Assembly: GCA_002733575.1 (NCBI GenBank)
Contig: NVWB01000151.1
Span: forward strand, 1-64,000
Length of the DNA: 64,000 nt
Direction of reading: 5' to 3'
Source: Blastopirellula sp.
GTDB taxonomy: Bacteria > Planctomycetota > Planctomycetia > Pirellulales > Pirellulaceae
Position 1 is the first letter of the stretch. Each line of letters begins with the position of its first letter. Made by a program: the position numbers and the translations under genes. Below, in pieces: positions 1-64,000 of the stretch. Below the pieces are notes generated by a model that worked only from the letters and a program-made list of their open reading frames with translations, was not told where the DNA came from and made no database searches.

Positions 1-110
1 CGACGAAGTCGACAAGAGGCCGCACGTGGGCAGCTACTATCTCTTGTGATATTGCAATTCGGAAATGTCTTTGTGAGTAATATCAAGGAACATCCATAGG
101 GCTGATTTCG
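1..110. repeat. Downstream flank of the tandem HEAT-gene duplication (copy 1)
   Basis: This stretch aligns with about 1567-1660. Both contain the short palindromic run GTCGAC-GAA-GTCGAC (partly cut off here by the window edge), then closely matching text around CTCTTGTGAT and ACGTCTTT/ATGTCTTT. It is the 3' flank of the HEAT-repeat gene at 169-1407 and shows that the duplicated unit extends beyond the coding region. No gene is evident in it. Confidence 0.6.
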
Positions 111-168
111 TCCATGGCTTTTGCAGATGTGGATCGGCCCTCACTATTTCCCCTCTTTCAAGGATGGC

Positions 169-1407
169 TCAGTTTTCGTAGGTATCTTGACTGATTTCGT
201 ACAAGATACCTACGATCTTAAATCGGGTCACAATCCCAGTGTCTTTATCTTTCAAGGTTTCCATCAGAGTAGGTACGGCCGCTGCCCCCATAAACCTCAA
301 GCAACCCCCAGCCAAATCTTGGGTTAGAGAGTCTTTATTATTCAATGCAACAATCAAGGCAGGCACCGCCGCTGGCCCGATTTGTCTCAGTGCCTCTGGA
401 GCCGTATAGGGAGCTCCCCCCTCTCCCTCTTGCAAAGCTACAATCAGAGCAGGAACAGCGTCCTTAGCTGCTGGCCCCATTTTGCCCAAGGTAAATGCGG
501 CCTTGGATCGGACATCTTCCTCTTTATCCTTCAAGGCTACGATCAAGGCAGGCACAGCCGCTGGGCCAATTTGGCTTAAGGCATAAGCAGCAGTAAAACG
601 AACATCTCTCTCTTCATCTTTGAACGAAGCAATCAGAGCAGGTATAACGTCTTTGGTCACAGGACCGACCTCCCCCAATGCCTCCGCAGCTAACATTCGG
701 ACTCCACTTTCCTTGTCCTTTAAAGTTGTGATCAAGGCAGGCACAACATCTTTAGCAGTAGGATCAATTTTTCCCAAAGCAGCCAGCACACTGATTCGAA
801 CACCTTGATCTTCATCGTTCAAGGTTTCTCTCAGGGCGGGCACGGCATCCTTGGCTACTGGACCAATCTGCCCCAAGGCAAATGCAGCAGAATCTCTAAT
901 AATTTGCTCATTATCTTTCAGGGCTACTATCAATCCAGGCACAGCGTCTTTGGCTGGTGAACCGATTTCCCCCAAGGCTAATACTGATGCTCCTCGGACT
1001 CCGGACTCTCGATCCTTCAAGGTTTTTATAAGAGCAGGCACAGCATCTTTGGCCGCTGGCCCAAGTTCGAATAGGGCATGTGCGGCCGCGAATCGGACAT
1101 TACGTTCTGTACTCATCAAGGCTTCAATCAACTCTGGAACGGCTGACGGGCCGAATTCCCCCAAAGCTTCAAAAGCATCTTGGCCTTCGCTCTTAGATTT
1201 AGCAGATTTTAAAACCTTAATCCATTGCCTAATGGTCTTGCCTTGATAAGTGGCTTCTTCCTGCTTCTCGGCCTTCGTGACTGACGCAGGCGAATCCCTC
1301 TCAACCGGCTCAGGCTCAGCCGCCCCTAACAATGGAATGCTAAGAAGAAATACTATCGTGGCGAACGACAAACGTGGTATCAACATTAACTGCCTCTGCT
1401 TTCGCAT
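169..1407 (-). CDS. Exported HEAT-repeat protein (duplicate copy 1)
   Basis: This 412-residue protein has an N-terminal hydrophobic signal (about residues 10-30, ending LLGAAEP), a short charged linker with the phrase TIRQWIKVLKS, and then about ten HEAT/PBS-lyase-like repeats of 33-39 residues. The repeats recur as LGEIGPAAKDAVPALI followed by LKDKE..VR. HEAT solenoids normally bind other proteins; no catalytic residue is visible. It is the sister of the frameshifted gene at 1679-2850. The sister has a lipobox (LIGC), whereas here the matching position reads LLGA with no cysteine, so this copy is probably a soluble Sec substrate rather than a lipoprotein. The Shine-Dalgarno-like AAGGTG before the sister gene reads AACATG here, so translation may be weaker. 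The product is unlikely to be an enzyme and its function is unknown. Confidence 0.85.
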   Translation of the reverse strand: MRKQRQLMLIPRLSFATIVFLLSIPLLGAAEPEPVERDSPASVTKAEKQEEATYQGKTIRQWIKVLKSAKSKSEGQDAFEALGEFGPSAVPELIEALMSTERNVRFAAAHALFELGPAAKDAVPALIKTLKDRESGVRGASVLALGEIGSPAKDAVPGLIVALKDNEQIIRDSAAFALGQIGPVAKDAVPALRETLNDEDQGVRISVLAALGKIDPTAKDVVPALITTLKDKESGVRMLAAEALGEVGPVTKDVIPALIASFKDEERDVRFTAAYALSQIGPAAVPALIVALKDKEEDVRSKAAFTLGKMGPAAKDAVPALIVALQEGEGGAPYTAPEALRQIGPAAVPALIVALNNKDSLTQDLAGGCLRFMGAAAVPTLMETLKDKDTGIVTRFKIVGILYEISQDTYEN

Positions 1408-1476
1408 GAATCATGTTAGAGTTCGATGTAGAACGTATAGTCTAAAACAAAATCGACCGTTAAGACAATACATTCA

Positions 1477-1510
1477 CAAAAAAAGCCGGAACTCCATTGA
1501 GCTCCGGCTT
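1477..1510 (-). terminator. Rho-independent terminator of HEAT copy 2
   Basis: The stem AGCCGGA/TCCGGCT has a 12-base loop and is followed on the minus strand by seven T. It lies downstream of the 1679-2850 gene and upstream of the 169-1407 gene. A nearly identical terminator occurs at 2934-2966, so it was copied with the duplication. A second small perfect hairpin, CCCTGGTT/AACCAGGG, sits at 1553-1574. Confidence 0.8.
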
Positions 1511-1678
1511 CTGATACTAGTTCTGTTGATCAATCAAAACAAAATCGGGTAGCCCTGGTTACTCGCAACCAGGGTCGACGAAGTCGACAAGAGGGTGGAC
1601 GTTGGTAGTTATTATCTCTTGTGATTTTGGTAATTCGGGAACGTCTTTACGCCTTCCTTGGTGATGTTAAATCTCGGC

Positions 1679-2850
1679 CTATGAACTGATTTTTTTCAAG
1701 GCAATCGCGGCCTCGGTTCGAACTTTATCATGTTTATCCTTCAATGCTTCTTTCAAAGCAGGAATGGCGGCTTTAGCTGCTGGACCAATTTCACCTAAGA
1801 CTCTTGCTGCCTGGACTCGAACAACAAAATGCTTATCCTTCAAACTTATGGTCAAGGCAGGCATCACACCTTTAACCGCTGGGCCGATTTTCCCCAAAAC
1901 ATGCACCGCTCCGGATCGACGAGAATGATCTTTATCATTCAAGGTCGCGAGCAAACCAGACATAAGGTCGTTGACCTCTGGATCGATTTGGGCCAATGCA
2001 AGTGCCGCTGCGAATTGAATGGATTCATCTTGATCCTTCAAGGATTTTACCAGAATAGGCACAGCTTCTTTGGCTTCTGGACCGATCTGACCCAAGGCAA
2101 TCGTTACTTTAAGTCGCAAATCCAGATCCTGTTCGTTCAAAGCTACGATCAGGTCAGGTACAGCCACTCTGGCTTCTGGGCCAATTCCCCCTAAGGCCCT
2201 TGCGGCTGCGGACCGAACGATAGAATCTTTGTCTCTCAAAGCTGAAGCCAGTGCAGGCACTACGTTTTTATCTACTGGACCGATCTCACCCAAAGCACTC
2301 ACAGCCGCTGATCGAACAATATTCTCATCATCATTCAAGGCCTCAGTTAAGGCTTCTATCAAGGCAGGCATGGTTTCCTTGGCCTTGGGCCCGATTTCCC
2401 CCAAGGCAAGAGCAGCCCAAATCGACGTGTAGGATCTTTATCTTTCAAAAGATCAATATAAACAGGCACGAGGTCTTGGCCATCTGGGCTAATTTCCCTC
2501 AAGGCACCTGTGAGTGCAACTATAATTTCAACTTCATTCGCATTATTTTTCATGGCTTCAAACAAGGCAGGCACAGCCTCCTTGGCGGCAGGGCCGATCT
2601 CACCCAAAGCTTTAGAGGCAGCTACATATTCGCTCGGTTCTTCGGAAGATTCGAGAGTCTTAATCCACTGACTGATAGTCTTACCTTGAAACGTAGCCTC
2701 TGTCTGTGGCTCATCCTTCACTATCGGCGTTGGTGATTTCTTCTCAACGGATTCAGACCCAGAACACCCTATCAACGCGATGCCAACAAAAAACGCCATG
2801 GCGGCAAGCGTTAGACGTGGCATCAACATAAACAACCAATGGTTTCGCAT
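1679..2850 (-). pseudogene. HEAT-repeat lipoprotein, frameshifted (duplicate copy 2)
   Basis: The N-terminal part (2850 to about 2419) encodes a lipoprotein signal with lipobox ALIGC, the shared TISQWIKTLES phrase and the first HEAT repeats. Reading then leaves frame at a CCC run (2416-2418 on the plus strand; GGG on the coding strand). Restoring one G gives RRFGAALALGEIGPKAKE, which joins seamlessly to the second open frame, read from at least 2404 to the TAG at 1679-1681. The intact product would be about 390 residues with roughly nine HEAT repeats. Both halves keep normal repeat spacing and codon use, so the lesion is recent, or it is a homopolymer sequencing error. AAGGTG lies 6-7 bases before the ATG as a Shine-Dalgarno. 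Membrane anchoring by the lipidated cysteine is predicted for the intact form. Confidence 0.8.
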
Positions 2851-2933
2851 GAATCACCTTAAAAATTCATTTGGGTTTAGAAGCAGAACATCTAAGTCTA
2901 AAACAAAGTCGACCGTAAAGACAATACATTCAC

Positions 2934-2966
2934 AAAAAAAGCCGGAACTCCATTGAGCCCCGGCTT
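2934..2966 (-). terminator. Rho-independent terminator of the DUF1080 gene
   Basis: A GC-rich stem AGCCGG/CCGGCT is followed by a T-run on the minus strand, 30 bases after the stop of the gene at 2997-3986. It is almost identical to the terminator at 1477-1510. Confidence 0.8.
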
Positions 2967-2996
2967 CTGATTCAGATTACCAACAAACTTCAGACG

Positions 2997-3986
2997 TTAC
3001 TTCTCAATCACCCAAATGTTGCGATAGACGACTGGGTTACCGTGGCCTTGTAGGTAAATTTCATCCGCGGCTGGTGATTCTTGGTGACGGCCTGGGGTGT
3101 GTTTGGGCAGTTCCAAGTTGTCGTGAATTACGAAGCCGTTGTGTTTGACGGTGACTCGGGCGTTTTCGGTTTTCTTGCCGCTGTCGTCATATTTTGGGGC
3201 GGTAAAGTCCATGTCGTAAGTTTGCCAAGTGAGTGGCGGGAAGCACATGTTGACCGCAGGAACTGCGATTTGATAGATGCCGCCGCACTCGTTATTTTCG
3301 CCTTTGAGGCCAAACGAATCGAGCACTTGGACTTCGTAGCGACCATTGACATAGACGCCACTGTTACCGCGAGCTTGTCCGCGACCTTTGGGTTTGAACG
3401 GTGTGCGGAATTCTAGATGGAACGAATGATCTTTGAATTTTCGTTTGGTGAAGGTATTGGCCAACAATAAATTCTCTTGCACAATCTCGCCGCCTTCAAA
3501 CTCATCGGCACTTGTTCCGTCAAATAGCACGATGGCACCCTTCGGTGGTTTTGCGCCCATGGTGGAGCTTTTGCGAGTGACTTTCTTGAGTGTGCCTAGT
3601 AGTTTGTCGCCTTCGACCACAGTCAGCTTGCCTTTGGCAATAGTCCCAGTCATTTCTTCAACTTTAAATGTTACTATACCATCCTTCAGTTCACCATCGC
3701 CTTCTTTCTTTTCATCGCCACGTTTCCAACCTTCGCCTGGCAAGCCACCTGCGTACCCTACGCCATGAAATTTGCCATCGCCGAGTGCGATGACTTGGGC
3801 ACCAAACGGAACTTCTTTCCCATCGATTTTAAGGGTGCCTTTGTATTCACCTTGAATTTTATAGTCACGACCGGCTTCTTTGACCGTGGTGAAAACAGGC
3901 AAGTCATCGGCTGCATCCGCAGTCACCGACATGCAAGCGGCCATGGCCAAACATAAACTGAAACGAAATAGTTGAGTCATTTTCAT
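2997..3986 (-). CDS. Secreted DUF1080 (3-keto-disaccharide hydrolase family) protein
   Basis: From the ATG at 3986 the product is 329 residues; an ATG seven codons upstream (4007) is possible but would put extra residues before the signal peptide. The signal peptide is about residues 1-25, ending in a VTADAA-type cleavage region. Residues 25-145 form an extra N-terminal domain with a glycine- and lysine-rich beta pattern (YKGTLKIDGKEVPFGAQ) not seen in the shorter relatives in this window. The DUF1080 jelly-roll starts near residue 150 (IVLFDGTSADEFEGG) and runs to the end, with family landmarks GNSGVYVNGRYEVQVLDSFG and NECGGIY. PF06439 members act on 3-keto-glycosides in the cell envelope; the substrate here is unknown. 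It is transcribed alone and has its own terminator at 2934-2966. Confidence 0.88.
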   Translation of the reverse strand: MKMTQLFRFSLCLAMAACMSVTADAADDLPVFTTVKEAGRDYKIQGEYKGTLKIDGKEVPFGAQVIALGDGKFHGVGYAGGLPGEGWKRGDEKKEGDGELKDGIVTFKVEEMTGTIAKGKLTVVEGDKLLGTLKKVTRKSSTMGAKPPKGAIVLFDGTSADEFEGGEIVQENLLLANTFTKRKFKDHSFHLEFRTPFKPKGRGQARGNSGVYVNGRYEVQVLDSFGLKGENNECGGIYQIAVPAVNMCFPPLTWQTYDMDFTAPKYDDSGKKTENARVTVKHNGFVIHDNLELPKHTPGRHQESPAADEIYLQGHGNPVVYRNIWVIEK

Positions 3987-4146
3987 CAGGGAGGGCTCCA
4001 AAATCAAAGGGGAATATCTGAGAATTCATTTGTGGTAGAACAAATGTGCAAAGCTTCAAAAAGTAAATACACGAACTTTCTTCTAGCTATTGTGATAGCT
4101 AGACAAACAGACTGCAACAGTGGCAACCAGTTTTTCCAAAATCAGG

Positions 4147-7100
4147 CTACCCCGCGTCTGGTTTCTGCATTCTTCGGGGTAAAGAAAGCGTCGCCTTGGG
4201 TACTTTTCGGCCTGCATGCAGCGAGCGGGTCATTTGATGCTCTTCTTCTGGCGTGACTTCTTTGGCAAATTGGACCTTGCCTGATTGCTTGACCGCCACC
4301 ACATTTCCATTTTGAATAATGGCCGCATTGGTATGCAGGGCCGGCAACTTGGCGCCTTGCGAGATGATGCCGATTAAGTTCAATGGATCGGCTCCACTGA
4401 TTGCGACCCAAGGATCGGTCTCTTTATCGTCACGCAGTTTTCGCAGTGCATACACGGCCTGTTCCGTGCCATATTGTTCGCCTGCCACATCGGCCACAAA
4501 CCGGCCACCTCGCACTTCTCCACGACGTTCCATCCGGCGGAACATCGAGACTAAATACACCCAAGATGGGGCCGCCGATTCTCGGGTCAACAAGTCTCGA
4601 AACACCACGCCATAGCGGTTCAATAGTTGCTGGCACCAATGTTGTAGATACTCTTCCTTAGAAACAGACTCGACAATCCCAGGAAACAGCGACCACCGCC
4701 CTGATTTGTTTTCGGCTCTTCGCATCGGGCGGCGATTTCGGCGCTTTCGTTTCACATCATCCACCACTTGTCGAACTCCGCTGAACGAATCACTGGTCAC
4801 CAAACCCAAAGCGGCCAATTCACGCAAAGATTCCTCTAGATGCGTCGGCAACAATTTGGTCAACACGCGAAGATCTTGCGAGAACAACGCGCCTCGCTGT
4901 TTCAAAGCTTCAAGCACTTCACTTGCATTACCACGAGTTTTTTCTTCGCAAGTCACACGACTTGTTGGCAGCAGCCACCCAAGATTTTCACGCAACAACA
5001 AAGCCATCGGCACACTTTTGCGCAACGAGGCCATACTCTTTTTGTCTTCGTCTGTAATCTTTGGCGGTCGCAGTCTTCCCCAGATCACTTCGCCTGAAGA
5101 GAGCATCCGGTCAAGCCAATCTGCTTCGTAGTCATCCAATCGAGCGGCAATCAAATGTTGCTCCCAACTACTGGCCGGGGATTCGAAGCCTTGCAGCAGT
5201 TCAATCGTTCGCTCTAAAGCTCGCACACCATTTGATTTAGTGGTGCGAATCAATCCGTGATGCCGCAGCAGATACCGCATAAAAATTTCAGGCTGTACCG
5301 GTTTGATTTGCTGGCGCAGCCCTTGGATGGTGAGTCGATGAATTCTGGCCAACAACCGGCGATCACACCACTGCGTTTCGCTGGTATCGCTCTCGGCTTG
5401 ATCATAAAAATCACCCCGCAGCACAACGCCTTCCGCTTCAACCGCTTCACACGCAGCAAACACGTTCGAGGCACTCATACCCAACTGGGCCGCCAGATCA
5501 GCGGCAGTGAATGGGCCCAAGTAGGGAACAATTCCCCGCATGATTTTGACCCTGGCTTCGTGTTTCTCTAAACTTTTTTCCAGCGAGGCAGGCAACTTTA
5601 TTGACGGCTCAATAGTCGCATCAGAAAATGCCGCGTTCGCCACGGGGAGTTGTTCTGCCGCAATCCAAAGCGGATCACAATCTGCTCTCAACACCCGTGC
5701 CGCCCTGCCCTGTTCGACGAGACTATCAAAATGGGGCTGCCATGGTTTGCCTTGTGCTTCCGGGAGTACAACCATTGAGCCCAACGCGTCATGCAGTTCA
5801 TCCGCATCACGCACGGTGGGCCAAGCTTCACTACGAACTGCCGTAATCGCTTCGTAAGAAAGCTTGCCCAGTTCCTTCATCTCCGAAGTCGACAATGTCC
5901 TTCGAGAAGCAACCGCTCTGGTCCGGCGTTCTTCTAGCGGGGCTGGATCGAGAAACGAGTAAGGGTTCGCGTTGATTCTCTCATGTGCAAACGGAGAAGG
6001 TTCCCGCGTATCACAGGCAATAAACTCGACCTCGCCAGATTGCACCTTTCCCAGTAGCTCTACCCAGCGGTCAACATCCATCGCTTCGGTCAGGCAGTCG
6101 TGCAAGGTTTGCTGCACCAGTGGATGATCAGGGTACTCGATATCCTGCGCATGATTTTCTAAACAACCGACTTGATCAGGAAACGCGGCCGCCAACATAT
6201 CATCGGCTCGAAACCGCTGCATGTGTGGCGGCACCTTCTTGCCATGGCTAAACCGCAGTAATGCCAAGGCCCTGGTGACATTCCACCGCCAACGGACTTG
6301 AAACAACGGGACCGCCAGTAAAGCTTGTTTTAATAACTTTGGCCCAGTCTCGGTATTGAGCATGCGGAACATGTCTTCAAGCGGAAAACTATGCTGCGGA
6401 CCGAGTGACAACACAATGCCATCGTCATCGGCGGAAGCCTGCAATTCAAAATCAAACGAGCGACAAAATCGCTTACGAAACGCGAGCCCCCAGGCACGGT
6501 TGATGCGTGTGCCCATCGGCGAGTGAACGACTAACTGCATGGAGCCAGCCTCGTCAAAAAACCGCTCGAAGACGATTTTCTTTTGTGTTGGCACCAAGCC
6601 CATGGCCGCATATTGGGCCGCCACATAGCGAACCGCTTGAATTGCGGCAGAACGTGACGCATGACAATGCTCTTCGACCCAGAGCACCGTTGCCGCATCG
6701 ACTTGATCTTGCGACGACTCTAGCAATCCGCTTTCTTGTGTCCTTACCGAGATCTTTTCTGCCGCCGGATTCTTTGCAGCTTCAACAATTCGATTCGCCA
6801 ATTCTTCGCGCAGGTTGGCGATTTCCTGCGAAAGTTCAATCGTGCGGCCAGGGGCTTCCCCAAACCAAAATGGGATATTCGGCGGCATCCCCTCGGCATC
6901 GTTGACGACCACTTCACCTTTGCGGATATAAGCAATCCGCCACGAGGTGTTGCCCAACAAAAAGACATCGCCAGCCAAGCTTTCAATCGCAAAGTCTTCG
7001 TCGACCGTACCGACAAACGTCTTTTCTTTTTCTGTTACAACACGGTACTGTGCAGTCTCTGGAATGGCACCGCCTGAAGTTACCGCAGCAATTCTGGCAC

Positions 7101-8556
7101 CGCGCCGGGCACGCAGTTTTCCATTGAGTTGATCACGATGCAAATAGGCCCCACTTTTGATCGAAGTGGTGAGCCCATGATGCAAGATCTCTAGCACACT
7201 GTTGTACTCGGCCAGGGTCAAGTTCCGATAAGGCCACGCATTTTTGAATCGCTCGAATAATTGTTGCTCGTCTTGTTCATCGGTTGCCACTTCAGCCACG
7301 ATTTGCTGGGCCAGAATATCGAGTGGTTTTTCTGGAATTTCAATACGATCTAAAATCCCTTGATCAATCGACCGCATCAGGGCCAAGCATTCCAGTAGTT
7401 CATCGCGTGTTAGCGGAATTAATTTCCCCTTAGGCGTGGCCCTGAGCGAGTGACCAGAGCGACCGACCCGCTGCAAAAAGGTGGCTATCGAACGAGACGA
7501 ACCAATTTGCACCACCAAATCGATATAGCCGATATCGATGCCCATCTCCAGCGAAGCGGTGGCGACAATCGCCTTTAAGTTACCCGCCTTCAATCGTTCT
7601 TCGGCCGTTTGCCGTAACTCTTTCGATAAGCTGCCATGGTGCGAAGTAATCACCTCGTCGCCCAAGGTCTCGGTCAGTCGATGAGCGACCCTTTCCGCCA
7701 TCCGGCGTGTATTCACAAACACCAGTGTGCTACGGTGTTCGCCAATTAGTTGAATCAGCTGGTCGTATACTTCGCTCCACTGTTCATGCGAACAAATCGC
7801 TTCCAGCGGACTCGGCGGCACAATCACTTCTAAATCAAGATCACGCTGGTGACCAGAATCAATAATGGCACAGTGCGGCTTGCCCGTTTCATCGACCTGG
7901 GAATTACCAACCAAAAAACAGGCAATTTCTTCAATCGGTTTTTGCGTGGCCGAGAGCCCTATCCGCACCGGCTTGATCTCACACAATGCATCCAAGCGCT
8001 CCAACGTCAGCGACAAATGCGAACCCCGTTTGTCCCTAGCGAGTGCATGAATTTCATCGACAATCACCGTATCCACCTGCGTCAAAATCGCCCGGGCCTT
8101 GGCGGCGGTCACCATTAAATAGAGAGACTCTGGCGTGGTCACCAAAATATGGGGCGGCTTGCGGAGCATTTTTTGCCGTGCCGACTGGGGCGTATCGCCA
8201 GTTCGCACGGCAGTCCGAATCTGCGGCGGCTCTAGACCCAAACTCTCGGCCAGTTGGCAGATCTCGAACAGCGGCGAATCAAGATTTCGCTGTATATCAT
8301 TACTCAACGCTTTCAGCGGAGAGACATACACCACGTAAACCGCGTCATCGAGTTCACCTGCCAGCCATTGCCGAAACAGCCGGTCGATACAAACCAAAAA
8401 CGCAGCCAAGGTTTTACCCGAACCAGTCGGTGCGGCAATCAATGTCGAATGATGCTCGGCAATGTGCGGCCAACCATCGGCCTGGGCAGGCGTAGGCGTG
8501 CCAAACTTCTGCTCAAACCACTGCCGGACCACGGGATGAAAATGCTCTAAAACCAT
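4147..8556 (-). CDS. lhr: Lhr-type DEAD/DEAH superfamily 2 helicase
   Basis: This 1469-residue protein matches the length of full-size Lhr helicases (about 1500). Visible motifs are Walker A APTGSGKT near residue 41, Walker B DEIH near 166, SAT (GLSATQKPIEE) near 200, VNTRRMAERVAHRL in the second RecA domain, and motif VI QRVGRSGHS near 360. These are followed by the Lhr winged-helix region and a long C-terminal Lhr-specific region of about 600 residues. Lhr unwinds DNA:RNA or DNA duplexes with 3'-5' polarity and is tied to DNA repair. It acts in the cytoplasm. It has no obvious operon partner: the gap to the upstream neighbour is short and the neighbouring genes are unrelated membrane or secreted proteins. 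The long open frames on the opposite strand are shadows. Confidence 0.95.
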   Translation of the reverse strand: MVLEHFHPVVRQWFEQKFGTPTPAQADGWPHIAEHHSTLIAAPTGSGKTLAAFLVCIDRLFRQWLAGELDDAVYVVYVSPLKALSNDIQRNLDSPLFEICQLAESLGLEPPQIRTAVRTGDTPQSARQKMLRKPPHILVTTPESLYLMVTAAKARAILTQVDTVIVDEIHALARDKRGSHLSLTLERLDALCEIKPVRIGLSATQKPIEEIACFLVGNSQVDETGKPHCAIIDSGHQRDLDLEVIVPPSPLEAICSHEQWSEVYDQLIQLIGEHRSTLVFVNTRRMAERVAHRLTETLGDEVITSHHGSLSKELRQTAEERLKAGNLKAIVATASLEMGIDIGYIDLVVQIGSSRSIATFLQRVGRSGHSLRATPKGKLIPLTRDELLECLALMRSIDQGILDRIEIPEKPLDILAQQIVAEVATDEQDEQQLFERFKNAWPYRNLTLAEYNSVLEILHHGLTTSIKSGAYLHRDQLNGKLRARRGARIAAVTSGGAIPETAQYRVVTEKEKTFVGTVDEDFAIESLAGDVFLLGNTSWRIAYIRKGEVVVNDAEGMPPNIPFWFGEAPGRTIELSQEIANLREELANRIVEAAKNPAAEKISVRTQESGLLESSQDQVDAATVLWVEEHCHASRSAAIQAVRYVAAQYAAMGLVPTQKKIVFERFFDEAGSMQLVVHSPMGTRINRAWGLAFRKRFCRSFDFELQASADDDGIVLSLGPQHSFPLEDMFRMLNTETGPKLLKQALLAVPLFQVRWRWNVTRALALLRFSHGKKVPPHMQRFRADDMLAAAFPDQVGCLENHAQDIEYPDHPLVQQTLHDCLTEAMDVDRWVELLGKVQSGEVEFIACDTREPSPFAHERINANPYSFLDPAPLEERRTRAVASRRTLSTSEMKELGKLSYEAITAVRSEAWPTVRDADELHDALGSMVVLPEAQGKPWQPHFDSLVEQGRAARVLRADCDPLWIAAEQLPVANAAFSDATIEPSIKLPASLEKSLEKHEARVKIMRGIVPYLGPFTAADLAAQLGMSASNVFAACEAVEAEGVVLRGDFYDQAESDTSETQWCDRRLLARIHRLTIQGLRQQIKPVQPEIFMRYLLRHHGLIRTTKSNGVRALERTIELLQGFESPASSWEQHLIAARLDDYEADWLDRMLSSGEVIWGRLRPPKITDEDKKSMASLRKSVPMALLLRENLGWLLPTSRVTCEEKTRGNASEVLEALKQRGALFSQDLRVLTKLLPTHLEESLRELAALGLVTSDSFSGVRQVVDDVKRKRRNRRPMRRAENKSGRWSLFPGIVESVSKEEYLQHWCQQLLNRYGVVFRDLLTRESAAPSWVYLVSMFRRMERRGEVRGGRFVADVAGEQYGTEQAVYALRKLRDDKETDPWVAISGADPLNLIGIISQGAKLPALHTNAAIIQNGNVVAVKQSGKVQFAKEVTPEEEHQMTRSLHAGRKVPKATLSLPRRMQKPDAG

Positions 8557-8620
8557 GCCCTCATCTTAACGGACTTAATAGAAAAAGGTAGCAGAGAAAT
8601 TCCCAAATCTGTAAGCCAAG

Positions 8621-9145
8621 CTACACAATCGGCCCCATATTGGCCACATCTTCTGAAAGCAACGCAAATCGTTTATGGGTATGCAGCAAAAAACCGAGTT
8701 CAAACATTGATGCGAACCAATAAAAGGTGATCACAAACTGGTATCGCTGGTGCAAGGGTGAAAACAACCCATCCTCAGGCGATTCCATCGTCGACACATT
8801 CAGCAAGGCATCCATTTGCCCATGTACCACAAATAAAATCGCGGTGGCCACGGCCATCACTAGCCACCCGGTAATTCGCAACAGAGTCACCGCCTTTAAG
8901 TTCGTACGGGCATAGAGACAGATATCCACTAGCACTAAGCACATCATCACCACGGCGATATTTTGCAAGGTGTTGGTCACCAATTGGGTGACGTATCCTT
9001 GATCGGTTCCGCCGACTACAAAACTGCCGACCTTGACCACACAGGCGGCGTAAAACGTAAATCCGCCTAACCAAAGCACAATCGAAAGCAGGGTCACGTA
9101 TTGCTGAGTCCCGTAGGCCAGCTTCTTTAACAGATGTCGATTCAT
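8621..9145 (-). CDS. Four-helix integral membrane protein, unknown function
   Basis: This 174-residue protein has four clear hydrophobic segments, at about residues 15-40, 58-80, 88-110 and 130-152, with short polar loops and little else. I do not recognise a named family. The overall look, with a WLGGFTFYA helix and a second helix full of VMMCLVLVD, is like small DUF4149-type membrane proteins, but this is only resemblance. It starts with ATG at 9145 and ends 64 bases before the lhr start codon, so it may be co-transcribed with lhr from upstream. Confidence 0.75.
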   Translation of the reverse strand: MNRHLLKKLAYGTQQYVTLLSIVLWLGGFTFYAACVVKVGSFVVGGTDQGYVTQLVTNTLQNIAVVMMCLVLVDICLYARTNLKAVTLLRITGWLVMAVATAILFVVHGQMDALLNVSTMESPEDGLFSPLHQRYQFVITFYWFASMFELGFLLHTHKRFALLSEDVANMGPIV

Positions 9146-9195
9146 GGAAGATTGAGTCTAAGTAGTTTCGTCTGAGCTAAAAGAAATAGAATCGG

Positions 9196-9873
9196 CTACG
9201 GTAACTTTTTGAGCGTGATCTTTCGCAAGGCCGAACCGGTATGCCAGTTCGCAACGCCGAGTGGCCGGGCATGTTCTTGCTCCCACCAGACGCCGAACTT
9301 GTGGTCCTCAATTTCTAGATCAACGATATTCTCTTTATCGACCCAGGCCTTGATATGGGTCTTGGTGACTTGAACTTTGATTTTATACCACTGGTTATTT
9401 TCGAACTCAGTAAAGCTGGTAGTTTCATTTTCAATGGCCGCATAATTATCGACATTCGAGATACCGGTCACGCCACCGCCCCAGCCACCGAGAATCAGCG
9501 TGCAATGTGAATCATTGATCGGAAAGGTCAGCCCACAAAAGAAATCTCCCCCTTCAACCCGCTTGGCTTCCAAGGCAATTTCGTAGTTCATCTTCGGCAT
9601 TTTGCCAGTGAAAACGATGCCAGTGGTCGGGTCGCCTTTGGTCAAATGCAACTCGCCGTTTTTGACCTCGACCTTGCCATGGTCTTCAAAAACATCTTTC
9701 TGAAGCACTTTCCATTGCTTGAGCGTCTTACCATCGAACAGGCTAACCGGCTTAGCAGACTCTTTTTTCGATGCCTCTTTTTTGACTGGAACCGCCGGCT
9801 TTTCTTCCGCCAAAGCAGCAAAAGTCACAAGCAGAATCAGCGAACAGGTAATACATTGAATAGCAAATTTCAT
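9196..9873 (-). CDS. Secreted DUF1080 protein
   Basis: This 225-residue protein has a signal peptide (residues 1-22, LVTFAALAEE), a short lysine-rich linker, and one DUF1080 jelly-roll domain from about residue 40 (SLFDGKTLKQWKV) to the end, typical size for a single-domain member. Family features include the ..GGDFFCGLTFPI strand and the closing VANWHTGSALRKITLKKL. The role is predicted to be binding or hydrolysis of 3-keto-glycosides in the envelope. Its upstream region (9874-10210) contains several repeated near-palindromes that could be operators, so regulation by a DNA-binding repressor or activator is a reasonable inference. Confidence 0.85.
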   Translation of the reverse strand: MKFAIQCITCSLILLVTFAALAEEKPAVPVKKEASKKESAKPVSLFDGKTLKQWKVLQKDVFEDHGKVEVKNGELHLTKGDPTTGIVFTGKMPKMNYEIALEAKRVEGGDFFCGLTFPINDSHCTLILGGWGGGVTGISNVDNYAAIENETTSFTEFENNQWYKIKVQVTKTHIKAWVDKENIVDLEIEDHKFGVWWEQEHARPLGVANWHTGSALRKITLKKLP

Positions 9874-10210
9874 GGCAACTTTTTCCGAAAAAATGAAGGG
9901 GATACCACTAGAATACCAGCCCCAGATTCACCAGTACAGGGTCAAGTCAAACTCCCCAGTTAGCCACAGGCTCAAAAGTAGTCCAGTGGCTACTTTTTCA
10001 GAAAAACCCCTCTGTAGAATCAAAGTAGGCCAGTGGACAACTTTTGCAGCCCCAATTTTGCCGTTTTCGCCCAATCAACAGCCCGCTTTCTTGACTTTCC
10101 AATCGTCGTAAGTGAGGCTTCTAAACGACTTACAACAATCAACATTTGTCCGAAAAAATCCTTGGCCCAAAAGTAGGCCATTGGCTATATATATGTCCAT
10201 GGACATATTC
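9874..10210. promoter_or_regulatory. Array of operator-like near-palindromes upstream of the DUF1080 gene
   Basis: Three copies of a motif of the form AAAGTAG[G/T]CCA[G/T]TGG occur at 9974-9997, 10022-10043 and 10171-10188. The first is a near-perfect inverted repeat, AAAAGTAG...CTACTTTT around CCA-G-TGG. An 18-bp perfect palindrome, ATATGTCCATGGACATAT, follows at 10191-10208. The shared strings TTTTTC.GAAAAA at about 9880-9892 and 9994-10005 add to the repetition. No protein-coding pattern fits. The rest of the gap, to about 10399, shows nothing recognisable. Confidence 0.4.
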
Positions 10211-10399
10211 CCAATTCGCTAATTTCCGAACCCCACAAAACACCACCTTTCCCCCCAGTAGAAACCGGCTTCCAACCCAAGATTCGCCACTCAAATATCT
10301 GAGTTCCTGTACCCATTATTGCACCTTGATTGGCTCATAAAAAAAAAGACCTGAACTCTGGTGCAGTTTACAGAATGGGTGTAAGGCTTGCCGGGAAAT

Positions 10400-10489
10400 T
10401 TGTAGGGTGTGCTGCTCGTCAGCCGCCTTTGAAAGTGTGAAAAAGATGACTCACACGAAAGACGGAAGTCCATCCAGCATGACCTACAA
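10400..10489. repeat. Short inverted-repeat element overlapping the stop of the dockerin protein gene
   Basis: The left end TTGTAGGGTGTGCTG and the right end (read inward on the minus strand) TTGTAGGTCATGCTG are inverted copies with three mismatches over 15 bases; weaker pairing continues inward. The right end contains the TAG stop codon of the neighbouring gene. The TTGTAGGGTG start resembles the element at 18904-19049. Confidence 0.4.
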
Positions 10490-13400
10490 GCCCCATTGGG
10501 CGAAAAGGTCGTCGATGGCTTGTTGGTCTTCGCTGGCGTAACTGATTTGACCGGCAGCTTGGCTTTCGGCCAGCAATGCCAATAGGTCTTGATCTTCAGG
10601 GACAAGTTGCTGGAGGGCCAAAACCGATTCGACATCACTAAGGCTCAACTCAACCGCTTGCCCGTCAGAACCTTCGCCCGTAGATATTTGCCCGCTTGTG
10701 AAGGACGTGTCACTTGAAAAAGATAAGCCTGCATTGTCGACAGCAGCATCGGTTGATCCGCTTTGAGTTACACCAGGGAAAATAATGGAAACAATTTGCG
10801 GTACGGTGTCATCTAAAAGAATCGGGTAATTTGGAAAAGGCGGACATATTGTATATGGCTCAATCGGAGTCTCTCGAATTAAAGGAGGAATTCCAAATCG
10901 ATCCCAGGGCAGTGAAATGATTTCTCCATCTCCTTTTTCTTTTCCAAAATTCCTTATAAATCCCAATAGATCAACTAAGTCAACATTGCCATTGCGGTCG
11001 AAGTCAGCACGAAATGCTAATGGATTATCGTTCGTATTTTCTCCTAGAAAATTAAGGAAAAGAGATAGATCAGTAAGCCCTATTTTATCATCGTCATTCA
11101 TGTCGTAGGGAACTACATGGAGCGTCCTTATATAATCGACAACTTCGTTGATTCCATAAAGTGGTTTAGCAACTTGATCAAGATAAACTCTCGAATCGCT
11201 AATGCTTATTAATTCGTTATCGTTTATTTCTGGATATTCACCAACAACATCTGACGCGATCAAGACGTTAATCGGAATATCGGCAATACTCATCGCACCT
11301 CCTATAGAACTCCTATGCGAATCGAATGTAGCAGTGATCAGCACTTTTCCTGGTAAGTATTCAATGTCAAAGGACGTAACATAATTCGATAGATGCATGT
11401 TTTCAAAATCGAGACTGACATTCAATTCGTTCACGTTGATAGTGAATTTTATTTGAGATACCGGATGGTCTAGATTTGTGGGAATTCTGACCCTTAGTCG
11501 AAGCCTAAAATCACTCCATTCATGGATATCGTAGACATTAATCGGCCCACCAGAAATTTTCGCTGAAAACACTGGTTTATCCAAAAACTGAAAGTTCACC
11601 AGCGAGGCTTTTTCATCATCGGTTAAATAGTCGTCGGCACCATTAGAGAAACCGGTGAGTTGGATCAACGACTCTGCCGCGGCTATCGTTTCGCTTGTGC
11701 CTACATCGGCAATATTGAACACGCCTAAGCGGACTTCTTCGCCGGCTGGTACGGTGATGTCATATTCCCATTGCAGTTCGCCATCGACCAACGTGACACT
11801 GTTGGGCATGATGCCCGAAGTACCCCGCAGCAAATGAATCATCGATGTCGACTCAGGGTCGTTCGCATCGTAAGTGCCTACCCAAAGGTCGGTCGGTTCA
11901 AGAATAGTATCGCCATCCGACGTCATAAACACGCTGGTGTTAGTGCCTGAAGCCAAGCTGCTGGTATAGGTCACCGTGGTATCGAGTTTGACGCCAGTAA
12001 TGTTGGAAAAAACATCGACCGTGCGTGAATAATCGACATTCCAGCTATTGGGCACCGTAATCTCTCGATGCACATTCAAGGCCGAAAGTGTCTTCCGCGA
12101 AGTGACCGCAGTCCGCCCACCATCTTGTGGATCACTCATCGTGGCAACAAAGAAAGGAATCGAATCAACCGCCAACTGATTCAACGTACCGATATCACTT
12201 TTAATGCTGCCGGTCTTGCGAGGGTAGGTTGAATCGGTGTCTTCGTTCCCTGGCAAAGGGAAGGATTGATTCACATTAGTCCGTTCGTAGACCAATACCG
12301 ATGCTTGTTCGTCATCATTGCTAATTGCCGAGCTAGTGACAATCGTAGAACCACTGATTGCCGCAGTAGGTCCAAAAAGGTTCAATGGCCCTGGGGCATC
12401 TAGTTGGGTTGTTATGGTATTGTCCCAACCAGATGTCCCATCGAAGACATAAATCGAGTCATAGACAGAAACTTGTCTTGCCAATCTCGATCCTATAATT
12501 CCAAACTCGGTTACTACAAATTCTGGCACAGTAAGCTGCTCCCTACCACCCAGAGCAACAACAACATCTTCGCTGATATCGACTTTAGAGCCTAATCGAT
12601 CATCTTCGTCCCCATTAATATCAGTCAACTTTATCTCAATAGCGTTAGTCCAACCAGCACTACCATCGATTACATAGACTGCCCCCTGAGAGTTGTTATC
12701 ACCAGGAGAACCAACTGCGATATGAGAACCACTAATGGCAACAGAAGTACCTAATCGATCCCAACTTGCACCACTAGAAGAGGTCAACTTATGCTCAACT
12801 GCAAGATCCCAGCCTGCTGAACCATCAAACACATAAACGGCCCCTTGAAAGTTATTCACACCGGAAGCACCAACAACAATTGTACTGCCATCAATGGCAA
12901 CTGATGAGCCAAAAAAATCATGTGTAGCACTTTCGGATGATGTCAGTTTTGTCTCGACTGCATTCTCCCAACCTAATGCGCCGTCATATACATAAGCGGC
13001 CCCGAAGGAAACAATCGGACTTTCACTTGAGCCGTTATCGCGAGAAGCTCCTACAATGAGTGTCGTTCCACTGATAGCCACGGAACGACCATAATCATCC
13101 CCTACATATCCGTTAGATGGAGTCAAGATTGTTTCAGTGACACTCTCCCAGCCAGAAGAGCCATCAAAAACATACACTGATCCGGTGGAAGGACCAGATG
13201 GTCGTGGCAGAATGGCTCCATCAGCATTACCTAGGAGGCTTGTACCCCACACACTATAGCCAGAAGCTGATCTGCTTCCAATTACAACAGTATTCTTACT
13301 AACAGCTAATGAAAGGAAATCTGGCTCTAAAGAATAAATATCAAAAGTCGACTCCTCCATCAGCGTCTTTTCAAATTCCCAAGAATCATCCGTTTGATCG

Positions 13401-13675
13401 AAGGGAGTGCCTTGATCATTCCGACTGTACACCGACACTGCCCAGGAGAGGCTATTAATCTCATTCGTTTCAACCACCATGGTATCGCCATCGATGACCA
13501 CTTCATCAATGATTTGATTACTCTCGATCTCTGGCAGGTTGATCATCTGTGACAAATCAAACGCAGCCAGCATGCGGCGGTCTTCGAGTTGTTCGATGCG
13601 TGATGTCCGCAGCGCAGCAGACTTGCGTTTGCGACGAGATAATTTGCTTGTGGTGTTAGTGCGACGACGGAACAT
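10484..13675 (-). CDS. Large cell-surface protein: LEDRRMLA N-terminus, FG-GAP repeats, dockerin type I
   Basis: This 1063-residue protein starts with a basic N-terminus (RRRTNTT...SRRKRKS) and then RIEQLEDRRMLAA, the motif found at the start of many giant planctomycete surface proteins. Residues about 95-440 hold seven or so FG-GAP/integrin-like repeats (VYVFDGSAGW and GTSVAISGSHIAVGSPGDN patterns), predicted to form a beta-propeller. A middle beta-rich region follows, with a cohesin- or Ig-like stretch near 700-850. A dockerin type I pair of EF-hand-like loops lies at about 857-915 (DMNDDDKIGLTDL and DFDRNGNVDLVDLL), and the acidic tail ends FAQWGL. The dockerin would need calcium and a cohesin partner; none is encoded here. 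The protein is exported and probably cell-surface. The gene is single, with no clear terminator. Confidence 0.88.
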   Translation of the reverse strand: MFRRRTNTTSKLSRRKRKSAALRTSRIEQLEDRRMLAAFDLSQMINLPEIESNQIIDEVVIDGDTMVVETNEINSLSWAVSVYSRNDQGTPFDQTDDSWEFEKTLMEESTFDIYSLEPDFLSLAVSKNTVVIGSRSASGYSVWGTSLLGNADGAILPRPSGPSTGSVYVFDGSSGWESVTETILTPSNGYVGDDYGRSVAISGTTLIVGASRDNGSSESPIVSFGAAYVYDGALGWENAVETKLTSSESATHDFFGSSVAIDGSTIVVGASGVNNFQGAVYVFDGSAGWDLAVEHKLTSSSGASWDRLGTSVAISGSHIAVGSPGDNNSQGAVYVIDGSAGWTNAIEIKLTDINGDEDDRLGSKVDISEDVVVALGGREQLTVPEFVVTEFGIIGSRLARQVSVYDSIYVFDGTSGWDNTITTQLDAPGPLNLFGPTAAISGSTIVTSSAISNDDEQASVLVYERTNVNQSFPLPGNEDTDSTYPRKTGSIKSDIGTLNQLAVDSIPFFVATMSDPQDGGRTAVTSRKTLSALNVHREITVPNSWNVDYSRTVDVFSNITGVKLDTTVTYTSSLASGTNTSVFMTSDGDTILEPTDLWVGTYDANDPESTSMIHLLRGTSGIMPNSVTLVDGELQWEYDITVPAGEEVRLGVFNIADVGTSETIAAAESLIQLTGFSNGADDYLTDDEKASLVNFQFLDKPVFSAKISGGPINVYDIHEWSDFRLRLRVRIPTNLDHPVSQIKFTINVNELNVSLDFENMHLSNYVTSFDIEYLPGKVLITATFDSHRSSIGGAMSIADIPINVLIASDVVGEYPEINDNELISISDSRVYLDQVAKPLYGINEVVDYIRTLHVVPYDMNDDDKIGLTDLSLFLNFLGENTNDNPLAFRADFDRNGNVDLVDLLGFIRNFGKEKGDGEIISLPWDRFGIPPLIRETPIEPYTICPPFPNYPILLDDTVPQIVSIIFPGVTQSGSTDAAVDNAGLSFSSDTSFTSGQISTGEGSDGQAVELSLSDVESVLALQQLVPEDQDLLALLAESQAAGQISYASEDQQAIDDLFAQWGL

Positions 13676-14063
13676 GAATCACCGGAGGTAAATCAAAGTT
13701 GCGGGGGTTATTTGAAGTTGATCAAAATCTTGCCTAGCGTAATAAATAAGGCTCATCCTTAGCTGTGCGGCAAAACCCTCTGATAGGGCTGTTTTTCTTT
13801 TATCGTACCCGCAATAAGTGGTAAATACTAGCAAATCTCTCTGGGAATTCAAAAAACCATACAATTTGTCAATTCGCTTCCACACTAGAAGCCTAGTCGA
13901 ATTGATTCAAACACGAGTTAAAAACGAGCAAATATCAGCCCTGGGCAATCAATTATCTCGTAGCTTTCCCCCCATTCGTGATTGATAACCAATCCAATAC
14001 AGTCTAACTTAAATGGTTGACCCCCGTATCTTCCTTCCCAACTCTCCTTCCGGTGAAATCTTG
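13676..14063. other. Intergenic region between divergent genes
   Basis: This gap separates the surface-protein gene (minus) from the oxidoreductase operon (plus), so it must hold both promoters. One small hairpin, CCCT/AGGG with a T-run on the plus side, is at about 13775-13796. On the minus strand it would lie in the 5' leader of the surface protein. No riboswitch class could be matched and no gene is convincing. Confidence 0.4.
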
Positions 14064-15398
14064 ATGAATAAGAATACTTCCAACACCAATAGTACGGCTG
14101 CGCCGCGGCGTGATTTTTTGAAGGTTTCGACTGCGGTATTGGCGGGCAGTTTGTTGCCAGCGGGGTACTTTAGTTCCACGAGTTTGGCACAGGAGAAACC
14201 GAAGTCGCCGAATGAGCGGTTGGGGATTGGGTCGATTGGGCTGCGGTATCAAGGTTCGGTCATTTCACTCAAGGCTCAGGCCCATGGAACTTGTGTTGCC
14301 TTGGCCGATGTTGACCGGCATGTGTTAGATCAAGGCCGGGCCGCGTTTGGGAGTACGCCGCGTATCTTTGAAGATTATCAAGACCTGCTGGCCCGCAAAG
14401 ATGTTGATGTGGTGACCATCGGTTCGCCTGATCACTGGCATACCAAAATGTTGATCGATGCCTGTCGGGCTGGCAAAGATGTCTACTGCGAAAAGCCGTT
14501 GACGCTGACTATTGATGAAGGCAAGTTGCTTTCGAAAGTAGTCAAAGAAACTGGCCGCGTGGTGCAAGTCGGTTCGTGGCAACGCAGCGATCATCGTTTT
14601 CGCCAAGCGGTCGAGATGGTTCGCCAAGGTCGCATCGGCAAGCTGCAACGTGTTGACATTGTGCTCGGCAAAAACAAAACCAGTGAGTCCCTTGAAGTTC
14701 GCAAGGTGCCAGCCCATTTCAACTGGGACATGTGGCAAGGGCAAACGCCTGATAGCCCTTATATTCCTGAACGCTCTCACTACACGTTCCGCTGGTGGCT
14801 AGAATACTCGGGCGGACAGATGACCGACTGGGGTGCCCATCATATAGACATCGCCCAATGGGCCATTAACTCGAACCCGGTCGAGATCGACGGCACGGCC
14901 AAGTACCCTACGGTGAAAGATGGATTCAACGTACCGCTCGATTATCACGTCACCTACAAATACGCCAACGGCGTAATTTTGACCGTGGCCGATACAGGGC
15001 GAAACGGAATCATGTTCACCGGAACCGAAGGCCGCATCTTTGTTAATCGCGGCACGATTGATGGCAAACCGGTCGAGGAACTAAAGACGAATCCACTGCC
15101 ACGCGAGAAATTTATTGCGTACGATGGTGACAATTTAACGCGACCAGAACGCGTCGGCAAACTCGATGCGATTGTGAACCACATGGGCAATTTCTTCGAC
15201 TGCATTGAAAGCCGCAAGCTGCCGGTATCCGATGCGTTTAGCCAGCATCGAAGTGTGTCGACTTGTCACTTGGGCAACATTTCAATGCGACTTGGCCGCA
15301 AAGTGAAATGGAACCCCGAAAGCGAAACCTTCCCCGGAGACGCAGCCGCCAATGCACTATTGTCTCGTGAACAACGACCAGGATACGAGGTGGTGTAA
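14064..15398 (+). CDS. Tat-exported Gfo/Idh/MocA family oxidoreductase
   Basis: The product is 444 residues from the ATG at 14064; an earlier in-frame ATG at 14013 lacks a signal logic. The N-terminus PRRDFLKVSTAVLAG is a twin-arginine signal with a following hydrophobic stretch. The Rossmann domain begins RLGIGSIGLRYQG. The catalytic-type EKP motif (YCEKPLTLTI) is near residue 143, and GAHHIDIAQWA falls in the C-terminal domain. The family transfers hydride between NAD(P) and sugar hydroxyls; exported planctomycete and Bacteroides members are linked to 3-keto-glycoside chemistry. The first gene of a tight operon, its stop overlaps the next start (TAATG). The first glycine of the usual GxGxxG is shifted, so cofactor binding may be atypical, or the cofactor may be carried as a bound prosthetic group, as in other Tat-exported members. 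Confidence 0.9.
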   Translation: MNKNTSNTNSTAAPRRDFLKVSTAVLAGSLLPAGYFSSTSLAQEKPKSPNERLGIGSIGLRYQGSVISLKAQAHGTCVALADVDRHVLDQGRAAFGSTPRIFEDYQDLLARKDVDVVTIGSPDHWHTKMLIDACRAGKDVYCEKPLTLTIDEGKLLSKVVKETGRVVQVGSWQRSDHRFRQAVEMVRQGRIGKLQRVDIVLGKNKTSESLEVRKVPAHFNWDMWQGQTPDSPYIPERSHYTFRWWLEYSGGQMTDWGAHHIDIAQWAINSNPVEIDGTAKYPTVKDGFNVPLDYHVTYKYANGVILTVADTGRNGIMFTGTEGRIFVNRGTIDGKPVEELKTNPLPREKFIAYDGDNLTRPERVGKLDAIVNHMGNFFDCIESRKLPVSDAFSQHRSVSTCHLGNISMRLGRKVKWNPESETFPGDAAANALLSREQRPGYEVV

Positions 15399-16342
15399 TG
15401 ATGAATTCTAAACAAAACATTTCTCGGCGGCACTTTCATCAATTGGCGGCAGGGGCTTCGGCCTCGTTGGCGTTGGCCAGCAATCATGCCAGTGCAGAGT
15501 CAACCAAGCAGAAATTCAAACTGAAGTACATCGTCGGATCGTCTATGTACGGCTACCAGAAGCTGGCCGACATTGTGCCAGAGGTCAATAAGTCTGGTGC
15601 CACGGCGATTGACATCTGGCCCAAAGTTCACGGCGACCAGCGAGAGCAACTCGACGAGATGGGCGAAGAGAAGTTCGTGGAACTGCTCGAAAAAAACAAC
15701 GTCAAGCTTGGCTGTATCACGCAATACCCACTCGGCCCTTTTGGCTTGCAGAAGGAAATGCGAGTGGCCCAACGTCTGGGCTGCCAAATGATGGTGACCG
15801 GCGGCCAAGGCCCAAAAGGCTTGAAGGGCAAAGAACTAAAAGCGGCGGTCGCCAAGTTTGTGGAGCAGTTAAAACCACACCTCGAGGTTGCCGAAGAAAC
15901 GGGCGTGACCATCGCGATAGAAAATCATGCGAACAATATCATCGATTCGCCAGACTCGCTCAGATATCTGTCCGAGCTTCGACCTTCCAAAAACTTGGGC
16001 ATCGCGTTGGCACCCTATCATCTGCCTCAAGATGAAGCCTTGCTGGCCAAGCTAATCGAAGAACTCGGCGATAGTCTTGCCATGTTCTATGCCTGGCAAC
16101 ATGGGCATGGGTGCATGGTCAAACTGCCCAAAGAAGAAGAACTGCTGCAAATGCCCGGTCGTGGTGAGTTAGACTTCACGCCACTTTTTGCGGCACTAAA
16201 AAACATCAATTACAACGGCTGGACCGAGATTTTCATGCACCCTGTTCCGCGAGGCATTCCAATTTTGGAAACCACTGCGGAAGTGACTGCCGAAATCAAT
16301 CGTGCCAGAAAATACATCAATACTTGTTTAGCGAAAGTTTAA
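15398..16342 (+). CDS. Tat-exported sugar phosphate isomerase/epimerase-like TIM barrel (AP endonuclease 2 fold)
   Basis: This 314-residue protein has a Tat signal (ISRRHFHQLAAGASASLALAS). The barrel core has the family's metal-ligand glutamates: IAIENHANN near residue 174 and GWTEIFMHP near 277, with a histidine-rich AWQHGHGCM segment between them. The start overlaps the upstream stop by one base; a second ATG follows immediately, so either may be used. In this fold a divalent metal assists isomerisation, epimerisation or beta-elimination of keto sugars. Its pairing with an exported oxidoreductase fits processing of 3-keto sugars in the envelope, but the substrate is inferred. Confidence 0.88.
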   Translation: MMNSKQNISRRHFHQLAAGASASLALASNHASAESTKQKFKLKYIVGSSMYGYQKLADIVPEVNKSGATAIDIWPKVHGDQREQLDEMGEEKFVELLEKNNVKLGCITQYPLGPFGLQKEMRVAQRLGCQMMVTGGQGPKGLKGKELKAAVAKFVEQLKPHLEVAEETGVTIAIENHANNIIDSPDSLRYLSELRPSKNLGIALAPYHLPQDEALLAKLIEELGDSLAMFYAWQHGHGCMVKLPKEEELLQMPGRGELDFTPLFAALKNINYNGWTEIFMHPVPRGIPILETTAEVTAEINRARKYINTCLAKV

Positions 16343-16345
16343 GTC

Positions 16346-16921
16346 ATGGATAAAGTGTTAATCATCATCGGCGATGCAACCGAGACACTCGATACGATGT
16401 ACCCTTACTACCGGTTGATCGAAAGTGGATTCACACCCGTAGTTGCCGCACCGGAAAAGCGTAAATACCAAATGGTGTTGCACGAAGTCAAACCGGGCTG
16501 GACGATCACCAGAGAATGGGAAGGCTACACGCTAGACGCCGACATTGCGTTCGCCGATATCAACCCGGAAGAGTACGCCGGCATTATGTTTTCTGGCGGT
16601 CGAGCGCCGGAGTACATTCGTTACGATGAAGATCTGGTCCGCGCAACCAAGCATTTCTTTGAAGCCAACAAGCCGATTGCCAGCGTTTGCCATGGGGTAG
16701 AAATTCCCGCGTATGCCGATTGTGTGCGTGGCCGAAAAATGGCAACCGTGCCCAAGTGCAAATTTGACTTGGAAGTTTGCGGCGGCACGTTTGTTGATGC
16801 GGCTTGTGTGATTGACGGCAACTTAATCAGCGGGCGAACCTTCCACGACAACGGGCAGTACGTTGGGCCTTGGATCAAGTTACTGGAAGAAGCACGCGCT
16901 GGTGCAGCGGTTGCCAGTTGA
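16346..16921 (+). CDS. DJ-1/PfpI family protein (class I glutamine amidotransferase-like)
   Basis: This 191-residue protein is the typical family size. It starts with strand KVLIIIGDATETLD, which carries the conserved acidic residue of the active site. It has IMFSGGRAPEYIR in the middle and the nucleophile elbow ASVCHGVEIPA with cysteine near 114. No signal peptide is seen, so it is cytoplasmic, unlike the other three products of the operon. Members include glyoxalase III, deglycase-like and chaperone activities; the particular reaction is not set by sequence. It lies three bases after the isomerase gene, so co-expression is near certain, and a role against reactive keto or dicarbonyl sugars is plausible. 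Confidence 0.9.
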   Translation: MDKVLIIIGDATETLDTMYPYYRLIESGFTPVVAAPEKRKYQMVLHEVKPGWTITREWEGYTLDADIAFADINPEEYAGIMFSGGRAPEYIRYDEDLVRATKHFFEANKPIASVCHGVEIPAYADCVRGRKMATVPKCKFDLEVCGGTFVDAACVIDGNLISGRTFHDNGQYVGPWIKLLEEARAGAAVAS

Positions 16922-16960
16922 GTTTGAATTCGACACTTCTCTTACCTTGAAATACTCATC

Positions 16961-18886
16961 ATGAATCGCTTGCAACTTGGTTGTCTCTCTGTCACCTGTT
17001 TACTAACTTGCTTTCTAGCAACAACTCAGGCCGATGACGTTTGGCCTGACCCGGTGGCCCATCAAGTGATGCCGTATCATACCAGTGGGCTCACGCATGG
17101 GCCGATGCTGGGCAAGCCGACATCGAACTCCGTTCGAGTTTGGGTGCGTACTGAAAAACCAGCGAACTTCCGTGTACTTTATTCCACCAGCTTGCCTCTA
17201 GAACTTGACGAGACTCGCTCCGAAAAAGGTGAAACGCTCGCCACCACTGACAACACCGGATATCTCGACATCACTGGGTTGAAGGCCAACACGCGTTATT
17301 ATTACGGCATTGTCACCGACACCGGGTTGATTGATACTCGCATGGAGTTCAAAAACGCCTGGCCTTCGTTTCGTACATTACCGAATCAGCAAAGTTATGC
17401 CGACTCATTCAACAACAAAGATGGGTTATTCAACTTTGCGTTTTCAATCGGCTGCTGTATTCGCCAAAAGGCTCCGACCGATCCTGAGAAATTTGGCATC
17501 TATGCGAACCCGCCTTCTTTTCAGACCTTGCTCGATAATCATCGTGAAGATTTGTCGTTTCATATTGTCAATGGAGATTTCACCTACGAGGAAGTGCTCG
17601 ACGGCACTCAAGCCGGTTATGCGGCCAATTATAAGCTGTATCTCTCGCGTGGGCGCAACATGTCGAATCTGTTTCGCTACCTGCCGTTTCTGACAATGTA
17701 CGACGACCACGAGGTGAACTCCAATTTAGACGGCAGCGGTGAAGTAGGCATCGGCGATGGCAACTTTCTGAAGCGTGACCCGGCCCTAGAAGTTTGGCAG
17801 CAATATGCTGGCTGGGCCAATGATGAAATGCCGTGGAAGGCACCCATCCGATTAAGTAACGCCCGAGCCGAAGCAGATGGCAGCGTGCTTTATGATCCGT
17901 ATCCTGGCACCGATTTCACCACGCTCAAGCCAGAACAAGTTAGCACCATACATATTGGGCCGTACATCCAAGGCGATGGTAAGTCCAAAGCCGAACGTGG
18001 CGGCACAAACATTGGCGTCTATCAACTGGAAGAAGTGATCGACAAAAATCACATTCGTATCAGTCCCGCTCTAAAAAAGACAGGGCCTGTTCCTTACAGT
18101 ATTGGCACGCATCATTATTATGAGCGAGTCGTCGGCAACTGCCATTACTTCTTTTTAGATACTCGGGGCGAGCGATCGAAATTCAAAGGAGAAAAAAATG
18201 CACACGACGAAGATCGATTTATCCTCGGTGAAACCCAACGCCGGTGGTTTTTAGATGGCGTGAAAAACAGCAACGCCGATTTCATCTTTGTCATCTCGCC
18301 TGATCCTTGGGTAATCTACCATTCAGGCTATCATGTGAAACCAGAAAACGGAACTGGTTCCAAAGGCGATGGTTTTTGTGGCTACGTGCATGAGCGCGAG
18401 ATCTTGCTGAACGCGCTCGACAAAATCGAAAAGCCGATTTTGATCTTCACCGGCGATGTCCATAATTCACTGGCCGTGCAGATTTCAGACAACGTCTGGG
18501 AGTTTATGGTCGGCCCGATGAACTCAGCCGGGCACCCTGTCGGCACTGCCGGCTTGCCGCCGTTCGGAGGTTGGTTTGACAGCGAAGGGCGAACCGTCAA
18601 AGTAAAATGGATCGCCGGGTTCCCTGACAACGTCCATTACAGCCGACAACGCAACACCTATTACGCGGTAGTAAGCATCAACAACATCATGAAAGCGGCC
18701 AAACCCCAAGGCGTCGGCTATCAATATGTTTCTTACGATGAACCCCAAGTCATCGTGCAATACTACGATGGCTACACCGGTAAACTGGTCTACGCCGAAG
18801 GGATTTCGACGCTCGACTCAAAGTCAGAAAAAGTCATCGCCGAGAAAAAAAGCCGCTGGCCAGCCGTACCGGCGAAGGCTGACTAG
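16961..18886 (+). CDS. Secreted PhoD-like alkaline phosphatase/phosphodiesterase
   Basis: This 641-residue protein has a Sec signal peptide (residues 1-24) and an N-terminal fibronectin-like PhoD domain (SNSVRVWVRTEKPANFRVLY; TRYYYGIV). The metallophosphoesterase domain follows, with metal-binding landmarks FSIGCCIR near 163, NGDFTYEE near 203, YDDHEVNSN near 246 and FTGDVHNS near 497. PhoD enzymes use iron and calcium to cleave phosphomonoesters or diesters outside the cytoplasm. It lies 39 bases after the DJ-1 gene and is the last gene of the operon. Confidence 0.92.
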   Translation: MNRLQLGCLSVTCLLTCFLATTQADDVWPDPVAHQVMPYHTSGLTHGPMLGKPTSNSVRVWVRTEKPANFRVLYSTSLPLELDETRSEKGETLATTDNTGYLDITGLKANTRYYYGIVTDTGLIDTRMEFKNAWPSFRTLPNQQSYADSFNNKDGLFNFAFSIGCCIRQKAPTDPEKFGIYANPPSFQTLLDNHREDLSFHIVNGDFTYEEVLDGTQAGYAANYKLYLSRGRNMSNLFRYLPFLTMYDDHEVNSNLDGSGEVGIGDGNFLKRDPALEVWQQYAGWANDEMPWKAPIRLSNARAEADGSVLYDPYPGTDFTTLKPEQVSTIHIGPYIQGDGKSKAERGGTNIGVYQLEEVIDKNHIRISPALKKTGPVPYSIGTHHYYERVVGNCHYFFLDTRGERSKFKGEKNAHDEDRFILGETQRRWFLDGVKNSNADFIFVISPDPWVIYHSGYHVKPENGTGSKGDGFCGYVHEREILLNALDKIEKPILIFTGDVHNSLAVQISDNVWEFMVGPMNSAGHPVGTAGLPPFGGWFDSEGRTVKVKWIAGFPDNVHYSRQRNTYYAVVSINNIMKAAKPQGVGYQYVSYDEPQVIVQYYDGYTGKLVYAEGISTLDSKSEKVIAEKKSRWPAVPAKAD

Positions 18887-18903
18887 AAGCATTGCAGAGT
18901 TTT

Positions 18904-19049
18904 GTAGGGTGGATGAGATTTTTATTTTCATCCACCTTCAAACAGTTTTCTATTGGAATCGATGGTCTTATATCAACATGCAAAATTCGAGCGTTATGAG
19001 TGATGGGGAATAATTCAAAGGTGGATGAATAAAAATTCATCCACCCTAC
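18904..19049. repeat. MITE-like element with two internal hairpins (family A)
   Basis: This 146-bp element has terminal inverted repeats GTAGGGTGGATGA at both ends; pairing continues inward through an ATTTTTAT match with one extra base. Each end also folds on itself: GGTGGATGA at 18909-18917 pairs with TCATCCACC at 18928-18936, and the same happens at 19020-19045. No reading frame is inside and no clear target duplication is seen. It ends six bases from the stop of the 19056-19376 gene. Confidence 0.65.
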
Positions 19050-19055
19050 ATGGCT

Positions 19056-19376
19056 TCACTCATATTTTCTGTTTCGTTCACTTTGTATTCTATCAATTAG
19101 TTCACTTAATTCAGCCACAATTTCATCCATTTTATCTACAATGTCTGCGTAAGAAAGTGAGCTTCCTTCGATGGGTGTTATTGCAATATCAGTTAGAGAA
19201 CTCATGCCTGCAAGACTATCATCTAGCTTCCAGAGAATTTCAAAATATTCCTGAGAATTAATTTCATTGCTTTTTATGTCATCAATTATTTCAGTTATGC
19301 GTATTTGATTGGATGGTGAGTATTTGGAATATAGTGTTTCCAATTTCTTAAGTTGCAAAATTACTTTATCACTCAT
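19056..19376 (-). CDS. Small acidic hypothetical protein
   Basis: This 106-residue protein has no signal or membrane segment. It is rich in Leu, Ile, Glu, Asp and Ser, with predicted helices near residues 1-20, 40-55 and 80-104 (DIVDKMDEIVAELSELIDRIQSE, a coiled-coil-like heptad run). I do not recognise the family. Base composition is AT-rich compared with the neighbours, and it lies in a repeat island between two MITE-like elements, which suggests acquired DNA. It could be a small accessory or antitoxin-like protein, but nothing proves this. Confidence 0.5.
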   Translation of the reverse strand: MSDKVILQLKKLETLYSKYSPSNQIRITEIIDDIKSNEINSQEYFEILWKLDDSLAGMSSLTDIAITPIEGSSLSYADIVDKMDEIVAELSELIDRIQSERNRKYE

Positions 19377-19510
19377 CTCAAGGGGTACTCATCTATAATT
19401 TTAAGGAAATCATTAGGATTAAGATTATTGAAGAATAACTGAAAACCAGGGTGCCATCATGAACTTTTCCGTAATAGACTGCAACTTCCTCTGTAAATTC
19501 ATAAGTACGC

Positions 19511-19641
19511 CGGGTGCCACTGGCTATCTGCCAGTGTGGGCAACATTTGATCCAAGATCATGCAGATTCTAACACAAGATGGTCCATTGTGCTTCAAGAA
19601 ATTTAATTGACGAGTCGATACGCGATTCTCACTGGCACACC
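19511..19641. repeat. Two-hairpin MITE-like element (family B, copy 1)
   Basis: The element begins CGGGTGCCACTGGCT, with a local hairpin CACTGGC/GCCAGTG (approximate here), and ends CACTGGCACACC. The middle shares several stretches with the copy at 38086-38232 (GATCATG.AGATT, AACACAAG and CCATTGTG). This copy is degraded in its right arm. No coding capacity. Confidence 0.6.
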
Positions 19642-19693
19642 AAAATGTCTCTTGTTTGATTTAAATTTCACCAGGGTCACACGTCAAAACCTC

Positions 19694-20353
19694 AGTCCCG
19701 ATAGGGACGCAGTCACCTAGCCTGGGGATTTATCCCCAGGGGAAATGCCAAAAACACCCAAAGTCCCGGATGGGACGACGTCGAGTTGTAGAGGAAACAT
19801 CATGGCCACCACCTACACCAATTTGCTCTACCACATTGTTTTTAGCACCAAGCATCGAGAGCCTTTGATTACCAAGGGATTACAAGCAGAACTCTACAAA
19901 TACATCGGCGGCATCGTTCGTGATGAAGGTGGGTCGCTAAAAAAAAATGGTGGGATGCCGGATCATGTTCATCTGGTTGTTCGTTTTAAAGCAAACGATT
20001 CGATTTCTCATTTAATGCAACGGATTAAGGGGAATTCTTCTAAATGGGTGAACGACCATGTTGATCAAAAAACAAAATTTGCATGGCAGAAGGGTTACGC
20101 GGCGTTTTCGGTGAGTGAATCGCAGTTGCCGGTGGTCCTAAAATACGTTCAGGGTCAGGGAGAGCATCATCAAGAGCGTTCGTTTAAGGACGAGTTTTTG
20201 GCCCTGTTGCGAAAGCATAAGATCGAGTTTGATGAACGGTATGTTTGGGATTGATTGTTCATATTCGACGTCGTCCCGCTGGGACTTCTGAGAGCGGGGC
20301 ATTTCCCCTGGGGATAAATCCCCAGGCTAGGTGACGCAGTCCCTTTCGGGACT
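19694..20353 (+). mobile_element. REP-associated IS200-like element with ~90-bp inverted arms
   Basis: A 660-bp unit. The left arm (19694-19785) and right arm (20265-20353) are inverted copies. Each holds three hairpins in order: an outer GTCCC-N4-GGGAC, a central CCTGGGGATTTATCCCCAGG and an inner GTCCC-N4-GGGAC followed by GACGTCGA. Between them is one transposase gene, 19802-20254. The layout resembles RAYT transposases flanked by REP/BIME sequences, but the arms here are long and complex. A solitary arm is at 32848-32940. Confidence 0.8.
19802..20254 (+). CDS. IS200/REP-associated tyrosine transposase (Y1 HUH)
   Basis: This 150-residue protein is the normal size for Y1 transposases. Start ATG 19802 is preceded by GAGGAA at the right spacing; the earlier in-frame ATG at 19745 lies inside the left arm and is unlikely. 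The HUH motif is HVHLVV near residue 59 (MPDHVHLVVRF). The catalytic tyrosine is in LKYVQGQGEHHQERSF, and the opening YTNLLYHIVFSTKHREPLI is diagnostic of the family. The enzyme nicks and joins single-stranded DNA at hairpins; the flanking hairpin arms are its likely substrate. The gene looks intact and so may be active. Confidence 0.92.
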   Translation: MATTYTNLLYHIVFSTKHREPLITKGLQAELYKYIGGIVRDEGGSLKKNGGMPDHVHLVVRFKANDSISHLMQRIKGNSSKWVNDHVDQKTKFAWQKGYAAFSVSESQLPVVLKYVQGQGEHHQERSFKDEFLALLRKHKIEFDERYVWD

Positions 20354-20671
20354 GAAAAACGACCCTTATAGCGGCAATTGTTTTGTCATCGAGTATGTTT
20401 CCAATATGTGAATTGAGAATTTATTATCATTGTCTTCCAAAGAGAACACATTGTAACAACTGTTGAGTTGAAAGCAAAATTGTCCATTCTCACCATCCTA
20501 CTTTGCTAGAGGAAGGAAAGTGATGTTAAAAATGCTCTAAAACGCTCAATCCGCATCCTCCCAATTCAACTTCAGCAGATTTCTCTTGCTGGACGATCTA
20601 TATTTGATAGAATCTTAGGTGCAATAGTTCTGCTATTGCCTCATTTCACTCCCTTTCCCCATGCGAACATC
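20354..20671. other. Intergenic region after the transposase element
   Basis: This AT-rich gap lies between the right arm of the mobile element and the first DUF1501 gene. It must hold the promoter for the DUF1501 gene. I see no clear hairpin, RNA gene or repeat. Confidence 0.3.
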
Positions 20672-22084
20672 ATGCTCACTTTTGGCTCTCAAGATCGAAC
20701 TGGTTGCAGCAAAAAAATGACTCGCCGGTCTGTGCTTAAAGTTGGTGTGGCAGGATTTGCGGGTTTGACGTTTGCTGATCTGCTTCGCTTAGAAGCCGAA
20801 GCTGGTGTCTCTTCCAATCAAAAGGCGATTCTTAATATCCATCTCGATGGTGGACCGCCGCAATTGGATACGATTGATTTAAAGCCGAATGCACCGGTTG
20901 AATACCGGGGTGAATTTTCGCCCATCTCTACCGCCATTCCTGGCTTCCAAATTTGTGAACTGATGCCCAAAGTGGCTAGTATTGCAGATCGATTTGCGTT
21001 CATTCGTACGCTGGTCGGTTCGGCCGGCAAGCACGATGCGTTTCAGTGTCAAAGTGGGTTTAAAGAAAGTGATATGCGATCACAGGGTGGTCGTCCGGCG
21101 GTCGGTTCGGTCATCTCCAAATTAAAAGCTACGCCGCAAGATACGGCCCCTGCGTTTGTTGATTTAATGCAAGGTCGCCCCTTGGTTCGCAATAGTGCTC
21201 GGCCTGGTTTTTTAGGGCCAGCGTTGGGTCCGTTTCGGCCTGATCTTTCGCAGATGTTTCATCGTGAACTTGAAGCCGCGATGAAAAACGAACTGAAAGC
21301 CAAAGGTGCCAATCATACAGTCAGTTTACGATTGCACGAGGAGTTATCACAAAAGCGGCTCAACACTCGAACCAGTTTGCTTTCTCAACTAGATTCCATG
21401 CGTCGTTCTGCCGATGGCTCTGGCATGATGGACGCACTAGATCAGTTCCAGCAACAAGCAATGGGCATTTTGCTTTCAGGCAAGTTTGCCGATGCGATGG
21501 ATCTATCAAAAGAAGATCCCAAGGTATTGCAGCGATACACTCCGGCAGAACCGAATGTCGAGAAGTTCACCACTGCCGAGAATGCCAACGCGATGCACAA
21601 ACTGTTATTGGCTCGCCGGGTGATTGAAGCAGGCGTGCGTTGTGTGTCGGTTTCATTCAGTGACTTTGATACGCACTCAAGCAACTTCCAGCGAATGAAT
21701 CACTTGCTGCCGATTCTTGATCATGGACTCCATGCACTGATTACCGACTTGGAACAACGGGGCAGGCTCGATGATGTTTCGATTGTGATCTGGGGTGAGT
21801 TTGGGCGTACGCCACGTATCAATGACAAGAACGGGGGCCGTGATCATTGGCCTCGCGTTGGTCCGGCCATGTTGGCCGGGGGCGGAATGCGAGTTGGTCA
21901 GGTGATTGGTTCCACGGATCGAATCGCGGGCGAGCCGACTTCTCGACCGGTTCACTATAAAGACATCTTCGCTACGCTCTATAAAAACTTGGGAATCGAT
22001 GCTTCACGCACTACCTTGATCGATCCCTCAGGTCGGCCGCAGTATCTCTTGGATGAAGGCACGCCACTGGCGGAGCTTTCCTAA
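20672..22084 (+). CDS. DUF1501 family exported protein (tandem copy 1)
   Basis: The product is 470 residues from ATG 20672, chosen because it aligns with the start of the sister gene at 22360; ATG 20636 would add 12 residues. A Tat signal, MTRRSVLKVGVAGFAGL, leads into ADLLRLEAEAG. The alkaline-phosphatase/sulfatase-like DUF1501 fold has ILNIHLDGGPPQLDTIDLKP at the start, FSDFDTHSSNF in the middle, and WGEFGRTPRIN.. NGGRDHWPR near the end. These keep the Asp/His positions typical of the family's metal site. Function is unknown. DUF1501 genes usually follow a DUF1549/DUF1553 gene; this pair lacks one. Confidence 0.9.
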   Translation: MLTFGSQDRTGCSKKMTRRSVLKVGVAGFAGLTFADLLRLEAEAGVSSNQKAILNIHLDGGPPQLDTIDLKPNAPVEYRGEFSPISTAIPGFQICELMPKVASIADRFAFIRTLVGSAGKHDAFQCQSGFKESDMRSQGGRPAVGSVISKLKATPQDTAPAFVDLMQGRPLVRNSARPGFLGPALGPFRPDLSQMFHRELEAAMKNELKAKGANHTVSLRLHEELSQKRLNTRTSLLSQLDSMRRSADGSGMMDALDQFQQQAMGILLSGKFADAMDLSKEDPKVLQRYTPAEPNVEKFTTAENANAMHKLLLARRVIEAGVRCVSVSFSDFDTHSSNFQRMNHLLPILDHGLHALITDLEQRGRLDDVSIVIWGEFGRTPRINDKNGGRDHWPRVGPAMLAGGGMRVGQVIGSTDRIAGEPTSRPVHYKDIFATLYKNLGIDASRTTLIDPSGRPQYLLDEGTPLAELS

Positions 22085-22359
22085 GCTGCCTAATCTGGGC
22101 AATTATTGATTGGCAGTCGAAATAGTACCCTCATGCGTACTGTTTATTCAAAAAAACCAATCAAATTTTGTTGATGCGTAGGCCAATTGTCTGATATAAA
22201 GTACAGAGGAGTTTAGGGGACTCTTGGCCCTTTTAGCTCTGCCCTTACGGTAACCATATCGGTCTTTCGTGAACATCGTCGATCCTTGCAGAAGATATCG
22301 ACCGGTAGTGATTGCATTCATTTCCCTATTCCAATCTCAAAATTTGGAGGAGTTGTGTA

Positions 22360-23646
22360 ATGTTGACTCTACTATCTGGCAAGAAAAAGCAAGGATTTTG
22401 CGACAACGTCGCACGTCGCGAGTTTCTCAAGATTGGGGCCTTAGGCATCGGTGGTTTAACACTGGCCGATCTACTTCGGGCCGAAGCTCAAGCAGGCATC
22501 TCTTCCTCGAATAAAGCGGTGATCAACATTCATTTAAGTGGTGGGCCTTCGCACCAAGATATGTTTGACTTGAAGCCTGATGCTCCGGTAGAGTTTCGTG
22601 GCGCCTTTAATCCGATTCATACGAATGTGCCTGGGTTTGATATTTGCGAACACTTCCCAATTCTGGCCACCATGGCAGACAAGTTTGCTGTGATTCGATC
22701 TTTGGTCGGTTCCACCGGACAACACTCGAACTATCAAACCCATTCAGGTTTCAGTCAAAAAGATTTAAGTGCGGTGGGCGGTCGACCAGCGTTAGGTTCG
22801 GTCGTGGCCAAATTGAAAGGGGTTTCAGAGTCCGGCGCACCTCCGTTTATTTCCTATAACGGCGGAGAGCCAGGTTTTCTAGGGCCAGTCTACAAGCCAT
22901 TCAAACCAGACAGCAAGGGCCAACGAAATTTGATGCTACAGCGCGGCATGACCGTTGAACGCATGTCGGCGCGTACTTCGTTGCTTTCACAGTTAGATAC
23001 GATACGTCGTGATTTAGATTACAGCGGCCAGATGTCTGCACTTGATTCGTTTACAGAAAAAGCGGTCGAAGTGGTGACCTCGGGCGAAGTTGGCTCGGCA
23101 CTTGATCTGAAAAAAGAAGATCCCAAAGTTGTAGAACGCTATGGCAAAGATGGAAAGTATTTCCTCACGGCCCGGCGTTTAGTTGAAGCTGGTGTGAGAG
23201 CTGTTTCGTTTAACTGGGGAAGCTGGGACACGCATAGTGGGAACTTTACCAAGCTCAGTAAGCAACTGCCCAAGCTTGATATTGCCATGAGTGCGTTGAT
23301 CCAAGACCTGCATGATCGAGGCCTAGATCAAGATGTGGCCATTGTGATGTGGGGCGAGTTTGGTCGTACTCCGCGGGTCAATAAAAACCAAGGGGGCGGG
23401 CGCGATCACTGGAACAAGCTTTCGACCGCATTCTTAGCCGGTGGCGGCATGAGAACCGGCCAAACGATTGGTTCTTCAACCCGATATGCCGAACAGGCCC
23501 AAGATCGCCCTGTCGACTATCAAGAAGTGCATGCCACGCTGTATCGCACACTTGGGATCGACTCAGTCTCGACAACGATTGCCGACCATAACGGGCGACC
23601 TCAATACCTGCTCGATCATCGTGATCCGATTCGAGAGCTTATTTAA
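22360..23646 (+). CDS. DUF1501 family exported protein (tandem copy 2)
   Basis: The product is 428 residues. Start ATG 22360 is set by GGAGGAG at 22346-22352. It is a clear paralogue of the previous gene: both open MLT, then a Tat signal (VARREFLKIGALGIGGL), then ADLLR.EA.AG. DUF1501 landmarks are NIHLSGGPSHQDMFDLKP, SWDTHSGNFTKL and WGEFGRTPRVNKNQGGGRDHW. The pair is 275 bases apart, so each may have its own promoter. It is followed by a strong terminator at 23677. Predicted location is the periplasm or paryphoplasm; activity is unknown. Confidence 0.92.
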   Translation: MLTLLSGKKKQGFCDNVARREFLKIGALGIGGLTLADLLRAEAQAGISSSNKAVINIHLSGGPSHQDMFDLKPDAPVEFRGAFNPIHTNVPGFDICEHFPILATMADKFAVIRSLVGSTGQHSNYQTHSGFSQKDLSAVGGRPALGSVVAKLKGVSESGAPPFISYNGGEPGFLGPVYKPFKPDSKGQRNLMLQRGMTVERMSARTSLLSQLDTIRRDLDYSGQMSALDSFTEKAVEVVTSGEVGSALDLKKEDPKVVERYGKDGKYFLTARRLVEAGVRAVSFNWGSWDTHSGNFTKLSKQLPKLDIAMSALIQDLHDRGLDQDVAIVMWGEFGRTPRVNKNQGGGRDHWNKLSTAFLAGGGMRTGQTIGSSTRYAEQAQDRPVDYQEVHATLYRTLGIDSVSTTIADHNGRPQYLLDHRDPIRELI

Positions 23647-23676
23647 CCGGTAGATAACTGAAATTATTTCAAAATC

Positions 23677-23718
23677 AAAACAGCGGCTCTTCTGCAATCA
23701 GGAGAGCCGCTGTTTTGT
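23677..23718 (+). terminator. Rho-independent terminator of the DUF1501 pair
   Basis: Near-perfect stem AACAGCGGCTCT / AGAGCCGCTGTT with a short loop, followed by TTTT, 30 bases after the stop codon of the 22360-23646 gene. Confidence 0.85.
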
Positions 23719-23910
23719 GTTATCAGAGTGATAAGAATAATCTCGGGAAAAATGCGACTTCTTTTGAAAAGAAAAAAAAGCGATATTTTACTATTCTTTA
23801 AACCGCGAACCGATTCCTCTCTTAAAAGCCGATAGTTCGTGAGATAAGCTTAGAGTATGCCAATTTCTGTTCTACGAGACCTTGAGAATTATACTGTGAA
23901 GCATTTTCCA

Positions 23911-24888
23911 ATGAATAGCTGTGTTTGCTCTGTCCTCTTGCTTTTAGCCGCTAGTGGCTGTGGTAACACAGGTGCGCCGCTGCCTGCTGGTCAAGAGATC
24001 ATGAACGTCGATCTGGCCGCACGCTTGTTAATGCCGGAAGATCAGACGACAAAAGTAGTCAAACCGGTCGTCCTTCCAGAGTTACCTGCTGCGAAAGAGG
24101 TTGCCCCTGGCGTGGTGATGTCGAAAGTCAAGCTGCCGCTGAAAAATGGTCAATCGACCACCCTCTGGATTTACCGACCTGACTCTTTGCCGGAAGCCAA
24201 GCTGCCCTGCGTGTTAATTGCGCCGGCTGGAACCTTTATGGTTCATGGGATGTCACTTTCCAGCGGAGATCAGGCCGAGCATATTCCGTATGCCCTAGCC
24301 GGCTTCGCGGTGATTGCGTATGACTTAAATGGGCCAGCCAACAATAATTCTACGAATGCACAACTGAAGCAGGCGATCCTTGAATTTCGCAAATCAAAAT
24401 CAGGGCTTGATAATGCCTCTGCTGCGATGGACTACGCAAAGAAAAAAATCCCCTTCATTGATTCTAATAAATTCTATACCGCAGGACACAGTTCGGCAGG
24501 AGGAGTCGCATTGTATGTTGCTCAAAAGAATCAAAGCATTAAAGGGGCAATCGCTTACGCCCCGTCGCTAGATTATTCTGCCGCAATTGGTAGCCAAACC
24601 ATCCAAGGCTTCTCAACGCTTGTCGATGGTTTTGGTCAATATGTAAAAGACATTTCACCCGTTAATCATGTCCAAGATTTAAAATGCCCGACGTTTATTT
24701 TCTATGCTGCTGACGATCAAACCATATCAACTTCGGCCATACGCAACTTTACTGCAAAGCTAAAAGAGACGAATAAGAAGGTAACTGTTTATCGCTTTCC
24801 GACAGGCGGGCACTATGATTCAATGATCCAACAAGGGATTCCTAAAGGCGTGGAGTGGCTCAGAGAACAAGAGTCGCTGGAGCCGTAG
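23911..24888 (+). CDS. Alpha/beta-hydrolase lipoprotein (dienelactone hydrolase/acetyl xylan esterase-like)
   Basis: The product is 325 residues from ATG 23911; starting at 23857 would bury the signal. The lipobox is LLAASGC. The alpha/beta-hydrolase fold shows the oxyanion segment VLIAPAGTFM, nucleophile elbow GHSSAGG (Ser), acid in YAADDQTI (Asp) and histidine in PTGGHYDSM. It is predicted to be anchored to the outside of the membrane by its lipidated cysteine. The substrate is unknown; ester or peptide bonds are both possible for this fold. A repeated 'KSKSGLDNASAAMDYAKKK' helix precedes the elbow. It is transcribed separately from the DUF1501 genes. Confidence 0.85.
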   Translation: MNSCVCSVLLLLAASGCGNTGAPLPAGQEIMNVDLAARLLMPEDQTTKVVKPVVLPELPAAKEVAPGVVMSKVKLPLKNGQSTTLWIYRPDSLPEAKLPCVLIAPAGTFMVHGMSLSSGDQAEHIPYALAGFAVIAYDLNGPANNNSTNAQLKQAILEFRKSKSGLDNASAAMDYAKKKIPFIDSNKFYTAGHSSAGGVALYVAQKNQSIKGAIAYAPSLDYSAAIGSQTIQGFSTLVDGFGQYVKDISPVNHVQDLKCPTFIFYAADDQTISTSAIRNFTAKLKETNKKVTVYRFPTGGHYDSMIQQGIPKGVEWLREQESLEP

Positions 24889-24928
24889 AATTAACGCGAG
24901 TAGCGATGAGTTGCTGGTTCAAACAACT

Positions 24929-25552
24929 CTAGGCGTAAAATTCTTCAAACGATGGATCAGCAATATCGCTGAAGACAAAGTCGACCGTCGATTGTTTTGA
25001 GTCGCTAAAGAGATGCCCGTATCTTTCGAAGGCCGCTTCTGGATCGGTTTCATACAAATCTCGGTATGGTTGAGTTCGCTCGCCCGCTTGTTGAATGGAG
25101 ATGCTGGAAGATAGCCAGCGGAAGTCGTTACTCAAATCAAAGTCGTCGTTGATTAATTGCTCGATGGCTTCTTTGTTTTCGACATCACCTTTGACACGAA
25201 CTTTACCAGAAGAGTCGGTCGTGAAACGCACGTCCCCTTCAAGCTCAATGCCATTTGCTTCAAGCAAGCTGTTGACCCTTGCTTGCAAATTGGCAAGTTC
25301 GGAAGCGATTTCATCTCGGCTGGCAGGCATCTTGAACATCGGTTTATCTAAGAAACCCGAGCCTGCGAATAAACCATCGATGGAGCCTGTTGCACTTGAT
25401 GCTTTTTCGGATGTCTCTTCGGCAGCCTCATCTTTACCTTCAAACAACGAAAACACATCGCTGGCCGCATCTTTAATCGTTGATGCAGCTACCACGGTGG
25501 CGCTGATTGCGAGTGGGGCGAGAATGGAAACATCCATGTGTTTTGCTTTCAA
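24929..25552 (-). CDS. Hypothetical protein of 207 residues
   Basis: I do not recognise the family. The start may be ATG 25552 or the internal Met five codons later (MDVSILAPLAISATVV). An N-terminal hydrophobic stretch of about 17 residues (ILAPLAISATVVAAST) could be a weak signal or membrane anchor. The centre is acidic and Ser/Ala-rich (linker-like). Residues 75-150 look folded (SELANLQARVNSLLEANGIELEGDV.. KVRVKGDVENKEAIEQLI), a helix and a beta-hairpin. Convergent with the hydrolase gene, 40 bases away. No operon partner. Confidence 0.65.
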   Translation of the reverse strand: MKAKHMDVSILAPLAISATVVAASTIKDAASDVFSLFEGKDEAAEETSEKASSATGSIDGLFAGSGFLDKPMFKMPASRDEIASELANLQARVNSLLEANGIELEGDVRFTTDSSGKVRVKGDVENKEAIEQLINDDFDLSNDFRWLSSSISIQQAGERTQPYRDLYETDPEAAFERYGHLFSDSKQSTVDFVFSDIADPSFEEFYA

Positions 25553-25705
25553 AGCGATAACTAGGCCGAATATAATAATGCGTTATCATCTTCATCGCCT
25601 GGATGGACTCTGCGGCTTGAGAGCTTCTAGCGGTTATGACGATTATAGTGAACTTAAACTGCTATCACTGATTGCAGAGACGTGTATGAAGCTGATCACA
25701 GTTCT

Positions 25706-25975
25706 GGGTGGCCGCGATGTCGGTTTTGGAAATCGCCTGCCATCTCAATTACGCTTATTCAAAACGACGTCGGGGTCGACGTTAGTCGATCAGAGGTTAG
25801 AGAGTTTTCCATTTTCCCGTTCGACATCAGGCTTGAATTAGTTCGAGAACCACATTGAGTTCGATGAATCCTTGGCCGCTGTAACCTCTAATGGCCTAGC
25901 GGCCACACCGACGACGTTCCGAATACATTTGATCCTGAAGCAAAGCCAACTCCGGAATCGTCATCGCTGCCACCC
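25706..25975. repeat. Inverted-repeat element (family C, copy 1)
   Basis: This 270-bp non-coding element has ends GGGTGGC[C/A]GCGATG facing each other; about 19 of the first 24 bases match in inverted orientation. The interior is shared with 49423-49774, including AGTCGATCAGAGGTTAGAG, TAACCTCT, GGCCACACCGACGACGTTCC and CCAACTCCGGAA. No reading frame is conserved between the copies. Likely a non-autonomous mobile element; no transposase partner is in the window. The flanks, 25553-25705 and 25976-26125, show nothing else clear. Confidence 0.65.
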
Positions 25976-26125
25976 GATGTTAAATTGTTATGCACAATGG
26001 GCTTCTCACTGATTTATTTCAAAATATCACAACTTCAAAAACAGAGCCAAGGGTGCTTGATTGCAGTAGGGCTGCTGCGATAGGCTGGGAATTGCTTTCA
26101 CCTGTGCAACATCTGAGTAACAAGT

Positions 26126-27862
26126 ATGACGAACGAACAAATTGCGGAGCGTTTCGGACAACTGGCCGATCTACTGGAATTTCAAGGGGCAAATGCCTTT
26201 CGGATTCGAGCCTATCGCGGGGCAGTGCGTATCATCGGTGGCTTAACCGAACAGATCACCACGATCCTGAAAGACGAAACCCGCAAGTTGACCGACATCG
26301 AGGGCATCGGCAAAGAGATTGCGGCCAAATCAGTGGTCTTAGTCGAAACAGGCCGCTTGCCACAGTTAGATGCCTTGCTGGAAGAGATACCGAAGACGGT
26401 CTTGCAGATGCTAAAGATCCCCGGTTTAGGTGCCAAGAAAGCGGCCGTGATCTATCGAGAACTGGGCATTGCCGACCTGGAATCTCTGCAACTGGCCTGT
26501 GAACAAAACCAAATTCAAGCCTTGAAAGGCTTCGGCAAAAAGTCGGAAGAGACAATTCTCTCCGGCATTGCCCTGGCTGCGGAAGCTGGCAAACGCATTC
26601 GCTGGGTCAAAGCCGATCAAGTGGTTCAGCAACTGCTAGAACATCTGGGAAGCTGCACCAGCATTCAAAAGATGGAAGCGGCTGGCAGCTATCGTCGTGG
26701 CAAAGAGACCATCGGTGATATCGATATTCTGACCGTTTCGGAAGATGCCAACGAGGTAATGGACCGACTGGAACAGTTCCCGGAAACCGAATCGGTGATT
26801 GTTCGTGGGGACACAAAGATTTCGATTCGGTTAGAGAGTGGGCTGCAAATTGATTTGCGGGTTGTGCCTGCTGAGTCGTTTGGCGCCGCCTTGCAGTATT
26901 TTACTGGCTCGAAAGAACACAATGTCAAAATCCGTGGTATCGCCAAAACCAAAGGATTGAAAATCAATGAATACGGTGTCTATCGGGTTGAAGATGGTGG
27001 AGACGAAACATACATTGCTGGTGCATCGGAAGCAGAAGTTTACCAAACATTAGAGCTCCCTTGGTTCCCGCCAGAACTGCGAGAGGACCGCGTGGAGTTT
27101 GCCTGGGCCGAACAAGACCCGCAGCCAGAACTGCTTTCTCAAGAGCAATTGATTGGCGATCTTCACATGCACACCACCGCCACCGATGGCAAGCATACGC
27201 TTGAAGAGATGATCGAAGCGGCGATCCAAGTTGGCTATCAATACATTGCCATCACCGATCATTCGAAACGTGTTTCAATGGCCCATGGATTAAATGCAGA
27301 ACGATTATTGGCCCAGTGGGAAGAGATTGACACTTGGAACAATAATTCCTCCGGCCAGATTACCGTTCTCAAAGGAATCGAGTGCGACATTCTAGAACAA
27401 GGAGGAATGGATCTCGAAGACGAAGTATTGGCACAAGCCGATTGGGTGATTGCCAGTGTCCATTATGGACAAAATCAATCGCGTGAGCAGATTACCGATC
27501 GAATCATTGGGGCACTAGAGAACCGACACGTTTCAATTATCGCGCATCCAACAGGCCGGTTGGTCAACAAACGCAAGCCGTATGAAGTTGATATGGACGC
27601 CGTGTTTCAAGCGGCAAAAGCCAACAACAAAATGATGGAACTGAACGCCAACCCTGCCCGGCTTGATTTGAATGAGATTCATTGTATTGCCGCCAAACAA
27701 CATGGAATTCCAATTGTCATCAGCACCGATGCCCACAGTACCAACGGTTTTGAAGTGATGCGTCACGGAGTTCAACAGGCCCGGCGTGCTGGACTGACCC
27801 GGGATGATGTGGCCAATACATTGCCGTGGATGGAAATTCAGAAGCTACTAGGGCGTGTGTAA
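26126..27862 (+). CDS. polX: DNA polymerase X family protein with PHP domain
   Basis: This 578-residue protein is the standard length for bacterial PolX. Residues 1-120 form the helix-hairpin-helix 8-kDa-like domain (LTDIEGIGKEIAAK; LKIPGLGAKKAAVIYREL). The polymerase palm has GSYRRGKETIGDIDIL near residues 186-202, supplying two catalytic aspartates, and LQIDLRVV near 242 supplying the third. The PHP domain starts with GDLHMHTTATDGKHTLEEM near 345 and has ITDHSKR, IECDIL, SVHYG, IAHPTGR and ISTDAHS metal ligands. It fills short gaps in base-excision repair and has Mn-dependent 3'-5' exonuclease or AP-site processing through PHP. Cytoplasmic. No operon partner. Confidence 0.96.
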   Translation: MTNEQIAERFGQLADLLEFQGANAFRIRAYRGAVRIIGGLTEQITTILKDETRKLTDIEGIGKEIAAKSVVLVETGRLPQLDALLEEIPKTVLQMLKIPGLGAKKAAVIYRELGIADLESLQLACEQNQIQALKGFGKKSEETILSGIALAAEAGKRIRWVKADQVVQQLLEHLGSCTSIQKMEAAGSYRRGKETIGDIDILTVSEDANEVMDRLEQFPETESVIVRGDTKISIRLESGLQIDLRVVPAESFGAALQYFTGSKEHNVKIRGIAKTKGLKINEYGVYRVEDGGDETYIAGASEAEVYQTLELPWFPPELREDRVEFAWAEQDPQPELLSQEQLIGDLHMHTTATDGKHTLEEMIEAAIQVGYQYIAITDHSKRVSMAHGLNAERLLAQWEEIDTWNNNSSGQITVLKGIECDILEQGGMDLEDEVLAQADWVIASVHYGQNQSREQITDRIIGALENRHVSIIAHPTGRLVNKRKPYEVDMDAVFQAAKANNKMMELNANPARLDLNEIHCIAAKQHGIPIVISTDAHSTNGFEVMRHGVQQARRAGLTRDDVANTLPWMEIQKLLGRV

Positions 27863-27912
27863 ACCGATTACGCTGTGCCGATTACGCTACGCCCAATTGG
27901 CTTTCAGTGAAT

Positions 27913-28356
27913 CTACTGCTCTAGCGTAGCTTGCGCCAAATCGTGAATGCGGCGAACCATCGAGTAGAAGCCGTTCGAGCGTGATGGAGTCAAGGCTTGT
28001 TGAAGGCCGAGTTTCTCGAAGAGCCCTTTGATATCGTAGACCAAAATTTCTTTTGCGGTTTTGTTCGAGAGTAACATCACCAGCATCGAGATCATCCCTT
28101 TGACAATTTGGGCATCACTATCAGCAGCAAACTGTAAGCGAGTCGGATCTTCTTCGTTGATCTGGGGCACAACCCAAACTTGGCTTTGGCAGCCTTGGAC
28201 ACGAAATTGTTCGATTTTATATTTGTCATCCAGTGCAGGAATTTCACGCCCTAGTTCGATCACATATTTTAACCGGTCAGTCGGGTCATCCAGAAAATCG
28301 AACTCTTCAATCAGTTCATCGGCAGTAATGGTCGGAGGTTTGGTCACGTGGGTCAT
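27913..28356 (-). CDS. sufE: SufE-family Fe-S cluster assembly protein
   Basis: 147 residues from the ATG at 28356, the likelier of two in-frame starts; ATG 28404 would add 16 residues with no family match. The active-site cysteine is in FRVQGCQSQVWV. Other family features are DRLKYVIELGREIPAL near the start, and the helical C-terminus with LGLQQALTPSRSNGFYSMVRRI. SufE takes a persulfide from the cysteine desulfurase SufS and passes it to the Fe-S scaffold. No suf partner gene is next to it, so it is a stand-alone copy. Confidence 0.93.
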   Translation of the reverse strand: MTHVTKPPTITADELIEEFDFLDDPTDRLKYVIELGREIPALDDKYKIEQFRVQGCQSQVWVVPQINEEDPTRLQFAADSDAQIVKGMISMLVMLLSNKTAKEILVYDIKGLFEKLGLQQALTPSRSNGFYSMVRRIHDLAQATLEQ

Positions 28357-28678
28357 CTTTTCGTTTTTCGCTCGATGGTTGAGCGTGTCTATAGATTGGA
28401 TCAAAGTGGGATTAATGGCACAGTGCTTGATCTGCCTTAATTTTATGCGTTCCTTGTCGTTGTTATCAGGTCTGAGGCAGGCCGAACCTGGAAATTCGCT
28501 TGATTTTATTTGAACGGCTCAGTTAGACTTGTAGTTTGTTGCTGCCGATTAAGACAGCGTGCTTGCTGAATTGAGTGGCAGGTCATGGAAATCACCTTCT
28601 AAGAAAATATGTCGAAATTTACTTTACCTATTGCTGTTAAACGACTTGCATGCTGTAATTGCATCCATCAGAATAGTT

Positions 28679-28694
28679 TGGCATAGTGATTGCA
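28679..28694 (+). promoter_or_regulatory. Sigma-54 (RpoN) promoter of the P-II gene
   Basis: TGGCATAGTGATTGCA matches the sigma-54 consensus TGGCAYRNNNNTTGCW at every defined position, with the required GG-N10-GC spacing. It is 185 bases before the P-II start codon on the same strand. Sigma-54 control of P-II genes by NtrC is established in many bacteria. The rest of the 28357-28878 gap shows no gene. Confidence 0.75.
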
Positions 28695-28767
28695 TCTATG
28701 GACTTTATTAATTCAGGCGTTGGCCGTTGGTCTGCCGTTTCTGAGTTCTTGAAGGCCGGTGGTTTAG

Positions 28768-29217
<450 letters not shown>

Positions 29218-29290
29218 TCTTTGATAGTTTCGGACTATCAGCAAAGGCGGAAAACGCGAACGGCTTATTGAATCAATAAGAACGGTGAAG

Positions 29291-29324
29291 AAAAGACCGC
29301 CTTGTATTAAACAGGCGGTCTTTT
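29291..29324. terminator. Bidirectional terminator between P-II and GlsB-like genes
   Basis: Perfect 11-bp stem AAAAGACCGCC / GGCGGTCTTTT with T-runs on both strands, between two convergent genes. Confidence 0.9.
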
Positions 29325-29353
29325 AGTTTCTTGATACGTTGAAAGTAAGTATT

Positions 29354-29749
29354 TCACTCTACATCGTCGTACGCATAATCACGTTGATCACGGCGACTAT
29401 AGAGTTTTTTGCGGCTACTAGGGCGGGGGCTATTTCCTTCGTCGATGTAGAAGCCAGCCAGTAATCGATAGAAGAACAGAATAATAAACGCACCGGCAGT
29501 GGCAACCACAAACCCTATAGGGCTGATCGGCGTGACTCGCTGGCCTTCGTAAAAGAAAGTGAGGACTCCGCAACCAATCACAGTCCCGCCAATTCCCATT
29601 GCCAGAGTGGCTATTGCTCCGCCAGGGTCTTTGCCTGGCATAATGCCTTTGGCCAATAGGCCAGCCAAGGTGCCAAAACCGACCCAAATCAGCAATAACT
29701 CGGCCCATTGGTTCAATTGCACTGCAAACTCTACTTGTTCGCCTTCCAT
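29354..29749 (-). CDS. GlsB/YeaQ/YmgE-like (transglycosylase-associated) membrane protein
   Basis: 131 residues from ATG 29749, which has GGAG eight bases upstream; a longer frame begins at 29809. Three hydrophobic segments, near residues 15-35, 42-65 and 75-95, carry the family's glycine-rich pattern GFGTLAGLLAKGIMPGKDPGG and GIGGTVIGCGVLTF. The C-terminal tail is basic, then acidic (RRDQRDYAYDDVE). The family is a small stress-induced inner-membrane protein group of unclear function. This member is longer than the usual ~85 residues because of its tail. Confidence 0.75.
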   Translation of the reverse strand: MEGEQVEFAVQLNQWAELLLIWVGFGTLAGLLAKGIMPGKDPGGAIATLAMGIGGTVIGCGVLTFFYEGQRVTPISPIGFVVATAGAFIILFFYRLLAGFYIDEGNSPRPSSRKKLYSRRDQRDYAYDDVE

Positions 29750-30137
29750 TGGAAACGCTCCGCCCTTTGATCTCTGGTTGGATTCACGATCCGTCGATTT
29801 ATCGCACATCCATGCTCATTGGTGTTGAAATCGTCAAAAAGATGGGTAAAGCTCCTGTTATGTAAGAAATTTAACGGATATGCCAGCAAAAAAGCGTATC
29901 TTTAAGTAGAGACAGGTGTTTAAGATATTAGTAGCCCAATTCAATACGATAGAGTGAGAACCCAAGCGAAGTTGGTATCGTATCACGATTAGGCCCATTT
30001 ATTTTTTGGAAAACGATTGAACAGTACCGGGATAACCGCTATAAAGTGTATTGTTTTAAATGAAAACTTCCCCTAGACCTACTCTGTCCTGAGTCTGTCT
30101 ATTTAGTTCCCCTTTTAATGCTGTGGAGATAAGTCTT
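29750..30137 (+). promoter_or_regulatory. Upstream region with a sigma-70-like promoter
   Basis: TTGAAC at 30017-30022 and TATAAA at 30040-30045 are 17 bases apart, a good match to a housekeeping promoter, about 95 bases before the ATG at 30138. The rest of this 388-base gap between divergent genes has no recognisable gene or repeat. Confidence 0.45.
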
Positions 30138-30692
30138 ATGAAAAGAATGCTTGCTGTTGCCTTTGTTGCCCTGTTCGCTGTATCTGGGCTGAATGCTGAA
30201 GAAGTCAAATCTGGTTTGAAAATCGGTGCTTCTCCTGCTGCTTTCTATGTGAACGATGTGACTGGTCCTGCTAAAGGAACTTCACTTTGTTATCGCTGCC
30301 GTTATGGTGCACGTCCTACCGTGGCTATCTTCGCACGTGAATTGACCGATGAAGTCAAAGACTTGATCAAAAAAATTGACAGCACCGTAGTTGCAAATTC
30401 CGATCAAAAATTGGCTGCATTCGTCGTAATTTTAAGCGACAGCCCTGAAGCTCAAAAGAGTTCATTGGCCAAGTTGGCAGCATCTGCCAAAATCGATAGC
30501 ACACCTTTAACTGTTTATAAAGACAGCAAAGGCCCTGCAAAGTACAAAGTTTCTGAAAAAGCTGCTGTCAACGTCATGATGTGGAATGGCATTGCTGGCG
30601 GAGTTGCCGTGAATCACGCTTTCTCAACAAGCGAACTCACCAAAAAACAGATCGCCGCTATCGTGAAAGATACTGGTAAAATCTTGGAGTAA
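30138..30692 (+). CDS. Secreted CxxC protein of thioredoxin-like type
   Basis: 184 residues from ATG 30138, with GGAG at 30124-30127 upstream. The signal peptide is residues 1-20 (VAFVALFAVSGLNAEE). After AFYVNDVTGPAKGTSL comes CYRC, then RYGARPTVAIFARELTDEV, which reads like the first strand-helix unit of a thioredoxin fold with a CxxC at the expected place, and then AAFVVILSDSPEAQ and TPLTVYKDSKGP. I do not know a characterised member. A disulfide redox or copper-handling role is possible, but the tail has no other Cys or His cluster. Strong promoter and terminator suggest high expression. Confidence 0.8.
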   Translation: MKRMLAVAFVALFAVSGLNAEEVKSGLKIGASPAAFYVNDVTGPAKGTSLCYRCRYGARPTVAIFARELTDEVKDLIKKIDSTVVANSDQKLAAFVVILSDSPEAQKSSLAKLAASAKIDSTPLTVYKDSKGPAKYKVSEKAAVNVMMWNGIAGGVAVNHAFSTSELTKKQIAAIVKDTGKILE

Positions 30693-30728
30693 CTGTTCCT
30701 TACGGAATATCACTTCTGATAATCTGAC

Positions 30729-30766
30729 AAAAACCGCCCTGCATATACTGTAGGGCGGTTTTTTTT
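30729..30766 (+). terminator. Rho-independent terminator
   Basis: Stem AAACCGCCCT / AGGGCGGTTT with a T-run of eight, 40 bases after the stop of the secreted CxxC protein. Confidence 0.9.
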
Positions 30767-30870
30767 ATGCACATTAATCAAGGACCGTCTCTTATTCAGA
30801 AACCGGATGTGTGTTACTCTAGTAATCTCTGGACTATATATTCTTACATTCTTACCCATATTAGGCAGAA

Positions 30871-32832
30871 ATGCCCTACCATCGAGTCAAGGGCTGGATT
30901 GATACCACCTATCAGTGGATGACTAAGACAGTGCGCCGAGGCAAAATTCCTGCCGGGCCACTGACCATTGTGCTGGCTGCCATAGTTGGGATTCTCGCCG
31001 GCTATGGCTCAGTCGTATTCACCTGGTTGATTGATACCGTTCAACATTGGACCCTCGACCAAGTCATCGCCTGGAGTGCAGTCAACTCTTGGGCGCTTAT
31101 CGGGTTAGCATTGGTGCCCATGGTTGGCATAGTGATTGCTAGTTGGATCACGCGTAAATATGCACCCGAGGCCCAAGGCCACGGCGTGCCCGAGGTAATC
31201 AAAGCGGTAGCACGCGATGACGGGGTCATTCGGCCTCAAGTGGCGTTGGTCAAAATCTTGGCTTCTGGAATCTGCATTGGTTTAGGTGGCTCGATCGGCA
31301 GAGAAGGTCCGATTGTCCAAATCGGTTCCGCCTTAGGAAGCACGGCCGGACAACTGTTCAAATTATCTGCCCGAAACATGAAAGCCTTAGCGGCTTCAGG
31401 TGCGGCAGCCGGAATCAGCGCAACATTTCATGCCCCTATCGCTGGCGTGATTTTTGCTTCAGAAGTCATCTTGGGCAACTTTGCAGTCGAGAGTTTAACG
31501 CCGATTGTAATCGCCGCAGTGTTGGCCGATGTGGTGCAACAACACGTGGGCGAACATGGAGTTCACGCTGCGTTCCCTGAATTGCCCCACGATTTTTCAG
31601 GGCACTGGTACGAACTGCCCTCGTACATAGTATTGGGAATTCTCTGCGGTATCGCTGCGGTTTACTTCACCAAACTTTTGTACTTCATGGAAGACGAAAC
31701 CGAACGTCGTATTCCCGTCTGGTGGCATCGCGCGGTGGTCTGCGGGTTGCTAGTCGGAGCAATGGGCACAGGTGCCTATTTTGCGATGCCGGTTCCGCCG
31801 ACCCAATCATCCTCGGAATTAGCGGATGAAGAGGGTGGACAGATTCTACCTCCACCACTTTATGGTGTTGGCTATAACGCCATTGAGCATGTACTGCATC
31901 TCGAAAATAGCCAGAAGTCAGACTCGATTACCGCCATCGAAACTGCCGGTGATCCACACAGCAATGAACCGACGAAAAACGTCTACTTGGACCAGCAGCA
32001 AATGGCCAAGCATTTGTTGTGGTTGGTTCCGCTCTTAGTACTCAAACCGTTTGCTACCAGTTTAACGCTCGCCGGAGGAGGCTCTGGCGGTATCTTTGCG
32101 CCCTCGCTGTTTATCGGAGCAACCGTGGGTGCAACCTTCGGAATTCTCATCAACATGATCATGCCCGAAGTCAGCGCGCACCCAGGCGAGTACGCGCTCG
32201 TAGGGATGGGCGCAGTTGTTGCCGGAACCACGCATGGCGTATTGAGTGCCATTTTGATTGTGTACGAAATGACCGGCGACTACCCCATTATTTTGCCGAT
32301 CATGGCCGCCGCAGGTATTTCCAGCATGATCGCCCGTTGGATTGATCCTGAAAGTATCTACGAAAAGAAACTCTCACGCCGTGGCGAATCAATTGCCCGC
32401 AGCCATGACCTACATCGGGTCGAACATGTGAAAGTTCGTGATGTGATGGTGCGCAATTATCCAAGCGTGACCGACACCGATAACCTGATGCAAATCACAA
32501 CCATCGCCCGAGCAAATCCGCACATCGAAAGCCTTCCGGTGATGGATAAAAACGGTAAGCTGATCGGCATCATTCGCCCCGAAGATTTGCATCGCGTGTT
32601 AGACACCGATGTCTCTCCCTACCTGGTCAACGCGCACGACATCGCTCTGATGTCGCCGATCTCAGTTTCGCCCGAAGACAATCTCCTCGAAGCCCTCCGA
32701 GACTTCGGCAGCCGAGACGTCGACACCCTGCCGGTCGAAGTCGGCCAAGGCGAAGACCGCAAACTAATCGGCCTGCTGCTCAGAGCCGACGTGATGAGCC
32801 GCTACCGAGAAGAAGTGCTGGCCAAACACTAA
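30871..32832 (+). CDS. ClC-family chloride channel/transporter with two CBS domains
   Basis: This 653-residue protein has about ten membrane helices in residues 25-490. ClC signatures are GLGGSIGREGPIVQIGSALG (the gating glutamate is the E of GREGP, near 145) and GGGSGGIFAPSLFIGA near 405. A polar insert at 310-370 (rich in Ser, Glu and Pro) between helices is longer than in the bacterial ClC-ec1. Two CBS domains follow at about 525-585 (VRDVMVRNYPSVTDT; MDKNGKLIGIIRPEDL) and 590-645, normally binding adenine nucleotides. Whether it is a channel or an H+/Cl- antiporter cannot be settled from the motifs. Single gene. Confidence 0.95.
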   Translation: MPYHRVKGWIDTTYQWMTKTVRRGKIPAGPLTIVLAAIVGILAGYGSVVFTWLIDTVQHWTLDQVIAWSAVNSWALIGLALVPMVGIVIASWITRKYAPEAQGHGVPEVIKAVARDDGVIRPQVALVKILASGICIGLGGSIGREGPIVQIGSALGSTAGQLFKLSARNMKALAASGAAAGISATFHAPIAGVIFASEVILGNFAVESLTPIVIAAVLADVVQQHVGEHGVHAAFPELPHDFSGHWYELPSYIVLGILCGIAAVYFTKLLYFMEDETERRIPVWWHRAVVCGLLVGAMGTGAYFAMPVPPTQSSSELADEEGGQILPPPLYGVGYNAIEHVLHLENSQKSDSITAIETAGDPHSNEPTKNVYLDQQQMAKHLLWLVPLLVLKPFATSLTLAGGGSGGIFAPSLFIGATVGATFGILINMIMPEVSAHPGEYALVGMGAVVAGTTHGVLSAILIVYEMTGDYPIILPIMAAAGISSMIARWIDPESIYEKKLSRRGESIARSHDLHRVEHVKVRDVMVRNYPSVTDTDNLMQITTIARANPHIESLPVMDKNGKLIGIIRPEDLHRVLDTDVSPYLVNAHDIALMSPISVSPEDNLLEALRDFGSRDVDTLPVEVGQGEDRKLIGLLLRADVMSRYREEVLAKH

Positions 32833-32847
32833 AGGGTGCGATTTTAA

Positions 32848-32940
32848 AGTCCCGAAAGGGACGCAGTCACCTAGCCAGAGGATTCATCTCCTGGGGACGA
32901 TGCACCAACTGAATGGAACTCCCAGCGGGACGACGTCGAG
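32848..32940 (+). repeat. Solitary arm of the REP/IS200 element
   Basis: This 93-bp arm has the same order as the left arm at 19694-19785: GTCCCGAAAGGGAC, GCAGTCACCTAGCC, a central (here imperfect) hairpin, the inner CCCAGCGGGAC hairpin and CGACGTCGAG. No transposase follows; the next gene is a small Cys-rich protein on the other strand. It begins 16 bases after the ClC stop codon. Confidence 0.8.
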
Positions 32941-32961
32941 TTTTGAAAAACCGTTGATCCC

Positions 32962-33156
32962 TTAACCCAATTTCTCGCCACACCATGGGCAGAACTTGAT
33001 GGTAATGGATGAACTTCCTCCATCATGAACAATGATCCCGTATCCCCCATTATTTGAATGAATAATTAGATGATCAGGGCAATCGTAGGGTGATTCATGG
33101 AGATCGCATTGGTGATTGATATTTTTTGTCATCATTTCGCAACAGTGCTGATTCAT
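32962..33156 (-). CDS. Small zinc-ribbon-like protein (DUF6980-like)
   Basis: This 64-residue protein has a Cys/His pattern: CCEMM near the start, CDLHESPYDCPD in the middle, and FCPWCGEKL at the end. These are likely zinc ligands. The central GGYGIIVHDGGSSSITI is beta-rich. It resembles the DUF6980 family by memory, not by search. It lies between REP hairpins (32848-32940 and 33256-33270), like cargo of the repeat. Small size and intact motifs argue that it is real. Function unknown. Confidence 0.65.
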   Translation of the reverse strand: MNQHCCEMMTKNINHQCDLHESPYDCPDHLIIHSNNGGYGIIVHDGGSSSITIKFCPWCGEKLG

Positions 33157-33255
33157 GGTTTTTAATTTTCTTGTTCAATCATTACAAAATATAAAAACTG
33201 AAGTGTTAGAACCTTTTATCGCCTGAACTCTGTTCCTGAGCCCAATAAATCCCGT

Positions 33256-33270
33256 CCCTTGCGGGACTAA
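33256..33270. repeat. REP hairpin, same core as the IS200 arms
   Basis: GTCCCTTGCGGGACT forms a GTCCC/GGGAC hairpin identical in stem to the outermost hairpin of the mobile-element arms, in the inverted orientation relative to 32848. Followed by AAAAAT, as at 35414. Confidence 0.6.
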
Positions 33271-33389
33271 AAATAAAACTAATCATAAGTAGTGAAACGG
33301 AATTACATGGCCTCTTTTGTGGTAGTTATGAACTGATAGACTATATTAATGAAGTGAACTGGTTTTATGTAGGCAATGGTATCAGAAAA

Positions 33390-33590
33390 ATAATGACAAG
33401 CAATTCAGAAACTCACTTCAATCGCACTCTTGATAAATAAATGGAAGAAGCAAATACTGCATTCGCCGCATGGTTCAAAGAACTCTACCAACTCGAAACC
33501 CCTTCCTGATCACCAAAGTTTTCTCAACAAAATCCAAACCCAACTGAAACAATCCCGCCCCAAACGCAGTTTAACTACTTATGAGCACCA
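33390..33590 (+). pseudogene. Possible remnant of a small coding sequence
   Basis: A short frame, MTSNSETHFNRTLDK, stops at TAA and overlaps an ATG of a second frame (33441-33509, MEEANTAFAAWFKELYQLET). After a +1 shift the text continues as DHQSFLNKIQTQLK up to the acyltransferase start. The stretch reads like broken coding sequence of about 50 residues. No family is recognised. Confidence 0.25.
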
Positions 33591-35377
33591 TAGTTAATTC
33601 TGAAAATTCTGAGGGAAGTGTTGAGCCGCAGGCCGAAGGTGCGGCGTTTGATCGGCGGCATGATTTGGATGCGTTGCGGGCTTTTGCCATGTTGTTGGGG
33701 ATTGGTTTGCATGGGTCGCTTGCCTATATCACGATTCCGCTTTGGCCGGTCTATGATACGCATCATAGCGGGTTGTTTGATCTGTTTAATACCTTGGTCC
33801 ACGGGTTTCGGATGCCGTTGTTCTTTATGATCAGCGGATTTTTTACGGCCATGCTGTGGCGAAAGCGTGGGCTGGTGTCTTTGGTCAAACATCGGGCCAA
33901 GCGGATTCTGCTGCCACTGGTGATATTTTCTTTCACGATTATTCCACTGGTGATCGGCGTTCTCATACTCATTGGAATCTTTGGCCAAGCCGGAGGAAGT
34001 ATCAATCCGGAGCAAGATACTTTGTGGATGGCAGCCAAGAATAATGATATTGAGTCGTTGAAGATACACCTAGCCACGACTGAAGATGTCAATCGATTTG
34101 ACCCTAAAACTAAGTCAACCGCACTTAGTTGGGCAGTCATGAGTGGAAGTACTGAAGCAGCAAAACTGTTGATCGAGGCAGGGGCTGATGTCAGTTTGCT
34201 CTCCAGTGATGGCTCCACGCCGCTATCTCAGGCTGCGTTTTTTGGGAGAGCCGAGGTGGTTGAGTTGTTGCTAAATAGCGGAGCCGAAGTGAACCCTGTT
34301 AATCAGTATCAATCGACTCCACTTGATGCAACAAATGCTGATTGGAATATCGTCAATTGGATCGCAGGCTCAATTGATATAAAAGTTGAGAAAGATCAAG
34401 TAACAGAAGGGCACAAGCAAGTTGCTCAGTTGTTACGCAAGCATGGAGGCAAACTCAACGAAGAATTAAAATCTGGCGTTGCGATATCCTCAGATGAAAT
34501 TGTAATCTCAGAAGGGGAAGATACAGAAGCTGAGAATGAACAAAAGAGCAAAGGCAATAAAAACGGCGGCGTAGGTTTTGCTCACCTGTGGTTTCTATGG
34601 TTTTTGTGTTTGCTGATGATTCCGTTTGTCTTCTATGCACTGCTGGCCCAGCTTGTGAATTGGACAGGCCCGCCGAAGTTTTTGTTTCTTTCGCCCGCGG
34701 TGTTGTTGTGGTTGATTCCGCTCACGATGCTGCCGCAGTTTTACCATGGGCTGACGTTTCCCAGCTTTGGGCCAGACACTGCGATATTAATCTTTCCGCC
34801 TTGGCATATTTTATCGCTCTATGCGGTCTTCTTCTTTTTTGGTGTTTTCTATTTTGACTGTGATGACAAATCCGGAAAGCTGGGCCGGATTTGGTGGTTG
34901 ACTCTACCGGTTTCGATTTTGATCATTTATCCACTCGGCATGATCACGGTGTACGCACCACAAAGTGAATTGCTCACTCGTTGGCTTTCCACCGATCAAA
35001 TCCGGCTGGCGTCAGTTGGCCTGCAAGCCATGTATGCCTGGCTAATGACATTTGGGCTGATCGGTTTGTTCCGCACAATTTGCACCAAAGAAAACAAAAC
35101 AGTACGGTATATTTCCGATTCATCCTACTGGCTCTACGTGGCCCACATGCCGCTGATCTTTCTGGCTCAAGCCTTGGTGAAACCGCTAGACTTGCCAGCG
35201 TTGGTTAAGTTTGCCATCGTTTGCGTGAGTGTGACCGGTGTGTTGCTACTGAGCTACGATCTGTGTATTCGCTACCGCTGGCTTGGAACTCTATTGAACG
35301 GCAAACGAACCCGGGTTAAGAAAATGGCAACCGAAGAAGAATTCGTTGAACCACTGCCGAGTGTTCATGGGGATTGA
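33581..35377 (+). CDS. Acyltransferase-3 family membrane protein with inserted ankyrin repeats
   Basis: This 598-residue protein opens with RRHDLDALRAFAMLLGIGLHGSL, the first helix signature of acyltransferase family 3 (OpgC/MdoC-like), then HGFRMPLFFMISGFFTAML and a basic KHRAKRILLPL. The family fold is then interrupted at residues about 147-295 by three to four ankyrin repeats (STALSWAVMSGSTEAAKLLIEAGADVSLLSSDG; STPLSQAAFFGRAEVVELLLNSGAEVN), followed by an acidic low-complexity linker. The helices resume at GFAHLWFLWFLCLLMIPFVFYALL and continue to the C-terminus (SYWLYVAHMPLIFLAQALV, the conserved late helix). Acyltransferase-3 proteins modify extracytoplasmic glycans. The ankyrin block sits in a loop after the third or fourth helix. 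The gene has no operon partner and lies between REP hairpins. Confidence 0.9.
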   Translation: MSTIVNSENSEGSVEPQAEGAAFDRRHDLDALRAFAMLLGIGLHGSLAYITIPLWPVYDTHHSGLFDLFNTLVHGFRMPLFFMISGFFTAMLWRKRGLVSLVKHRAKRILLPLVIFSFTIIPLVIGVLILIGIFGQAGGSINPEQDTLWMAAKNNDIESLKIHLATTEDVNRFDPKTKSTALSWAVMSGSTEAAKLLIEAGADVSLLSSDGSTPLSQAAFFGRAEVVELLLNSGAEVNPVNQYQSTPLDATNADWNIVNWIAGSIDIKVEKDQVTEGHKQVAQLLRKHGGKLNEELKSGVAISSDEIVISEGEDTEAENEQKSKGNKNGGVGFAHLWFLWFLCLLMIPFVFYALLAQLVNWTGPPKFLFLSPAVLLWLIPLTMLPQFYHGLTFPSFGPDTAILIFPPWHILSLYAVFFFFGVFYFDCDDKSGKLGRIWWLTLPVSILIIYPLGMITVYAPQSELLTRWLSTDQIRLASVGLQAMYAWLMTFGLIGLFRTICTKENKTVRYISDSSYWLYVAHMPLIFLAQALVKPLDLPALVKFAIVCVSVTGVLLLSYDLCIRYRWLGTLLNGKRTRVKKMATEEEFVEPLPSVHGD

Positions 35378-35413
35378 GAAGGTATTTTGTCAGAATGATT
35401 TCAAACTGATTTC

Positions 35414-35720
35414 GGCGTCCCTTTCGGGACTAAAAATGAAGCAGTTCAGAAACTCACTTCAAACACTGCACCTTGGATCGCAAAACATTCTTCTTTGTAA
35501 ATTATTGGGTTCATATACTTTGAATTTCTTTGACTTAGAACAGATATTCTGATACGAAGGTATTCTAATTGTTTTCTTTTTCGTGCTTTTTGTGTCTTTC
35601 GTGGCTCATTCTTTTTTACCACGAAATGCACGAAAATAATTTTAGGACGCAATTATTACGCTGATGTTTACTTTTCGATGCGATCTTTCACGATTACTCC
35701 TTTCCAAAGCAAAATCTCCC
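35414..35720. repeat. REP hairpin, direct-repeat fragment and inverted repeat upstream of the SGNH-like gene
   Basis: GTCCCTTTCGGGACT at 35414-35428 is a REP hairpin. TTCAGAAACTCACTTCAA at 35440-35457 repeats the same 18 bases at 33407-33424, so the acyltransferase gene is flanked by direct repeats. An imperfect inverted repeat (TTTTTCGTGC...TTTCGTGG with CCACGAAATGCACGAAAA) is at 35577-35637. The rest shows nothing. Confidence 0.45.
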
Positions 35721-36545
35721 ATGAAAAAAATCACCTCACTATTGCTCCTCGTTCTTCTCCTGCAAACATCTTCGGCCTTTTCGGCGGAAGCGAAGACTGC
35801 CAAGGGAGTTCATTGTTTGTTTATTGGACACAGCTTTTTTATTCCGGTGGCGCGGCGGTTTCCGGAGTTTGCGAAACAGGCGGGCGTAACTGAGCATACG
35901 CAGCAGGGTGTTTTTTCTGGCGGCAAAAGTGGTGCACCGGGTAGTTTGTGGGCAAACGAAAAGAAGAAGGCCGAGATTCTGGCGTTTCTAAAAACCGGCA
36001 AAGTCGAACTGTTGGGGATGACCTATTACAACGAAGACAACAGTTCAATTGAAGACTACAAAACATGGATCGACGAAGCATTAAAGCATAACCCAAAAAC
36101 AGAATTCTTCATTGGGCTACCGTGGGGGACCAATGGAGCCGGCCGAGAAGTGGATGAGTATGTCGCAGCAGGCAACAAATTTCATGAAACGGTTTACGCC
36201 ATCACGATTGTGAAGCTTCGCAAAATGTACCCTAACAACAAGATTCGATTTACCTACTACGGCCAAGCATCTTCGGAACTAAAGAAACGATTTGAATCCG
36301 GCAAACTGCCCGAACTAAAACAACTGATGGGCACCAAAGACGCCATCTATCGAGATCGATTAGGTCACGCGAACGCCATGCTGCTCGATCTTGCTGCGGT
36401 AGTCTGGCTATCGGCTCTTTACGAAGTCGATATCGACAAGGCCGAACTGAAGCTCGACTACCAAGCCGATTTAAAAGCGATAGCCAAAGAGATTCTGGCA
36501 AATGAAAAACGAGTTCAAGAAGCGTCTGCTGCGTCAACGCGGTAA
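35721..36545 (+). CDS. Secreted SGNH-hydrolase-like protein
   Basis: 274 residues from ATG 35721, where the signal peptide begins (MKKITSLLLLVLLLQTSSAFSA). The mature part opens with GVHCLFIGHSFFIPVARRF; GHS may hold the nucleophile serine of an SGNH-like fold, with DRLGHAN near the end as the Asp-x-x-His block. Similar proteins in planctomycetes are annotated as hypothetical. The GN block is unclear, so catalysis is not certain. The earlier in-frame start at 35664 would hide the signal. Single gene. Confidence 0.7.
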   Translation: MKKITSLLLLVLLLQTSSAFSAEAKTAKGVHCLFIGHSFFIPVARRFPEFAKQAGVTEHTQQGVFSGGKSGAPGSLWANEKKKAEILAFLKTGKVELLGMTYYNEDNSSIEDYKTWIDEALKHNPKTEFFIGLPWGTNGAGREVDEYVAAGNKFHETVYAITIVKLRKMYPNNKIRFTYYGQASSELKKRFESGKLPELKQLMGTKDAIYRDRLGHANAMLLDLAAVVWLSALYEVDIDKAELKLDYQADLKAIAKEILANEKRVQEASAASTR

Positions 36546-36670
36546 GTTGCTTTGCTCAGCGTCATCACTAATCCCATTTCGATCTTGCTATTACCCCTTC
36601 ATTTCGCGTATAGTCTCTCGGCCTGTGTGTTGGCTGGTTTTGGCTTTTCGTTTCTTTGATGGGTGATCTT

Positions 36671-37933
36671 ATGCGTGCTGCTATTCAGCGGTTGTTAGAC
36701 CAGTATTTGCCAGAGAATGTTGATGCTCAGTGGTTTCATAGCTCGGGGATTCCCTCGAAGAAACGGGCCAATGCGATTAGAACCTACGCACAACCGGCGA
36801 TCAATGAAAGGGTGCTAGCGTTGGCCGATGGCACCGTGTTTGGATCGGCCAAAGAAGGGTTGATTATCACTGATCAAACTCTGTATGCCAGAACATTGGA
36901 TGAAAAATTTAGTGTGCCGCTGTCTGAAGTGGCCGGGGCAACGCGGAAGTCGGGCTTTCCGAATTACTCAATTCAAATCAACACGCATGCTGGCGAAGAA
37001 CATCTGATCGCAACTTGCTGCTTCACGAAACAACAAGAGAAACTCATCGAGTTCTTCGATGCACTTCCCCATGAATTTTCCGCTGATGTGCCTGCCGAAG
37101 AAATCATAGCTGGGCCGCCTGAATTCCGTGGCCCTAGACTAGCCGAATCAACGCGAGAGACGTTTGATTTAATTCAACCCATGTCTGTGCCAGAGACGGT
37201 GACGGCCCGAGAGATCAACTCCGCGTTGCGGCTGGTCGAATTCTGTGTGCCAGATGACTGTGAAGATATCGACCGCCACTTGGCCGAAGTTCTGGCAAGC
37301 GACACCGAACAGGTAATCGCCAAAGGCTACTGCAAATATGTTGGGTACAACAAACGTCAGGTCCGGGGTGTGTTTGTAGTCAGCAATCGAAGGCTCCGGT
37401 TGTTTTCGATGGAATCAGGTCTCAAACTGGTGTTTGTCGAAACCACCAAAAGCTTGTTGGGTAAATTGCCTCTCCCGTTTATCGATTCGATCTTGGGTTT
37501 CTTCCTGTTTACCATCCCAGGCAGCCTGCTGAATGCCCTGCGTGGCGGCAGCGATCACTTGATCGCCAAGGCCCTGGCGACGACCAACGAGCAATTGCTG
37601 TCAGACACGTGCCCACTGCGCAGTGTGAAAGAAATAACCTGGCAGCAACTGCATGATGTGGTAAGCGAAGTGAAAATTGGAACTGGCGTATGGACGAGTT
37701 TTAATTTTCTCAACAAATCGTTCGGCGTTTCATTTGTGCCACGCAAACTGACCGATGTGTTCCGAGGGCCGCAAGATATTATTCTTGATGGAACCGAAGT
37801 CATTGAGCCGCTACTGCAACTGGTGCAATCGATGGAAAACACATTGAGAGAACAGGGCGTTGAACTGGATTTTGATGATGAGAAGCAAAAGATATCTTTG
37901 CTGTTGGATGCTAAATTGGCCGCTGCGGCTTAG
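36671..37933 (+). CDS. Protein with bacterial PH-like domains, unknown function
   Basis: The start is most likely ATG 36671 (GGGTGA upstream); ATG 36659 or TTG 36656 would add four or five residues. 420 residues, cytoplasmic. The segment at about 50-130 (DGTVFGSAKEGLIITDQTLYAR, then SVPLSEVAGATR) has the pattern of bacterial PH-like/GRAM domains: a beta sandwich with a strand read as 'turned on, read out, compared'. A second, similar unit may lie at 215-290 (KYVGYNKRQVRGVFVVSNRRLRLFS). Residues about 275-305 are hydrophobic (LPLPFIDSILGFFLFTIPG). No catalytic motif is seen. Confidence 0.75.
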   Translation: MRAAIQRLLDQYLPENVDAQWFHSSGIPSKKRANAIRTYAQPAINERVLALADGTVFGSAKEGLIITDQTLYARTLDEKFSVPLSEVAGATRKSGFPNYSIQINTHAGEEHLIATCCFTKQQEKLIEFFDALPHEFSADVPAEEIIAGPPEFRGPRLAESTRETFDLIQPMSVPETVTAREINSALRLVEFCVPDDCEDIDRHLAEVLASDTEQVIAKGYCKYVGYNKRQVRGVFVVSNRRLRLFSMESGLKLVFVETTKSLLGKLPLPFIDSILGFFLFTIPGSLLNALRGGSDHLIAKALATTNEQLLSDTCPLRSVKEITWQQLHDVVSEVKIGTGVWTSFNFLNKSFGVSFVPRKLTDVFRGPQDIILDGTEVIEPLLQLVQSMENTLREQGVELDFDDEKQKISLLLDAKLAAAA

Positions 37934-37975
37934 TGTGGGAAGGGCCTCGCGCAGAGACGGGGAAAACAATCTCAA

Positions 37976-38057
37976 CCCGAAGCGTAAGCGAGGAGGAAGT
38001 GTAAAAAGATGAACCACCAAGGCACGAAGGCACGAAGGCACGAAGGCACAAAGAAGG
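37976..38057. repeat. Half-palindrome and tandem octamer repeat
   Basis: CGAAGCGTAAGCGAGGA at about 37979-37995 is one arm of the hairpin repeat at 49551-49615. At 38019-38051 the octamer GGCACGAA is repeated four times in a row. Neither is coding. The array has too short a period and no spacers to be CRISPR. Confidence 0.7.
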
Positions 38058-38085
38058 AAAGATATTCAAGAGTTAGATAGTCCCT

Positions 38086-38232
38086 CGGGTGCCACTGGCT
38101 CCGCCAGTGTGTGCTGCAATTGGACCGGAGATCATGTAGATTTTTAACACAAGTTGAACCATTGTGATTCAAAATAATAGCTATCGAGTGAAGTTGATTT
38201 GCAATTCCGCACTGGCGAAGCCAGTGGCACAC
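38086..38232. repeat. Two-hairpin MITE-like element (family B, copy 2)
   Basis: This 147-bp element starts CGGGTGCCACTGGCT and ends AGCCAGTGGCACAC. Each arm is itself a hairpin: CACTGGC-TCC-GCCAGTG on the left and CACTGGC-GAA-GCCAGTG on the right. The interior matches 19511-19641 in several blocks. No frame inside. Confidence 0.7.
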
Positions 38233-38348
38233 GCAAGGGAACTGCAATCGCACTTACTCATCGCTCGGCGAACTCTGTTGTCTCATCATGTTTGCCCAAA
38301 ATCAAGCGGAGAGGTCATCCATGAACCTTTCCGCGAGTTCCCTGTAGA

Positions 38349-40916
38349 TTACACTTCCAAAATGGAATCAACAATCAGATCATCGACTGCTAGTTCATCT
38401 TCAAATACGCTATCGATTAAATCCGACGATAAATTCTCATCAACCACAAGCGGTGCGACCACTGGCTGGTTGATTGCAATCAACACGGTATCGCTATCAC
38501 TTTTGGCACCGCCGAGTCCTTGGTTCCCGAGATCGTTCGAGACGATCGTCAGGGACACATTACCCACAAAGTCTGCGGCAGGATTGTAAATCATACCTTC
38601 TAGCAATTGGTTGATTTGATTAATGGTTCCCACCAGTTTATGCCGTGCATTGATAAATCCATCGCTCAAGGTCAAGCTGCCAGAGTCTACCATGATCGAA
38701 GTTTCGATAATCGCATTGCCTGCATCAGGATCGCTCACTGAAATTGCGTTGGAGTTTGCAACCGAAAACTCAACCACAGAGTCTGAATCAACCTCTTGCT
38801 GGGCAGGCACTGCATTGATCGGTGGGGCATTCTGATCTTGCCCACTAGTAGGTGCGGTGATTGTAATCTCGATGTTCGCAGAAGACACGGCACCTTGTGT
38901 ATCGGAGACTTCATAGCTGAACGAATCAACCGCAGATTGATCATCGACAAGCTCTGCATATTGGCCATTAGGGTCATACGTCAAGCTGCCATCGGCATTC
39001 ATGCTTAACAGAGCCCCACTCGCCAGCTCAATCTCGTTGCCCATCGCTTCTGAATTCCCTTCGATTGAGACGACGGTGAGAGTATCTCCGTTGTCAATAT
39101 CTTGGTCATTGTTGATCACGCCATTGGGAGCAATTGTTAAGGCCGTGTTGGCGTCGGTGTTAAACGAATCGTCCGCAGCAACCGGTGCTTCATTCACCCC
39201 TTCAATAGTGATCTCAACCGAAGTCGTTGAGGTTTCGCCATTGCTGTCTGCAACGGTATATTGAAATGAGTCGGTAGCAGATTGCCCTGCCGCTAATTCA
39301 TCGAACTTGCCACTTGGATCATAACTAAAACTCCCATCAGCATTCAGTATCAGTTCTGCCCCAGAATCTAACACAACTGAAGTGCCTACCGCAGTCGCTT
39401 CACCATTGACTTCAGTCACCGTAAGCAAGTCGCCCTGGCTATGAGTATCATTCGTCAAGACACCAACTGGCGAGATTGATAATCGAGTATCTGCCGATGT
39501 TGCATACAAATCTTCAACAGCGACAGGTGTACTGTCCACTTCGTTGACCGTGACCGTAAAAGTCTCGTTGGTCGCGTTCACTCCATCGCTTACCGTGACA
39601 GTCACTAATGCCTGACCAGCTTGTCCTGCAATAGGAGTTGCTGTTACTGAACGGTCTTCGCCCGAACCGGTGATCACGATGTTTTCTAACGGAATCAATT
39701 CGGGGTTATCTGTTGCGGCTTGGACAAGTAAATTATCCGCAGAAGTTTCTGCATCACTTACCGTGAATGCCAGTGCAGACGCTTCGGCCCCTTCGTCCAT
39801 GATTTGATCATTAATTTCACTGATCACTGGTGCTTCGTTGGGTGTAATCGATAATTCAAACGATTGGCTGTCGGCCAACCCGTATTGATCTAGCACAAGT
39901 AAGCGAACGACCACTGTTTCGGCCAGATGATCAATCTCCGGCGAGATCGTCAGTGTGGCAGATCGAGAATCTGGCTCTTGTGAAAGCGAAACATAACTGG
40001 GTGATTCAACATCGAGAAGAAATGCCAATGTTTGATCGAGATTGATATCAGTGGCCGGAACATCAATTTGAATTGATTCACCAGCGGTAACCGTTTGATT
40101 TTCGATCACGACCATATCTGGAGAATAATTGATGGCAATCGTACTGGTTACAGCCAGGCTTTCGTGTTGACCATCGTTGACTGTGATTTCAATCACACGC
40201 GAAATCGGATCGGCTTCCGCATTGCTATTGGTGTAGGTCAGAGATTGAATCACACGTTCATAGTTTTCAACCGAATCTTGGCCTGTGAGTAGAATGCTAT
40301 TTTCGACGAACTCAACAGAAATAGCCGTATCCAAAGTGTCAATCGTTAGTTGGTCTGCTTCGCCGTCTAAACGATTGAGCATCTCAATTTTTGCTGAAAC
40401 TAACGAATCGTTATTCATATCGGTGATCGTAAGTTCATTGCTTACCGCCGCGACTGGCGAACGACCAACATGAAATACGGTGGAATAATCGGTGCCGTCG
40501 ACTTCAGCACCGTTGAGGTCGATCTCTGGTCTTCCCAATTGCACATCAATAAATAAGTCTTCCACATCGGCCAGTTGCGGCTGTCCATTTTCTACCGCAA
40601 TCACACGAATGCGATGCAGCCCTTCTTGTGCCTCCGAAGGTGTCCAAGAGAATGTTCCATCAAAAGTCATGAAAGCACCCTCGGGCGTTTCATCGGGATC
40701 AGGGTCGAGCTGCATCATCAACTCACGGTCGCCAGGCTCGCCTTCGCTAAAACTTGCACCGGTGTCAAACAGATTAAATGTAATCGATTCACCGACAAAC
40801 ACAGATTGTGTTTCGACTTCGGATAAATCCAAATCAAGCGGCGTTGCTGTCATTACGCGACGCTCTTCAAGTTGTTCAGGCATGGAAGGTCGAAAATTGG
40901 ATCGGTTAGAACGCAT
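38349..40916 (-). CDS. Large surface protein with LEERR N-terminus and cadherin/VCBS-like repeats
   Basis: 855 residues from ATG 40916, which has GGAGAGAG at the correct distance; reading five codons further would start at a TTG inside that Shine-Dalgarno. The N-terminal motif PEQLEERRVMTA near residue 15-26 matches the planctomycete surface-protein sorting motif, here with VM instead of ML. The rest is beta-rich: putative Ig/cadherin-like domains to about 450, then two VCBS-type repeats at about 460-690 (VAVEDLYATSADTRLSISP; APVAADDSFNTDANTALTIAP; SFSYDPSGKFDELA; SLTYDPNGQYAELV), and one more domain with a GTINQINQLLEGMIYNP phrase. The tail is acidic. Probably calcium-dependent adhesion or cell-surface structure. 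No dockerin. Confidence 0.88.
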   Translation of the reverse strand: MRSNRSNFRPSMPEQLEERRVMTATPLDLDLSEVETQSVFVGESITFNLFDTGASFSEGEPGDRELMMQLDPDPDETPEGAFMTFDGTFSWTPSEAQEGLHRIRVIAVENGQPQLADVEDLFIDVQLGRPEIDLNGAEVDGTDYSTVFHVGRSPVAAVSNELTITDMNNDSLVSAKIEMLNRLDGEADQLTIDTLDTAISVEFVENSILLTGQDSVENYERVIQSLTYTNSNAEADPISRVIEITVNDGQHESLAVTSTIAINYSPDMVVIENQTVTAGESIQIDVPATDINLDQTLAFLLDVESPSYVSLSQEPDSRSATLTISPEIDHLAETVVVRLLVLDQYGLADSQSFELSITPNEAPVISEINDQIMDEGAEASALAFTVSDAETSADNLLVQAATDNPELIPLENIVITGSGEDRSVTATPIAGQAGQALVTVTVSDGVNATNETFTVTVNEVDSTPVAVEDLYATSADTRLSISPVGVLTNDTHSQGDLLTVTEVNGEATAVGTSVVLDSGAELILNADGSFSYDPSGKFDELAAGQSATDSFQYTVADSNGETSTTSVEITIEGVNEAPVAADDSFNTDANTALTIAPNGVINNDQDIDNGDTLTVVSIEGNSEAMGNEIELASGALLSMNADGSLTYDPNGQYAELVDDQSAVDSFSYEVSDTQGAVSSANIEITITAPTSGQDQNAPPINAVPAQQEVDSDSVVEFSVANSNAISVSDPDAGNAIIETSIMVDSGSLTLSDGFINARHKLVGTINQINQLLEGMIYNPAADFVGNVSLTIVSNDLGNQGLGGAKSDSDTVLIAINQPVVAPLVVDENLSSDLIDSVFEDELAVDDLIVDSILEV

Positions 40917-41356
40917 TGGAACTCTCTCCAAAAAGAATTAGGAATTGGCCTCGAAACCATTCGCAGGCACATCGGCCAGCATTGTTACGCGAAACCTAAT
41001 TCGAGCTAGACTTTTTGTAGAGATTACAAAATATGATTCAGACAATCACCGCAGTGACAGCGTGGTGTAGCAACAAAACACAGTCCGAATTGTTCAAAAC
41101 TGCAACAGGTAGATTCGCAGATCAACATGCGTTGATGATTTTAAAACGGATAGAAAATCATCGTTGAGATAGAGTACGACAAGAGTTACAGCAAATGGGT
41201 CACTGTTCAGACTTTGCCAAGCATCAACAGAGCAACCTATTCAAATATGACGATCTATTGATAGACAATCGTGTGCTATAATATCACCGCTAGTAGAGAG
41301 ACACGCTGAATGATTGATCAATGGGTGTGGATTAGCTGATCATAAAATCTGATCAT
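40917..41356. other. Intergenic region, nothing recognised
   Basis: Between the divergent end of the surface-protein gene and the DUF1559 operon terminator. It contains the surface-protein promoter region by position. I see no palindrome, repeat or reading frame worth annotation. Confidence 0.3.
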
Positions 41357-41395
41357 AAAAAAAGACCACTTTCTGCGAATAGCAAAAAGTGGTCT
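41357..41395 (-). terminator. Terminator of the DUF1559 operon
   Basis: Stem AGACCACTTT / AAAGTGGTCT with seven T on the minus strand, 33 bases after the DUF1559 stop codon. Confidence 0.92.
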
Positions 41396-41427
41396 CGAAG
41401 TTTTCAGATTAGATTAAGCGTTAAACC

Positions 41428-42426
41428 CTACGGTTTTTCAACAACTTCATCACCTTCACGAGTTGCTAAAGCACGGTAGGTATTGATATCAACAACATCA
41501 GGAATGAACGCAACTGAACCATCGGCATAGGCAAATTGAGCACCGCCTGGATGATTACTATGGAAACTATAATTCCGTCCCCAATCGCCTCGGCCCCAAA
41601 TCTTGCCATTGGGTTGTTTGTAATTAAGTGGAATAGCACATGTACCAGTGGTATGATTGTAGTGACACCAACTTCCCGTATGGTTAGCGAAGGTATTTGA
41701 AGATTCTCCAAATAGGAAAGTGTTACTTGTGCCATCGGTGATATTCGAAAACTTGATTAATTGAGCACTCCCATGTGGTATTTCGGTCCAGGGAATTGGT
41801 GAGCTGTTCCAAGGTTTGCGCACCATAAGGCGATCAAAACAACCATTGCCTCTATCTAGACCATGGCCTGATCCTCCAGGTTGGCTAACTCTGTGATCTC
41901 TCCATTGCCAATTTGATCCAGAAACTCCTTTATAGCTTGTGCAAAAAGAACCTCCGTTAGAGCCGAACCCACCATTTGCAGACGGAGCAAGTTCTTTCAC
42001 ATTATCACTAGGACAACGTATGCCATCGAATGTCTGTTGTCGAACTCGTTTGCCGCCAACCAAAAGGTCTTTCATTGCCAAAGCATCTAAGCCTTCTCCT
42101 GGCTTGATTTGGTCATGCAGATTATTTTCCTCAATAAAAGGGAGAACAAATGCAATCCAACTATAGCCTTTACTACTGTCATTATAATGTCCATCGTGAA
42201 CATTAAACGGGAAGGTGCCATGCGTATCATGGTGATTGTGAGATGCCAAAGCAAGTTGCTTTAGCTGATTCGTACACGAGATACGTCGTGCTGCTTCACG
42301 TGCTTGCTGGACCGCTGGCAAGAGTAAAGCAATTAAAATTCCGATGATCGCAATCACGACCAATAATTCGACGAGCGTAAAACCGCCTCGCCTGGGCTTA
42401 AAACCCAATGATGAATAAGAACGCAT
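41428..42426 (-). CDS. DUF1559 pseudopilin-like protein
   Basis: 332 residues from ATG 42426, with GGAG nine bases upstream; ATG 42495 would add 23 residues before the prepilin signal. The N-terminus is a type IV prepilin signal [18 protein letters not shown] followed by [16 protein letters not shown]. The DUF1559 domain then shows [23 protein letters not shown] and the C-terminal [23 protein letters not shown], typical of this planctomycete family. It is processed by prepilin peptidase and held in the inner membrane or exported as pseudopilin. It is the last gene of a three-gene operon with two lipoproteins. Confidence 0.95.
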
Positions 42427-42481
42427 AATATAGTACTCCAAAAATAGAAATGAGAAAAGTGAATAGATAAAAATAGAATAG

Positions 42482-42922
42482 TTAGTTTGCTTCAACCCCG
42501 TCTTTAGGCTCTAGCACAATGTTAAAGTCTCCCCCCTCTTTGACCTCAATACTAAGTGGTGTCGTTTCAGGAGAGGTGTATTCAGCACGAACCTTTGAAG
42601 GTGTTGGATCGTATGGATCGGCACCTGGCACTGCGGGCGCTTCGATATTAACGATTACCTTGTACCAACCTGGGATCGCTCCCTCTTTGGCAGTTGTGTA
42701 CAGAATATATTTGCCATCTGGCTCTATCAAAGCTGTTGCTGTGATCTGACCAGGAATGCCTTTTTCAGCATCCGGTTCAAATGCGACCATTCCATCAGTG
42801 GCAATCGCGTCTCCATTGGTGACCGTGCCAGTGACAGGGATGAGTGTAGGGGCCCCATAACCACAACCGACAAAAGCGATTAATGATAGTAATGAACCGA
42901 ACTGAAGAACCCTACGAAGCAT
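42482..42922 (-). CDS. Small lipoprotein, paralogue 2
   Basis: This 146-residue protein has a lipoprotein signal ([10 protein letters not shown]), then [27 protein letters not shown], a carboxypeptidase-regulatory-like beta fold, and [19 protein letters not shown]. Very similar to the next gene upstream (42961-43386). Such small lipoproteins often stand beside DUF1559 genes in planctomycetes. Function unknown. The stop codon is 55 bases before the DUF1559 ATG. Confidence 0.88.
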
Positions 42923-42960
42923 AAGTATGGATGATCCTAAAAAGGTAGAAGGGAAAATTG

Positions 42961-43386
42961 TTATTTTGCTTCTAGTGTGATGTTAAAATCACCACCTGCT
43001 TTGACTTCAATACTCAGAGGTGTTTTTTCTAGTGAGGTGTATTCAGCACGAACTGCTGAGGGAATTTCAGCGTATTCATCAGCACCTTCAGCAGCAGTAC
43101 CCTCGATATTAACCGTTACCTTGTACCATCCAGGCACTGCTCCCTCTTTGGCAGTTGTGTACAAGATATACTTGCCATCGGATTCGATCAGCCCTGATGC
43201 CGTTGATTGGCCATCGGTAGTGCCTTTTGCGGTATCGGGTTCAAAAGTGACAGTTCCACTAGTGGCAAGAGCATCACCATTGGTAACTGTGCCAGAGACA
43301 GGAGTGAGTGAAGGGCCACCGCCATCACAACCAACCAACGCGATTAATGAAAGCAATGAACCGATCTGAAAGACTCTAAGAAGCAT
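42961..43386 (-). CDS. Small lipoprotein, paralogue 1
   Basis: This 141-residue protein has a lipobox LLSLIALVGC and the same fold as paralogue 2: [23 protein letters not shown], then [20 protein letters not shown] and the terminal SIEVKAGGDFNITLEAK. It is the first gene of the operon, 38 bases before paralogue 2. The two share about two thirds of their residues by eye, so they arose by tandem duplication. Predicted to be anchored in the membrane by the lipid on cysteine. Confidence 0.88.
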   Translation of the reverse strand: MLLRVFQIGSLLSLIALVGCDGGGPSLTPVSGTVTNGDALATSGTVTFEPDTAKGTTDGQSTASGLIESDGKYILYTTAKEGAVPGWYKVTVNIEGTAAEGADEYAEIPSAVRAEYTSLEKTPLSIEVKAGGDFNITLEAK

Positions 43387-43859
43387 GATTAGATTTTCCT
43401 GATATGTTTTTATGAAAAAAAAGTCTTTACTGTAATTTCAACCCAGAGGATCTTTTACAGAAAAGGATAAATAAGAGCATGAAGACTAAACGTCAAAAGA
43501 AAAGGGCAATGCGTGGAAAAGAGCAGTGAGATCAAATTGGTATTGGTAAACCAAGGAATTACATCACCGGTCCTTCAACTTATCAAAGAAGAAGGTAGCT
43601 TCACGCTATGAAAGCAGAGCAGGTATAGTGAAAAGTACTTAATTAGTGTAGGAAATTAAGTGAAAGTAGAACTTCATTATAGTGAACTTAATGGCGAACA
43701 AAAGGGCATATTGGAAATTGGAGGAAAAAAATAAAAAAAAACGGATTTCAGATGTGCAATGAGCCACCCATAATAGGAGTGTTTGCATCTCAGAACTTAA
43801 AACATCACAATAGCAGTATCTCGATTAGCCCATAGTCCAAACCCACCAAGGAATCCAAA
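43387..43859. other. Intergenic region between divergent genes
   Basis: An AT-rich 473-base gap that must carry the promoters for the lipoprotein operon (minus) and the DUF1080 gene (plus). It has a long A-rich tract near 43725-43740. No repeat, RNA or gene seen. Confidence 0.3.
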
Positions 43860-44495
43860 ATGAATCAGTCCACAATGACCCGATGCTTCTTACTCTTAGG
43901 CGTCCTCATTTCCAGTAGCCTTTTTGCAGAAGACAAAGATGGTTTCGTACAAATGTTCAACGGCAAAGACCTCACTGGTTGGAAGACCAACGGCAATTGG
44001 GTGATTGAAGAGGGAAATGTGCTTACCTTAAAACCGCGTGAAGGAGAGTCTGGCTGGCAGCGGTACGACGATTACATTGCCACCGATCGGAAGTACGGGA
44101 ACTTCATTTTAGACCTTGAGTTTAAATTCAACGCCACCGGGAACTCAGGCGTTTTCATGCGAGTAGGTGACTTAAAGAACCATGTCACCAGCGGTTTTGA
44201 AATTCAGATTTTGGACACCCATGGGAAGAAGAAATTCGGCGCCCATGATTGTGGCGGATTAATCGGCACATCGGCCCCAGCGAAGATGGTTGTTAAACCA
44301 GCCGGAGAATGGAATCGGTACACGATCACGCTGAAAGGCAGTCATCTCAAAGTAATTCAAAACGGAGTACCAATTCAAGACCTCGACTTGAGCGAAACGA
44401 AACTGAGTGACCGCCCAGCCAAAGGGTATATTAGCTTCCAAGACGAAGCCAAACGCATTTGGTATCGCAATGTACGAATTAAAGAATTGAAGTAA
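43860..44495 (+). CDS. Secreted DUF1080 protein
   Basis: This 211-residue protein has a signal peptide (residues 1-23, LLLGVLISSSLFAED) and a single DUF1080 domain: FVQMFNGKDLTGWKT, YGNFILDLEFKFNATGNSGVFMRVG, SGFEIQILDTHGKKKFGAHDCGGLIG, WNRYTITLKGSHLKVIQNGVPI and the terminal YISFQDEAKRIWYRNVRIKEL. It lacks the extra N-terminal domain of the 2997-3986 protein. Predicted envelope 3-keto-glycoside binding or hydrolysis. It is followed by a hairpin at 44505. Confidence 0.93.
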   Translation: MNQSTMTRCFLLLGVLISSSLFAEDKDGFVQMFNGKDLTGWKTNGNWVIEEGNVLTLKPREGESGWQRYDDYIATDRKYGNFILDLEFKFNATGNSGVFMRVGDLKNHVTSGFEIQILDTHGKKKFGAHDCGGLIGTSAPAKMVVKPAGEWNRYTITLKGSHLKVIQNGVPIQDLDLSETKLSDRPAKGYISFQDEAKRIWYRNVRIKELK

Positions 44496-44504
44496 GACCG
44501 GTCA

Positions 44505-44528
44505 GCCACTCCAGGTGCCTGGAGTGGC
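44505..44528 (+). terminator. Terminator-like hairpin
   Basis: Perfect stem GCCACTCCAGG / CCTGGAGTGGC with a two-base loop, 9 bases after the DUF1080 stop. There is no T-run, so it may be a transcript-end stabiliser rather than a true terminator. Confidence 0.5.
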
Positions 44529-44695
44529 CATTCTTAGTGGGTTATTAGCATGAATGCGTTCAATTGTGCGACTATTGATCTCAATTTCTATTTTCAGGCA
44601 GTTGTGCTATAATAAATAGTCCCGCTTTGCATGTTGGAACAGACAACCATCCCCTGGTTTTGTCAGGCTTAAAACTTACCTCTCTAGAGAGTCTT

Positions 44696-47600
44696 ATGAT
44701 GATGAGCAAACAGCTCGCTTCTACCCTTTTCGGCTTGGCTATTGTATTCACGATTTCCAGCAGCCAAGCAGTTGATGCGGCAAAACCTAACCAGAGTAAA
44801 GCGGTCGATTTTGCTCGCGAGGTTTTCCCAATTTTTCAACGTTCTTGTATTGAGTGCCATGGCGCTGAAAAGCAGGAAAGTGATCTGAGATTGGATGAGA
44901 GAGAGAATTTACTTGATTCTGGGATGATCGAAATTGGCAATTCGGATGAGAGTGAACTAATACATAGAATCTTGCTGCCACGCGGTCACGACGATGTCAT
45001 GCCTTCTCTAGGTGAACCTCTATCAAAGAGACAGGTCTCGATCATAAGACGCTGGATTCAACAAGGGGCAAACTGGCCACAAGACTTCAAACCAGCAGGA
45101 CATTGGGCATACCTGTCTCCCAAGAAATTAGAACTTCCTGAGGTTGAGAATGCAGACTGGGCCAAGTCACCGATTGATGCTTTTGTGTTACAGCGTGCGG
45201 AAGAAGAAGGGCTTTCTATTTCGCCAAAAGCTAGGCCAGAGAAATTAATTCGCCGCGCCTATTTTGATTTGATCGGCCTGCCGCCAACACCGGAGGTAGT
45301 CAATGCCTTTGTTGCTAACCCTACCGAAAAGCACTTTGAACAAATTGTTGATGAGCTACTCAAGCGTCCACAATTTGGTGAGCGTTGGGCCAGACCGTGG
45401 CTAGACTTGGCACGCTATGCTGATTCGCACGGGTTTCAGCGTGACAACTTGCGTGACATTTGGGCCTATCGAGATTGGGTGATTAAGGCGCTTAACGATG
45501 ACATGCCGTTTGATCAATTTACGATTGAGCAAATCGCTGGCGACTTACTTCCCAATGCAACCGAATCGCAGAAAATTGCCACCGGTTTTCACCGCTGTAC
45601 ACCGACCAATGTTGAAGCCGGATCGTTGCCCGAAGAGACCCGCATCGAACAGGTGATTGACCGGGTGAACACCACGGGCGCCGTTTGGTTAGGGACAACT
45701 CTCGAATGTTGTCAGTGCCATGATCATAAGTATGATCCGTTCAGTCAGAAAGATTACTATCAACTGCTGGCCTATTTCAACAATACCGAAATGGAAGCAG
45801 ACCGAGTGTCGAAATCTCCGAGCTCGATTAAGTTCAAAGGACCGTCGATGTCGCTCGTCAATAAAGAGCGAGATTCAAAGCGGGTCGAACTACAAAAACA
45901 AATAGCGGTTGTGAAAAAACAACAGGCTGAGCGAAGTAAAGAACTAGATGCAACGCTTGAAGAATGGGTTGCCAGCATTTTCCAAACTCTTGAAGAATCA
46001 CCGCAAACGCATACTCTTGCTGTAGATCAGTTTCTTTCCGAAGGAACGACAGATTCTTATAAAGTTCTTGAAGATGGCTCCATCTTGTTAGTAGGTGGCG
46101 ATCCGCCTACGAACGACCACTATCAGGCAAGTTTTCGTACCGAAGTTCCCGAGATTCGAGCATTCAGACTTGATGCCTTGCAGCACGATTCTCTTCCAGG
46201 AAAAGGACCAGGTCGAGGTGATCCTGTTCGGCGGAATTTTGTGCTGAATAAGTTCTCCGTTGAACTCCGTGAGATTGATGCAGATGAGAATGGCAAACGT
46301 AAGACAAAGCAGCTGGCCTTCTCGTCAGCCAAAGCCAGTTTTTCACAAACTGGTTGGGATGTTGCCGGAGCGTTAGATGACACACCAAAATCAGGTTGGG
46401 CTATTGCACCAAAATTCAATGAATCGCATTGGGCCGTGTTCATTTTAGACGAACCGCTGAATGTTCCAGAAAACATGGAAATCGTGGTATCGCTTGCCCA
46501 TGAATATGGTGGAGCAAGAGCGATAGGTAATCTGAAAATATCAGCGATTACTGGTAATTACGATGCGGATTCGATACCTGGCGATATTGTTAAAGCGGCC
46601 AAAAAGCCAACCGAGAAATGGTCAAAGCAAGATCGCAAGAAATTGCTCGATTATTGTGTCGCTCAAGATAAAGTGACAAAAAAACTAAAACAAGATTCCA
46701 CAAAGGTTCAGAAGCAGATCACACAACTGGCTCCAGATACCACACTCGTGATGATCGAATTAGATGAAGCACGCAAGTCCACGATATTTGAACGGGGTGA
46801 TTACCGGAATCCTGGCGAAGGTGTTTTGCCAGGCACGCCGGCCGCACTGCATGATTTGCCGAAGGGACCGTCCAATAGATTGGCGTTAGCAAAATGGTTA
46901 GTTGCTCAAGAGAATCCGCTGGTAGCACGAGTCACTGTCAACCGCTGGTGGGCCGAGCTTTTTGGCAGAGGGATCGTGCCAACGCAAGAAGATTTTGGCA
47001 TCAAAGGTGATTCGCCCACGCATCCAGAACTTTTAGATTGGTTAGCAGTCGAGTTCATGGAAAATGGTTGGTCGATGAAAAAACTGTTGAAGACCATCGT
47101 GCTTTCAAACACGTACCAACAGTCGTCGAACATCACTCCAGAGGCGGCTAAAAAAGACAATATAAATCAATGGCTGACCCACGGGCCTCGCTTCCGAATG
47201 GATGCCGAGATGATTCGTGACAACGCTTTGTCCGTTTCAGGCCTACTTAGCTTGAAGCAGTTTGGTCCATCGATTTACCCGTACCAACCAGATGGTTTAT
47301 GGAAAAAGGTAGGTGGTGATTCATATAACTACAAAGTCAGCCCCGGTTCTGAACAATATAGGCGAGGTCTTTATGTGATTCTAAAACGTGGCTCACCCTA
47401 TCCCAGCTTTAGTAACTTTGACGCAACGGCCCGGCTCGCGTGTACTGTCAGCCGTTCTCGAACCAACACGCCGCTTCAAGCTTTGACTTTACTGAATGAC
47501 CCCGTCTATGTCGAAGCGGCGAAAGCACTGGCAAAGCGTGTGATTGTTGACCGTGGCAAAGAGCCCTTGGAAACACAATTAGATTATGCGTTTCAACTTT

Positions 47601-47779
47601 GCACCGCTCGCAAACCAACTGATAGCGAACGCAATGCGATTCAGCATCTTTATCAACAGCAATTAAGTAGTTATAAAAAAACAAACTCAGACAAACAGGC
47701 TCCAGCTGCCGAGATGAATGCTTGGACAAGCGTTGCTACGGTACTGTTGAATTTGCATGAAACAATTACTAAAGACTAA
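44696..47779 (+). CDS. PSCyt1-DUF1549-DUF1553 (PSD1) exported c-type cytochrome-like protein
   Basis: 1027 residues from ATG 44696; two more ATGs follow at once, and the upstream frame back to 44627 lacks a signal. Signal peptide to about residue 27. The PSCyt1 domain has the haem motif CIECH near residue 51, with a distal MPS (HDDVMPSLGEPL) as a possible sixth ligand. The DUF1549 region opens IDAFVLQRAEEEGL and has RRAYFDLIGLPPTPEVV and ERWARPWLDLARYADSHG; a second CQCHDHKYDP motif lies near 365. A coiled coil spans residues 385-425, and DUF1553 closes the protein (NRLALAKWLVAQENPLVARVTVNRWW, SRSRTNTPLQALTLLNDP). Function is unknown in the family. It is coupled with the DUF1501 gene 54 bases downstream. 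Confidence 0.93.
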   Translation: MMMSKQLASTLFGLAIVFTISSSQAVDAAKPNQSKAVDFAREVFPIFQRSCIECHGAEKQESDLRLDERENLLDSGMIEIGNSDESELIHRILLPRGHDDVMPSLGEPLSKRQVSIIRRWIQQGANWPQDFKPAGHWAYLSPKKLELPEVENADWAKSPIDAFVLQRAEEEGLSISPKARPEKLIRRAYFDLIGLPPTPEVVNAFVANPTEKHFEQIVDELLKRPQFGERWARPWLDLARYADSHGFQRDNLRDIWAYRDWVIKALNDDMPFDQFTIEQIAGDLLPNATESQKIATGFHRCTPTNVEAGSLPEETRIEQVIDRVNTTGAVWLGTTLECCQCHDHKYDPFSQKDYYQLLAYFNNTEMEADRVSKSPSSIKFKGPSMSLVNKERDSKRVELQKQIAVVKKQQAERSKELDATLEEWVASIFQTLEESPQTHTLAVDQFLSEGTTDSYKVLEDGSILLVGGDPPTNDHYQASFRTEVPEIRAFRLDALQHDSLPGKGPGRGDPVRRNFVLNKFSVELREIDADENGKRKTKQLAFSSAKASFSQTGWDVAGALDDTPKSGWAIAPKFNESHWAVFILDEPLNVPENMEIVVSLAHEYGGARAIGNLKISAITGNYDADSIPGDIVKAAKKPTEKWSKQDRKKLLDYCVAQDKVTKKLKQDSTKVQKQITQLAPDTTLVMIELDEARKSTIFERGDYRNPGEGVLPGTPAALHDLPKGPSNRLALAKWLVAQENPLVARVTVNRWWAELFGRGIVPTQEDFGIKGDSPTHPELLDWLAVEFMENGWSMKKLLKTIVLSNTYQQSSNITPEAAKKDNINQWLTHGPRFRMDAEMIRDNALSVSGLLSLKQFGPSIYPYQPDGLWKKVGGDSYNYKVSPGSEQYRRGLYVILKRGSPYPSFSNFDATARLACTVSRSRTNTPLQALTLLNDPVYVEAAKALAKRVIVDRGKEPLETQLDYAFQLCTARKPTDSERNAIQHLYQQQLSSYKKTNSDKQAPAAEMNAWTSVATVLLNLHETITKD

Positions 47780-47833
47780 TTCGACCCCTGATATTTAGTA
47801 AAAGCAGTTCTGCTTACAACTGGAATTTAAGTC

Positions 47834-49237
47834 ATGACTATCTCACATATCGATTCTCTATCTCGTCGCAATTTTCTCAATTCATGTGGAATTGGATTTG
47901 GTGGCATAGCGTTGGCTTCCATGCTAAATGACGATTTAGGGGCTGCCCCGCTTAAAACGCACTTTGAGCCCAAAGCAAAACATGTGATTTATTTGCACAT
48001 GATTGGTGCCCCGTCGCAGCTTGATATGTATGACGAAAAACCGGAACTGGTGAAACGACATAACCAGCCCTGCCCTGCTGAGGTGACCAAAGACCGTGAC
48101 TTTGCCTTTATTGGTAAAACATCAACACTCGGTGGCTCTCCATGGAAGTTTAAGAAGCATGGCGAAAGTGGTCAGGTGCTGTCTGAACTACTTCCCAATC
48201 TCGGTGAAGTTGCTGACGAGTTGGCCATCATGCGTTCGGTGCATACCGACGAAATCAACCATGCCCCGGCGCAGATGATGTTGCACTCTGGCTTCGGCCA
48301 GGGCGGACGCCCTAGCTTTGGTTCGTGGGTCAATTATGGACTCGGTTCTGAAAACAAAGACATGCCAGGTTATGTTGTTTTACTGAGTGGGCCTGCCGGT
48401 GGAGCAGGTGCGAGCTTGTGGTCAAGTGGATTTTTGCCGAGTGTTCATCAAGGAATTCAATTTCGATCACAAGGTGATGCGGTTTTGTTTCTCTCAAATC
48501 CAGAAGGACACTCTCAGGCAGATCGCAGAAGAGTTCTAGACACACTAGGTCAACTCAATCAACAGCAACTTGAAGTGACCGGTGATCCTGAGATTGAGAC
48601 ACGAATCAAACAATACGAAATGGCCTATCGTATGCAAACATCGGTGCCAGAACTGATGAGCATTGATAATGAAACCAAAGAAACCATAGAGCTTTATGGG
48701 GCACAGCCAGGCAAGGCTTCCTTCGCCAATAATTGTTTGTTAGCCAGAAGAATGGTTGAAAGTGGCGTTCGACTCATCGAACTCTACGATGCCGATTGGG
48801 ATCATCATGGTGGAATCGAAACTAGCTTACCTAAGAAGTGTAAAGAGATTGATCAACCCATCGCCGCGTTAATTAAAGATTTAAAACGCCGAGATCTTCT
48901 GAAAGACACCTTAATTATCTGGGGGTCAGAATTCGGGAGAACTCCATTGCAACAAGGTGCCAAGCCAAATAACAAAGGGCTGACAGGCCGTGATCACCAT
49001 AAAGATGCGTATACAATGTGGATGGCCGGAGGCGGCGTCAAAGGGGGCACAAGCTATGGGCAGTCGGATGACTTTGGTATGGACGTAGCTGAAAATGGAG
49101 TTCATGTCCATGATTTGAACGCCACGATGCTTCACCTGTTGGGCATTGATCACCTACGGCTAACCTATCGATACCAAGGTCGTGAATTCCGCTTGACCGA
49201 TGTCCATGGAAATGTGATCAAAGATATTCTTGCTTAA
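47834..49237 (+). CDS. DUF1501 protein paired with PSD1
   Basis: This 467-residue protein has the weak Tat-like signal SRRNFLNSCGIGFGGIAL. DUF1501 landmarks are HVIYLHMIGAPSQLDMYDEKP, WDHHGGIETSLPKKC, IIWGSEFGRTPLQQGAK and TGRDHHKDAYTMWMAGGGVKGG. It differs from the 20.6-23.6 kb pair by using MYDEKPE rather than DLKP and by the longer insert before the metal motif. It belongs to the sulfatase-like alkaline-phosphatase superfamily fold; activity unknown. It follows the PSD1 gene by 54 bases, typical of these operons. Confidence 0.93.
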   Translation: MTISHIDSLSRRNFLNSCGIGFGGIALASMLNDDLGAAPLKTHFEPKAKHVIYLHMIGAPSQLDMYDEKPELVKRHNQPCPAEVTKDRDFAFIGKTSTLGGSPWKFKKHGESGQVLSELLPNLGEVADELAIMRSVHTDEINHAPAQMMLHSGFGQGGRPSFGSWVNYGLGSENKDMPGYVVLLSGPAGGAGASLWSSGFLPSVHQGIQFRSQGDAVLFLSNPEGHSQADRRRVLDTLGQLNQQQLEVTGDPEIETRIKQYEMAYRMQTSVPELMSIDNETKETIELYGAQPGKASFANNCLLARRMVESGVRLIELYDADWDHHGGIETSLPKKCKEIDQPIAALIKDLKRRDLLKDTLIIWGSEFGRTPLQQGAKPNNKGLTGRDHHKDAYTMWMAGGGVKGGTSYGQSDDFGMDVAENGVHVHDLNATMLHLLGIDHLRLTYRYQGREFRLTDVHGNVIKDILA

Positions 49238-49289
49238 CATTACGTCCTTTAGACGATTTATAATTTTCCTGTGCCGAACGCTTTAATCT

Positions 49290-49310
49290 CGGTGTGGCCG
49301 TAGGCCATCA
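49290..49310. repeat. Inverted 21-bp match to the element at 49689-49709
   Basis: The 21 bases at 49290-49310 are the exact inverse complement of 49689-49709 inside the family C element. They contain the core GTGTGGCCGTAGGCCAT. Probably part of a further element copy or a rearranged end. Confidence 0.6.
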
Positions 49311-49422
49311 GTGGCGACAGGAGTCAGGAATTCACCGATTTCTGATGAGAGCCCTTTATTCACGCGAGTATCCCAATCTCAAGCGCAAAGCGTAAGTTTT
49401 GAAGTTGCGCGGTATTAATTTC

Positions 49423-49774
49423 GGGTGGCCGCGATGTTGGTTTTGGAGAACGCGAACCACTCAATAACGCTTATTCAAAACGACGCCGGGATCGACGCTA
49501 GTCGATCAGAGGTTAGAGAGGTTTCTATTTGCCTCGTGCAGAAGTAATCCCAAGCGCGAAGCGTAAGCGAGGACGAAGTTTAATTGTGCTTCCTCCTCGC
49601 TAACGCTTCGCGCTTGTGATTGGGAAAAAATACGCACGTGAATGAAGAGCCCCAATTGAGTTCGGTCAATCTTGGCCGCTTTAACCTCTGATGGCCTACG
49701 GCCACACCGACGACGTTCCGAATACGGTTGATCCTGAAGCACAGCCAACTCCGGAACCGTCGGCGGTGCTACCC
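49423..49774. repeat. Inverted-repeat element (family C, copy 2) with an inserted hairpin
   Basis: This 352-bp copy of the family at 25706-25975 has the same GGGTGGCCGCGATG start, the AGTCGATCAGAGGTTAGAG block and the TAACCTCTGATGGCCTACGG block. Relative to copy 1 it carries an extra ~85-bp piece holding the hairpin at 49551-49615. No frame inside. The rest of the 49238-50021 gap has a further short arm of the hairpin repeat near 49378-49396 and nothing else. Confidence 0.7.
49551..49615. repeat. Long hairpin repeat (family D), nested in family C
   Basis: Arms 49551-49573 and 49593-49615 match in 22 of 23 positions in inverse orientation. The core of each arm is GCGAAGCG..AGCGAGGA. Half-copies occur near 49378-49396 and 37979-37995. 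A nested insertion into the family C element explains copy 2's extra length. Confidence 0.75.
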
Positions 49775-50021
49775 GGCATACGAAATCCGTTGCGGAGCTG
49801 ATATTTTCGTAGCGGAACAACAATGTAAATAAAGCACTCTATGTCGCATTCCGGTGTTGCTCTATGCGATTAATACGCTTTCAAATATCACTGTTGAGAT
49901 TGAATTGCACTTCTATCATGCGAGTATCATAGCATTTGAGAAAATGAGCCGTTTCGAGTAAGATAGATAAAGTCCAGACTTTGGGTTTCCCTCTCTTAAA
50001 AACACAATCAAGGAACTGTTG

Positions 50022-50738
50022 ATGAAACTATTATGCTTCACCGTTGCCGTATTGATGACTTGCCTCTCTACTTTTGAACTCAATGCAGCAGACAAGGTTG
50101 CCATAACAAAAGGTCAGAAAATTGCATTTCTTGGAGATTCTATCACTGCCGCTGGAGCCCGAAACGGTGGTTACTGCGACCTTGTGATGAAAACCCTGAA
50201 TGGCCGTGGCTTAGAATTGACATCTCAATATGCTGGCATCGGTGGTCACAAATCAAATCAAATGCTGGCCCGATTAGAGAAAGATGTGCTTGATCACAAA
50301 CCCAATTGGATGACACTTTCTTGCGGCGTGAATGATGTTTGGCACGGCGAGCGTGGTGTTGCACTGAAACCTTACAAAAAGAACATCACTGAAATTGTTG
50401 ACCAAGCCCAAGCTGCTGGTATCAAGGTCGTGCTGTTGACTTCCACCATGATCAAAGAAGATCAAGCCAATGACCTAAATCAAAAACTAGCACCCTACAA
50501 TCAGTTCATTAGAAAACTAGCGAAGAAAAAGAAATGTTTGCTTGCAGATGTAAATGCAGAGATGCAAGCTGCACTAAAGGAATTTCCTGCTGATGCAGAA
50601 AAAGGCAAGCAGCTCACAAGCGATGGAGTTCACATGAACGCATTAGGCAACCAGATGATGGCCAAAGGCGTGTTGAAAGCATTGGGTCTGTCAGACGAAG
50701 AGATAGCTGCCGCTGAAACCGAATGGAACAAGAAATAA
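50022..50738 (+). CDS. Secreted SGNH/GDSL hydrolase
   Basis: 238 residues from ATG 50022, with AAGGAA eight bases upstream. Signal peptide residues 1-22 (LLCFTVAVLMTCLSTFELNAAD). Four SGNH blocks are present in order: GDSIT (nucleophile Ser), GIGG (Gly), GVND (Asn), and DGVHMNALG (Asp and His). Family members hydrolyse lipid, acetyl or sugar esters; here it is probably an acetylesterase or lipase-like enzyme of the envelope. It is one of two GDSL-type genes in the window and lies between two PSD1 operons. Confidence 0.94.
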   Translation: MKLLCFTVAVLMTCLSTFELNAADKVAITKGQKIAFLGDSITAAGARNGGYCDLVMKTLNGRGLELTSQYAGIGGHKSNQMLARLEKDVLDHKPNWMTLSCGVNDVWHGERGVALKPYKKNITEIVDQAQAAGIKVVLLTSTMIKEDQANDLNQKLAPYNQFIRKLAKKKKCLLADVNAEMQAALKEFPADAEKGKQLTSDGVHMNALGNQMMAKGVLKALGLSDEEIAAAETEWNKK

Positions 50739-50841
50739 ACGGCACTGTATTTCCTCTATTTATGACCAACGTCAATTAACGTATTACGTTAAACGCTGTG
50801 ACCGTGTTGGTTCGTGTCTATAAAAAGAAAGAAATGACCGC

Positions 50842-53754
50842 GTGATCATTTATCGGATATCTCTTGTATTGTTGGTTCTTGCAGTTTGCACTCCCGTGCA
50901 TGCAGACGAAACTGTTGTTGATTTTAAGGATCAGATTGCACCGATCTTTCAGCAACATTGCGTAAAGTGTCATTCACCCAACATCAAAAAGGGCGACTTT
51001 TCACTGGCCACTATTGATGACCTGAAGGCGAACGAGTATGTCATCGCCGGTGATCCTGATGGCAGTTATCTGATTGAGTTGGTCACATCGCAAGATGGTG
51101 ATCCGTCTGCCATGCCGCAGAAAGCTGATCCACTGTCGCCGGAACAGGTTAGCCTGTTGCGGCAATGGATTACCGAAGGTGCAGCTTGGCCTAGCGATGT
51201 CGTTGTAAAGGAAAAGTCCAAGGCGGATGCAACTTGGTGGGCCCTACAGCCATTGAAAACGGGTCAGACTGGAAGCACTAGCCACGAGACCATCGACGAT
51301 TTCTTGCAAGCGAAGCTAGCCGAAAACAAATTGACGTTCAATTCGCCAGCAGACCGTCGTACATTGATTCGCCGTGCGAGTTACGACTTGATTGGCCTGC
51401 CACCGACACCAGCAGAAGTTAAAGCCTTCGTCAATGATCCCGATGTGAATGCTTATAAAAAATTAATCGACCGATTACTGGCGTCGCCTCATTATGGTGA
51501 ACGCTGGGGTCGACACTGGCTAGATGTCGTCCGTTTTGGGGAAAGTGTTGGCTATGAACAAAATCTCATCATCGATAACATCTGGCCGTTTCGAGATTAT
51601 GTCATTCGTTCGATCAACGAAGATAAGCCGTTCGACCAATTTATTCGAGAGCACATTGCAGGCGATGTATTCGGCAAGGACGATCCCAATGTGGCCGTAG
51701 GCTCAGCGTTCCTAGTAGCGGGCCCCTATGACGGCGTCGGAAATCAGGATGTGGTCCAGGCGGCCCAGATTAGAGCCAATACCCTGGACGAAATCATTAG
51801 CGCAACGGGCGAAGCGTTTCTCGGAATGACGCTAGGATGTTCGCGATGCCATGACCATAAGTTCGATCCGATTACGCAGGAAGACTACTATGGTTTGTAT
51901 GCAACTTTCTCAGGCATTCGTCACGGTTCGGTGCCATTGGCAACACCACAAGAGCATGCGGCACGTGGGGAAAAACTCAAGCCGTTGAACAAACGTAAAG
52001 CGGAATTGGAAAAAACGAAGAGCCAAGTCGATGCCAACATTCTAAAGCGTGCTCGCGAAAAACTGGCGGATTACGAAGCCACTTGGCCCCGCGAACCTGT
52101 CGACCGCACCGGGACAGAAGACCGGTTTGAGCCGATCACGGCAAAATTTATCCGGCTAGTGTGTGAAGCGCAGGATGGCAACCCGAACTCGACATCGGGA
52201 TTTGGTATCGAAGAATTTGAAGTGTGGTCGATTGGAAGTGACTCAAAAAATGTTGCACTGGCCAAAAACGGCGGCAAGGCAACCGGAAACGCCCGAACGA
52301 TTGAGGACTTCCCCGGAGCCTACGGACCACAACTTGCTATTGATGGAATGACGGGTGCCCGGTTTTTAGCGAAGAGCAATGATCTGACGATTGAACTAGC
52401 CGAGCCGACATCGATTGATCGCGTGGTGTTTTACAGTGCCCGAAAAGAGACGACACCCGAACAACGTAAGTTCACCTTTGTCGCCGAGTATCGAATTGAA
52501 GTTTCTGAAAACGGCAAACAGTGGCAGGAGGTTTCTAGCAGTCGTGATCGCAAGCCGATTGCTCAACCGGCGTTTGTAAACCACCGCCTGCTGCAACTCG
52601 AAACAAACAACGAAGACCGCAACGAAAAGCAACGTCTTAATAAAGAACTTGGAGCGGTGAAGCGGAAGATCGCTCAAGTTCCTACAATACCTTCCGTCTG
52701 GATTGGTAGCCGTGTAGCGGCCGATGCAAAGGGGCCGTTTAACGTGTTTATTGGTGGGAATCCTCAGAAGAAAGGGGATGAAGTTGTCCCCGCGAGTCTA
52801 GCCATCCTCTCTAAACAGGGTGACGCCAACTATCGGCTTGCTGCCGATGCACCTGAAGCCAAACGTCGACTGACTTTCGCCGACTGGCTAGTGAATCCTG
52901 ATAATCCGCTCACGCCGCGTGTGCTGGCCAATCGATTGTGGCATTACCATTTCGGGACAGGAATAGTCGATACGCCCAGTGATTTCGGCTACATGGGTGG
53001 GCGACCGTCGCACCCCGAGTTGCTTGACTTCCTTACGCTCAAGCTTAAAGAGAATGGCTGGCGTTTCAAGGAAATGCACCGGCTGATCATGTTGTCGCAG
53101 GCTTACCAGCAATCGTCCGCATTTCGAGACGAAGCTGCGAAGATTGATGGAGACTCGCGGTTGTTGTGGCGATTTCCACCTCGCCGACTCTCGGCGGAAG
53201 AAGTTCGCGATACGATCCTGATGGTGAGTGGAAAACTGAATGTGTCTGGTCTCTCTAAATCAAATTCCAATTCAGAGAAACCCAAATCGGTGAATCAGGC
53301 TACAGTCGGTGGCCCAGGCTTCCGGCTTTACCAATTGATGCGGGACAATGTTAGTACTTATGTACCGCTTGATCAACACGGCCCAGAGACTTACCGCCGT
53401 GCCGTGTACCATCAGAATGCCCGCGCATCGGTGGTTGATTTGATGACCGAGTTTGATCAGCCAGATTGCACTTTCTCTACTCCCAGACGCTCCAATACCA
53501 CTACACCGCTACAGGCACTCACTCTGCTTAACCACAGTTTTACGCTCGACATGGCTACCGCGTTTGCAGAGCGTTTGAACCAGGAAGCAGGTGACGACAT
53601 CACGGCGCAGATCGATCGTGCGTACCAGCTTTGTTATGCACGAAACGCATCCACTGAAGAGATCACCGCGTGTCGAGAGTTAATCCGCGACCACGGGGTG
53701 ATCGCCTTCTGCCGTGTTATTCTAAATACCAGCGAGATGATTTATGTCAATTAA
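50842..53754 (+). CDS. PSCyt1-DUF1549-DUF1553 protein with an F5/8-type (discoidin-like) insert
   Basis: This 970-residue protein starts at GTG. Signal peptide to about residue 24. The haem motif CVKCH lies near residue 40. DUF1549 reads TLIRRASYDLIGLPPTPAEV and ERWGRHWLDVVRFGESVGYEQN, with CSRCHDHKFDP near 330. Residues about 425-575 have the look of an F5/8 type C (galactose-binding) domain: AKFIRLVCEAQDGNPNSTSGFGIEEFEVW, PQLAIDG, VVFYSARKETTP. The sister at 44696 lacks this clear segment. The DUF1553 end has NPLTPRVLANRLWHYHFGTG and TTTPLQALTLLNHSF. It overlaps the DUF1501 start by 11 bases, which implies translational coupling. Confidence 0.92.
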   Translation: MIIYRISLVLLVLAVCTPVHADETVVDFKDQIAPIFQQHCVKCHSPNIKKGDFSLATIDDLKANEYVIAGDPDGSYLIELVTSQDGDPSAMPQKADPLSPEQVSLLRQWITEGAAWPSDVVVKEKSKADATWWALQPLKTGQTGSTSHETIDDFLQAKLAENKLTFNSPADRRTLIRRASYDLIGLPPTPAEVKAFVNDPDVNAYKKLIDRLLASPHYGERWGRHWLDVVRFGESVGYEQNLIIDNIWPFRDYVIRSINEDKPFDQFIREHIAGDVFGKDDPNVAVGSAFLVAGPYDGVGNQDVVQAAQIRANTLDEIISATGEAFLGMTLGCSRCHDHKFDPITQEDYYGLYATFSGIRHGSVPLATPQEHAARGEKLKPLNKRKAELEKTKSQVDANILKRAREKLADYEATWPREPVDRTGTEDRFEPITAKFIRLVCEAQDGNPNSTSGFGIEEFEVWSIGSDSKNVALAKNGGKATGNARTIEDFPGAYGPQLAIDGMTGARFLAKSNDLTIELAEPTSIDRVVFYSARKETTPEQRKFTFVAEYRIEVSENGKQWQEVSSSRDRKPIAQPAFVNHRLLQLETNNEDRNEKQRLNKELGAVKRKIAQVPTIPSVWIGSRVAADAKGPFNVFIGGNPQKKGDEVVPASLAILSKQGDANYRLAADAPEAKRRLTFADWLVNPDNPLTPRVLANRLWHYHFGTGIVDTPSDFGYMGGRPSHPELLDFLTLKLKENGWRFKEMHRLIMLSQAYQQSSAFRDEAAKIDGDSRLLWRFPPRRLSAEEVRDTILMVSGKLNVSGLSKSNSNSEKPKSVNQATVGGPGFRLYQLMRDNVSTYVPLDQHGPETYRRAVYHQNARASVVDLMTEFDQPDCTFSTPRRSNTTTPLQALTLLNHSFTLDMATAFAERLNQEAGDDITAQIDRAYQLCYARNASTEEITACRELIRDHGVIAFCRVILNTSEMIYVN

Positions 53755-55189
53755 TCAATTCCAACTTGCGGAACTAACACGTCGCAAATTCCTCGGCAAT
53801 GTTACCTCTGGGCTTGGGGGCATTGGGCTAATGCAGCTTTTAAGCAGCTCGGCCTCGGCTGAACAATCAGCATGGCAGCCAGGGCGAGGGCAGACGCATC
53901 ATCAACCGAAGGCCAAACGCGTTCTGCAAATCTTCTGTCCTGGTGCAGCTTCGCATATCGACTTATGGGAACACAAACCATCGCTCGCAAAGTACCACGG
54001 CAAGCCGTTGCCTGGCGAAGAGAACTTCGTATCGTTTCAGGGCAAGAACGGTAATATTATGCAGAGCCCATGGGCCTTCACTCCATCGGGCGAAAGTGGC
54101 AAGCAAATCACGTCCATGTTGCCGCACATGGCGAAGCATGTCGACGACATTGCATTTATCCATTCGATGCATAGTGAGACCAACACGCATGGCCCCGGCT
54201 GCGTATTTATGAATACCGGACATCCGACGGAAGGATTTCCTAGTGCCGGTGCCTGGACCAGTTATGCACTCGGCAGTGAAAACGAAAATTTACCGGCATT
54301 TGTAGCGATTACCGATACCCGAGGCGAACCGCCCAACGGCAAAGCGAACTGGTCCAACGGATATCTGCCCGCCCGACATCAGTCTATCATGATGAGCGAT
54401 CAGCGGTCGATTCGGAATCTGACCCGACCTGGCTCAATTTCTGAAGCAGAAGACATCGCATCAAGAAAGCTACTCGCTCAACTAAACGGCAACTTCGCGG
54501 CAGCCAATCCGGCGGAGAGTGATCTGCAAGCCCGCGTTGCAGCGTATGAACTGGCCGCACGGATGCAATTGTCTGCACCGGAAGTGTCTGATCTTTCGCG
54601 CGAGACGTCCGAAACGCATAAACTGTATGGCACGCAAGATGAGAATTCGCTCAAGGCGGCTTACGCACGGAACTGCCTGCTGGCTCGGAGATTGCTGGAA
54701 CGCGATGTGCGTTATGTGAATTTGTATTGCGCCTCGCGAGCATCTGGCGTCGATGGTTTATTGAATTGGGACGCCCATAAAACGCTCAAAGCAGACTATG
54801 AGCGGCACTGTCCAATCTTCGATCAACCCACCGCGGCACTGCTGACCGATCTTAAACAATCAGGTCTGCTGGAGGACACGCTAGTGCTCTGGACCACCGA
54901 GTTCGGTCGTATGCCTACACATCAGGCTGGTACCGCAGGCCGGGATCACAATCCAGACGGCTTCACCTGCTGGATGATGGGAGCCGGTGTGAAACCGGGT
55001 GTTAGCTACGGAGCAACTGACGAATTCGGCCGTCGCGCGGAAATAAATCCAACGACCGTCTGGGACTTCTACGCCACGGTCTTGCATCTGCTAGGATTCC
55101 AACACGAACAACTGACCTGGTACCACAATGGCCTCAACCGAAGACTGACCGATGTGCATGGGCACGTGATTAAGGAAATACTCGCGTGA
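53744..55189 (+). CDS. DUF1501 protein coupled to PSD1
   Basis: This 481-residue protein overlaps the end of the PSD1 gene by 11 bases. Signal: LTRRKFLGNVTSGLGGIGLMQLL (Tat). Family landmarks: KRVLQIFCPGAASHIDLWEHKP, SGESGKQITSMLPHM, WDAHKTLKADYERH, LWTTEFGRMPTHQ and AGRDHNPDGFTCWMMG. The metal-ligand pattern DH...D is kept. Activity unknown. Its stop overlaps the next start (GTGA), so three genes are probably on one transcript. Confidence 0.92.
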   Translation: MSINQFQLAELTRRKFLGNVTSGLGGIGLMQLLSSSASAEQSAWQPGRGQTHHQPKAKRVLQIFCPGAASHIDLWEHKPSLAKYHGKPLPGEENFVSFQGKNGNIMQSPWAFTPSGESGKQITSMLPHMAKHVDDIAFIHSMHSETNTHGPGCVFMNTGHPTEGFPSAGAWTSYALGSENENLPAFVAITDTRGEPPNGKANWSNGYLPARHQSIMMSDQRSIRNLTRPGSISEAEDIASRKLLAQLNGNFAAANPAESDLQARVAAYELAARMQLSAPEVSDLSRETSETHKLYGTQDENSLKAAYARNCLLARRLLERDVRYVNLYCASRASGVDGLLNWDAHKTLKADYERHCPIFDQPTAALLTDLKQSGLLEDTLVLWTTEFGRMPTHQAGTAGRDHNPDGFTCWMMGAGVKPGVSYGATDEFGRRAEINPTTVWDFYATVLHLLGFQHEQLTWYHNGLNRRLTDVHGHVIKEILA

Positions 55190-55884
55190 CCGGTAGTCCA
55201 AGCATCAATCGTATTCTAATCGTTTCATGTGTTTCCCTCGTAAGTAGTTCACTTCACGCCTTGGAGAAAAGTTCCAAGCCTCCTTTTAGAGGGCACGAAA
55301 CCTTCGATGTTCTGAAGCCAGAGCATTTCACAAAATTCCCTGAAAAGAATTCCCGAGTCAGAGAAGGTGTCCTCTGGACTCATGGCAAAAGTGGGAACAA
55401 ATATCCACCATCGGTTGGCATTCCCATTGCTGAGAAAGATTGCACGCTTTCCTTCAAATACCGTCACTTGGGTGATGGGGGTATGATCTGGTTTTTCATT
55501 AATGGAGAAGATGGATTTGGCAGTTTTGATCACCTTCTTCGGGTTAAATTAACGAGAGCCGGAGTTGCGGTTCAAGTCGATGGACATTCTAAGGATGCTA
55601 ACCATCCAAAACGACAAGCGGACAGGAAGCCAGATAAAGTTAGCGGTGCGTACCGTTTGCCCGAAAAACTGCCGTTGGATAAGGTCAATCTTACAGAAAA
55701 TAAATGGCATCAAGTAAAATTGGTGTTCATAAAAAATAAAGTGACGATCAGTCTCGATGACAACTTATGGACCAAACAGTTATCGCGTCCTGGTTTTGTT
55801 TATGAAAAGCAGGAATTATACTGGATGCTCAATGGTGGTGATCAAGGAATTGAAATTGATGATGTAAAAGTCGTCGCCAATTAA
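55186..55884 (+). CDS. Secreted LamG/DUF1080-like protein
   Basis: 232 residues, starting at GTG 55186 that overlaps the upstream stop by four bases (GTGA), the strongest evidence for this start. Signal peptide residues 1-26. It is a single beta-sandwich like concanavalin-A-type lectins: KYRHLGDGGMIWFFINGEDGFGSF, LLRVKLTRAGVAVQV, WHQVKLVFIKNKVTISLDDNLW. It resembles DUF1080 fold proteins but lacks the FDGT..W start. Probably carbohydrate binding. Confidence 0.75.
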   Translation: MTGSPSINRILIVSCVSLVSSSLHALEKSSKPPFRGHETFDVLKPEHFTKFPEKNSRVREGVLWTHGKSGNKYPPSVGIPIAEKDCTLSFKYRHLGDGGMIWFFINGEDGFGSFDHLLRVKLTRAGVAVQVDGHSKDANHPKRQADRKPDKVSGAYRLPEKLPLDKVNLTENKWHQVKLVFIKNKVTISLDDNLWTKQLSRPGFVYEKQELYWMLNGGDQGIEIDDVKVVAN

Positions 55885-55913
55885 TTAATCAGTAAAGAAC
55901 TTTAGGTATCACA

Positions 55914-58502
55914 ATGAAACCAACAATAATAATTCAGATGATTCTGGTGGCTTCAGTTGCCACGACGACTATCGCCGAACCACAACGGAGTGCGACCACG
56001 TCAGACAGAATTCGACTTGCCAAAGGCTTTGATATCGAATTAATTTATTCTGTTCCTCGCGACGACCAGGGTTCGTGGGTTGCGATGTGCCAAGACGACA
56101 AAGGGCGATTGATCGTCAGCGATCAGTACGGCGGACTGTTTCGCTTTCCTATTCCCAAACTAGGCGAGAAAGTCGATCCAGCATCTATCGAGCAAATCAC
56201 TTATACCGAGGATAACACTAAGGCCAGACCAGATGAACCGAAGCCGAAGAAAGCAGATAACGCCGAATTGCGGAAACTTCCCAATATCGGGCACGCTCAA
56301 GGGCTCTGTTATGCGTTTGACAGCCTTTACGTGGTGGTCAACTCTCGGGCGAGTTCCACAGGCTCAGGCGTGTTTCGCTTACTAGATACCGATGGCGATG
56401 ATCAATTCGATAAGATTGTGACCATTAAAGCGTTGGATGCCACCGGTGGAGAGCATGGGCCGCACGCAATCTTGCCGGCACCAGATGGAAAACATCTCTA
56501 TATAGTCATGGGGAATCAGACAGCATTGCCTGAAGATTATACACATTCTCGTGTACCAGAGGTCTGGGCTGAAGATCAACTCTTCCCCTCACTTCAGCAT
56601 TTCATGCGAGGAGCAGAGGCTCCGCTTGGGCACGTTGCACAGATCGATCCAGAAGGTAAAACTTGGGAAATCGTCGCAACCGGATTTCGCAATCAGTATG
56701 ACGCAGCAGTAAACAAAGATGGAGAACTTTTTACCTACGACGCCGATATGGAGTGGGACTTAAACACGCCCTGGTATCGACCAACTCGCATCAACCACGT
56801 GATCGATGGAGCCGAGTTTGGCTGGCGTGTCGGTTCAGGTAAGTTCATGGACTACTGTAGTGATACCTTTGGAGCCGTTGTTGATATCGGTCCTGGTTCT
56901 CCGACTGGAGTAACCTTTGGCTACGGGGCCAAGTTCCCTGCTAAATACCAGAACGCAATGTTCGTTTGCGATTGGTCCTACGGTAAACTTTATGCCGTTC
57001 ATATGGAACCCAAGGGCTCCACTTACACTGCAAAGTTTGAAGAATTCGCCAGTGCTCAACCACTTCCTTTGACCGACATCCTGGTCAACCCAGCAGACGG
57101 CGCCATGTATTTCACCATCGGTGGCCGCCGAGTTCAGTCTGGTCTCTACCGTGTTACTTACATCGGGGATGAATCTACTGCGCCAGCACCATCTGATTCC
57201 AATGGTGAAAAGGCCCGTCAACAGCGACATGCTCTTGAAACGTTTGTTCAAAAAGATGCAGCCGAAGCAGATGCGAGACAGTTAGATAGAATCTGGAAAT
57301 CGCTAGGCTCGCAAGATCGTGGCATCCGACATGCGGCTCGCGTGGCACTTGAGAAACAGCCGGTGAAAAACTGGAAGCCACGCCTCGCTGGCGAACAGCA
57401 TCCAGTTCTGGCTACCGCCGCAATGATCGCGTTGGCCCGGACCGATGGAGAAAACTCGGCACCGGTCATCCTCAATAAATCAATGAGCTTCAACTACGGC
57501 ACACTTAGGAACCGCCAAGAGCGTCTTGATCTCCTTCGGTGCATTACGCTGGCTCTGACTCGTGGTGGAGAACCGAAGCCGGCGTTGAAAAACAAACTAA
57601 TCGTTTGGCTAGATGAGATCTATCCTGCACGCACACCGGAAGAGAACCGTGACTTATCTGGCATCATGGCATTTCTTCAGGCACCATCTGCCGCCAAGAA
57701 AGGAATGGCACTATTGGCAAATGCCTCGGGTCAGGAAGAGCAAATCGGATATGCCCTCAACTTGCGTCACGTTAAGAAAGAGTGGACACCGGAATTAAGG
57801 AAGCAGTATTTCAAGTGGTTTGTCAGAGCCGGTAACTACCAAGGCGGCGCACGTCTACGGAATTATCTGGACGACGTTAAACAGCACGCAATCGACTCAG
57901 TTCCAGCGAAACAGATAACTCCTGCTCTGGCGAAAATTATCAAGACCCAACCCAAAGAGGGCGATCCACAGTTTACCCTCGAACCCCGAGATTTTGTCAA
58001 AGCGTGGGCCAGGAAAGATCTAAACAAATTACTAAGCGAGGGATTGCAGAAGGGCCGCGACTTCAAGAATGGGCGACAGATGTTTGGTGCCGGATCTTGC
58101 TACGTCTGTCATCGCTTCAAAGGCGAAGGCGGAGCCGTTGGCCCTGACCTGACCGCGGCAGGCGGCAAGTTCAGTCCGCACGATCTACTAGAATCAGTGA
58201 TTGATCCGAACAAGGTAATCAGTGACCAGTATAGTGCGAGTAATTTCATGCTTGATAGTGGGCTCATTATCAACGGTCGGATCATGAACATGAAGGGCGA
58301 TACCTATTGGATTAATACCGACATGATGAAGCCTAGTGCCATTACCAAAATTAACCTGAATGACATCGAAGCAATCAAGGCTTCCCCCGTTTCCATGATG
58401 CCTGCTGGCCTTCTTTCGACAATGAAAAAAGAAGACATCCTTGATCTGCTCGCTTACCTCATCTCCGGCGGCAATCCAGAGCATGCGTTGTTCGCTGAGT
58501 AA
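55914..58502 (+). CDS. PVC-type haem-binding protein: beta-propeller, HEAT-like region, c-type haem
   Basis: This 862-residue protein has a signal peptide (1-22), then a beta-propeller like the soluble glucose dehydrogenase/PSMBD28 group at residues 30-420 (GHAQGLCYAFDSLYVVVNSR, GEHGPHAILPAPDGKHLYIVMG, GFRNQYDAAVNKDGELFTYD..WDLNTPWYRP, VCDWSYGKLYAV, GAMYFTIGGRR). Next come helical repeats at about 440-650 and a C-terminal haem domain with CYVCH near residue 729 and a following GGAVGPDLTAAGG. This organisation is common in planctomycetes and likely oxidises sugars or alcohols with electron transfer to the haem. It lies 29 bases after the LamG-like gene and probably in the same operon as the PSD1/DUF1501 pair. 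Confidence 0.93.
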   Translation: MKPTIIIQMILVASVATTTIAEPQRSATTSDRIRLAKGFDIELIYSVPRDDQGSWVAMCQDDKGRLIVSDQYGGLFRFPIPKLGEKVDPASIEQITYTEDNTKARPDEPKPKKADNAELRKLPNIGHAQGLCYAFDSLYVVVNSRASSTGSGVFRLLDTDGDDQFDKIVTIKALDATGGEHGPHAILPAPDGKHLYIVMGNQTALPEDYTHSRVPEVWAEDQLFPSLQHFMRGAEAPLGHVAQIDPEGKTWEIVATGFRNQYDAAVNKDGELFTYDADMEWDLNTPWYRPTRINHVIDGAEFGWRVGSGKFMDYCSDTFGAVVDIGPGSPTGVTFGYGAKFPAKYQNAMFVCDWSYGKLYAVHMEPKGSTYTAKFEEFASAQPLPLTDILVNPADGAMYFTIGGRRVQSGLYRVTYIGDESTAPAPSDSNGEKARQQRHALETFVQKDAAEADARQLDRIWKSLGSQDRGIRHAARVALEKQPVKNWKPRLAGEQHPVLATAAMIALARTDGENSAPVILNKSMSFNYGTLRNRQERLDLLRCITLALTRGGEPKPALKNKLIVWLDEIYPARTPEENRDLSGIMAFLQAPSAAKKGMALLANASGQEEQIGYALNLRHVKKEWTPELRKQYFKWFVRAGNYQGGARLRNYLDDVKQHAIDSVPAKQITPALAKIIKTQPKEGDPQFTLEPRDFVKAWARKDLNKLLSEGLQKGRDFKNGRQMFGAGSCYVCHRFKGEGGAVGPDLTAAGGKFSPHDLLESVIDPNKVISDQYSASNFMLDSGLIINGRIMNMKGDTYWINTDMMKPSAITKINLNDIEAIKASPVSMMPAGLLSTMKKEDILDLLAYLISGGNPEHALFAE

Positions 58503-58548
58503 AGACGCATCGATAAACCATGAATGATCTAAAAATTGATATCGTTAT

Positions 58549-59778
58549 TTAATTTGCGTGATAGTGTAGGCTCTCTTTCAAATAAGGGTCTTTTGCTGGG
58601 ACGGGATTCTTTGCGTCAAAGCATCTCAGAATCAACAGGGTTCCGGCGCCTACCAGACAACAGATTGATGCGATTTCCCATATTCCGAAGACTGGTTTAC
58701 TTATGAGTGTGGACGGGAAAATCATTACATAAAGATCGACCCAACGGCCAATCAGTACCACTATTGCCACTTTCATCATGATGCCTGAACTGCGTTTGGC
58801 CGGTTGTGGAAGTAACACAAAGAAGGGGATGACCCAGTTGAGAATTATCGAGACGACAACTACCGGCCCCCATGATCCGTGGGTGCGAATGATGAAGTAG
58901 GACGTTTCTTCTGGGATGTTTGTATACCAAATGAGCATATATTGACTAAACCAGATGTACATCCAAAAACAACTAAATCCAATCATTAACCGACCAAGAT
59001 CATGCAAGTGTTCGTCGGTAAAGACTCCGTGCAAGGGGCGACCTTGCACGCGTAGTAACAACCCTAAAATAATGATAACGGCCAGGGTTGCTTGAATCAT
59101 GCCTGAGAAATTGTAAACGCCCCATATCGTACTAAACCAAAGTGGATCAAGTGCCATAATCCAATCGACACAGGCTAACGAAAACGTCACTGCATAAACG
59201 GCTAAAAACAACGCCGACAATCCAACATTCGAATCACTGAGTTTTGTATCGCCAGATTCATCTTGTTTCAGAGAGCGACTCACTAGCATTTTGCCGAGTA
59301 AACTCCACACCACCACGTACGCTACAGAGCGTATCATCCAGAACCAAGGCGTCAGCCAAAGCTCCTTAAACCAAAATGTGCCAGGCCCTCCGTGCCAATC
59401 GTGATGCCAGCCATATTCTTGAAACCGTAGCCCCAACACCAGCAGCATGAAGATACCTGCAACCGGCAATGCCTTGGCGAGCGACTCGGGTATTCGGCGA
59501 AATGCGACATGCCAGCCAGCACCACTGATATATGTGAGTGCAATAAATAAAGTTCCACCAAGGGCAATCGTTAGCAAAAAGAAGGCAACCACAAAAAGAT
59601 TGCTCCAGATGCGCAGCCTCAGTTGATCCCAGAGAACCCAGGTGCTGTTCTCGCCTAAATTAATTTCAAGATGATCGGGTGCAAAAGCAGCACCGCACAG
59701 CAAAACCAAGGCACTTGCGGCCACCAAATAGACCAGCGGTTTGCGTTGTTCTTTGGTCGACAATGAAGTATCGTTCAT
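58549..59778 (-). CDS. actF: Alternative Complex III quinol:cytochrome c oxidoreductase subunit ActF
   Basis: This 409-residue protein has ten hydrophobic segments. It is homologous to NrfD-like ActC and ActF. Landmarks: HHDWHGGPGTFWFKELWLTPWFW, VDWIMALDPLWFSTIWGVYNFSG, HDLGRLMIGFSCFWMYIWFSQYMLIWYTNIPEE. The start overlaps the ActE stop by four bases. It is the last gene of this minus-strand operon, 46 bases from the stop of the convergent dehydrogenase gene, with no clear terminator. It probably binds quinone with ActC. Confidence 0.93.
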   Translation of the reverse strand: MNDTSLSTKEQRKPLVYLVAASALVLLCGAAFAPDHLEINLGENSTWVLWDQLRLRIWSNLFVVAFFLLTIALGGTLFIALTYISGAGWHVAFRRIPESLAKALPVAGIFMLLVLGLRFQEYGWHHDWHGGPGTFWFKELWLTPWFWMIRSVAYVVVWSLLGKMLVSRSLKQDESGDTKLSDSNVGLSALFLAVYAVTFSLACVDWIMALDPLWFSTIWGVYNFSGMIQATLAVIIILGLLLRVQGRPLHGVFTDEHLHDLGRLMIGFSCFWMYIWFSQYMLIWYTNIPEETSYFIIRTHGSWGPVVVVSIILNWVIPFFVLLPQPAKRSSGIMMKVAIVVLIGRWVDLYVMIFPSTLISKPVFGIWEIASICCLVGAGTLLILRCFDAKNPVPAKDPYLKESLHYHAN

Positions 59779-60530
59779 TCCGTTTTGCCTCCATCTTGTT
59801 CAGGCTTTGACTCTAATTCTGCCTCAGGTTTTGGATCTGGGGTATTTTCAATGGGTGGAGCTTTAGCTTGAAGCGAACGAACGTAATTTATTAAATCCCA
59901 GCGTTCGTCTGGAGAAACTTGGGTTGCCATTTCCGACATGCTCCCTTGTCCATAAGTAAGAATGTGAAACAATTGCCCATCTTTCATTTGAACGGACTTG
60001 CCAGTTAGCATCGAAGGCGGGGGAGGAAATCCACGTTGCGGCACCATGCCATCCCCTTTGCCCGTTGCTCCATGACAACAATTACAGAAGACTCGGTATA
60101 GTTCTCCACCCCGTGTGACAGAAGCTTGATATTGCTTGCTAGACTCTTCGCGATCTGCTTTCAACTTCTCTTGCAGACTGACTGCTTGTTCTGAATCGTC
60201 CTCGCTCGCAGTACTTTCTATTTTTTCCGCTGTTGTAATTTGACCGTGAGGATTGATTAATTCTTCGCCAGCACGAATCGCATCTTCTTTGGTAGCTTCG
60301 TAGTGAAGGGGCAATTCACCACGGGCAATTGTGCCAAAAACAGGGGACTGTAGAGTTCGCCCATTCGGAAAATGAGGGTTAGGGGCGTACGCATTCCAAG
60401 CTGTCGAGTACTTCATATCAGGAAGTATTTCGAAATTGGGTTGCGTATAGTCAACACGGAGCATCCACGACGAGATCACTACGATTGCCAATAACCCACT
60501 CAGTATAATATTAATAAGACTTAGCTTCAC
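59775..60530 (-). CDS. actE: Alternative Complex III mono-haem cytochrome c subunit ActE
   Basis: 251 residues with a GTG start (GAGGAG six bases upstream). N-terminal helix residues 6-22 anchors the protein. The haem site is CNCCH near residue 149, followed by GATGKGDGMVPQRGFPPPPSM and the axial Met region SMSEMATQVSP. A charged, Pro-rich tail ends the protein. Accepts electrons from the quinol-binding subunits and passes them to the terminal oxidase or cytochrome. Confidence 0.92.
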   Translation of the reverse strand: MKLSLINIILSGLLAIVVISSWMLRVDYTQPNFEILPDMKYSTAWNAYAPNPHFPNGRTLQSPVFGTIARGELPLHYEATKEDAIRAGEELINPHGQITTAEKIESTASEDDSEQAVSLQEKLKADREESSKQYQASVTRGGELYRVFCNCCHGATGKGDGMVPQRGFPPPPSMLTGKSVQMKDGQLFHILTYGQGSMSEMATQVSPDERWDLINYVRSLQAKAPPIENTPDPKPEAELESKPEQDGGKTE

Positions 60531-60546
60531 AACACGCTCCTCGCAA

Positions 60547-61065
60547 TCACAGCAATTTTTCTTCTATGGCTACAACGTCATATTTATGCAACAGATCTTG
60601 CACAGCCGATAGATCAAATGAAGCATTCGCTTCATTGATGACTAATACAAACTGATCATCGGTCACTCGGGGACTAATCATCCGAATATGCTTGCCTGGA
60701 TAAAGTTTGCAGACCGCAAAAAGGGCAAAGACAGAACCGAATCCTGCCAGCAAAATTGCCGCTTCAAAGGCTACAGGAACATCGGAAGGAAGTGAATTCC
60801 ACGGCTTGCCCCCAACATTTATGGCCCAGCTAATCGATGCACTCCAATGTTCAAACCATAACATTCCCAACCCTCCCACCATCCCGCAGACGAAGCAAAC
60901 CCAGGTCAATCGAGAGGGCTTCAATCCCATGGCCTTATCAAGTCCATGCACTGCATAAGGGGTGAATACATCAACAATCTGTAGACCTTCTAAACGCACC
61001 GCATTGGTGGCTGCCAGAAGATCATCTTCGTGCTCAAAATGAGCAAGGATCACTCGTTCACTCAT
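60547..61065 (-). CDS. actD: Alternative Complex III subunit ActD (DUF3341)
   Basis: This 172-residue protein starts at the overlapping ATGA with ActC. Two hydrophobic segments (about 56-75 and 95-120) and an N-terminal regulatory-like domain ([42 protein letters not shown]) are typical of DUF3341. ActD is a membrane subunit without cofactors. It lies between ActC and ActE in the standard operon order. Confidence 0.93.
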
Positions 61066-62453
61066 ACTACTTTCTCCTGAACACTTGCTTGCTTCGATGG
61101 AACTTTTTTGAGATGTGCGGCCCCTTTAATCTCGGCAATTGCAATTACGGGTAGCACTCGACAAAAGATCAAAAACAAAGTAAAGAACAACCCAAAACTA
61201 CCTGCAAACGTAGCTAATTCAATCCAGCTAGGAACATAACTGGCCCAACTCGAAGGCAGAAAATCTCGGTGCAAACTAGTCACAATGATCACAAATCGCT
61301 CGAACCACATGCCCACATTAATGAATAGAGTCAGTACAAATACCACCGGCAAACAAGACCGAACACTACGAAACCAAAAGAACTGCGGTGCAATTACATT
61401 GCAACTTACCATCGTCCAATAGGCCCAATTAAATGGCCCGAGTGCTCGATTCATGAACACAAATTGTTCGTATGCGTTTCCGCTGTATAAAGCAGTGAAA
61501 AATTCAGTACTATAGGCCAAACCAACAATACAGCCCATTGCCAAGATCAGTTTGCACATCTTATCGACATGCACTTTCGTGATGTAATTTTCAAGGGTCA
61601 TCACCTTGCGGGCAACCAGCATGAGCGTGAGCACCATCGCAAGTCCACTAAAGATGGCTCCGGCTACAAAATAAGGGGGGAAAATAGTCGTATGCCAACC
61701 AGGGATCACACTAGTGGCGAAGTCCATGCTGACAATCGTATGAACCGAAAACACCAGTGGCGTTGCCAAACCTGCGAGTAGCAAGTAAACCGTTTCGTAT
61801 CGATGCCAAGTGCGTGCTGACCCATCCCATCCTAGGCAGAGAATCGAGTAGATCCTTTTTCGCCAGCCAGGTTCGGTGCGATCACGAACGGTTGCTAAAT
61901 CGGGCACTAATCCGACATACCAAAACACGGCTGAAATCATCAGGTAGGTTGATATGGCAAATACGTCCCACAACAGGGGTGATTTAAAATTCACCCACAA
62001 TGGCCCGCGTGTATTCGGGTAAGGCATCATCCAGAAAGCCAACCAAGGCCGACCCATGTGGATCAATGGGAAGATCCCAGCACACATCACGGCAATCAGT
62101 GTCATTGCTTCTGCTGATCGATTCACCGCGGTTCTCCATTTCTGACGAAATAGAAACAGAACAGCGGAAATTAATGTTCCAGCATGGCCAATCCCCACCC
62201 AAAACACAAAATTCGTGATATCGAATCCCCAGCCAACAGTTTTGTTAAGCCCCCAGGTTCCAATGCCCGTGGCAACTTGATACCAAACCGCTACAACTCC
62301 CAACAACAGGAATGACAGCGAAGTCAAAAATGCGACCCACCATAAAGCATTCGGCCTACATTCAAGTGGTTCACAAATATCTTGCGTCACATCGCTGAGA
62401 GTTTTATCGCCAGTGACCAGCGGTGGGCGAAGAGGTGCATTCGGCTCACTCAT
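61062..62453 (-). CDS. actC: Alternative Complex III subunit ActC (NrfD-like)
   Basis: 463 residues from ATG 62453, with AAGGAGG five bases upstream, which decides this start over the ATG at 62480. About ten membrane helices. Family landmarks: [68 protein letters not shown], and [35 protein letters not shown]. It binds and oxidises menaquinol together with ActF. It overlaps the ActB stop by eight bases. Confidence 0.95.
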
Positions 62454-64000
62454 GTGTGCCTCCTTCATGGTGGTTGTCATCTCGGTTTTTTACCACTCGC
62501 AGATATCCGACTGAAGGTCTGAAATTAAATTCATCGAGCACCTTGAAATTACGTGGTTTATGTAGGGCTTTTAAAACTTCACTTGATTGATCATTCATAT
62601 CACCAAACACGATTGCTTGGGTTGGGCAAGACTGCTGACAGGCGATTTGTATATCACCATCAGCCAGCGGTATTCCGCTGTGACTAGCGGCAATTTTTCC
62701 ATCTTCAATCCGTTGAACGCACATCGAACACTTCTCCATCACCCCACGTGTACGAACCGTGACGTCAGGGTTCAGTGCTAAGGTCTGTAGATCGTCTTGA
62801 GGATAAGTAAACCAGTTGAATCGGCGAACTTTGTAAGGGCAGTTGTTGGCACAGTAGCGAGTGCCAACACAGCGATTGTAGACCTGTTCATTGAGTCCCT
62901 CTTCGCTATGAACGGTTGCCAAGGCAGGGCAAACAGTTTCACACGGGGCATTGCCACAGTGTTGACACATCATCGGCTGATGCAGCACTTCCATGTCGTC
63001 ATCTTCGCCCATGAAATATCGATCTATCCGCAGCCAGTGCATTTCGCGTTGTCGATAGACTTCGTCTTTGCCAACCACTGGCACATTGTTTTCAGATTGA
63101 CAAGCAATCAGGCAAGCAGAACAGCCTGTGCATTTATTCAAATCAATCGACATGCCCCAAAGAGGGCCTGATGTAGTGTGATCTTCGGCCCAGAGTTGCT
63201 TATCAGAAAAATGGTGCATATGCGGCGCACCTGCCTCTGGATTCGCTTTATATTCAGCAAGCGTTGTTGTTTGAACCGCATCACGAATCTCGGCACCTGG
63301 CGGTGCAATGTGTTTGGGAAGTTCTAGCGAATGATACTCTTGAGTTGCTGCCAGAGGACGATTCTCTTTGACCGCATGTAATGAGATGCCTGCTCTTGAG
63401 TATTGAAACAATCCGCCATTGATATCAATCATGCTGGCGGCATTCTTGCCCACCAGTTCTCCGGCGGCAACTGTTGGTCGGCCTTCAAGCCATTGGGGCC
63501 CGATATTCGCAAAGCGATCCGTGCCACGAACTCCGTAGCCTAGTGCGATGGAAATCACGCGATCATGTTGGCCGCGTTGTATCAATGCAGGCAGTTCAAT
63601 TTCGGATGGACCGTCCTTTGTTTCAACACGAATCACATCGCCATCCGAAACGCCCAGCTCTTTTGCAGCCGTGGGCGAGATGCAGACATAATTATCCCAA
63701 GTGATCTTTGTCACCGGGTCCGGTAATTCTTGAAGCCAAGGATTATGAGCGTGACTGCTGTCGGTTAGACCCGTTTTAGAATAAAGAGTGAGTACGAATT
63801 CATCCTCGACAGGTTGTTTTGTGACTAGTTTTACCGCGGTAGGTTGAAACTCACCCACGGAATTCGCTTCGGTTTCAAGTTCCACAAACCCCTGTTGAAC
63901 CGCAATATCCCAAGAGTGGACAAACGATTTAGATTTGACTTCGGATTGAACGCGTGGAAGGATATTTTCTTTCCATGATGCTTGCAGGATCTCGTACGCC
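62446..64000 (-). CDS. actB: Alternative Complex III iron-sulfur subunit ActB (C-terminal part)
   Basis: The frame remains open to the window edge on the minus strand (64000 reads ..[15 protein letters not shown]), so the start lies outside; an internal GTG at 63885 is not the true start. About 517 residues are visible. The first 200 are the C-terminal half of the molybdopterin-type domain without cofactor ([27 protein letters not shown]). The Fe-S domain holds four clusters: [55 protein letters not shown] and [12 protein letters not shown]. The clusters wire electrons from ActC to the haem subunits. Translational overlap with actC is eight bases. Confidence 0.95.

Follow-up and report, generated by a model that had tools for sequence, protein, structure and literature searches.

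The tnpA locus of the Blastopirellula sp. DNA analysed here (a stretch of 64,000 nucleotides, hereafter the window) is best explained, with a probability of about two in three, as a REPtron-like system, in which a low-copy, vertically persistent HUH/Y1 transposase of subclass 1.2 (TnpA) lies between two inverted arms of ~95 nt and the same arms are dispersed as non-autonomous repeats. The relevant features of the window are as follows.

19691..19787, + strand: left arm (H1-H2-H3); inverted repeat of the right arm, covariance model (CM) 97 bits, ssDNA fold z -3.0
19695..19708, + strand: H1 of the left arm, GTCCC GATA GGGAC; from sequence and family covariation
19717-19720, + strand: CTAG foot of the left arm; relatives mostly have GTAG/nTAG
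19721-19740, + strand: H2 of the left arm, CCTGGGGATTTATCCCCAGG, 20 nt; from sequence
19763-19776, + strand: H3 of the left arm, GTCCC GGAT GGGAC; from sequence
19777-19784, + strand: 3' tag GACGTCGA behind H3 of the left arm; tag and stem covary with arm subtype
19802..20254, + strand: tnpA, 150 aa, HUH/Y1 transposase with the subclass-1.2 signature; PF01797, NCBIfam, motifs and AlphaFold2 model
20263..20356, - strand: right arm, inverted copy; CM 83.6 bits, ssDNA fold z -3.9
20273-20285, 20307-20326 and 20339-20352, - strand: H3, H2 and H1 of the right arm
20525..20539, + strand: GTTAAAAATGCTCTA, end of a separate TA-type MITE family; 28 sites in the genome, 0 in the control
32845..32941, + strand: orphan arm without a transposase; CM 72.4 bits, E 1.1e-12
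33254..33273, + strand: solo outer hairpin H1 with CTAAAAA tail; genome pattern count
35417..35436, + strand: solo outer hairpin H1 with CTAAAAA tail; genome pattern count

The two arms beside tnpA are complementary over 58 nt at 93% and a further 13 nt at 100%, with an inverted-repeat score of 106 compared with a maximum of 22 among shuffles. From the outside towards the gene each contains H1 (GTCCC-4-GGGAC), a 12-nt gap ending in CTAG, H2, a gap of ~22 nt, H3, and GACGTCGA. Folded as single-stranded DNA both are more stable than shuffles; the centroid of the left arm consists of exactly three hairpins, and the right arm forms H1 and H2, with neighbouring pairing in competition with H3. The orphan arm is a genuine member of the family by its covariance-model score, though it folds poorly on its own (z -0.6, ssDNA against shuffles). 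Both solo hairpins carry the outer-hairpin signature GTCCCNNNNGGGACTRAAAA, which is present 39 times in the genome and 0 times for a reversed control. An Rfam search of the region gave no matching family. The inverted three-hairpin arms, the orphan arm and the single hairpins had all been proposed in a first-pass annotation of this DNA, and its coordinates are right to within a few bases.

The tnpA reading frame is intact, again as first annotated, and encodes HUH (DHVH), WQ (WQKGY) and tyrosine (YVQGQGEHH) motifs. TnpA matches Pfam Y1_Tnp (PF01797; E 5.5e-29) and the NCBIfam IS200/IS605 model (79.7 bits; cut-off 55), and scores 35.9 bits with the NCBIfam REP-associated model (REP_Tyr_transpos), below the cut-off of 80. 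Positions that are invariant across 55 homologues include both HUH histidines, W95-Q96, Y115 and the HH pair behind Y115; Y---Q--HH is kept in nearly all of 79 homologues examined, and the C-terminal tail is conserved (F..E...LL......YDERY.W). The AlphaFold2 model (mean pLDDT 90.9) has ISDra2 and IS608 TnpA as its nearest folds and also matches the REP-associated transposase structure 4er8.

These characters correspond to subclass 1.2 of the TnpA_Y1 proteins, which in the 2018 classification is marked by DH[IV]H, WQ and Y---Q--HH motifs, a length of ~148 aa, a C-terminal extension and a low number of divergent copies (Quentin et al. 2018, PMC6006769). The window protein has all three motifs, its length of 150 aa and conserved tail agree when judged against the published description, and the genome has two intact copies that are 73% identical; a survey of genomes of the same family found no more than five per genome. 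Two features differ from the published account (PMC6006769). The subclass is described as not IS-like and mainly from Cyanobacteria and Bacteroidetes, whereas here it is in PVC bacteria, Acidobacteriota, Geobacter and others; and it is listed as "REP: no", without REPs or terminal structures, whereas here there are dispersed inverted three-hairpin arms, at least 141 of them in this genome and some in 35 of 38 homologue genomes. The lack of REP association is a published observation on subclass 1.2 and not a sequence criterion.

The first-pass annotation had called the gene a REP-associated transposase. In the strict sense of RAYT/TnpA_REP this name does not apply, as the protein has Y---Q--HH rather than Y---NP and falls short of the REP-associated model. 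Two other Y1 proteins in the genome (L178 on contig C298 and L179 on C346) do contain Y---NP (YVHQNP); they are class 2, TnpA_REP-like, and close to each other. A short open reading frame (L003; C246:3107-3310) matches only the C-terminal half of a subclass-1.2 transposase and is an apparent remnant.

A covariance model built from 43 of the genome's own arms identifies at least 141 arms at E <= 1e-3, compared with the two intact transposases of subclass-1.2 type; the arm number is a lower bound because 150 of 2188 candidates were scored. The second intact transposase (contig C123) is likewise framed by arms, although of a different type: the window tnpA has arms with a CTAG foot and a GTCCC H3, and the C123 gene has a GTAG foot and a GCCCC H3. 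Both subfamilies are mirrored among the dispersed arms, with a GTCCC H3 in none of 42 GTAG-foot arms and in 21 of 36 others (p 1e-9). Within the genome, covariation of the hairpin stems gives 69 double-sided cells compared with 22 in shuffled data (0/500 as high), and the signal is lost with slid partners. The arms for this test were picked by sequence; it is the unbiased one of two covariation tests, since the cross-phylum arms (below) had been chosen for hairpins.

The closest other arm to a window arm is 88% identical, and no near-identical pair of either arms or transposases was seen in the genome; there is thus no sign of recent movement, and the earlier description of the family as active or recently active is not borne out by either these arms or the 73% identity of the transposases. 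Several arms have variant forms. One locus (L021; C175:33267-33434) has tandem arms with a hairpin in common, H3 of the first being H1 of the second, and overlapping matches of this kind are also present in genomes G065 and G008. In another (L022; C406:40701-40797) H2 is enlarged to a long perfect palindrome that includes a GTCACCTAG foot, and the right arm of L007 (C377) has about five copies of the unit GGGGCTTTCTTGAATTG between H3 and H2.

The arms accompany the transposase well beyond this genome. Homologues (80 taken from other species) are from Planctomycetota, Verrucomicrobiota, Acidobacteriota, Chlamydiota, Geobacter, Sumerlaeota and Bacteroidota, with taxa taken from record titles, in which some MAG labels are of doubtful accuracy. 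Most of the genes are flanked by strong inverted repeats, and arms are found on both sides in Planctomycetota, Verrucomicrobiota, Acidobacteriota, Chlamydiota and Geobacter. A triple-hairpin scan of 79 homologues places 110 of 157 arms above the 95th percentile of control flanks, with 42 loci doing so on both sides. Spacing is mostly H1 stem 5-6, gap 11-13, H2 stem 8-9, gap 19-25 and H3 stem 5-7, and the H2 foot has the consensus nTAG (T 74%, A 75%, G 94%), CTAG being the window version. The H1 and H3 sequences of an arm are coupled and are alike beyond chance (p 0.0002), so that one module seems to be present twice. Covariation across phyla gives 90 double-sided cells compared with 24; these counts are for a subset with mostly 3-nt loops, used because a single MAFFT alignment of all the cross-phylum arms mixed 3- and 4-nt loops. 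None of this had been part of the first-pass annotation.

Searches with the arm model show 1-95 arms per genome in the 35 matching homologue genomes, including 21 of the 24 that contributed no sequence to the model. The three misses among the 38 are all Bacteroidota, in which the arm has the form H1, ~8 nt, GGTAG, H3, without H2. These shorter arms are also dispersed, with 42 pattern matches in Flavilitoribacter and 0 in the control, and are inverted doublets in the copies inspected. In the same-family survey TnpA is present (E <= 1e-20) in 84 of 149 genomes, and a generic arm model detects arms in 82 of these and in 25 of the 65 without the gene (Fisher p 1e-16, which overstates independence because the genomes are related); the median is 20.5 arms per genome with the gene and 0 without, counted up to 28 per genome in all 149. 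The arms are a property of subclass-1.2 transposases and, as first annotated, they belong to the gene. The 25 arm-bearing genomes in which the gene was not detected count against the REPtron-like reading. Eight same-family genomes (G007, G025, G037, G040, G080, G087, G112 and G128) have many arms and no detected subclass-1.2 gene, which reflects loss of the gene, gaps in the assemblies or movement of the arms by another agent.

Dispersed arms are mainly inverted doublets with H3 on the inside, and in several genomes 13-17 nt separate the two arms. Individual copies have unrelated sequence beyond H1 in 14 of 18 cases in genome G148 and in 10 of 14 in G083; copies end at H1, and the doublet is thus the unit in these two genomes. 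G148 also contains an internally deleted tnpA between arms, plausibly a step from element to doublet. In G148 a doublet separates dnaN from the gene next to it; five congeners lack this doublet, and two of the five carry a single hairpin at the position. The dnaN intergenic regions of the six congeners yielded no nucleotide-exact empty site, being too diverged for more than presence or absence to be demonstrated.

The situation in the Blastopirellula genome is complicated by a MITE family with ends TAGAGCATTTTTAAA...TTTAAAAATGCTCTA (28 sites, 0 in the control; L066-L093), also missing from the first-pass annotation. Outer flanks of arms are common to copies in 36 of 52 cases in this genome, which counts against the REPtron-like reading, and a TAGAGCATTT-like end lies within 210 nt of 54 of 85 arm outer flanks (shuffled 11), mostly at ~64 or ~118 nt. 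Arm doublets here thus lie for the most part inside a MITE whose ends are TA-GAGCATTT...AAATGCTC-TA, and a different element may have spread them in this genome; that the MITE targets TA is suggested by its ends. The conserved outer flanks ending in TAGAGCATTT also led us to reject a description of these copies as simple REPINs. MITE contents vary and include arm doublets, a second palindromic module (GACGACGTTCCGAATACGTTTGATCCCGAAGCACAGCC...) and others. No left MITE end matching GTTAAAAATGCTCTA was seen next to tnpA, and the relation of the GTTAAAAATGCTCTA end to the tnpA element is uncertain.

The arms could be cargo of this TA-targeting MITE (TAGAGCATTT...AAATGCTCTA), moved by an unrelated transposase, with tnpA located between two copies by chance. 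The MITE ends at two main distances from the arms, the MITE copies with other contents, and the doublets of a further genome (G016), where outer flanks are also common in 23 of 37 cases, all agree with this. It does not account for the arms on both sides of the gene in several phyla, their co-occurrence with it, or the two genomes in which most doublets end at H1 with unrelated flanks, and we consider it quite unlikely as a general explanation; most likely it applies only to this genome, and as secondary amplification; here the second MITE has probably multiplied many doublets, and its transposase may have done so. Complete domestication of TnpA, which would bind or cut arms in the service of the host (replication-fork, repair or mRNA-end structures), the arms having spread long ago or by recombination, fits the low number of divergent copies within a genome (73% identity here), the long persistence of the gene (84/149 genomes) and the resemblance of the solo hairpins to terminators. 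It is nonetheless unlikely, as three findings speak for movement at some stage: the doublet that one congener has at an orthologous site and others lack, the internally deleted element, and the cognate arm subtypes.

An ordinary IS200/IS605 insertion sequence with chance flanks was the alternative named in the first-pass annotation, for the case of arms confined to this locus. The above-cut-off Pfam and NCBIfam matches and the fold favour it, and the HUH/Y1 core and subterminal hairpins are in common with IS608 and ISDra2. However, those elements lack inverted-repeat ends and a dispersed arm population, and have near-identical copies (mean 99.4% in subclass 1.1), whereas the arms here are inverted repeats rather than distinct left and right ends and the transposase copies are 73% identical. 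The number of arms already refutes this alternative, and their structural conservation across phyla and the lack of near-identical IS copies in the genome also contradict it; we regard it as very improbable.

REPtrons proper (class 2 TnpA_REP/RAYT with GTAG REPs and REPINs/BIMEs) similarly have a gene between inverted repeats, repeats far in excess of genes, inverted doublets, and a hairpin (here H2) with nTAG at its 5' foot. The likeness, flanking by inverted REPs with a GT[AG]G foot together with dispersal, is one of architecture only: the protein here is class 1, the arm measures ~95 nt and has three hairpins, fixed in their spacing, rather than one REP of 20-40 nt (an end structure whose distinctness had been noted from the start), and the Bacteroidota version lacks H2 and keeps GGTAG. 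The arm excess, the arm-gene link and the end structure of the first-pass interpretation hold; strict RAYT identity and recent activity are not supported. TIRtrons (Di Nocera et al. 2013, PMC3733652) also have a Y1 gene between long inverted repeats that are sometimes moderately repeated and dimeric, but these TIRs are mostly described as unrelated to REPs (PMC3733652) and 20 of 26 TIRYTs belong to subclass 2.1, the other six to 2.2 and 2.5 (PMC6006769). The locus is not a TIRtron, as its repeats contain REP-like hairpins and its protein motif is class 1. CGTC-tagged REPs are also described in PMC3733652. H3 read on the opposite strand is often preceded by CGTC or TGTC, but stems are 5-7 bp here and 8-9 there, and those REPs reportedly adjoin no transposase gene; because the stems differ, the similarity is one of tag only and serves as a lead.

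In the dispersed copies the arms are mostly joined as inverted doublets, with a short linker in place of the gene. In the proposed mechanism, an arm or doublet would become single-stranded, for example on the lagging-strand template, allowing H1 and H3, as equivalent modules, to fold, along with H2 and its nTAG foot where present. A TnpA dimer would bind the folded hairpins, its tyrosine would cleave beside them with nTAG or the 3' GAC tags as guides, and TnpA would move or copy the doublet to new sites. The catalytic residues of TnpA are intact; we infer binding, cleavage, the guide role, the single-stranded intermediate, and spreading by TnpA rather than another enzyme. GTAG has a role in the recognition of known REPs and, for one system, also in cleavage-site choice (PMC8266576), and the conserved nTAG may by analogy act likewise. 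Survival of GGTAG in the H2-less Bacteroidota arms suggests that nTAG is the key site and that H1 and H3 are the bound hairpins. Because the arm ends are inverted copies either strand would offer the same substrate, unlike in IS200/IS605.

The novelty lies in a REPtron-like system for a subclass that was believed to be without REPs; published work recorded no such repeats. No newer report on subclass 1.2 or on such arms was found in the open-access article texts searched; an earlier partial sighting is possible (e.g. in R. baltica or Geobacter). Subclass 1.2 had been classified as neither IS-like nor REP-associated, and its role was therefore open; a structured repeat family across phyla now provides its likely substrate, and TnpA activity becomes testable with ready-made oligonucleotides. 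The arm family accounts for a large class of the hairpins found between genes in planctomycetes. A bolder and tentative proposal, about which we are doubtful, is that subclass 1.2 constitutes a separate, widespread line of ssDNA transposases that builds its own tripartite arm (an nTAG site between two equivalent hairpins, a central hairpin being optional), having arisen or been tamed independently of known RAYTs, and is perhaps the partner so far lacking for some of the REP-like hairpin families that bear CGTC/TGTC-like tags in deep-branching bacteria. The system offers a second setting, outside class 2, for how ssDNA transposases become long-term residents with repeats of their own.
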